Positions 1-22,219 of a DNA stretch of 22,219 nt are shown one piece after another. How positions within the stretch are numbered: position 1 is the first letter of the stretch; each line of letters opens with the position of its first letter. The position numbers and the translations under genes are program-made. The notes below the pieces were generated by a model that had not been told where the DNA came from, made no database searches, and saw only the letters and a program-made list of their open reading frames with translations. Location of the stretch: positions 1-22,219 of IMG/VR virus record IMGVR_UViG_3300042455_000873. The stretch is one strand, 5' to 3'. The stretch is from a virus.

Positions 1-915
1 GCCATGCGACTGATTGCGCCACCATTGGACTATGCCGTCAGGTCTTGAAGCTTGGTGTCCATGCACTAGGCCGAGAATCATCTCGTTGTCACCCCAAACA
101 TCTAGGGCAAGTGACTCATCGTTAGCCTGCGGTTCGTAGAACTTGACTGGCAAGTCTGTTTCCTGTGCAAGCCTGGCAAGCTGGCGTTGGATATGCAATC
201 CCCAGTCATCGCTTGCTGTGCCTAGTTTCTGTCTGCCTGATCTCCAAGCACAATGGTTGGAGCCAACTGAGGCAGCAACTATTGGAGCGTAGTTAGCCAT
301 CAGCTTTAGGGTTTCCCACTCGAAAGTTGCCTCAAGGTCTACTTGTTGCATCAGGCTTAGATCGTTGGTTCGCATTGGGTTGCCACCTGACTCGAAGCCC
401 TCAATGCTGTCACCGACATTTAGGAAGTAGATAACATCTGGCTTTTCCTTTTTTAGATAGCTGGCAAGGTTGGCTTGCTTCTCAGCGATGCGTTCAATCA
501 GCTCAGGTGTGCCACCTCGGATGTCACCTGCCTTGCCTGTCTGAGTATCTGACCAGCAGACAACAACAGCCTTCTCAAGTGTTTCTTTTGGCTTGGCAAT
601 TTTGAGTCCCTTGCGAGTGTTGGCATAAAGGGTTGGCAGGTCAATCTCGACTTCAGAGCGTGTTCTGAAGTTGAATCGCCAGCTAACTAACCAATCTCCA
701 CCCTCACGCTGTTGCCATCGGCTAGTGCGTATTGGGCCGTAAATCTCAATCTTGTCAGGGTCGAAACCTTGCTCAATTAGGAACTCATCAAAGTTAGGTT
801 GGTTGCCGGTAGTCGGTGGGGTTGTTGCCTCACCTAATGTGCCGTCAAACTCAACGGCTGGCCGCCAATCTTTCGGTGGTGTTACCTTTGGTGCTGGGAC
901 TAGATTCTCGAGCAT
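1..915 (-). CDS. Metallophosphoesterase-like phage protein (C-terminus beyond window)
   Basis: The open frame starts at an ATG at 915 behind a GGAAAG ribosome site and runs off the left edge, giving 305 residues without a stop. Visible calcineurin-type phosphoesterase motifs are WSDTQTGKAG (about residues 121-130), a GDS in FLNVGDSIEGF (about 165-175), GSNHCAW (about 217-223) and LVHGHQ near the end of the visible part. These match the metal-binding motif series DxH/Q, GDxxD/E, GNH and GHxH with some substitutions (SDTQ, GSNH). Proteins of this type are common in actinophage early regions, but their substrate is unknown; nuclease or phosphatase activity is inference. It overlaps the end of the preceding gene by 16 bases. 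Confidence 0.75.
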   Translation of the reverse strand, partial: MLENLVPAPKVTPPKDWRPAVEFDGTLGEATTPPTTGNQPNFDEFLIEQGFDPDKIEIYGPIRTSRWQQREGGDWLVSWRFNFRTRSEVEIDLPTLYANTRKGLKIAKPKETLEKAVVVCWSDTQTGKAGDIRGGTPELIERIAEKQANLASYLKKEKPDVIYFLNVGDSIEGFESGGNPMRTNDLSLMQQVDLEATFEWETLKLMANYAPIVAASVGSNHCAWRSGRQKLGTASDDWGLHIQRQLARLAQETDLPVKFYEPQANDESLALDVWGDNEMILGLVHGHQASRPDGIVQWWRNQSHG

Positions 916-1124
916 GAGCACTCTTTCCGTCTGTGAGCCAAGATAGGTTTTTCGCTTATTGCGATTCCCCTGGCTGTTAGTTCTCTAGCGAGAGCTGGAG
1001 CTTTCCAAGACTCATTACTTACAGCATTGACAAGTATTACTTGATCCTTGCTGTCCAACGATTCCAAGATTGACCTTACCTTGCAGCTCGGTTTCCTCTG
1101 TGTCGGTGTCATTCCTTCTAGCAT
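900..1124 (-). CDS. Small basic protein, probable helix-turn-helix type
   Basis: A 74-residue protein. The ATG at 1124 has a good ribosome site (AAAGGG, six bases upstream), better than the internal ATG at 1112. The central part (LESLDSKDQVILVNAV, then ALARELTARGIAIS) looks like two or three helices ending in a helix-turn-helix pattern, followed by AHRRKECSC. That layout recalls small actinophage proteins with an 'LD..D...L..A' start and an 'S..TI..HR' recognition helix. DNA binding is inference. It overlaps the upstream gene by 110 bases in another frame and the metallophosphoesterase gene by 16 bases. Confidence 0.65.
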   Translation of the reverse strand: MLEGMTPTQRKPSCKVRSILESLDSKDQVILVNAVSNESWKAPALARELTARGIAISEKPILAHRRKECSCSRI

Positions 1125-1338
1125 TGTTTTCCCTTTCAGTTTCTCTTATCAAGTTTAGGGCTAAGTCCCCGATTTCTGGCTCAAGATAGTGCCACTCGAC
1201 TTGCATGATTCTTTCTAATAATCTGGCAAGGTTGCGCCTGATTGCTTCTAGGTCACTTGACCAAACTAGGTTCTCATCCTTTAGTAGGTTGATTGCCTCA
1301 AAGATTTCACGCTCATCGGCGTTTGTGAAGTGTGTCAT
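1015..1338 (-). CDS. Hypothetical acidic early protein
   Basis: A 107-residue protein of unknown function. The start ATG at 1338 overlaps the stop of a 40-residue upstream gene (ATGA) and follows a run of six G that can act as a ribosome site. The first 70 residues are predicted helical (EREIFEAINLLKDE, then LEAIRRNLARLLERI). The last 36 residues (rich in D, T, E, Q, ending TCQCCK) lie over the start of the next gene in another frame, and their odd composition suggests the tail is shaped by that overlap. No domain recognised. Confidence 0.6.
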   Translation of the reverse strand: MTHFTNADEREIFEAINLLKDENLVWSSDLEAIRRNLARLLERIMQVEWHYLEPEIGDLALNLIRETERENNARRNDTDTEETELQGKVNLGIVGQQGSSNTCQCCK

Positions 1339-1457
1339 TTGACCCCCCTAGTAAAGAAGGCTACAACTAAACTTTTCAGTTGCATCCTCTTGTATGCCCA
1401 ATGAACTCGAACGATACGCCAGTTGATAGGTTGCCTTTCAGCTCTGTGCTTTGCCAA
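1335..1457 (-). CDS. Small basic protein, 40 residues (TTG start)
   Basis: Reading from a TTG at 1457 gives MAKHRAERQPINWRIVRVHW followed by a basic and then hydrophobic stretch, ending in GVK at a TGA that overlaps the next ATG (ATGA, 1335-1338). GAGGG lies just upstream of the TTG. The ORF fills an otherwise empty gap of about 100 bases and is joined to its downstream neighbour by the overlap used throughout this operon, which supports it as a gene. It overlaps the end of the upstream gene by 20 bases. Function unknown. Confidence 0.45.
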   Translation of the reverse strand: MAKHRAERQPINWRIVRVHWAYKRMQLKSLVVAFFTRGVK

Positions 1458-1665
1458 TGTCCCTCACCGCCTCGATGATTTCGACAACTCGCTCAAGAGT
1501 GTCAATGTCTATGGTGGTGCTTAGAACTCCGTCTTTGTGTAGTGAGTAGATCACTTGCTCGCTGAAATACTCAGCCATGTCTTTTGCGCCTCGCTCGTAT
1601 CCTTTAGCAAAGGCTTTCTCTCTGCCTCTGCGGATGTGATAAGCCCAGTCAAACCTAAAGCTCAT
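1438..1665 (-). CDS. Hypothetical small early protein
   Basis: A 75-residue protein. The ATG at 1665 overlaps the stop of the upstream 47-residue gene (ATGA). The N-terminal half is basic and aromatic (FRFDWAYHIRRGREKAFAKG) and includes a GYERGAKDMAEYFSEQ helix; the C-terminal half is a predicted helix (TLERVVEIIEAVRDIG). The pattern 'G..A..G...G...A' in the first half also occurs in the 66-residue gene at 1787-1987 (EGFKAGVRYQRESVLDFI), so the two may be related small proteins. No function recognised. Confidence 0.65.
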   Translation of the reverse strand: MSFRFDWAYHIRRGREKAFAKGYERGAKDMAEYFSEQVIYSLHKDGVLSTTIDIDTLERVVEIIEAVRDIGKAQS

Positions 1666-1805
1666 TTCTCTACCTCACCCAGGATTGCCTTAGCTCGGTA
1701 CTCGATGTCTTTGGCTGTCTTGACAAGTTCGGCCAGCTCTTTGTTTATCATCGCCAAGCGAGCCTCAAACTCAAGCAACTTGATGTCTATTTCTTTTGGC
1801 CCCAT
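1662..1805 (-). CDS. Small coiled-coil protein, 47 residues
   Basis: An ATG at 1805 with the upstream purine run GAAAGGAAAA as ribosome site opens a 47-residue frame beginning MGPKEIDIKLLEFEARLAMI and ending GEVEK at a TGA that overlaps the next ATG (ATGA). The whole protein is predicted helical, with a heptad-like spacing of L, I and A. It fills what would otherwise be a 120-base gap and overlaps the end of the upstream gene by 19 bases. Function unknown; coiled-coil self-association or partner binding is a guess. Confidence 0.6.
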   Translation of the reverse strand: MGPKEIDIKLLEFEARLAMINKELAELVKTAKDIEYRAKAILGEVEK

Positions 1806-1987
1806 TGTGTTTTCCTTTCGGCTAGGTGTGCTTCCATGTCAATTCGGTACTGACCTTCTATCTCGTCAGCGATGTCTTGAGCTGTGATGGCTACATTCTG
1901 CTCTTGGTGGATGCGGATAAAGTCAAGGACTGACTCTCTCTGGTATCTAACGCCAGCCTTGAATCCCTCTGTGTAAAGTGTCTGCAT
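1787..1987 (-). CDS. Hypothetical small early protein
   Basis: A 66-residue protein starting at ATG 1987, two bases after the stop of the upstream gene. It is mostly helical and charged (EGFKAGVRYQRESVLDFIRI, then DIADEIEGQYRID). Its end overlaps the start of the 47-residue gene by 19 bases. No domain recognised. Its N-terminal pattern resembles that of the gene at 1438-1665. Confidence 0.65.
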   Translation of the reverse strand: MQTLYTEGFKAGVRYQRESVLDFIRIHQEQNVAITAQDIADEIEGQYRIDMEAHLAERKTQWGQKK

Positions 1988-1989
1988 GA

Positions 1990-2232
1990 TTACCTCGATG
2001 AGATGTTGTATTCAGGGTCAACATAAATTTCAATGTTGTCCACGATCTCGATAACCCTGGCGATTGCTTTGGTCGGTGTTGGGTAGGCAGCCTTGATGAG
2101 TTGTAGCACCTCGTTTTTCATTAGCATCCTGCCCATGTAGATTCCGTCTGACTTGGCAACACCAAAGTTGTATTGGTGAGGCTGGAAATCGGTTACTGCG
2201 AACTCAATCTCTTGAGGGTTATAGTTAGGCAT
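1990..2232 (-). CDS. Hypothetical early protein
   Basis: An 80-residue protein. The ATG at 2232 lies inside the end of the upstream gene (8-base overlap), as expected for translational coupling. The sequence mixes strand-like segments (IEFAVTDFQPHQYNFGVA, then NIEIYVDPEYN) around a helix (NEVLQLIKAAYPTPTKAIAR). This is an ordinary small globular pattern without a recognised family. Confidence 0.65.
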   Translation of the reverse strand: MPNYNPQEIEFAVTDFQPHQYNFGVAKSDGIYMGRMLMKNEVLQLIKAAYPTPTKAIARVIEIVDNIEIYVDPEYNISSR

Positions 2233-2407
2233 TTGCTCTCATTTCTTTATAGGTTGACTTGATGTGTTCTACTAGCTCAATGCGAGCCTTAGCCTCGTTG
2301 CGGCTAACTGAGTCCATGCCAGGGATACCAGCTTGGAGCGTGAACTGGTTCTCAGTCCAGCGTTGAGCCTCGGCGATTATGCGTTCGGCTAGTTGTTGTT
2401 CGTTCAT
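2225..2407 (-). CDS. Small helical early protein
   Basis: I place the start at ATG 2407, which overlaps the stop of the upstream membrane protein gene (ATGA) and follows AAAGGAAAG. A longer open frame extends to 2521 but would run through that gene. This gives 60 residues beginning MNEQQLAERIIAEAQRWTEN, with a GIPGMD turn and a second helix (ARIELVEHIKSTYKEM). No family recognised. Confidence 0.6.
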   Translation of the reverse strand: MNEQQLAERIIAEAQRWTENQFTLQAGIPGMDSVSRNEAKARIELVEHIKSTYKEMRANA

Positions 2408-2565
2408 CTGCTTTCCTTTGTGAACTCGTTGATGGTAGTAAAGAAGGCAATCAGCATGGCGATTACTCCAATGCCGTAACCGAGTCCGACATGGAACTCT
2501 TGGATTTTCCAGCTTCCCCAAAGGATTATTGCTAGTGCGATTATGTATAAATAGAATTTCAGCAT
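2404..2565 (-). CDS. Small membrane protein, 53 residues
   Basis: ATG at 2565 with AAGGAAAAG immediately upstream. The product begins MLKFYLYIIALAIILWGSWK and continues through a second hydrophobic segment (about residues 27-42, GLGYGIGVIAMLIAFF) to a polar tail ending KESR. It therefore has two predicted membrane helices joined by a short loop. It ends in ATGA overlapping the next start. The N-terminus (ML-K-[LF]-x-[IL]-Y) resembles that of the adjacent 54-residue protein, so the two are probably paralogues. Function unknown; the lysis holin lies elsewhere. Confidence 0.6.
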   Translation of the reverse strand: MLKFYLYIIALAIILWGSWKIQEFHVGLGYGIGVIAMLIAFFTTINEFTKESR

Positions 2566-2575
2566 TTTCTTTTCC

Positions 2576-2740
2576 TTACTTGATTAGATCTTTAGCTAAT
2601 GAGTGAACTGTGATTAGGAAGGCAACAAGCACACCGACAACACCGATGATGACGCCGAGTGTTGGAAGTGTGAGTTGAATGATGAAGCTGGACAGCATAA
2701 TGACTGCCAGCGATAGAGCGTAGATAAATAGCTTGAGCAT
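2576..2740 (-). CDS. Small membrane protein, 54 residues
   Basis: The ATG at 2740 shares one base with the stop of the upstream gene (TAATG). The product begins MLKLFIYALSLAVIMLSSFI and has a second long hydrophobic segment (about residues 26-45, PTLGVIIGVVGVLVAFLITV), then the short tail HSLAKDLIK. Two membrane helices are predicted. Ten bases separate its stop from the next start, which also encodes a two-helix protein. This looks like a tandem duplication of a small membrane protein in the early operon. Function unknown. Confidence 0.6.
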   Translation of the reverse strand: MLKLFIYALSLAVIMLSSFIIQLTLPTLGVIIGVVGVLVAFLITVHSLAKDLIK

Positions 2741-2910
2741 TATGCACCTAGCTTTTCTGCCTGAGCTGCGGTGATGAAGTTGTGGTATCTAAGTGCCACG
2801 ATCAGGTTGCTTGGGCTAAAGCTTGCAATTAGCTCGTTTAGTAGCTTCTCTGCATCTGCTGGGTTTGCGCCCTTGCTTACCAGTCTTGCAATCATTTTTT
2901 CTGTGTTCAC
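2740..2910 (-). CDS. Small hypothetical protein, first gene of the left early operon
   Basis: I choose the GTG at 2910, preceded by AAAGGGAG at good spacing. The longer frame to 2958 would begin inside the probable promoter. This gives 56 residues, beginning MNTEKMIARLVSKGANPADA and ending AQAEKLGA. The pattern is two helix-loop-helix units (about 5-30 and 34-55), like a small adaptor or DNA-binding fold, but no family is recognised. As the first gene after the promoter at about 2950, it heads the run of small genes to its left. Confidence 0.6.
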   Translation of the reverse strand: MNTEKMIARLVSKGANPADAEKLLNELIASFSPSNLIVALRYHNFITAAQAEKLGA

Positions 2911-2948
2911 TTTGGTACTCCCTTTCTGACCTATCTGGTCATAAGTAG

Positions 2949-2957
2949 AGAATAGCA
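2949..2957 (-). promoter_or_regulatory. Probable extended -10 promoter of the left early operon
   Basis: The minus strand reads TGCTATTCT (extended -10 TGn plus TATTCT at 2949-2954). A TTGTCA at 2975-2980 is 20 bases upstream, too far for an ideal -35, so the extended -10 probably carries the promoter. Transcription would start near 2942, about 30 bases before the GTG at 2910. The word TGCTATTnT recurs before the glycosyltransferase operon. Confidence 0.45.
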
Positions 2958-2982
2958 CAGTTTTTGCCTTTTTCTGACAATT

Positions 2983-2999
2983 TTGCCAAATTTAGGCAA
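2983..2999. promoter_or_regulatory. Inverted repeat, candidate operator
   Basis: The 17-base word TTGCCAAATTTAGGCAA has arms TTGCC/GGCAA around an AT-rich centre. It lies just upstream of the candidate promoter at 2949, where a regulator could act. Its core (CCTAAATTTGG on the minus strand) differs at one base from CCTAAATTAGG at 6307-6317, next to the replication leader. The rest of the 2911-3023 intergenic space holds only AT-rich sequence. Confidence 0.4.
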
Positions 3000-3023
3000 T
3001 TATCGGCGTGTCGGAATAAAGGG

Positions 3024-3419
3024 CTAGTTGAGGGTTTTGACGCTGATTGTGGCCCCTGGCTCGATGCCTTCGGCGTAGAGCTTCCTAGCTGAGATGCGTA
3101 CTATTCGGGAGTCATCGGTGATTACTGTGCCTGTTAGGGAATCCCCGACTGCCCTGATGAGCTTATCGAGATCGGGGGAAACGCTGGGTAGTGGTCTGGT
3201 GACTGTCTTGGGCTTGGGCATATAAAAGTTGACTACCAGCTCACAAGGGTCATCTATGAGAGTCCAGTTATCGGGTAGGGATTCTGTTGCTGCCTCTGCG
3301 ATTGCCTTACGCCAAGCCTTATGCTTCGAGCTGTTGACCTGAACGATTCTGCCCTGCATAATGGCGTGTGATCCTTGGCTGGCTGGGTCACCGGTAACGC
3401 TAAAGCTTACCTCTGCCAT
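3024..3419 (-). CDS. rusA: RusA-like Holliday junction resolvase
   Basis: A 131-residue protein starting at ATG 3419; an in-frame TTG six codons earlier is less likely. The RusA signature is clear: SPDLDKLIRAVGDSLTG (about 81-97) followed by VITDDSRI (99-106), which holds the conserved aspartates (D83, D85, D102, D103) that bind metal in this family of dimeric endonucleases. The N-terminal strand FSVTGDPASQGSHA is also typical. Such enzymes cut four-way junctions left by recombination or replication and help prepare DNA for packaging. It follows the SSB-like and small membrane protein genes and is the last gene before the 113-base intergenic space. Confidence 0.88.
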   Translation of the reverse strand: MAEVSFSVTGDPASQGSHAIMQGRIVQVNSSKHKAWRKAIAEAATESLPDNWTLIDDPCELVVNFYMPKPKTVTRPLPSVSPDLDKLIRAVGDSLTGTVITDDSRIVRISARKLYAEGIEPGATISVKTLN

Positions 3420-3567
3420 GTAGTTCCCATGCTCCAATTATGGCAGCAAGGGTGTAAAGAATACCGAAGGTTAGCCCCAAGCCACCTAGAACGCTTTTAG
3501 TTTGCGTAGAGAGGTTTATCAGTATGCCGGCGGTGATGGCTGGGACTAACCAACGGAGATTACTCAA
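3400..3567 (-). CDS. Small membrane protein, 55 residues (TTG start)
   Basis: A TTG at 3567 overlaps the TGA of the SSB-like gene by four bases (TTGA), with AGGGAG about eleven bases upstream. The frame gives MSNLRWLVPAITAGILINLS, then a second hydrophobic segment (about residues 27-47, LGGLGLTFGILYTLAAIIGAW), ending at a TAG at 3400. Two membrane helices are predicted. It overlaps the start of rusA by 20 bases. Without it, 144 bases would be non-coding in a very compact region. Function unknown. Confidence 0.6.
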   Translation of the reverse strand: MSNLRWLVPAITAGILINLSTQTKSVLGGLGLTFGILYTLAAIIGAWELHGRGKL

Positions 3568-3896
3568 AAGGGAAGTGACTCCCTGTGTGTTGGCTCAAAG
3601 ATTTCCTTGATTGCCGATAGTGGCTCTGCTGGAACTACCTTTGGGTTGTTGATGCTGACCTTGATTGACTGCTTGGCTTCGCCCTCTTTGTTAGTCCAGT
3701 TGTCTATCTCTGATGAGTAGAGTCCCTCGACCTGAAGGGTGTCACCGACCTCGAAGGTTGTTGGCTGTGCAAGCCAGACTGTGTAACGCTTGTTGATTGT
3801 TTCGCCAGCCTTGCTTTGGAATGATTCTACTAGCTCGATGCCTTTGCCCTCGTAAAATACTCGGCTAATTGCACCCTTTACTTTGATTATTGCCAT
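3564..3896 (-). CDS. SSB-like single-stranded DNA-binding protein
   Basis: Start placed at ATG 3896, with GGAAACAAGAG upstream; the frame extends to 3938 but lacks a better start. The 110-residue product has an OB-fold-like strand pattern (IIKVKGAISRVFYEG, then RYTVWLAQPTTFEVGDTLQVEG, then QSIKVSINNPKVV) and ends in ESLPF. That ending resembles the acidic-LPF tip by which bacterial SSB recruits partner proteins. It sits between the DnaB and RusA genes, where a replication SSB would be expected. The assignment rests on pattern and context, not on clear identity to a named SSB. Confidence 0.65.
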   Translation of the reverse strand: MAIIKVKGAISRVFYEGKGIELVESFQSKAGETINKRYTVWLAQPTTFEVGDTLQVEGLYSSEIDNWTNKEGEAKQSIKVSINNPKVVPAEPLSAIKEIFEPTHRESLPF

Positions 3897-3927
3897 CTCT
3901 TGTTTCCTTATCTCTTGTTGTTTTACT

Positions 3928-4203
3928 CTAGTGGTCACCTATGACATGGTTGGGGTTGGTGCAGTCAAGGTGTCCACAAGACCTAGTGCCTGGCAAGACT
4001 GGCTTGCCGTCAAATAGTGGGATGGTGAGCGTAAGCTTGTCAAACTCTCCCTGCCAAGGGATACACTTCTCGGATCCATACTTGATGACGAGAGCTTTAT
4101 GCATCCGACAGGATTGGCACTTGAGGTCTTTACGCTTACGCTTTTGAGTGTTGACCTTCCAAGTAGAGCCACACCGACAGCACAAAGCAACATTGTCATC
4201 CAC
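3928..4203 (-). CDS. Zinc-ribbon / HNH-like small protein
   Basis: A 91-residue protein from a GTG at 4203, nine bases after the DnaB stop. It carries two CxxC pairs (C8/C11 and C29/C32) that make a zinc ribbon, with a basic linker (TQKRKRKDLK). A second part has C47 and the motif RSCGHLDCTNPNHV (75-87), which is the His/Cys-rich half of many phage HNH endonucleases. An active nuclease is not certain, because no complete HNH triad is visible. Its place inside the replication genes is common for phage HNH proteins. Confidence 0.6.
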   Translation of the reverse strand: MDDNVALCCRCGSTWKVNTQKRKRKDLKCQSCRMHKALVIKYGSEKCIPWQGEFDKLTLTIPLFDGKPVLPGTRSCGHLDCTNPNHVIGDH

Positions 4204-4212
4204 GCCATAATC

Positions 4213-5442
4213 TTAGCCGACCACTCTGGAAAGATAACCCTCAAACCTCAGAGCGACTTCACCGAGTCCACCATGTCGGTTCTTAGCTACCTTCATTATC
4301 ATCTGACTCTTTTGCCACTCAAACTGATCCTCGTCAACCTGCCGTCTGTGAAGCAAGATAACAGCATCGGCATCCTGCTCGATACCACCTGAATCTCTAA
4401 GGTCAGCCATGTCAGGTTCAGAATCTCTGCGCTGCTCAGGGCCTCGGTTGAGCTGGGCTAAAGCTATGACCGGCACATTCAAATCTCTAGCTAGGTTCTT
4501 GAGTCCGATTGAGATGTCAGTAATCATTTCATAACGCTTTCGACCCTTCTCGGTGTCTTGAATCAAACCGAGGTAGTCAACAACTATGGCTTGGAGTCCG
4601 TTGTTTCCTTTTACGCTGTTTGCTAAGGCTCGTATCTGCATTAGGTTTTGACCTGACTTGTCATGGATAGCAAGCTGGTGAGATTGAATGTCTTGTCTGA
4701 CTTTGGCAATCTTTACCCAGTCATGATCCCTAAGAGTTCCCTTCTCGATGTTGCCGATGTAAACCTCAGCTTCCATGCTGATGATTCGGTTGTAGAGTTC
4801 ACTTTTGCCCATCTCTAGGCTGTGAAAAGATACAGGGCCAGTCTTAGATAGTTCCCAAGCAATCTGCAACCCAACGATTGTCTTACCAACACCAGGTCTT
4901 GCACCGATGATGTATAAAGCACCTGGTCGGAATCCTGCAATGACTTCGTTGAGTAGAGGCCAAGGGCTTTCAGGGTAATGCTTTGGCTTGTCTATCTCAT
5001 CAAGGTAAGGGATTAGCTCATCGGCAACATAGCTTGGCTTGACTGCCGAGTTACGATCTATGAGGTTATCAATTTCTTTTTTAGCTGTGTCAAAGACTGT
5101 GGCTAAGTCCTCGTGCTGAGCCTTGCTGTGAATCATTGTTCCGGCAACAGCTAACCTGCGTCTTGTAGCTTCCTCGATTACCTTGCTGGCGTAGAACTTG
5201 ACAGAGGCAGCAGTCGGGGTAGCTGTGATTACATCGTGTAGGTAGCTCGCTAGTTTTGGCAGAGCTGCACCCACAGTCATAACATCTATCGGTTGGCGAT
5301 TGGCCTTCATCTCCAGAATGGTTTTGTAGATACGCTCATTCTGTATGTCATCAAAGTCGCTGGGTGCGAGTGTCAGTTCCTCAAGTGCCTTGCCGTTGGT
5401 CAGCAGGATTGATCCGATTACCGATTGCTCAAACTGTGTCAT
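4213..5442 (-). CDS. dnaB: Replicative DNA helicase, DnaB family
   Basis: A 409-residue protein of near-standard length for a phage DnaB. The N-terminal domain (about 1-100, FEQSVIGSILLTNGKA) binds primase and loader. The RecA-type ATPase domain has Walker A GARPGVGKT (180-188), a catalytic-Glu region SFHSLEMGK (205-213), Walker B IVVDYLGLI (286-294), a sensor ALAQLNRGPEQR (327-338) and the DnaB4 motif SGGIEQDADAVILLHR. It unwinds DNA at the fork as a ring hexamer. The ATG at 5442 overlaps the stop of the initiator gene (ATGA), so the two are translationally coupled, like lambda O and P or phage initiator-helicase pairs. Confidence 0.95.
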   Translation of the reverse strand: MTQFEQSVIGSILLTNGKALEELTLAPSDFDDIQNERIYKTILEMKANRQPIDVMTVGAALPKLASYLHDVITATPTAASVKFYASKVIEEATRRRLAVAGTMIHSKAQHEDLATVFDTAKKEIDNLIDRNSAVKPSYVADELIPYLDEIDKPKHYPESPWPLLNEVIAGFRPGALYIIGARPGVGKTIVGLQIAWELSKTGPVSFHSLEMGKSELYNRIISMEAEVYIGNIEKGTLRDHDWVKIAKVRQDIQSHQLAIHDKSGQNLMQIRALANSVKGNNGLQAIVVDYLGLIQDTEKGRKRYEMITDISIGLKNLARDLNVPVIALAQLNRGPEQRRDSEPDMADLRDSGGIEQDADAVILLHRRQVDEDQFEWQKSQMIMKVAKNRHGGLGEVALRFEGYLSRVVG

Positions 5443-6101
5443 TTCACTCTCCCGATAAATAGCTTAGGCAATGGTTTTGCTTCAGCGACTTCAACACTCT
5501 CATAGAGTCCCTTGTTTAGCCAAGAGGCTGGGTAGGGAATGTATTTTAGCTCTGGCAACTTTCCCTCAGCGTAGGCTTTGGTCAGCTTCAATAACTCATC
5601 AGCGGTTTTGCTTTTGATTGCTTTGTTCCAGGCTTTGAGTGCATCACCTTTGGCTATCTTTTTAGGGTAAAGATTCCAGAACTTTTCAAAGTCATCATCA
5701 GCCTGTTTCTTTGATGGTTCTTTGATGGTTAATATTATGTTTTGCGTGCCAACAGGTGTCACCCCTGATTTACCTGAGCTGTCACCCCTGCTTACCCAGT
5801 CTGTCACCCCTGATGTCGAATCTGTCACCCCTGACTTGATTGTCAGCCAGTAAAGATTCGTCTTGTATTGACCTCTGATAGGTGCGTTTTGTAACTCAAC
5901 TTTCAGCTCACCTAGTTCTACAAGTTCCTGAATGTCACGCTTGACCGAACGCTCTGAGGCGTTGGCATACCTGGCTAGTGTGCTTATCGAAGGCCAAGCA
6001 CCTTGATCTCCAAGATGATTAGCAATTCCGAGCAGCACTAGCTTTGCCCTGCCATTTGCTTTGGATTGGTTTAGAACGAGTGACACAGCTTCGATGCTCA
6101 T
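5439..6101 (-). CDS. Replication initiator, winged-helix protein carrying the origin
   Basis: A 220-residue protein. Residues about 1-88 form a winged-helix domain: RAKLVLLGIANHLGDQGAWP, then the recognition region ISTLARYANASERSVKRDIQ. A flexible, glycine- and serine-rich linker (89-120) is encoded by the iterons. The C-terminal domain (138-203: FEKFWNLYPKKIAKGDALKAW, cut here to its core, then IPYPASWLNKG) is the one found on many phage and plasmid replication proteins. It is expected to bind the iterons and recruit the helicase encoded just downstream. The ATG at 6101 overlaps the stop of the 65-residue gene. The layout matches lambda O: DNA-binding domain, origin in the gene middle, helicase-contact domain. 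Confidence 0.8.
   Translation of the reverse strand: MSIEAVSLVLNQSKANGRAKLVLLGIANHLGDQGAWPSISTLARYANASERSVKRDIQELVELGELKVELQNAPIRGQYKTNLYWLTIKSGVTDSTSGVTDWVSRGDSSGKSGVTPVGTQNIILTIKEPSKKQADDDFEKFWNLYPKKIAKGDALKAWNKAIKSKTADELLKLTKAYAEGKLPELKYIPYPASWLNKGLYESVEVAEAKPLPKLFIGRVK
5707..5743. other. Tandem 11-base repeat and AT-rich stretch, candidate unwinding element
   Basis: Next to the iterons, the plus strand has TTCTTTGATGG twice in direct tandem (5707-5717 and 5718-5728), then TTAATATTATGTTTT (5729-5743). An AT-rich segment flanking iterons is where duplex opening occurs in lambda-type origins. It is also protein-coding (part of the initiator linker). Confidence 0.55.
5757..5834. repeat. Four iterons inside the initiator gene (replication origin)
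   Basis: The plus-strand word TGTCACCCCTG occurs at 5757-5767, 5780-5790, 5802-5812 and 5823-5833, three copies followed by A. Start-to-start distances are 23, 22 and 21 bases, about two helical turns. Three copies are read in one frame as SGVT, but the copy at 5780 is read in another frame as SRGDS, so the conserved thing is the DNA word, not the peptide. This is the expected form of initiator binding sites. Confidence 0.8.
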
Positions 6102-6295
6102 TGGACACTAGCCCTGTCGAGCATGACCATCATCACAGTCGGTGAGATTACTTTTGACTCGAACGCTTCCTTGACCAGCATTGCCCAGTCACCGGCATCG
6201 AGTCCGTAGGCTTTGTAGTCCATCTCAGCCATGAAGATGTTGTCAGCGTAGTAAGGCAGAATCTCTGCCAATGATTTATTTGTCCAGTTAAACAC
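6098..6295 (-). CDS. Hypothetical protein at head of replication operon
   Basis: A 65-residue protein from a GTG at 6295, eight bases after a perfect AGGAGG ribosome site. It is acidic and helical (AEILPYYADNIFMAEMDYKA, then WAMLVKEAFESKVISP). Its stop overlaps the ATG of the initiator gene (ATGA). As the first gene behind a structured 120-base leader, it may set the translation of the initiator through coupling. No family recognised. Confidence 0.65.
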   Translation of the reverse strand: MFNWTNKSLAEILPYYADNIFMAEMDYKAYGLDAGDWAMLVKEAFESKVISPTVMMVMLDRASVQ

Positions 6296-6416
6296 TAAAT
6301 GTGCCTCCTAAATTAGGTTGGCACACTACACTTAGTAATGATGCCAACAGCCTTATTGTTGGTATCCACGCCGTCTAGGGGTTCCGATCTCTAGGCGGCA
6401 TTTCTTATTCTGTTAT
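6296..6416 (-). promoter_or_regulatory. Structured leader of the replication operon (possible attenuator)
   Basis: In transcript sense, segment 1 CCAACA (6362-6357) can pair with segment 2 TGTTGG (6349-6344). Segment 2 read as GTTGGCA (6348-6342) can instead pair perfectly with segment 3 TGCCAAC (6323-6317). The two hairpins exclude each other. Segment 3 lies eight bases before the AGGAGG at 6309-6304, and the dyad CCTAATTTAGG (6317-6307) overlaps that ribosome site. A further hairpin (GCCG-CTAG arms, 6370-6399) lies upstream with one A-C mismatch on this strand. Confidence 0.45.
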
Positions 6417-6422
6417 GTCTTT

Positions 6423-6431
6423 ACAGTAGCA
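6423..6431 (-). promoter_or_regulatory. Possible extended -10 promoter of the replication operon
   Basis: The minus strand reads TGCTACTGT just after the HNH gene stop, similar to TGCTATTCT at 2949 and TGCTATTAT at 21749. No good -35 hexamer is visible. If used, transcription would start near 6416 and give the structured leader. Confidence 0.3.
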
Positions 6432-6433
6432 CC

Positions 6434-6772
6434 TTAAAAGTATTCAGGGTCTGATTCCAGCAGGTCTTTTGTAAAGTCATCATTTAGTAGCCACCAGCCA
6501 CCATGCCCAAAGATAGGCACTTCGAGTGGGTTCTCATGGTTTCTTAGCTTCCAGCCCAGCTTGCGCCCTAGCTCGGCAAACTCGGCGTTGGACTCTAGCC
6601 TTGAGTTAGCATCGGCACATAAGGGAACGATGTTGCTTGGGACATCTCTAGCTGAACTACCACCCATGCCCCTATTTTGCCGGTGGTGAGGAATAAGGTC
6701 ATCGCCTGTTGAGCCACAGTGCCAACAGCCCAAGTCACGCTCTAGGTATTTCTGAAATTGTTTTTTAGTCAT
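6434..6772 (-). CDS. HNH endonuclease-like protein
   Basis: Start at ATG 6772, which overlaps the upstream stop by eight bases; the open frame extends further but through the upstream gene. The 112-residue product has a zinc pair CWHC (C16, C19), the central IPHHRQNRGMGGS (27-39) with the HH pair, then PSNIVPLC (45-52). This matches the HNH nuclease order Cys pair, His-His, Asn, Cys/His. The C-terminal part (IFGHGGWWLLNDDF) is family-specific. It sits within the DNA-metabolism genes and could be a replication-linked nuclease or a domesticated homing type; no intron is seen. Confidence 0.75.
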   Translation of the reverse strand: MTKKQFQKYLERDLGCWHCGSTGDDLIPHHRQNRGMGGSSARDVPSNIVPLCADANSRLESNAEFAELGRKLGWKLRNHENPLEVPIFGHGGWWLLNDDFTKDLLESDPEYF

Positions 6773-6989
6773 CGAACGGATCGTAAATCTTGGCTGGCAT
6801 CTCTCCAGGTTGAAAGCCCAAAGCGATTGTGGTTTCTGACACGCCACCATTGACAGCTTCAACAATGTCGGTTATGTCGGTGTTGTCGGTTTGACAGGTG
6901 TGCTTACGCCGCCACTCTCGAACTAACTTGATTGCCTGAGCATCGTCAGTCTTTATTTTGGCACCACAGGAGCAGGATTCGGCTATCAC
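6765..6989 (-). CDS. Small cysteine-containing hypothetical protein
   Basis: A 74-residue protein from a GTG at 6989. It begins MIAESCSCGAKIKTDDAQAI and continues to KHTC; the three cysteines C6, C8 and C32 could bind zinc with H30. This opening is frequent in small actinophage early proteins of unknown function. The C-terminal half is acidic, ending YDPFDD. It overlaps the HNH gene start by eight bases. Confidence 0.6.
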   Translation of the reverse strand: MIAESCSCGAKIKTDDAQAIKLVREWRRKHTCQTDNTDITDIVEAVNGGVSETTIALGFQPGEMPAKIYDPFDD

Positions 6990-7005
6990 TCGACAAGGCT
7001 ACCAG

Positions 7006-7344
7006 CTAGGCGTGTCTCCATTGGAGTTCGACATTCTTGCTCATTACAGCCATCATGGTTGCTTGGTCTGACAGGGTTTTCATCTTGGTCTTGATGCGGT
7101 TGTATTCAGCCCTTGCTAGGTCAGCCTTGAGCTTTTCCTCTACTGCTTGCAACTTAGCCACAGCTTGTCGGTCTGCCACAGTCCCAGAGTTGTTTATGAA
7201 GGCTAGTGAAATAGCCCTGTCATAAGCCGAGTCTGCATCTGCCAGCTTGCACTCAGCATCGTAGAGAGCGTTAGCTCCCTTGTCCATCTCTTTCGTCAGC
7301 CTTTGTAGTTCCTCGACTATGTGGCCTGGTGTAATAATTTCCAT
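7006..7344 (-). CDS. Coiled-coil hypothetical protein
   Basis: A 112-residue, almost fully helical protein with long charged helices (IVEELQRLTKEMDKGANALY, and KLQAVEEKLKADLARAEYNR). It sits downstream of the recombination pair. Similar helical proteins often lie next to phage exonuclease and annealing genes, but no function is established. The ATG at 7344 has only a weak ribosome site; translation could be coupled to the overlapping 71-residue frame. Confidence 0.65.
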   Translation of the reverse strand: MEIITPGHIVEELQRLTKEMDKGANALYDAECKLADADSAYDRAISLAFINNSGTVADRQAVAKLQAVEEKLKADLARAEYNRIKTKMKTLSDQATMMAVMSKNVELQWRHA

Positions 7345-7486
7345 TTTTTAGTCTTGTTGCCCTCTCTCTTTGCACTTGCCAAATGTTGCTTACTAGGTCA
7401 AACTCATTTAGCATAAATTGTTCTTGTAGGCACTCTTGAGTTTCAAGAATTGAGGCTATCAGAATCCTCTTTGCTTGTGAGTCCAT
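7271..7486 (-). CDS. Possible small protein overlapping both neighbours
   Basis: A 71-residue frame that begins 44 bases inside the end of the annealing-protein gene and ends 74 bases inside the next gene. The part that lies alone (about 7345-7442) reads LQEQFMLNEFDLVSNIWQVQ, a protein-like sequence. A start at an internal ATG (7414) would remove the upstream overlap. Support is limited to filling a 98-base gap and sensible amino-acid use. Confidence 0.4.
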   Translation of the reverse strand: MDSQAKRILIASILETQECLQEQFMLNEFDLVSNIWQVQRERATRLKNGNYYTRPHSRGTTKADERDGQGS

Positions 7487-7982
7487 TAGCTATTGCCTTG
7501 ATCTTGTCGAGAGTTGCGGTTGATGCTCCACCTGTTTTGGCTTCGCTATACAACAATCGTAAACCCTCGATGTCACTCCCTAACGCTTCGGACATTGCAA
7601 GCCAATCTTTAGCTGTTGCCTTTGGTCTTGCATCTCTGGCAACCTTTTCCATTTCCTCTCGGCTGGCTCTTTTGTTTCCTGAATAGTTTGCGTTGGCTAA
7701 TGCTCTACCGATGCTGCTGGTTTCACAGACCTCTAGTGCCGATGTTGCTTGTGGCCCTTTGTTAGAGTCCACCTCGAACGCTAAACCTGTTGCCTTTGGT
7801 AAGTTCTTTTCTTGATCCTCGGCTGTTAGGTAGATGTAGCTCTTAGTGACCCAAGTGCCAACCTGTCGGTCTTGTGCTGTGGTGATGTTGTCGGTAATTA
7901 TCCTGCCGTCTTTGTAGTCCTTGTAGAAACGCTTGATGCGTTGCTCTACCGGCTCATAATCATTGAGGTTGAAGTGTGCCAT
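7443..7982 (-). CDS. Probable single-strand annealing protein (recombinase partner)
   Basis: A 179-residue protein starting right after the exonuclease stop (TAA then ATG). Its hallmark is ALEVCETSSIGRALANANYSG, here at about 82-102, a motif found in actinophage proteins next to YqaJ-type exonucleases and resembling the ETSAIGRALA-type segment of ERF-family annealing proteins. The N-terminus (NDYEPVEQRIKRFYKDYKDG) is typical of the same group. Paired with the nuclease it would anneal resected strands, as in lambda Red. The family assignment is by motif and neighbourhood and should be held as likely, not proven. Confidence 0.6.
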   Translation of the reverse strand: MAHFNLNDYEPVEQRIKRFYKDYKDGRIITDNITTAQDRQVGTWVTKSYIYLTAEDQEKNLPKATGLAFEVDSNKGPQATSALEVCETSSIGRALANANYSGNKRASREEMEKVARDARPKATAKDWLAMSEALGSDIEGLRLLYSEAKTGGASTATLDKIKAIANGLTSKEDSDSLNS

Positions 7983-8873
7983 TTACTTTGCCCTTTCGTG
8001 ATGTAGGTAAGGTGCGCCACCAGCTCTTGATCTAAGGCTGAGCAGATGCTCTCCGTAGATTAGACCTCGTTTTGCCCCATCCATTGCTTGTATAACTCTA
8101 GCCTTTAGCTCTGTCATTTTGGCGTTAGCCTTCTCAAAGTCTGTGACCGAGTTTATGTAATGCATACCCAAGTCATCAAGGTCAACCTCGCTGTCTGAGA
8201 TACCAGGCGATAAGGCTCTAACTGTTTCTAGTGTTGAGTTGCTGCCATCCCAGTAAGGCATTTTCATGTCTAGGCAAGCCTGACGGAATCTAACAGCAGC
8301 ATCCCAAAGTGTTTCGGCCTCGAACTCATCCCACTCGATGTCAAACTCCATGTAGCTCGACCCTGCGAGTGCAACTAACTTAGCTTGCTTGATACCGAAT
8401 ACTCTCATGTACCAAAGCACTTGTGCGCGGTAAGCCTGTGGAACACCAGTCCAGTAATCCCTAGAGAACTTGACCTCGACAATCCCCCACTCACCATCAG
8501 CGGTTTTGTAAAGTCCATCAGGGTTAGACCTAGCCCAAGGGTTTTCTTTGTTTGCCCATGTTCCTGTTTCGTAGATTTCTAACTCAGGATGTTCGTCAGC
8601 GAACAAGTCGAGTATCGGTGCTTCAAGTTTTGTACCGAGCTTCATACTCATATTGGGTGTTACCTCGTCAGGAATCTGTCCTGTCTTTTTAGCCCACTTG
8701 GTGATTGCTGATTCCCAAGCACTCAGTCCGGTAATAGCTGCGATGTCTGAGCCACCGACTGCGCCTGGTTCGTTGCGTAGATCGTGCCACTCTTGACTGC
8801 CGTTGGCAAAGTCACCGAGTAGGACTGCATCAAATAACTCGTTAGTTTCGGCTGGTAATTTATTTACTGGCAA
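7983..8873 (-). CDS. YqaJ / lambda exonuclease-like recombination nuclease
   Basis: The nuclease fold of lambda exo and YqaJ is visible. Numbered from the TTG at 8873, the motifs are SQEWHDLRN (26-34), GAVGGSDIAAITG (37-49), LGTKLEAPI (79-87, with E84), SNPDGL (116-121, with D119), IVEVKFS (131-137, the E-x-K pair) and YRAQVLWYM (148-156). These are the metal-binding aspartate, E-x-K and the downstream Gln. It degrades one strand at DNA ends to feed the annealing protein encoded next. The start is uncertain: TTG 8873 has AGAGAGGG five bases upstream, whereas GTG 8906 lies inside a hairpin. Confidence 0.85.
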   Translation of the reverse strand: MPVNKLPAETNELFDAVLLGDFANGSQEWHDLRNEPGAVGGSDIAAITGLSAWESAITKWAKKTGQIPDEVTPNMSMKLGTKLEAPILDLFADEHPELEIYETGTWANKENPWARSNPDGLYKTADGEWGIVEVKFSRDYWTGVPQAYRAQVLWYMRVFGIKQAKLVALAGSSYMEFDIEWDEFEAETLWDAAVRFRQACLDMKMPYWDGSNSTLETVRALSPGISDSEVDLDDLGMHYINSVTDFEKANAKMTELKARVIQAMDGAKRGLIYGEHLLSLRSRAGGAPYLHHERAK

Positions 8874-8901
8874 GGTTTCCCTCTCTTTTCCTTGTCGCAA
8901 G

Positions 8902-8926
8902 GCCACGCTAACTCTCTCGGCGTGGC
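8902..8926. other. Hairpin between exonuclease and whiB-like genes
   Basis: GCCACGC (8902-8908) and GCGTGGC (8920-8926) form a perfect seven-base stem with an eleven-base loop. In the exonuclease direction it contains the alternative GTG start and its ribosome site. In the whiB direction it lies just upstream of the -35 box. Neither side has a long T run, so it is not a standard terminator; an operator or a translation-blocking hairpin is possible. Confidence 0.45.
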
Positions 8927-8927
8927 T

Positions 8928-8955
8928 TTGCTATTTAGTGTGTCTTTACTCTAAT
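8928..8955 (+). promoter_or_regulatory. Promoter of the whiB-like gene
   Basis: TTGCTA (8928-8933) and TCTAAT (8950-8955) are separated by 16 bases and match the -35 and -10 consensus at four and five of six positions. The ATG is eight bases after the -10, and there is no clear ribosome site, so the message is probably leaderless or nearly so, which is common in Actinobacteria. Confidence 0.5.
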
Positions 8956-8963
8956 GTGAGCCT

Positions 8964-9233
8964 ATGACATTACGCCAGATTGAACGCAAATATATTGAGC
9001 TGCAAGAAGCAATAAGAAACAATGATGGCGTTGATTGTAGCCAAGTCCCAGAGGTCTTTTTCCCAGAGGATGAGCATGACCCAGCAACTCGAAAGTCAAT
9101 GGTGCAGGTAGCAAAGGAAGTCTGCGCTGATTGCTCTGTAAGACTGAGGTGCTTTGACTATGCGTTATCGGCAGGGATGCAAGGCATCTGGGGTGGAACT
9201 ACTGCTGAGGAACGCCAGAAGCTAAGAGCTTAG
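8964..9233 (+). CDS. whiB: WhiB-like iron-sulfur transcription regulator
   Basis: An 89-residue protein with the full Wbl signature: C25, then C54-x2-C57 and C63 to hold a [4Fe-4S] cluster, and GIWGG (74-78), the turn that contacts the primary sigma factor. After it only EERQKLRA remains, so the basic DNA-contact tail of many host Wbl proteins is short or missing. Wbl proteins bind sigma factor region 4 and change promoter choice; some phage members act as dominant-negative regulators of host genes. It is the only plus-strand gene, with its own promoter. Its stop overlaps the stop of the convergent holin gene by four bases. Confidence 0.93.
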   Translation: MTLRQIERKYIELQEAIRNNDGVDCSQVPEVFFPEDEHDPATRKSMVQVAKEVCADCSVRLRCFDYALSAGMQGIWGGTTAEERQKLRA

Positions 9234-9418
9234 TCCTCGTTGCTTGGCACATTACGGATAGCAAGAGCTGATCCTGTAACAGTCAAGATTGCGGCAAAGA
9301 CATTCAGTAGCGGTGAGGCAAGTTCCTCAGACAAGATACCGATAGCGACCAATAGAGGAACGATTGCGGCAATAACTCCGTAAATCCATTTACGAGTTTC
9401 AGGTGTTGGGTTTAGCAT
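9230..9418 (-). CDS. Holin, two membrane helices
   Basis: Start at ATG 9418, with GAAAGG seven bases upstream; the longer frame to 9454 lacks this. The 62-residue product begins MLNPTPETRKWIYGVIAAIV and has membrane helices at about 11-29 and 34-53, ending in the polar NVPSNED. This is the usual form of a small actinophage holin, which makes inner-membrane holes and times release of the endolysin. It comes after the endolysin gene, across a 172-base structured gap, and ends on top of the convergent whiB-like gene. Confidence 0.75.
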   Translation of the reverse strand: MLNPTPETRKWIYGVIAAIVPLLVAIGILSEELASPLLNVFAAILTVTGSALAIRNVPSNED

Positions 9419-9505
9419 TTGTAGCCTTTCATCTTGTCCTATCAGTTTACCCAACCGAATAAACGCTATCCAGCCAGAAATTGAGGGGCTGTGAGGCTCG
9501 TAGAG

Positions 9506-9547
9506 GGCTTGGCAGGTCTTAGCCTAAGTGATTCCCTTGCCAAAGCC
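9506..9547. other. Long imperfect hairpin in the endolysin-holin gap
   Basis: On the minus strand GGCTTTGGCAAGG (9547-9535) can pair with CCTGCCAAGCC (9516-9506) with two single-base bulges, enclosing the dyad CTTAGGCTAAG. Closer to the endolysin stop, AAGCC and GGCTT arms followed by TTTTT (about 9544-9567) make a weak terminator-like structure. No small gene is visible in 9419-9590. The two structures compete for the same GGCTTT segment. Confidence 0.4.
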
Positions 9548-9590
9548 AAAAAGCCGTCTATGAGGCTTACAGGGCTTTATAGGGCAATAC

Positions 9591-10349
9591 CTATGGAAGT
9601 CTGCCCCAAGTAACCCAGCCAACAACGCCATCTACCCTGATGCCCTGCTCACGCTGGAACTGCCTAACTCTGGCATCGGTGATTGGGCCAAAGATTCCGT
9701 CAGCCTTGATACCTAGAACGCTCTGAAGGTACTTGACATTCGAGCCTGTTGATCCACGCTTCAAGAATCTGAGTAGTCTTGGCTTTCTGCTGACTGGTGG
9801 TGGGGTTGGAATAACCGGTGCGACAGGTGCGACTGCCTGAGATGCTCTCTTGTTGCACTCGGCAACTATGTAGTCAAGCTGTGACATTACAAATGGCCCT
9901 GGACAAGCGGTGGATGAATACTGCTGATGCCAAGCAATAAAGAACTCGCTCTGTACCTGAGTCTTGATGTTCTTAGCAAAGCCTCGGTTAGCTCTTGGAG
10001 AGATACTTGCATGGAAAATGATGACATCTATCAAGGCTTCAAGGGCGGCAGACGAAATAGGCCAATCGCCACCGACAGATGAGTTGTCAATCTCGAAGGT
10101 AACAGCACTAGGGTCAGGCTGTCCACCTGTTGAGTAAGGTCTGCGCTCAGGGTTTACGATTCCTGTTACTGCACCTGAGTTTGAGATGTGATAGGTAGGG
10201 TGAGAGTTTCTTGAGTTCTTGTTGGCAACATAGTTGAGGCCGTTAGTTCCTGCCACATGGTGAATGACTACTCCGTTGATAGCTTGCCCATTACGAGAGC
10301 CACCAAATCCGTTGTCTTGTATTCCTGCAACCTTTGGATACCAGCTCAT
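9591..10349 (-). CDS. Endolysin: N-acetylmuramoyl-L-alanine amidase with peptidoglycan-binding domain
   Basis: A 252-residue protein. The amidase-2/PGRP domain (about 1-165) shows the zinc ligands H30 or H31 (VVIHHVAG), H141 (IAWHQQYSSTACPG) and C149, and the central HPTYHISNSG. A proline-rich linker (about 173-186) leads to a C-terminal peptidoglycan-binding domain (about 193-252: LKRGSTGSNVKYLQSVLGIK, ADGIFGPIT, VDGVVGWVTWGRL). It cuts the amide bond between muramic acid and the stem peptide. No signal peptide is present, so export would depend on the holin. The ATG shares a base with the XhlA-like stop (TAATG). Confidence 0.93.
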   Translation of the reverse strand: MSWYPKVAGIQDNGFGGSRNGQAINGVVIHHVAGTNGLNYVANKNSRNSHPTYHISNSGAVTGIVNPERRPYSTGGQPDPSAVTFEIDNSSVGGDWPISSAALEALIDVIIFHASISPRANRGFAKNIKTQVQSEFFIAWHQQYSSTACPGPFVMSQLDYIVAECNKRASQAVAPVAPVIPTPPPVSRKPRLLRFLKRGSTGSNVKYLQSVLGIKADGIFGPITDARVRQFQREQGIRVDGVVGWVTWGRLP

Positions 10350-10594
10350 TATTTTCCTATCACTGTTAGTAGTAAACCGATTATTGAAACTATTGCGGCT
10401 GTCAAGCCTGTGTAAGCGACTCGCTCAATCCAAGCAAGTCTGGCAAGGGTGAGTTCTACTTCTCTGATTCTGTCCGGCACATCGTCAAGGTGATCTAGTT
10501 TCTGCAACACCTGGATAAGGATCTGTCCATGCTCAAGTTGCTTCTTATAGATGTCGGCCTGAGTAATCCGAACTGAAGTAGTTTCCTCAGACAT
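10349..10594 (-). CDS. XhlA-like small membrane protein, lysis-associated
   Basis: An 81-residue protein with a polar, coiled-coil N-terminal part (ADIYKKQLEHGQILIQVLQK, then DRIREVELTLARL) and one C-terminal membrane helix (about 60-79, AYTGLTAAIVSIIGLLLTVI). This is the layout of XhlA/hemolysin-type proteins that sit beside endolysins and assist holins. Its start overlaps the end of the preceding gene by one base, and its stop overlaps the endolysin start, so the three are coupled. A role in lysis is inferred from form and place. Confidence 0.65.
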   Translation of the reverse strand: MSEETTSVRITQADIYKKQLEHGQILIQVLQKLDHLDDVPDRIREVELTLARLAWIERVAYTGLTAAIVSIIGLLLTVIGK

Positions 10595-10827
10595 TAGCTT
10601 TTGAGTGCTGCTATTTCAGCAGAGGTAAGTCCTAGCTTGGTGAGCTTGGCAATGGCACTAGCCTCAGCTTTATCTTTAGCTTCTTGTTCGGCAAGGCGTT
10701 CAGCCTCAGATGCCTCGTAAGCCAAGCGATCAACTTCACGCTGGTCTAGTTCCTCTTGAGTAAGGGGGACAGTTATGGACTCTCCTGTTGAGCAGTCCAC
10801 TATTACTTTCATTAGGGTTTCAGTCAT
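10594..10827 (-). CDS. Small acidic protein after the tail fibre genes
   Basis: A 77-residue protein. The N-terminal part (MKVIVDCSTGESITVPLT) is strand-like; the middle is a highly charged helix (about 23-56) rich in E, A and K; and it ends in a small helical hairpin (LTKLGLTSAEIAALKS). Proteins of this build often follow tail fibre genes in phages and may be virion components or fibre chaperones; that is inference. An internal ATG at codon 6 is a possible alternative start. Confidence 0.6.
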   Translation of the reverse strand: MTETLMKVIVDCSTGESITVPLTQEELDQREVDRLAYEASEAERLAEQEAKDKAEASAIAKLTKLGLTSAEIAALKS

Positions 10828-10850
10828 TTTGTTTTCTTTCTTTTCTAATT

Positions 10851-11372
10851 CTAGGCTACTGTGACAATTCCGTCAGAGCCAGATGTTATCTTATAGAGTG
10901 AAATTGTTGTGCCTATTTCAAATTGAGTTCCTGATTCTGGTAAAAAAGTAAGGCTAGTTATAGCTGCGGTATTGCTCCAAAGACCAGCACTTATCATTTG
11001 ACCAGCGGATGTCGCGTTATTTTCAGCGACGCCATCGCTTGAAAAAGATTTATTCCTGCTAGAGGTGTAGTTAGCTATGTAACACAGAGAATTACCAAAT
11101 ACGTTTGATGTCTGAGATGTTGTAGAACCCTCACCACCAAAAATATATGTATCTGTAAACGAGCTTGCAAGTGAGCCATTACCGACTAATCTGCGAGCAG
11201 CTCCATTGGCACTTGAGCCGTTTGGTCTAACCAAAAATGGGTCGTTTACTGTATTTGCTCTGTTTGTTCTTGAACTACCAATTACAACAAGGTCAGTCCC
11301 ATCTTGCGGGATAGAAGTAAAAACTATTGTCGCTGCTGCTACTGTAAGGGTTTTGGTTTCTATAAGTTTCAC
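10851..11372 (-). CDS. Tail receptor-binding-like protein, paralogue 3
   Basis: A 173-residue protein from a GTG that overlaps the previous stop (GTGA). It shares its frame with the two genes before it: an N-terminal KLIETKTLTVAAATIVFTSI (2-21), a middle full of G, S, T and N, and a C-terminal SNTAAITSLTFLP followed by TTISLYKI. It alone extends past the SLY motif, by about ten residues. Beta-rich composition and position at the end of the tail genes suggest a virion tip or fibre protein that meets the host surface. The segment is noticeably AT-rich (20 of 60 G+C in 11041-11100). Confidence 0.6.
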   Translation of the reverse strand: MKLIETKTLTVAAATIVFTSIPQDGTDLVVIGSSRTNRANTVNDPFLVRPNGSSANGAARRLVGNGSLASSFTDTYIFGGEGSTTSQTSNVFGNSLCYIANYTSSRNKSFSSDGVAENNATSAGQMISAGLWSNTAAITSLTFLPESGTQFEIGTTISLYKITSGSDGIVTVA

Positions 11373-11860
11373 GCTATTACTCCATACAGGCTAAAAGTTC
11401 CACCAGTTGCCCAACTACCAGTTGATGGAAAAACTAAAATTGAAGTTATTGCTGATGTGCTTGCCCATCGTTGAAGAATAGCTTCGACACCAGTAGAGGC
11501 AGCGTTGCTTCTCACCAAAACGTTTTTATGTTTATCAGTTGCCGCGTAGTCAATAAAATGAAGTGTTAAAAGAGCAGCTTGGCTTGTAGTCGAAAAAGGC
11601 TGTGATGAGATAACCCCGACTGTTTGATTCGAGCCACCACCAGATGTTGCCGATGAGCCTGTTCCCGACATTCGGACATAGTTATAGATTGCACTTGAGC
11701 TGCCATTTATTGTTAATCGAGCGTCTGCCGTGGTTGTGCCTTGTGACTCAATTACTAAAATTAGATCGCGGTAAGTTGCAGGAATAGAACTAAAAGTTAC
11801 AGAAGCTGCTGAACCCGTTAATGTTCTAGTTGCTAGAGCTGTATAAGTCGGCGTCGGCAT
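11369..11860 (-). CDS. Tail receptor-binding-like protein, paralogue 2
   Basis: A 163-residue protein from ATG 11860. It has the same plan as its neighbours: LATRTLTGSAASVTFSSIPA (9-28) then YRDLILVI, a glycine/serine-rich middle (GTGSSATSGGGSNQT), a NVLVRSNAAST core, and a C-terminal STSAITSILVFPSTGSWATG then GTFSLYGVIA. The aligned ends and the variable centre point to a common beta-sandwich or lectin-like fold with changing loops. Host receptor binding is inferred from position and pattern only. Confidence 0.6.
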   Translation of the reverse strand: MPTPTYTALATRTLTGSAASVTFSSIPATYRDLILVIESQGTTTADARLTINGSSSAIYNYVRMSGTGSSATSGGGSNQTVGVISSQPFSTTSQAALLTLHFIDYAATDKHKNVLVRSNAASTGVEAILQRWASTSAITSILVFPSTGSWATGGTFSLYGVIA

Positions 11861-11863
11861 TGG

Positions 11864-12418
11864 CTATCCCCTTATTCCGTAGAGGCTAAAACGAGAGCCA
11901 ATTCTAAATGAGTCGGCAAAGTTTGACAATTCGATGCTAGTAACCGAAGCTGTATTCATCCACAAGCCAGAGTTTAGACCAATTATTTGTTGTGCTGTTA
12001 TGTGACCACCAGTAAAGGCCCTAATAGTTTTATTTCTAGTGCTTGAATAAGCTTCAACTATATCGACGATGTTAGCCGCAAAAATCGTGGCACTACCTCT
12101 AACCACTAGACCAGCCAAAGCTGATGATTGAGAAGCAGACGCGTAAGGACTGACAGTACTACCATTACCCCAAAGTCTGTGATGAGCGTAGTTATTTCCA
12201 GAGTCACCATTGAAACGCAAACGCACGTTATCCATATCCGCTGTCGCGTTTGTATTTCCTGCTACAAACCTAATTTGTAAATGTTTGTAAATAGCAGCGT
12301 AAGTTCCAAGAGATGAAAAAGTAATAGTGGCTGCTGCTGTGCCTAGTATCTGTGTTTCAATTAGCTCGTAATCTGAACCAACAGCCGATGCCGAAAGAAT
12401 CCCGAATGGAATCAGCAT
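11864..12418 (-). CDS. Tail receptor-binding-like protein, paralogue 1
   Basis: A 184-residue protein from ATG 12418. The repeated plan is YELIETQILGTAAATITFSS (17-36), then YKHLQIRF, a middle with VRLRFNGDSGNNYAHHRLWG and SSTRNKTIRAFTGG, and a C-terminal NTASVTSIELSNFADSFRIG followed by SRFSLYGIRG. It shares with paralogue 3 the words RRLVGNG/HRLWGNG and TSSRNKS/YSSTRNK, so these two are closer to each other than to paralogue 2. A fibre or receptor-binding role is likely from its place after the minor tail genes. Confidence 0.6.
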   Translation of the reverse strand: MLIPFGILSASAVGSDYELIETQILGTAAATITFSSLGTYAAIYKHLQIRFVAGNTNATADMDNVRLRFNGDSGNNYAHHRLWGNGSTVSPYASASQSSALAGLVVRGSATIFAANIVDIVEAYSSTRNKTIRAFTGGHITAQQIIGLNSGLWMNTASVTSIELSNFADSFRIGSRFSLYGIRG

Positions 12419-12420
12419 TA

Positions 12421-12810
12421 CTAAGCTACCGTTGCGTTACCGATTATGCGGTAGGTATTTGTAGCCACACAGAGAACAGTAACAGCCTCGTATCGCTGAC
12501 CAAGCCTGTAAGCCGTTCCAGCCAATCCTCGACCAGCAAGGGTAACAACAGTTCCTGAGCGGTTGATAGTCAAAGCCCCAGCTCCGTCTTGCAAGATGTC
12601 AACACGCTCGCCAGGCTCAAAGGCTGTGGCAGTTCCAATGCTTACTGTTACAGCAGAGCCAGAGGTAAACATAAGGGTCTTATAGCGATCAGCAGTTGCA
12701 ACTGTGTAGGTGGTAGCGGTAGAGCTGGTTAGTGTGACCTCATTAGATAGGTAAGTGTTTACATCAGCGGCATCTAGTCTTGTGAAAGACTCAAATACTT
12801 TTCTTGGCAT
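12421..12810 (-). CDS. Tail fibre / minor tail protein
   Basis: A 129-residue protein. The opening MPRKVFESFTRLDAADVNTY is characteristic of actinophage minor tail proteins that follow the hub. The rest is strand-rich and shows a repeated S-T-V pattern (TYTVATADRYKTLMFTSGSA, ILQDGAGALTINRSGTVVTL, YRLGQRYEAVTVLCV), as in beta-roll fibre tips. Ten bases separate it from the hub part upstream. The exact role is unknown. Confidence 0.7.
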   Translation of the reverse strand: MPRKVFESFTRLDAADVNTYLSNEVTLTSSTATTYTVATADRYKTLMFTSGSAVTVSIGTATAFEPGERVDILQDGAGALTINRSGTVVTLAGRGLAGTAYRLGQRYEAVTVLCVATNTYRIIGNATVA

Positions 12811-12820
12811 GGTTTCCTTA

Positions 12821-14239
12821 CTATGGGCCTAGTATGTTCTGGTTGAGGATACCCTTGTTATCGCTGTCCAGAATAAACATGTTTCGTTCGTTTCTAAGTC
12901 TAAATTCTATCTCATGGCTGGTGATGGTTATGCGGTGCGAAATACCTGTGATTAGTCCAGCCGTAATCTTTGGATCCCCAATCCTGTTCGGGGTAAAGCT
13001 AACGCTGATGTAATCGTCAATCTCGAGGTCTAGGACTTGAAGGCGTTGCTCGAGGCTTAGGTTGCTGAGGTCAACAGTAATCGAGTCAACCCTTAGAGTC
13101 GGCTCGTAGTAGTAAGTCAAAAGGTCAACTGCTACCTCTAAAGCACCTTGGTCAGTAGAGTTTAGAAGGTTAGTAATCGAGTAGCTTCTAACGCCGTAAA
13201 GTTGCTTTGAGCCTGGAGCTGAGGCAACCTGCAGAGTGGCAGCAGGGTCTTGGGTAGTTCCCTCAACCTCGTTGTAAAGGAACTCTGATCCGTAAGAAAC
13301 ATCTATCTTGGTAAACCGGATACCCGTACCTGCATCTGTGAACTGAACAGGAGTTGGCTCTGGGTTCGTAACTGTCACAGTTAGCAAAGATGGTGCGTTG
13401 CCAGCAGAGGCAGGAAAGGCAGGGGTAATCTCCACCGATGCGCTGTAAGGGCCAGAGTAGTCGGAACCAGCAGCAGTAGCCACAGCGTTGATAGCAGCAA
13501 CTCGATAGTAATACTTTGTTCCTGGTGTCAGACCTGTGTTGGTGTAGGTAAGAGTTGTTGTGCCTGTGTTGGCTACAAGGGTTGAGAAGTTGATGTTGTC
13601 AGTTGAACGCTGAATCCTGTATCCAGTAACAGCCTTGCCACCATTATCTGCTGGTGCTGTCCAAGTAATCGTTGCGCTAGTTCCAGTAGAGCTGGCAGTA
13701 GGAGTGCCTGGTGCGATAGGCAGAGTGTCATAAACAACCTCAAAAACTAGCGAACCATTTGAAGGGGTTACTCCACCACCACTAACAAGTCCATTGTCGG
13801 TAAAGTTGCCACCTGCTGAAGTGGTGTCCATTTTGATTGAAGCACCAAAGGCTGTGTCAACAGAGTAAGTTACCTGAGCGGTGGTTTCTTTTGTAAAACC
13901 AATCCAATAGCTTGTGTTAGCAAAGATAGATCGCGTTAGACCTACACCAACTTGATAAGGGGTTTGGGAGTTAGGCAGCGTAAAGACACTAGAGTAAACT
14001 CCACCCTGTCCTGCGCTGTTCCACATAGCAAAGGCAGTTGTGGCGTTCGAGCTGTTGTAAGCGGTCAACTCTAGGTATAGAGCCGATACTAAACCTGGCT
14101 TGGCAGCAGCTCCAGTCTTACCAGGTGCATCCCTGCCAGAGATGTCGGGCATGGTAATAAGTTGAGCAATGTTGTATGGCGGTCTAAAACCATAGAAAGG
14201 GTCAGCTCTCCTGACAGCACCATTACTGTAACTGGTCAT
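12821..14239 (-). CDS. Minor tail protein: FN3-like domain plus C-terminal half of a tail hub
   Basis: A 472-residue protein in three parts. Residues about 1-170 look like a tail-surface domain (YNSSNATTAFAMWNSAGQGG). About 173-272 is a fibronectin type III-like domain (APGTPTASSTGTSATITWTA, GYRIQRSTDN, LTPGTKYYYRVAAINA). About 298-472 carries features of the C-terminal half of actinophage hub proteins: IRFTKIDVSYGSEFLYNEVE, LYGVRSYSITNLL, LTYYYEPTLRVDSITVDLSN and ISVSFTPNRIGDPK. The ATG directly follows two in-frame TAG codons that end the previous gene, so the two genes are in one frame and probably coupled by reinitiation. Confidence 0.75.
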   Translation of the reverse strand: MTSYSNGAVRRADPFYGFRPPYNIAQLITMPDISGRDAPGKTGAAAKPGLVSALYLELTAYNSSNATTAFAMWNSAGQGGVYSSVFTLPNSQTPYQVGVGLTRSIFANTSYWIGFTKETTAQVTYSVDTAFGASIKMDTTSAGGNFTDNGLVSGGGVTPSNGSLVFEVVYDTLPIAPGTPTASSTGTSATITWTAPADNGGKAVTGYRIQRSTDNINFSTLVANTGTTTLTYTNTGLTPGTKYYYRVAAINAVATAAGSDYSGPYSASVEITPAFPASAGNAPSLLTVTVTNPEPTPVQFTDAGTGIRFTKIDVSYGSEFLYNEVEGTTQDPAATLQVASAPGSKQLYGVRSYSITNLLNSTDQGALEVAVDLLTYYYEPTLRVDSITVDLSNLSLEQRLQVLDLEIDDYISVSFTPNRIGDPKITAGLITGISHRITITSHEIEFRLRNERNMFILDSDNKGILNQNILGP

Positions 14240-14242
14240 CTA

Positions 14243-15424
14243 CTACAACACCCACTCAGTTGCGTAAGACTCAAAGGCTCGCTCAGGTTGGTAGTCAGGT
14301 GCTTCTGGGTCTGTCGAGTTGTAAACAGGATCGTTAGCACCATCGAAGTAAGCATCTACAACAGGTGTTGCTTCAATCAAAACAGCGTCAAGAAATACTG
14401 CGTTAGAGGATGGTGTTTGCCTAACGCTGATACCAGAAAATAAGGTGCTGGCACTAAGGCCTGTGTTTATTCTTGTCCACTCAGAGCTAGTCACAGATGC
14501 CGTTGAAGCTGCGTGTTGTGAGTAAGCAGTTCCGCTAGGTGAGGTAAGGCTTGCCACCTCGACCACAACAGTTCCAGAGCTTGCCTTGGCGTAAAGAGAT
14601 AGGTTGTATTCCACACCGACCTCACTTGTAAAGTATTGCTCGGCAGTAGCACCAGCGGCTAGTTGTCCACTTGCTGTGCCAATGTAAGCCTGAGCTGTTG
14701 ATCTAGTGATGGTGCCAGCGGTAGAAATCCATCCAGTTGTATTGTTCTCAAAGCTGGGGTTGTAGCAAAGGTTGAGTCTGGTGTATTCGTAGCTTGGGTT
14801 GTTGACATCGTTGTTTCGGCTTCGGAATACGATGCGACCTGACTTGTCAATAAAGAGTCTGCCTGGTTCTGCCTTTTCAACCTCTTGTAAATAACTAAGA
14901 GCGTTAGTTCCATCGCTGACAGCATAGTCACCCATAGTTGCCACACCAGTAGAGATAAGCCGAGATGATGAAGGCCAAACTGCTGTGCCACCGACTTCAG
15001 GCTTTAGCAACACATTTAGGATTCGTGCGCTACTGAGTTGTTCGGTTGGGGTGTAGGCAGCAAGGGTCTGGTTGTTTAGGTTCCAGAAAGCGTCAGAGGC
15101 AACAATCTCGGCGATGGACTCACCACTTGGGGAGTAGCTAAAGTTCCAGTCAGTAATAAAGCCGGTAAAGACAATCTGATTTTCCTTGTAAACCTTGACC
15201 TCACCAGTTGGAACAATCAAACCTTGATAGGGGCTAGGGCCATAGTCAGGGTCATACTGTCTGCGTTCGTTGTTTAGCTGGATAGAGCAAGAGGCAGCGT
15301 TGAAAGTGTCCTGCTGAGGGTCTTTACCTCTAGTGACAGCCACGCTAATAACATCTGCGCTGATGTCATTGAAGTTGACAGGTACGCCAGATTCAGCGAA
15401 TCCAAACTCTACTTTGATTGACAC
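14243..15424 (-). CDS. Minor tail protein: N-terminal half of a tail hub plus carbohydrate-binding-like domain
   Basis: A 393-residue protein from a GTG directly after the tape measure stop, with AGAGG upstream. Residues 1-205 are hub-like: ISVAVTRGKDPQQDTFNAAS, CSIQLNNERRQYDPD, VKVYKENQIVFTGFI, ALSYLQEVEKAEPGRLFIDK and RIVFRSRNN. From about 217 to 360 there is a CBM4/9-like domain (CYNPSFENNTTGWISTAG, YFTSEVGVEYNLSLYAKASS, AVFLDAVLIE), a beta-sandwich that binds sugars. It then ends at TAG TAG. It forms part of the baseplate or tip that contacts the host cell wall. Confidence 0.78.
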   Translation of the reverse strand: MSIKVEFGFAESGVPVNFNDISADVISVAVTRGKDPQQDTFNAASCSIQLNNERRQYDPDYGPSPYQGLIVPTGEVKVYKENQIVFTGFITDWNFSYSPSGESIAEIVASDAFWNLNNQTLAAYTPTEQLSSARILNVLLKPEVGGTAVWPSSSRLISTGVATMGDYAVSDGTNALSYLQEVEKAEPGRLFIDKSGRIVFRSRNNDVNNPSYEYTRLNLCYNPSFENNTTGWISTAGTITRSTAQAYIGTASGQLAAGATAEQYFTSEVGVEYNLSLYAKASSGTVVVEVASLTSPSGTAYSQHAASTASVTSSEWTRINTGLSASTLFSGISVRQTPSSNAVFLDAVLIEATPVVDAYFDGANDPVYNSTDPEAPDYQPERAFESYATEWVL

Positions 15425-16915
15425 TTAGCCTCTCCAAGCTGTACCTGATTGACGCTCAAAGTCCTTGATGGCGTTTACTACTGCTCTACCTATGTCCGAT
15501 CCAGTAGCCATTCCACCTGAAACATTTATATTGTAAGTGTTGCCACCCTTGCCAGTAAAGTCACCTAGTCGGTCAAGAGGGATAACGGCCTCAGCCTGAC
15601 CACCCTCACCGATGTTGGCAAGCACTCCACCTGGTCGGGGCATTACGATTCCACCCTCGGCAAGTCTAGGAATAGCAACCTTGCCAATCTTTCCTATCTG
15701 GAAATCTATGCCGATTACTGTTCCAGCCTTTAGAACTGTGTTGATTAGGTCAAGTAGCTTGTTGACTCCACCGATGACTGTGTTGATGTAGCCCTCGATA
15801 ATCCCAATGACTGCGTTTAAGGCACCCTTAACAATCCCAGCAAGTCCATCAAACACAGAGCCAAAGAATCCTGCGATAGCAATAATGCCAACAGCAATAG
15901 CGGTCACAAAGTCATCCCACAATTTACCGACAAGGCTAAAGAAATCTCCCCAGCTACCAACAAAGGTATTTACAAGGTAATCAGCTAGTAATATCAACGC
16001 ACCTAAAAGCAAGGCGATAAGAGTGATTATCTTCACAATCGGGTTAGCGTTTAGCGCAAAGTTCACAGCCAAGATAGCAATAGCAAGTCCAGCCAAGATA
16101 GCTGTTAGGGCTGTAAAGATACCTGAGTTCTGACCGACATAACTAAAAAAGGCAACAATAGCTGGCGTGACAACTTGCAGAATAGGAAGCAAAGCTTTAC
16201 CCAAAGACTCTGCCACTTCTCCAAAGGCAACACTCATTCTTGCTGAGTCAGTTGCGGTAGCCTCAGCAGCTCCACCGAACTGTGTTTCAAGTTCGTCAAG
16301 GATCATGTTTTGTGCGCTTAGAGTATCTCCAACAGCCACAAAGGTTTTGATGCTTGCTTCTTGTTCGTCACTAAAAAGAACACCGGCTCGGCGTAGGGCT
16401 GTTAGACCAAGGATAGGGTCTTGCAAAGCCTTACCAAGTCGGATGGCGTTGTCCTCACCTGTGCCACCCAATACTGCTGCCATGTCAAAAGCTGACTGTG
16501 TTGCTCTGTCGAATGAGCCACCAGCAACATCAGCGGTAGCGGCTAACTCCTTGAAGCTAAGTAGCTGTGCTTGAGTTGAAAGAATCAGCTCATCGTCAAC
16601 AGCAATCTTGTTCATTGTTTCAGTTGCGAAAGCCTTGAGCCTATCGGTTACAGCTTTGGTGTTATCTCCAAACAAGCCCATTGACCTAGCAACGCTGTCA
16701 AGTCTGTTGTTGGCAACCTCGGCTTCCTCTGCTGCTCTTAGCGCACCAACAGCCATACCACCAAGGGCAAGAAGGCCTATTTGAGCAGCTGGGGCAAGGC
16801 TACGAGATACAGCAGCAACTTTCTCCATAGGTGTAGTTAGGCGCTTAAGTTCTTTTTCAAGCTTGTCGAAACCTGCACCATTGAAGTTGCTGAGGATGTT
16901 GATGTTAATTGACAT
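15425..16915 (-). CDS. Tape measure protein
   Basis: A 496-residue protein, short for this class. It begins with a helical, polar domain (FDKLEKELKRLTTPMEKVAA), has long alanine-rich helices, strongly hydrophobic segments at about 266-289, 294-315 and 338-352, and the typical C-terminal signature (PRLAEGGIV, then NIGEGGQAEAVIPLDRL, about 416-450). It sets tail length and is later ejected with the DNA. By the usual rule of about 0.15 nm per residue, the tail would be about 75 nm. The ATG shares a base with the stop upstream (TAATG). Confidence 0.93.
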   Translation of the reverse strand: MSININILSNFNGAGFDKLEKELKRLTTPMEKVAAVSRSLAPAAQIGLLALGGMAVGALRAAEEAEVANNRLDSVARSMGLFGDNTKAVTDRLKAFATETMNKIAVDDELILSTQAQLLSFKELAATADVAGGSFDRATQSAFDMAAVLGGTGEDNAIRLGKALQDPILGLTALRRAGVLFSDEQEASIKTFVAVGDTLSAQNMILDELETQFGGAAEATATDSARMSVAFGEVAESLGKALLPILQVVTPAIVAFFSYVGQNSGIFTALTAILAGLAIAILAVNFALNANPIVKIITLIALLLGALILLADYLVNTFVGSWGDFFSLVGKLWDDFVTAIAVGIIAIAGFFGSVFDGLAGIVKGALNAVIGIIEGYINTVIGGVNKLLDLINTVLKAGTVIGIDFQIGKIGKVAIPRLAEGGIVMPRPGGVLANIGEGGQAEAVIPLDRLGDFTGKGGNTYNINVSGGMATGSDIGRAVVNAIKDFERQSGTAWRG

Positions 16916-17481
16916 TAGCCAGCATCCTTTGTTATTTGTAGATTTCTATTTACGCCAGCCATGTATTCCTCAACACCACTTAATACGCTTGCTTGGATGA
17001 ATGGGAGTTGACCTTCAGCCTCTGACCAGATGTAGCGTGAGGGTCTGCCTTTCAAAGCTGAAATCATAATCTGACCTTGAGTTGTTACTGTGTGTTTTCT
17101 GCGAGTGCCACGCCAAGGATAAGTGCTAGTTTCTGACTTCCGAACTTTGTTTACTTTACCTGCCATGTCAGCGATGTTGAGAGCAGCCCCACCGAATTTT
17201 ACTGCTAGCAAAGGTGTTGCACCTGTTGCACCCTTACGAGCGTTGCGACCAGATACCTCAGTCTTGAATGTGCCTGGCTTCCAAGCTGTGCGGCCTTTGT
17301 GGTTTCTAAATCCTTCGGTTGGCCCGAGTATTGGCGAACTCGTAATTACTCGATTACCAAGGATGTCACCTGTGCGCTTCATGTGCGCTCGGATAGCAAA
17401 GAACAGGTCTTGGTCAACCTTGCGGATCTCGGCAAGGGTTTCCCTAACGCCATAGACCTCGATTGAGTTCTGTACTTTCAT
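16915..17481 (-). CDS. HK97 gp10-like tail / head-tail joining protein
   Basis: A 188-residue protein whose N-terminal pattern (IEVYGVRETLAEIRKVDQDL, then AHMKRTGDILGNRV) and basic, glycine-rich middle recall HK97 gp10-like proteins, which join head and tail or help tail assembly. Position is unusual: between the frameshifted tail chaperone and the tape measure gene, whereas gp10-like genes normally precede the tail tube gene. Family assignment is moderate; the place of the gene is directly seen. Confidence 0.55.
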   Translation of the reverse strand: MKVQNSIEVYGVRETLAEIRKVDQDLFFAIRAHMKRTGDILGNRVITSSPILGPTEGFRNHKGRTAWKPGTFKTEVSGRNARKGATGATPLLAVKFGGAALNIADMAGKVNKVRKSETSTYPWRGTRRKHTVTTQGQIMISALKGRPSRYIWSEAEGQLPFIQASVLSGVEEYMAGVNRNLQITKDAG

Positions 17482-17484
17482 TTT

Positions 17485-17903
17485 CTACCTACGCTTATTC
17501 ATGGCTTCTGATTTACCCTTCAGATACATCTGCATGGTAAACAGCATCCGTTCGGATTCCTGCATCAGCACCGATGGTGCTATCCCTGTTTCACAAGCTA
17601 AGGCTGCTATAAAGAGGTGGGAGCTTTTTTCTCCCAGCCCCTTTATGCCTTTACTTTTGGGTCTGTATCGTCACCCTCGATGTTTTCAAGGGTTTCAACA
17701 AAGTCCTCAAAGCTCTTGTCAGTTTGCTTTCTGCGGCGTAGGGCGTTCCAAACAATGTAGGCAAGGTAAGTCAGGCGTGGGTCTTTCTGAATCGTTGTTA
17801 CTGCCACATTGAACTTATCCTCGAAAGCGATAAAGTCCGGTGTGCCACATACAACTGATTCCTTAGAACCATCAACAAACTCAACTCTGAAAGGGATTTG
17901 CAT
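17485..17903 (-). CDS. Tail assembly chaperone, frameshift fusion (GT-type)
   Basis: A second reading frame with no start of its own runs from the chaperone gene to a TAG at 17485. It encodes GLGEKSSHLFIAALACETGI, then MQESERMLFTMQMYLKGKSE and NKRR. A -1 slip on CCCAAAA (17661-17655) joins residue 83 of the upstream frame to SKGIKGLGEK, giving 139 residues (join of 17903-17655 and 17655-17485). This is the lambda gpG/gpGT arrangement, in which the minor long form carries the T domain that binds the tape measure and tail tube. The helix of the second part is just what that domain shows in other siphophages. Confidence 0.8.
17618..17661 (-). promoter_or_regulatory. -1 frameshift site with downstream hairpin
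   Basis: In transcript sense the heptamer C CCA AAA (17661-17655) fits X XXY YYZ. Eighteen bases later TGGGAG (17636-17631) and CTCCCA (17623-17618) make a perfect six-base stem with a seven-base A-rich loop; three further pairs are possible beyond a C-C mismatch. The zero-frame stop lies between the two. Spacer length is somewhat longer than the usual 5-9 bases. Confidence 0.7.
17643..17903 (-). CDS. Tail assembly chaperone, short form (G-type)
   Basis: An 86-residue protein from ATG 17903, four bases after the tail tube stop. It has the usual form: an N-terminal beta part (MQIPFRVEFVDGSKESVVCG), a helix (DFIAFEDKFNVAVTTIQKD), then YLAYIVWNALRRRKQTDKSF and an acidic tail ending at a TAA just after the slippery heptamer. 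It acts with the longer frameshifted form to coat the tape measure protein before tail tube polymerisation. Confidence 0.82.
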   Translation of the reverse strand: MQIPFRVEFVDGSKESVVCGTPDFIAFEDKFNVAVTTIQKDPRLTYLAYIVWNALRRRKQTDKSFEDFVETLENIEGDDTDPKVKA

Positions 17904-17907
17904 GGCT

Positions 17908-18315
17908 CTACGCTGTTGCTCTGGTCAATGCTCCCGATAGCGGCCACGATACGGATAGTGTTGCTAGATCTCCGACTGTGGAAGCGTAGGGGGTGTACTG
18001 GGTTACAAGGAAAGTTCCTGTGTAGCTAGGGTTAGTGGCTGTTACAGTTCCCGAAGTTGGGACAACAACAACAGTTGCGTTAGTTCCTAGTAGAGGCCAT
18101 AGAGTTGCATCAATGGAACCAGCTCCGAAGTCCTGGTGAAACTCTAGGGTGATTGATCCAGACTTTAGTCCGGCAATCCTAGTGCGCCACTCAGAGCCAA
18201 AGGCTGTGGTTTCTTGCTCATCTATTTCGATTGGTAGTTCAACAGATGCCAGCGAAGTGCTGAGGTTGGTTCCGTTGATTGTGACTTTATAGTCGGTTGC
18301 GACAAACTTTGCCAA
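17908..18315 (-). CDS. Major tail (tube) protein
   Basis: A 135-residue protein of the size and pattern of siphophage tail tube subunits: VTINGTNLSTSLASVELPIE, TTAFGSEWRTRIAGLKSGSI, TLEFHQDFGAGSIDATLWPL and YTGTFLVTQYTPYASTVGDL. The 'R.AGL..G....F..D' segment and the 'G.L..LSVSWP' end are typical. It polymerises into the tube around the tape measure. It is followed after four bases by the chaperone gene and preceded by the putative tail terminator gene. Confidence 0.85.
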   Translation of the reverse strand: MAKFVATDYKVTINGTNLSTSLASVELPIEIDEQETTAFGSEWRTRIAGLKSGSITLEFHQDFGAGSIDATLWPLLGTNATVVVVPTSGTVTATNPSYTGTFLVTQYTPYASTVGDLATLSVSWPLSGALTRATA

Positions 18316-18326
18316 TTTATTTTCTC

Positions 18327-18734
18327 CTAATCGGCATACACTTCAACAGCGAATTCCGCTGCTAAGTATGTGCCATCATTCATCTGGATGGGTGTGTAAT
18401 TTCTCATTTCAGACACTCGGCAATCATAGGCATTACCACCAAGTGTCTTATCTGATTCTACTGCGTTCTTGATACTTGAGGTGCCTGTGCTTGAGCAGTA
18501 AGCGTCTAGTGTCCGTTGTGCAGTTCTTTCATCAGCCCTACCGACAATGACCACCACAGCAAAGCCGTACTGAGTCATTCCCCTTGCGAACGCCTGGTTG
18601 TAGTCAATCGTTGTTGGTCTGACTAGGGCAATCGGTGGGTTGGGATTGTCTGGCATTTCAGGGCTAGTTCTAAGCCCAGTTATTGTGCCAAGGTTGGTGG
18701 CGATAGCGGTTCTTAGAGCTGTGATGCTTGCCAC
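18327..18734 (-). CDS. Putative tail terminator / tail completion protein
   Basis: A 135-residue protein between the connector and the tail tube genes, where the tail terminator is usually found. It has an N-terminal helix (ITALRTAIATNLGTITGLRT), strand-rich middle (YGFAVVVIVGRADERTAQRT) and an end YLAAEFAVEVYAD, a common pattern for tail completion proteins that cap the tail. Assignment relies on size, pattern and place. The ATG at 18734 shares a base with the upstream stop. Confidence 0.6.
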   Translation of the reverse strand: MASITALRTAIATNLGTITGLRTSPEMPDNPNPPIALVRPTTIDYNQAFARGMTQYGFAVVVIVGRADERTAQRTLDAYCSSTGTSSIKNAVESDKTLGGNAYDCRVSEMRNYTPIQMNDGTYLAAEFAVEVYAD

Positions 18735-19333
18735 TATGCAAACCTAATTCTGCGGTATGGGCCAACGAGCTGTGCGACATCTGGATCGAGTTGGTTGCTG
18801 ACTCGCATGATTCCGATGTCAGAGATACCTGCAACACCAAGAGGGCTGTCTAGTCGCTTGTAGATTCGGCTGGACTGAATGACACAAGCCTGAGTTACAG
18901 CGATTGGGACTGCTGACCATCCCCAAGTTCCTGTGACCTCAACAGTTGCTTCACCTTCCCATTGGGTAAACAAGTAATCACCAACAGCTCTGATGTGAGT
19001 GTATGAGGTAGGCAATCCGTCAACTCTGCCGTTTAGGGGTTCGAGCTGGTAATCGTTAGCTGTCCAAACTTGGTCAAAGCTACCATCATCATCCGACTTG
19101 GTTCTTAGCTGAGTGAGCGTGATTAGATCGTCAATCTCAACTTGTAGGTAATCCATTGGGGTAAAGATTCTGGTAGCTGTGCCAGTAGCAGAGAAGCTGC
19201 GGTTGGTGTATCCGTCAATAGCTCTCGAGCCTGACTCAATAGCCATCTCTAGCAGGGTGTCATCTACTGTGTCTGTGATTCTTAGTGCTGCCTTGACTTG
19301 AGCAAGTGAGGCATAGCCTTGGGTGATTGCCAT
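18734..19333 (-). CDS. Head-tail connector (gp6/adaptor-like)
   Basis: Start placed at ATG 19333, with TAGAGAAC upstream; the longer frame would overlap the GT2 gene. The 199-residue product begins MAITQGYASLAQVKAALRIT and DDTLLEMAIESGSRAIDGYT, the helical opening of gp6/gp15-type connectors with 'L.....L.I....D..L...I..A...I'. Later parts are strand-rich (VTGTWGWSAVP) then helical (AVTQACVIQSSRIYKRLDSP). It forms the ring below the portal that connects head and tail. Confidence 0.8.
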   Translation of the reverse strand: MAITQGYASLAQVKAALRITDTVDDTLLEMAIESGSRAIDGYTNRSFSATGTATRIFTPMDYLQVEIDDLITLTQLRTKSDDDGSFDQVWTANDYQLEPLNGRVDGLPTSYTHIRAVGDYLFTQWEGEATVEVTGTWGWSAVPIAVTQACVIQSSRIYKRLDSPLGVAGISDIGIMRVSNQLDPDVAQLVGPYRRIRFA

Positions 19334-19374
19334 AATGTTCTCTATTCTATCTCTTGAAAAGAATACGCTCTGGG

Positions 19375-20025
19375 TTACTCCCAGCCGTTCTTGCGCCTTA
19401 TTTCTAGTGACCAATCACCAGCGGTGTAGTCGTTACTGTCCATCTTAGACTGATAGTGTTTCTCGTTTCTGGAATAGGTCATAGCGTTCTTGTCCATGTA
19501 ACCAGCCTTGATAGTCGAGCTGTTGTCATGTGTGACCTCGATGTCTAAGAGCCTAATGTTGACACCGACAAACTCAGCCCTGCGAGCATAGTCATTGTCC
19601 TCAAAGTAGGCAGGGAATAGTGACTCATCAAACAGCCCGATGTCGTTGACTGCCTCATCTCCCAAAGCAAAGGCTTGCCAGTGAGGTGCTGAGCCTGTCA
19701 GGGTTATCTCATCCCTGCGAGCCTGTGAGAGTTGCTCTAAAGCACCAGGCTTGAACTCTACATCGTTAGACACTACAAACCAGCGGTGAGCATAAGGGAA
19801 AGACTTGATGCCTAAGTTCCATGATCCTGATACGCCGAGATTAGCTGGCATCGGTAAGTGTGTGACCTTCTTAAAGTTATCGCTTAGGTCAAGGATTAGC
19901 TTTGGCTGGTGGCTTGCACCATTGTCAATTATGAGCAGGTGTTCGACTGGGACATCTACGCTGTCAAGCATCCTTTGGAGCAGGTCATACCGATTCAGCA
20001 CCGGCACAATCAGGTTCTCAAGCAT
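19375..20025 (-). CDS. Glycosyltransferase family 2 (GT-A fold)
   Basis: Start chosen at ATG 20025, which overlaps the methyltransferase stop by eight bases and follows GAAAAGAAAG; the open frame goes on to 20106 but only inside the upstream gene. The 216-residue product begins with LIVPVLNRYDLLQRMLDS and HLLIIDNGA, the GT2 nucleotide-binding start, then NLGVSGSWNLG (62-72). SNDVEF (86-91) stands at the usual metal-binding DxD position, FPAYFEDNDYARRA (137-150) holds the likely catalytic Asp/Glu, and VTHDNSST (164-171) the C-terminal His. It would transfer a sugar, probably to a virion protein or glycan; the acceptor is unknown. Confidence 0.88.
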   Translation of the reverse strand: MLENLIVPVLNRYDLLQRMLDSVDVPVEHLLIIDNGASHQPKLILDLSDNFKKVTHLPMPANLGVSGSWNLGIKSFPYAHRWFVVSNDVEFKPGALEQLSQARRDEITLTGSAPHWQAFALGDEAVNDIGLFDESLFPAYFEDNDYARRAEFVGVNIRLLDIEVTHDNSSTIKAGYMDKNAMTYSRNEKHYQSKMDSNDYTAGDWSLEIRRKNGWE

Positions 20026-20551
20026 CAGCTTTCTTTTCACCATAGAAGTAAAGGTCACAAGAATCAGCGTTGTAGTCAAAGTAGTAGCTGTCAAACATCT
20101 CATCAAGATTGAACTCAGCTCTAAAGTCCTGCTCAGTTAGGTTTCGGTAGTAGTCCCAGCCGAGTGTCAGCGGTGATGAGCCAGGGTCTGACTTTGTAGT
20201 GCCATGCTCAGCTCTGCCCTCTGAGGCACAGGTCATCATCACATACTTCTTGCTCATACGCCACATATTGCGAAAGGTAGCAACCCACTCAGGGTTATGC
20301 TCAAAGCACTCAGCAGATACAGCGACATCAAAGCTGTTGTCGGGGTAGTCAAGGTTCTCACCATTACAGACAACATCTACATCTCTGCCCTCGGCTACAT
20401 CAGCACCAATGTATCTAGTCGAGTCAAAGAAATCTCGGACTGTGCCGTTGATGTTTAGACTGCCAACCTCTAGGACTTCAACACCTGTAAAGGCTTCGGG
20501 TTTTTTATTCTTGACACCTTGAAAGAAATCCCTTTGCTGACTGTGTGCCAT
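20018..20551 (-). CDS. Class I SAM-dependent methyltransferase
   Basis: A 177-residue protein starting right after the GT4 stop (TAA then ATG). The Rossmann-type SAM fold is visible: motif I VEVLEVGSLNINGT (24-37), acidic residue in YIGADVAEG (47-55), NGENLDYPDNSFDVAVSAEC (63-82) and FEHNPEWVATFRNMWRMSK (83-101). The type 11 methyltransferase pattern suits a small molecule or sugar as substrate more than DNA, since no target-recognition domain is present. Placed between two glycosyltransferases, it most likely methylates the added sugar; this is inference. Confidence 0.85.
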   Translation of the reverse strand: MAHSQQRDFFQGVKNKKPEAFTGVEVLEVGSLNINGTVRDFFDSTRYIGADVAEGRDVDVVCNGENLDYPDNSFDVAVSAECFEHNPEWVATFRNMWRMSKKYVMMTCASEGRAEHGTTKSDPGSSPLTLGWDYYRNLTEQDFRAEFNLDEMFDSYYFDYNADSCDLYFYGEKKADA

Positions 20552-21742
20552 TTACTTGAGCAACTTCCTCAGTATCGGCATCCAGTTATTCTCCCAAACC
20601 TTTTCAACATCAAACTTGCTGGCAAAGTCTATGGCTACCTGTGATGGGCCACGCTCGGCCTTGTACGCTTCCTCAAGAGCATTGACCAAGCTAGAGATGC
20701 TCGGTGTCATCCACCATGCGTCTTGCCCTGCATCCCAAGTTAGCTGACCATCTGTAAGCCATGAGTCCTCGCTAATTAGGTCAGGGGTTGCTGCCCAGTT
20801 AGAGCCAATGACTCTAGTGCCACAAGCCTGAGCTTCAAGACTAGGAACTCCAAAGCCCTCACCCAAGCTAGGTGCTAGTAAAACATCCATGCGTGAGTAG
20901 AGTGCGGCTAGGTCTTTTTGAGCTAGTCCAAAGCGGTAGTCATTCGGGTTAGGAAAGATTACCTGATCCTTTCTAATTCCTGTTGAGTTGAGGATGTTTA
21001 GCAAGTTCCAACCACCAGCTTGACCTACTGCATCTGTGTGTAGATACAGCACAGCGTCAGGGTGAGCCTTAGCAAACAAGCTGAAAGCAAGGATGAGTTC
21101 CCCATAGGCTTTGCGGTGAACTAGCCCTGATGCCTTGTTAGCGGCAACAACTCCGACAACAAAATTATCTGGCTCTAGTCCCATGTAGGCGTTTATCTCA
21201 TGTCTGCCTATCTTGCTGGTTGGTTTGTAAACCTTAGTGTCTATTGCGTGAGGTGCGTACTCACAGTCAATACCCTTTTCAGTTAGCTGTCTGACTCCAT
21301 GAGGTGACATAGCGATTGGGGTTACATTGTCTTTGCGTAGGAACTTCTCTACCTTTGGGGGAAGTGTTACATGGTCTAGCGGTGTCCAAGCACCGATTGG
21401 GAAGTCATCGTATCCGTTAGCAAGCATCACCCAAACATCGTAAAGGCTGATAAACAGATTGGGTTTATCTTTTCCGGCAATAAAGGATTTGTGATCTACT
21501 GGTGCAGAGTCATTTGAGTAGAGGTCTATTCCTCTGGGGTAATGTGGGACATCGCCAAAAGGTGTTTTGATTGTGCTTGGGATTCCCTCTAGTCCGTAAT
21601 TGGACAACATAGCAACATCAAGACCTGAACGCTTCAATCGGTCAACAAGCATTGTGGCCTGTTGTCCGTATCCGGTTGGTGCGTTGTAGCTATTAGACCA
21701 GACGCTTACTGCGCCGTTTAGTTTCTCTTTATTCGTAGGCAT
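20552..21742 (-). CDS. Glycosyltransferase family 4 (GT-B fold)
   Basis: A 396-residue protein. The N-terminal domain has the acceptor-side glycine turn SYNAPTGYGQQATML (18-32). The C-terminal domain has ANKASGLVHRKAYGELILAF (201-220), YLHTDAVGQAGG, VIFPNPNDYRFGL, and the donor-site signature LGEGFGVPSLEAQACGTRVI (293-312) with the E-x7-E pair E295 and E303. It moves a sugar from a nucleotide donor with retention. It is the first gene of the cassette behind a likely leaderless promoter (TATTAT six bases before the ATG). Acceptor unknown; capsid or tail glycosylation is plausible from its location. Confidence 0.9.
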   Translation of the reverse strand: MPTNKEKLNGAVSVWSNSYNAPTGYGQQATMLVDRLKRSGLDVAMLSNYGLEGIPSTIKTPFGDVPHYPRGIDLYSNDSAPVDHKSFIAGKDKPNLFISLYDVWVMLANGYDDFPIGAWTPLDHVTLPPKVEKFLRKDNVTPIAMSPHGVRQLTEKGIDCEYAPHAIDTKVYKPTSKIGRHEINAYMGLEPDNFVVGVVAANKASGLVHRKAYGELILAFSLFAKAHPDAVLYLHTDAVGQAGGWNLLNILNSTGIRKDQVIFPNPNDYRFGLAQKDLAALYSRMDVLLAPSLGEGFGVPSLEAQACGTRVIGSNWAATPDLISEDSWLTDGQLTWDAGQDAWWMTPSISSLVNALEEAYKAERGPSQVAIDFASKFDVEKVWENNWMPILRKLLK

Positions 21743-21748
21743 ACAAAG

Positions 21749-21757
21749 ATAATAGCA
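21749..21757 (-). promoter_or_regulatory. Promoter of the glycosylation cassette (extended -10, leaderless)
   Basis: The minus strand reads TGCTATTAT, ending six bases before the GT4 ATG, so transcription would start at or next to the start codon. No ribosome site precedes the ATG. No convincing -35 is seen, which fits an extended -10. The same word, TGCTATTCT, precedes the left early operon. Confidence 0.5.
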
Positions 21758-21766
21758 AGAAAAGCA

Positions 21767-21795
21767 GGGAACACAGTCCTACGCTCTGTGTCCCC
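21767..21795 (-). terminator. Hairpin upstream of the GT4 promoter
   Basis: GGGGACACAG (21795-21786) pairs with CTGTGTTCCC (21776-21767) over ten bases including one G-U, with a nine-base loop, then TGCTTTTCTTGCTATTAT. The T-rich tail makes it terminator-like for capsid read-through. It also covers the -20 to -35 zone of the GT4 promoter, so it could be an operator. Confidence 0.45.
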
Positions 21796-21836
21796 CGCCC
21801 TACAAGTTTACTTGTTGCCGATTATTCAGGATAAGA

Positions 21837-21871
21837 GGAAACCCCCCAAAGCCTAAGCTCTGAGGGGTTCC
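21837..21871 (-). terminator. Terminator-like hairpin after the capsid gene
   Basis: 26 bases after the capsid stop the minus strand has GGAACCCC (21871-21864) pairing with GGGG and TTCC (one or more unpaired bases in the second arm, 21847-21837), and an inner stem AGAGC/GCTTT around the loop TTAG. A GTTTCCTCTT tail follows, less pure than a classic U run. It would reduce capsid transcription into the glycosylation genes. Confidence 0.6.
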
Positions 21872-21897
21872 TTGGATTTCCAGTTGAAAACAAGCTA

Positions 21898-22219
21898 TTA
21901 GCTTGCGCCCCCCTTGAAATATCCTATGTGTGATGCGTGAGTTAGTCCACCATCAAGACGGATTAGGCCTCGGTAGGTAACTGTGTCTGTGCTAAACGCA
22001 AAATCTGCGCTCTGATCGACTCGGATTCCACCGGCGACTCTCACAACAAATGATGGGAGATGTCCAAAGAGCACGCTCTTGGTTCCGGTGCCCACGGATG
22101 CCACGGACGGATTTTCATATACTGGGTAGCCAAGCAAGGTTGCTGGCTGACCTGGTACTGCTGAGTTAGTCCAGATGTAGTTTCCTGCACCATCCTTTAG
22201 CTTGCGAGCTGCTGCGATA
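21898..22219 (-). CDS. Major capsid protein, HK97 fold (C-terminal part only)
   Basis: The frame is open through the right edge; 106 residues are visible from IAAARKLKDGAGNYIWTNSA to SHIGYFKGGAS. The segment PATLLGYPVYENPSVASVGT followed by VLFGHLPSFVVRVAGGIRVD and YRGLIRLDGG is the C-terminal P-domain/A-domain pattern of HK97-type capsid proteins (GYPV, then 'G......Y.V.. GI.V', then 'R...R.DG'). The N-terminus and any scaffold or protease lie outside the window. Confidence 0.9.
   Translation of the reverse strand, partial: IAAARKLKDGAGNYIWTNSAVPGQPATLLGYPVYENPSVASVGTGTKSVLFGHLPSFVVRVAGGIRVDQSADFAFSTDTVTYRGLIRLDGGLTHASHIGYFKGGAS

Follow-up and report, generated by a model that had tools for sequence, protein, structure and literature searches.

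Four iterons inside the linker codons of a phage initiator gene as a putative replication origin

Initiator locus

The window, i.e., the whole stretch of DNA analysed here, is a virus record of 22,219 bases and represents a fragment. On its minus strand, an initiator gene runs into a helicase gene, and the features of this locus are as follows.

4213..5442, (-): replicative helicase DnaB (PF03796, 2.1e-73), with a 4-nt overlap with the initiator stop
5439..6101, (-): replication initiator gene, 220 aa (PF13730, 40.4 bits; phrog_270, 8.1e-34; AF2 model with winged helix, disordered linker and helical C-terminal domain)
5838..6101, (-): predicted winged-helix DNA-binding domain, residues 1-88 (pLDDT; generic wHTH matches in PDB)
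5913..5954, (-): predicted recognition helix, residues 50-63, in which R51, S52, R55 and D56 track the word (AF2 helix H50-63; covariation ranks)
5823..5833, (-): iteron 1, CAGGGGTGACA, GVT phase (sequence)
5802..5812, (-): iteron 2, CAGGGGTGACA, GVT phase (sequence)
5780..5790, (-): iteron 3, CAGGGGTGACA, shifted phase read RGD (sequence)
5757..5767, (-): iteron 4, CAGGGGTGACA, GVT phase (sequence)
5718..5828, (-): predicted disordered linker, residues 92-128 (pLDDT under 50), its codons spanning the iteron array and the beginning of the second element
5720..5745, unstranded: AT-rich stretch, candidate unwinding region (sequence; 63% AT in the 75 nt 3′ of the array)
5705..5730, (-): second element, comprising AACC 5727-5730, GAACC 5716-5720 and GAAAC 5705-5709 in 11-nt steps (sequence; direct repeat; family enrichment)
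5484..5711, (-): helical C-terminal domain, residues 131-206 (AF2; phrog_9327/9474 matches; another domain in some relatives)

Among Pfam profiles, the initiator matches PF13730 (HTH_36) at 40.4 bits, above the curated cut-off of 25, and in a PHROG search it matches phrog_270 (replication initiation protein) significantly (E = 8.1e-34). The winged helix and the adjoining helicase gene named in the initial annotation are thus both borne out by profile matches. The AF2 model, built from 39 sequences, exhibits a mean pLDDT of 80-97 for ten-residue blocks over residues 1-90, and its low-confidence linker (residues 92-128, pLDDT < 50) coincides with the iteron array. Structure matches in the PDB are generic winged helices; 4pt7 ("Structure of initiator") and a DnaD N-terminal domain are among them, neither being above background. 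The 4pt7 match (Z 7.6, rmsd 4.2, 89 aligned) is tied with generic winged helices, and 4pt7 itself is a protein which we take to be of the RepA_N type. Foldseek returned no match for the initiator at E ≤ 0.001, and a PDB sequence search with the initiator profile gave generic regulators with a best E of 0.029. Neither PF04492 (Phage_rep_O), which lambda O and P22 gp18 do match, nor PF06970 (RepA_N), which pUSA03 RepA does match, appears among the Pfam matches of the initiator at E ≤ 0.1.

The genome had been called actinophage-like, which agrees with the presence of a WhiB gene and with distant initiator relatives in Arthrobacter phages. The WhiB-family gene (8964-9233, plus strand) runs opposite to the phage genes around it, and it suggests an actinobacterial host. 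A gene at 3564-3938 (minus strand) encodes a 124-aa protein with no Pfam or PHROG match at E ≤ 0.1; our impression, and only that, is of a small protein like an OB-fold single-strand binding protein. Upstream of the initiator genes, the gap holds a 13-pair hairpin and, after it, a T-rich tail (6370-6409, plus strand), with no Rfam match. Terminator-like matches in the window are not above shuffles (5 vs. 5.1), and scans of the window with Rfam (gathering threshold) and for tRNAs found nothing.

Iteron array in the window

The window contains exactly four copies of the 11-mer TGTCACCCCTG, at 5757, 5780, 5802 and 5823 (steps of 23, 22 and 21), and all of them lie within the initiator gene (5439-6101, minus strand). 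Read on the coding strand, the word CAGGGGTGACA recurs at steps of 21, 22 and 23 nt in phases 1, 1, 2 and 1, counted from the C. The positions, the spacing of 21-23 bases and the exact identity of the four copies are therefore as first described; the copy at 5780 is indeed read in another phase, giving SRGDS where the remaining three give SGVT, with an identical DNA word. The spacers between the iterons differ mutually, while the words do not. With up to two mismatches, TGTCACCCCTG is matched 15 times across the window, whereas shuffles average 6.5 and 0 of 100 reach 15. A chance repeat is ruled out by these window shuffles together with the synonymous-codon shuffles of the family clusters described below. 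In six searched records with GGGGTGACA arrays, at most one further copy of GGGGTGACA lies outside the array.

Two flanking features of the initial annotation were recovered as well, namely a tandem 11-base repeat (5704-5714 and 5715-5725, 91% identity) and an AT-rich run beside the array, where the 75 nt on the 3′ side are 63% AT vs. 54% for the gene. The locus thus shows two of the features that mark an in-gene iteron origin, namely near-identical repeats beyond what the peptide needs and an adjoining AT-rich region. Cumulative GC skew, which had been proposed as a further check, lends no support: its minimum falls near 9 kb in the 22-kb fragment, not at 5.8 kb, and there is no extremum at the array.

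Close relatives and synonymous sites

Close relatives were taken as the best 80 of 142 IMG/VR loci. Of these 80, 57 have four copies of the full 11-mer with phases 1,1,2,1, and one further locus (L053) departs from this pattern by a single flanking base in copy 2. Three words in the pattern 1,2,1 are found in 6/80, and in two more (L076 and L077) three words are kept and copy 1 is GGAGTGACA, still read PGVT. A sister clade of 12 loci carries five copies each in a single phase, mixed within arrays (47 GAGGTGACA and 13 GGGGTGACA in all). L071 carries GGGGTGTCA four times, and in L057 the reading frame is broken. A scan of a genome collection with the window protein yielded no relative, and tblastn of phages with the initiator matched 212 records, five of which were compared; lambda, P22 and TP901-1 were added by accession.

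Synonymous sites were analysed in 45 unique close-relative genes that are at least 82.6% identical over 138 aa. Four-fold sites are variable at 0/11 positions inside the words vs. 35/43 elsewhere (Fisher p = 7.9e-7). Split by region, variable sites number 34/35 upstream of the array, 1/6 between words in the array and 0/2 on its 3′ side. Since the between-word sites are nearly invariant (1/6 vs. 34/35 upstream), the whole array, and not the word alone, is constrained at the DNA level. The alignment of relatives that the initial annotation had called for came out in its favour: copy number, spacing and phase of the DNA word are retained, whereas nearby peptide positions vary.

In three more distant relatives, all copies of the word differ alike. 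L071 (four copies of TCAGGGGTGTCA) reads SGVS, SGVS, VRGVR and SGVS, the third copy being out of frame; L126 has three copies of GGGGGTTCA, read SGGS, RGFK and SGGS; L192 has four copies of GGGGAGACA, read GET, GET, RGDN and GET. In these three loci, unlike in the sister clade, all copies share the word difference irrespective of frame. Such alike changes may have spread by gene conversion, and selection for a common reader would be the simplest reason that they hold. Together with the invariant synonymous sites, these alike changes across frames uphold the proposal of selection on the DNA word.

Family-wide array test

The family set started from 284 unique initiator genes, excluding the lambda, P22, TP901-1 and pUSA03 loci. 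Genes shorter than 170 aa or with a profile score below 30 were dropped from the cluster test, leaving 274 genes in 41 clusters at 70% winged-helix identity. The other scans that supplied loci kept the best 80 of 92 and the best 80 of at least 534, 515, 208 and 203 loci, respectively; because each scan keeps its best 80, the locus sample is not random, and several of the counts given here comprise related sequences. The array score was the best repeated 9-mer, allowing one mismatch on both strands, with 200 synonymous-codon shuffles per gene.

The mean array score was 3.92 for the linker, 2.06 for the wHTH region and 1.97 for the C-terminal region. Linker repeats exceeded the shuffles in 32/41 clusters at p ≤ 0.05, with 27 of them at the floor of 1/201; by this test, no significant array was found in the other nine (L083, L519, L086, L231, L121, L105, L400, L100 and L402). 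The 32 significant clusters use three phases in 10 cases, two in 16 and one in 6. Their same-orientation spacings fall at 20-24 nt in 58 of 85 cases, with spacing modulo 3 distributed as 35/25/25. Individual examples include Kuleana, with five copies of GGGGTGCAC in phases 0,0,1,2,0, and EBPR podovirus 2, with six copies of AAACCCGGA in all phases; a search of viral sequences with the EBPR protein gave no relative.

For the initiators of L072-L080, the match to the window initiator is confined to residues 1-128 to 1-142. These initiators and that of L189 keep the winged helix and the iterons but have another C-terminal domain; in the three scanned (L072, L073 and L189), the C-terminal parts match PHROGs 3992 and 1408 and not the 9327/9474 matched by the window. 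This pattern suggests a modular exchange just 3′ of the putative origin, in which the reader and its site would travel together.

Stop-phase copies

The reading frame imposes a further constraint, since GGGGTGA in the third phase would give TGA. Over distinct arrays, the phases of GGGGTGA are 42/16/0, and those of the stop-free GGGGCGA are 14/20/13. All seven stop-phase copies of GGGGTG carry C or T at the critical base. Six array types hold both TGA-bearing and stop-phase copies (L195/L254, L089, L088, L203, L091 and L275). In each of them, the critical base is the only difference between the stop-phase copy and one of the TGA-bearing copies beside it in the array; related arrays are not independent. 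In L195/L254 (with T) and L089 (with C), no GGGGTG copy other than the stop-phase one lacks the A, whereas the remaining four types also have such an A-less copy in another phase. The absence of a stop in an open frame is trivial; that the rest of the word is kept there is not. Avoidance of the stop phase may also be the reason that the window has steps of 21, 22 and 23 rather than a constant 22.

Word and recognition helix

Covariation between word and reader was analysed with gene pairs at matched identity, ranking 86 wHTH columns by how well they predict word difference; overall identity was controlled, and the tree was not. The first set comprised 145 genes with a G-tract word in at least three copies, and a larger set, which contains the first, comprised 151/264 such genes; eight genes with an enteric-type helix were dropped from each. 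R51, S52, R55, N47 and D56 were the top five of the 86 columns, and the larger, overlapping set gave the same five. Four of these lie inside the predicted recognition helix H50-63, and N47 lies in the preceding turn. In the larger set, columns 50-63 gave a Mann–Whitney p of 0.02; without the CG clade, p was 0.006, and R18, outside the helix, displaced S52 from the first five. When L071 and L126 were left out, R51 dropped from first to ninth place among the 86 columns, with N47, R55, D56 and S52 holding ranks 1-4. Within the GGGGCG clade alone, there was no signal (Mann–Whitney p = 0.63).

Specific pairings are also seen. RS..RD occurs in 83/86 genes with GGGGTGACA, of the two SS..RD genes one carries GGGGTGTCA and the other GGGGGTTCA, and all 23 genes with GGGGCG words have RT, which is also found in four genes with other words. 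NK goes with GGGGTGAAC (three genes) or GGGGTGCAC (two genes), and RR..QI with GGGGTGAAA (four genes). The helix leaves some word positions unexplained, since arrays of GAGGTGACA and GGGGAGACA share RS..RD with those of GGGGTGACA. Word identity tracks residues of the predicted recognition helix with exceptions, a statistical link in which word switches are few and phylogeny is partly controlled.

Second element 3′ of the iterons

All 5-mers in the 75 nt 3′ of the iterons were scanned in 41 cluster representatives against 100 synonymous shuffles. AACCA (51 observed vs. 15.5 in shuffles) and GAACC (64 vs. 27.5) ranked at the top, and GAGCC was avoided (1 vs. 26). GAACC occurs 64 times in 3,075 nt on the 3′ side of the iterons, vs. 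8 times in 9,840 nt of the wHTH region and 9 times in 8,995 nt of the C-terminal region. An AACC pair 10-13 nt apart is present in 29/41 representatives (shuffle mean 9.9, maximum 17) and absent from 12/41. The commonest AACC steps are 12 nt (20/54) and 11 nt (12/54), from 35 representatives. The AACC copies use the phases 58/16/13, the main one being read EP; because most copies share one phase, peptide selection may add to this second element. In 31/35 cluster representatives, the 75 nt 3′ of the iterons are richer in AT than their own gene.

AGAACC-type tandems with steps of 11-12 nt are found in initiators of actinophages and of proteobacterial (prophage) origin. We propose that the AGAACC element may be an unwinding or loading element.

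Comparison with known systems

In-gene iterons are already known from lambda, P22, phage L, SPP1 and pSK41. Lambda, P22 and phage L carry different iterons inside each initiator gene, which is O in lambda and gene 18 in P22 and L (PMC8022706; PMC7466680). The initial annotation had likened the window to the lambda O/ori scheme, a comparison that holds for the layout. The iterons lie mid-gene with AT-rich DNA beside them in both, and the annotated iterons of lambda likewise fall in three reading phases (0,2,2,1). However, the initiator of the window belongs to PF13730, with no match to PF04492. The lambda iterons are described as imperfect inverted repeats of 18-19 bp (PMC7466680), in contrast to the direct, asymmetric words of the window. 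Lambda O lacks the tandem AACC that the window has on the 3′ side of its iterons, and the neighbouring gene is P in lambda and DnaB here. In P22, a DnaB-like helicase gene follows the initiator, as in the window. The same word search gave no clear array in TP901-1 rep.

The plasmid pSK41 has four Rep boxes placed centrally in rep and bound by the N-terminal winged helix; a pSK41-type initiator with the linker deleted in frame still acts in trans, and the C-terminal domain contacts primase (PMC5703833). The same review reports that a hybrid initiator of pPR9 with a pfam13730 N-terminal domain supports replication and names pUSA03 among its like (PMC5703833). The staphylococcal pUSA03 repA scanned here (RepA_N; L421 101-1060) matches PF06970 instead of pfam13730 and has four copies of GTCAAAAGGACAC at 23-nt steps in phases 2,1,0,2. 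Unlike the initiator of the window, those of the pSK41 type are PF06970 proteins of Bacillota plasmids. As for SPP1, oriL lies within gene 38, where gp38 binds direct repeats next to an AT-rich unwinding element, with gp40 as a DnaB-family helicase (PMC6316719). Compared by this description, SPP1 shares with the window the in-gene direct repeats, the AT-rich element and the DnaB-family helicase and differs by a separate loader, gp39, and a second origin, oriR (PMC6316719). In literature searches covering open-licence papers, no description of the frame and stop-codon evidence, the helix–word covariation or the GAACC element was found, the GAACC motif itself not having been a query.

Proposed origin and alternative explanations

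Based on these comparisons, the array is very probably a phage replication origin, with four iterons in the linker codons of the initiator that would be read by its own winged helix, an AT-rich region for opening, and recruitment of DnaB. The evidence, all of it comparative, demonstrates the anatomy of the array, a selection that acts on the DNA word independently of frame, and a statistical association of the word with the recognition helix. In the proposed mechanism, the four iterons, two helical turns apart and embedded in the linker codons, would constitute the origin, and the winged helix of the initiator would bind the words, as the covariation suggests. By analogy to lambda, SPP1 and pSK41, the adjoining AT-rich region with its tandem AACC/GAACC/GAAAC would open, and the C-terminal domain may help bring the phage DnaB from the next-door gene. 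The linker peptide, predicted to be disordered, would largely be what the DNA words spell.

A repetitive SGVT/EVT linker under protein-level selection could in principle have produced identical DNA as a by-product, and single-phase clades with 21-nt steps do exist, e.g., the sister clade with GAGGTGACA (EVT), as do the six single-phase cases among the 32 significant clusters. However, 26 of these 32 carry the same word in two or three phases, the peptide varies (RGD, GVT, QGC) over words that are unchanged or altered at a single base, and the predicted disorder of the linker argues against peptide-level selection. The synonymous invariance of the words in close relatives counters this reading too, and with the multi-phase words it leads us to reject a peptide-driven repeat for most clusters; for the array of the window, we consider it very improbable. 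Neutral recent tandem duplication, with copies kept alike by slippage or gene conversion, would fit L277, in which 22-nt units are repeated together with their spacers, and gene conversion could be included in the alike changes of all copies. The spacers of the window differ while its words are identical, the words are invariant across the 45 genes down to 82.6% aa identity, and clusters with different words retain the 20-24 nt geometry, so that such a duplication is the least credible account of the array.

A role as an operator or promoter element, by which the initiator or another regulator would control transcription and not replication, is also unlikely, if somewhat less so. It draws on a promoter-like match (10/12) composed of a -35 GTGACA of the last iteron and a -10 CATAAT. 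However, CATAAT is kept in only 25/45 relatives, promoter-like matches between 4000 and 9500 number 8 vs. 6.0 expected, and upstream of the initiator gene the word is absent between 5944 and 10399, even with two mismatches. The words may nevertheless have a dual role, in replication and in transcription control.

With the array read as a replication origin, the window is a further case of an in-gene iteron origin, one with unusually clear comparative evidence and a testable word–helix code. How an initiator and its origin can change specificity together without loss of function is hard to study, as paired variants are few. Here, the protein reader and the DNA word sit in one gene, there are at least 41 clusters of natural pairs, and the coding frame provides a built-in control for telling selection on the DNA from selection on the peptide. 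The PF13730 family may thus form a natural library of initiator–origin pairs, in which the embedded word and the helix residues R51/S52/R55/D56 shift jointly within the double constraint set by the genetic code, such that a recognition code could be deduced from sequence alone. It would further share, between actinophages and proteobacterial prophages, an AGAACC element (11-12 nt steps) that may serve, whatever the iteron word, in unwinding or helicase loading throughout the family. We judge the chances of this broader reading to be evenly balanced. If the shared GAACC element is functional, it would count among the conserved components of phage origins. The array also points to a simple way of recognising replication origins in contigs from uncultured phages.

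Elsewhere in the window, two glycosyltransferase genes and one methyltransferase gene stand in a row at 19375-21742 on the minus strand.

Follow-up and report, generated by a model that had tools for sequence, protein, structure and literature searches.

A glycosyltransferase-methyltransferase cassette bounded by predicted promoters next to the capsid gene in a lineage of aquatic actinobacterial viruses: a candidate virion glycosylation locus

Organization of the cassette and its enzymes

The window, i.e. the whole stretch of DNA analysed here, comprises 22,219 nucleotides (1-22,219) of the viral record IMGVR_UViG_3300042455_000873 in IMG/VR. In order of transcription, its minus strand carries the capsid C-terminus, a GT4 glycosyltransferase, a methyltransferase (MT), a GT2 glycosyltransferase, a head-tail connector, a tail terminator, the major tail protein and further tail genes. 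The HK97-type major capsid protein is represented by its C-terminal part (21898..22219, minus strand; Pfam PF05065, Phage_capsid, E 2.8e-19; phrog_10, 2.1e-16), its gene running past the window end. The connector (18734..19333, minus strand) is gp6-like (PF05135, Phage_connect_1, E 1.5e-6; phrog_442, E 1.2e-20). Between these two genes lie intact GT4, class I MT and GT2 genes (19375-21742, minus strand). Pfam matches of all three products exceed the curated cut-offs and, together with PHROG assignments, support the glycosylation cassette recognized by an earlier sequence-only reading.

The GT4 enzyme (20552..21742, minus strand) consists of 396 aa and belongs to the GT-B family (Glyco_trans_1_4, 6.5e-11; phrog_2170, E 2.8e-39). 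Both glutamates of its EX7E motif (E295, E303) fall in columns conserved among relatives. The best solved relative of the GT4 profile is B736L of chlorovirus NY-2A (3oy2, E 9.5e-19), which binds GDP-mannose best and is a candidate for a role in viral glycan synthesis. The stop codon of the GT4 gene and the start codon of the MT gene abut (TAAATG). At the other end of the MT gene, the family-consistent GT2 start is ATG at 20025, which gives an 8-nt overlap with the MT stop; GTG at 20040 is possible as well. A listed GT2 form of 243 aa starting from TTG was rejected as too long for the family. The abutting or overlapping arrangement described in the sequence-only reading is thus accurate.

GT2 (19375..20025, minus strand) has a GT-A fold (Glycos_transf_2, PF00535, 2.7e-6; phrog_29879, E 2.9e-51). 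Its model (pLDDT 93.9) matches GT-A structures, and acidic residues D93, E139 and D148 are conserved. MT (20018..20551, minus strand) is a class I SAM-dependent methyltransferase of 177 aa (Methyltransf_11, PF08241, 1.7e-7; phrog_32762, E 5e-82). A search of PDB sequence profiles with MT gave no match, and its AlphaFold2 model (pLDDT 88.5) retrieved with Foldseek many class I methyltransferases, which give no clue to the substrate. Among viral structures (BFVD), the top MT matches are fusions with glycosyltransferases, the best being 54% identical. Homologues of MT and GT2 are fused in a single ORF of 441-465 aa in eight phage contigs. Cellular MT relatives were found in 80 bacterial loci, either inside larger proteins or, in many cases, with genes for RmlA/B/C/D and ABC polysaccharide exporters as neighbours; these were named from the sequences of recurrent clusters, without family search. 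MT therefore combines a class I SAM fold with glycan gene context, two features expected of a sugar O-methyltransferase. Because of the MT-GT2 fusions and of cellular relatives in rhamnose, O-antigen and polysaccharide loci, it is likely that MT, as earlier supposed, methylates a sugar of a glycan; this predicted substrate is perhaps a deoxyhexose.

The nearest named phage is phiPsal1 of Pontimonas, and a WhiB-family gene is located at 9036-9224 (within 8964-9233) of the plus strand, opposite to its neighbours; WhiB also occurs in five related records. On these two grounds the virus is assigned to actinophages, as was previously suggested. It is a lake-type actinobacterial virus of a lineage common in freshwater and coastal waters. 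Beside the tail genes, three ORFs in tandem, alike in pattern and length (173, 163 and 184 aa; 10851-12418, minus strand), look like diverged paralogues and are perhaps tail or receptor-binding decorations. The tail-region protein encoded at 12821-14239 (minus strand) contains a stretch that resembles fibronectin type III when its translation is inspected by eye. An Rfam search of the window gave no match.

Predicted transcription signals at the cassette boundaries

The gap between the capsid and GT4 genes contains two potential hairpins. The first one (21836..21872, minus strand; 16 pairs) follows the 3' end of the capsid gene and is terminator-like; the surrounding 101-nt stretch folds with -36.7 kcal/mol (z -4.1). 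The second (21763..21799, minus strand; 14 pairs, -24.1 kcal/mol, z -3.6) is followed by a T-rich run and lies just upstream of a putative promoter. This is an extended -10 element, TGC-TATTAT (TGCTATTAT; 21749..21757, minus strand), recognized by motif conservation and located 6 nt 5' of the GT4 ATG. Such a leaderless position would put the transcription start at or beside the ATG.

These signals recur in relatives. The TGnTAnnnT motif is present at a distance of up to 60 nt from the GT4 start in 21/35 non-redundant relatives (shuffled mean 1.75, maximum 7), and TAnnnT ending 4-8 nt 5' of the start in 23/35 (shuffled 2.5, maximum 7). In relatives with the -10 farther off (19-27 nt), a stretch resembling a ribosome-binding site comes after it. 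None of the 27 other listed window genes carries an extended -10. The gap folds with z < -2 in all 31 testable relatives. Both the leaderless promoter and the terminator-like hairpin after the capsid gene, each claimed in the sequence-only reading, are thereby borne out as predictions. A consensus scan of the capsid-GT4 gap detected no sigma-70 promoter and no terminator, since the scanner accepts a promoter only if a -35 hexamer is present, and a terminator only if its stem is short, unbroken and accompanied by a T run.

At the distal end, a -10-like TAGAAT (19344..19349, minus strand) lies 10 nt 5' of the connector start and represents a separate putative promoter for connector and tail genes. 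The motif TAn[AG][AC]T (TAGAAT/TAGACT) precedes the connector by 8-24 nt at 25 of 38 junctions (shuffled 3.7, maximum 11). The connector having its own conserved -10, the cassette appears to be a separate transcription unit. It is right to call it self-contained, with its own predicted promoter and boundary signals, and timing of its expression separate from that of the capsid is possible.

The capsid-connector site across the lineage

Related loci were retrieved with four independent queries, two of which (capsid and connector) are blind to the cassette. The interval from capsid end to connector start is spanned in 170 loci, corresponding to 108 distinct blocks; as relatives were selected by similarity, block counts do not stand for frequencies in nature. 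GT4 is present in 108/108 blocks, including phiPsal1, GT2 in 87 and MT in 37. Loci seemingly devoid of GT4 stop at a contig edge. MT occupies four placements: co-directional between GT4 and GT2 (7 blocks), inverted at that place (13, including phiPsal1), after GT2 (16) and inverted after GT2 (1). Other cargo comprises a cytidylyltransferase-like gene, other GT2s, GT17 (7 blocks), a second methyltransferase type, an MptE-like protein and HNH endonucleases. The cytidylyltransferase-like gene follows GT2 in 20 blocks (e.g. L091, L146, L186), which suggests a CDP-activated substituent of glycerol or ribitol type in some glycotypes.

An empty capsid-connector site was sought in the 108 distinct blocks and none was found, so that the comparison of related genomes for presence or absence yielded no member of the lineage with an unfilled gap. 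The previous description of the cassette as lodged between head genes is therefore misleading within this lineage, where the gap is filled in every block and the cassette does not represent an isolated insertion. The accompanying statement that head genes are normally contiguous at this point holds for distant capsid relatives, as Streptomyces TG1, Labrenzia V1 and Rhizobium TM3_3_14B have at most small genes in the capsid-connector gap, but not for the lineage itself. The cyanophage Mae-JY09 of Microcystis (L003) encodes a 34% identical GT4 at 9787-10971, one ORF after its capsid gene; capsid-side arrangement of GT4 may therefore extend beyond actinophages.

Gene-by-gene exchange behind a constant GT4

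Comparison of closely related loci reveals replacement of single genes. Locus L087 is 94% identical to the window up to 20554 and 96% again from 20023, and in place of the MT between these points it has another glycosyltransferase. Both breakpoints are shared by L091, L092, L088 and L111, which diverge a further time at 19379/19371, with additional genes located after GT2. Swaps map precisely to 20552-20559 and 20019-20025, and the sequences on either side are 78-96% identical. Cargo swapped behind GT4 includes MT, several glycosyltransferases, GT17 and the cytidylyltransferase, while capsid genes remain >90% identical.

Further breaks were observed at 21816/21810 in L007 and L088, at the site of an HNH gene. 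HNH endonuclease genes are situated exactly at cassette junctions in L007, L088, L092, L096, L100, L102, L116 and L177. They possibly drive the exchange of cassette genes.

Where the capsid C-terminus matches that of the window with an identity of 91% or more (51 blocks), GT2 identity ranges from 37% to 100% (median 39%). Correlation of distances with those of the capsid over all pairs (Spearman) is 0.78 for GT4 and 0.44 for GT2, and capsid sequence does not track the type of GT2 or MT. As GT4 follows the capsid more than GT2 does, it can be regarded as the constant partner and the remaining genes as exchangeable tailoring genes. GT4-capsid co-variation is only weakly specific, since GT4 is co-inherited with the connector also (0.69). 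Through gene-by-gene exchange, near-identical coats could wear different sugars.

Possible function of the cassette

We consider it probable, with considerable room for doubt, that the cassette, expressed from its own promoter, glycosylates a structural protein of the virion. This proposal is based on its position within the structural module, between capsid and connector in 108/108 blocks, on GT4-capsid co-variation and on the precedent of mycobacteriophages Corndog and Che8 (see below). GT4 as the constant enzyme would start the glycan or build its core, the most likely acceptor among structural proteins being the major capsid protein; GT2 would extend the glycan and MT would cap a sugar with an O-methyl group. 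A hydropathy scan found no transmembrane-like segment in the three window enzymes or in relatives of GT4 and MT, and one in 2 of 43 GT2 relatives. The enzymes are accordingly predicted to be soluble and might modify capsid subunits, or heads after their assembly, in the cytoplasm. The hairpin is expected to stop read-through from the capsid gene, the leaderless promoter to set the level of the cassette, and another promoter to restart connector and tail genes. As the genes behind GT4 are discrete and exchangeable, phages could swap the enzymes they encode, and capsids that are nearly identical would come to differ in glycotype. The selective benefit might be shielding or adsorption.

More tentatively, and with somewhat less confidence than we place in a virion target, we propose a lineage-wide glycotype locus fixed beside the capsid gene, promoter-bounded and composed of one constant glycosyltransferase and exchangeable tailoring enzymes. 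Capsids that are nearly the same would thereby carry glycans that differ and are often methylated, in surroundings devoid of antibodies.

Two candidate lines of support for a capsid link were rejected. MT relatives in other phages lie far from the capsid gene, so their context was set aside. Capsid C-terminal Ser/Thr as glycosite signature is not general: capsid C-termini vary, and some lack Ser/Thr and end with HLLQP. A C-terminal O-glycan of Che8 type is therefore not general either. C-terminal ends of the tail tube nearly always keep Thr, e.g. TRATA and RGTAPAA (sequences only).

The main rival is modification of the host surface, by which a cell-wall polysaccharide (polyrhamnose or similar) would be altered late in infection and re-adsorption of progeny to debris, or superinfection by other phages, blocked. 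Cellular MT relatives indeed occur among rhamnose and exporter genes of surface-polysaccharide loci, the wall oligosaccharides of Pontimonas are reportedly based on polyrhamnose (PMC6106888), and such a role was proposed for glycosyltransferases of Planktophila phages by their authors (PMC10202952). Selection of serotype kind would also be consistent with the pattern of swapped alleles. The cassette, however, contains neither a membrane flippase nor a bactoprenol transferase, and GT4 and MT lack membrane-like helices. A surface modifier would not need to occupy the same capsid-connector site throughout the lineage, nor is it expected that its GT4 would follow the capsid. Taken together, we regard this explanation as rather unlikely, yet as one to be reckoned with.

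HNH genes at the junctions in several relatives, and the fact that morons typically have their own promoters and terminators, would also fit passenger cargo (a moron or a homing-endonuclease hotspot) without dedicated infection function. Such cargo is hardly compatible with a GT4 never lost in 108 blocks and with 49 columns of MT invariant across 37 diverse sequences, and we consider it very improbable. Even less credit is given to DNA modification. Glycosyltransferases of T4-type phages glycosylate hydroxymethylated bases, and the genome is thereby shielded from nucleases. A comparable role was suggested for freshwater actinophages (PMC10202952). It would call for a hydroxymethylase-type gene, but PF00303 (thymidylate-synthase/hydroxymethylase) is absent from complete phiPsal1, the window and three relatives, mostly fragments, while a control search was positive in 9 genomes; a search for TET/JBP, run without positive control, gave no match. 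In addition, the location of the cassette in the head module and the resemblance of its products to glycan enzymes make this role highly unlikely. Glycosylation of a virion protein thus remains our preferred reading.

Comparison with known systems

The closest counterpart is found in phiPsal1 (MG835450), whose genes 010-012 occupy the same capsid-neck site (GT4 51%, MT 66%, GT2 49% identical). Like the window, it has a terminator-like hairpin, in this case a textbook terminator, and a -10 (TGTTACCCT) six nt 5' of GT4. Unlike in the window, its MT is inverted, and the starts of GT2 and MT are both preceded, at 6 nt, by a -10-like element of their own. The MT (L002, 8162-8698) is inverted in place, likewise in 12 other distinct blocks. 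MT and GT2 start divergently here, sharing TAGGATA between their -10-like elements; the motif is almost symmetric and represents a putative two-way promoter. The phage was set aside without discussion in its genome paper (PMC6106888), and its cassette was deposited with annotation; phiPsal1 has reportedly been lost.

Glycosylated phage virions have been reported only recently, for mycobacteriophages. Glycans on C-termini of capsid and tail tube are described there, and capsid glycosylation by genes of Che8 and cluster O is reported (PMC12363180). Cluster O phages (Corndog) carry an O-methyltransferase and three glycosyltransferases between portal and protease, inside the head operon; Che8 has a GT2+MT fusion (gp108, GT2 with TylF/Methyltransf_24), a GT2 and a GT25. 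Two or three glycosyltransferases with an O-methyltransferase, and in cluster O the head operon, are shared with the window. The protein families differ (phrog_8858, 1721 and 854 versus phrog_2170, 32762 and 29879), and so do the sites, which are portal-protease or, in Che8, the genome right end outside the structural module. Profile comparison was not significant for Che8 gp108 and gp110 and, for gp109, indicated GT2-family relationship only weakly (probability 19.5%), but hhalign against single sequences is insensitive and is not counted as proof of non-homology.

Synechococcus phage S-CBS4 has a homologous GT4-GT2-MT run near head genes (gp014-016; 24%, 31% and 56%). It is a cyanophage, and the run follows the portal and precedes a putative head protein instead of lying between capsid and connector. 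In chloroviruses, A064R joins two glycosyltransferases and a methyltransferase for the capsid glycan (PMC9614988), and B736L/A546L include the closest solved GT4 relative, B736L. In contrast to the window enzymes, these belong to a eukaryotic virus with an N-glycan.

Phage virion glycosylation as an idea, like the individual parts, is already known. New are the constant-plus-exchangeable organization, the fixed site across a widespread lineage, the promoter boundaries and protein families unlike the mycobacteriophage set. A literature search of partial coverage retrieved no description of a constant-plus-exchangeable capsid-side cassette. A comparable but unrelated enzyme set is fixed beside the capsid gene in a common freshwater and coastal actinophage lineage. 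If virion decoration is true, the phenomenon extends to abundant aquatic phages and raises the question what selects glycan diversity where antibodies are absent; the lineage would also serve as a natural library from which soluble sugar transferases, together with a compact sugar methyltransferase, could be drawn.

The seroconversion genes gtrABC of temperate phages consist of a constant part and variable transferases, and the cassette resembles them in this respect. Unlike the cassette, which has neither according to the hydropathy scan, they require a membrane flippase (GtrA) and a bactoprenol/membrane transferase (GtrB). Should the glycotype-locus reading be true, the cassette would represent a prokaryotic-virus counterpart of serotype variation, borne on the virion.
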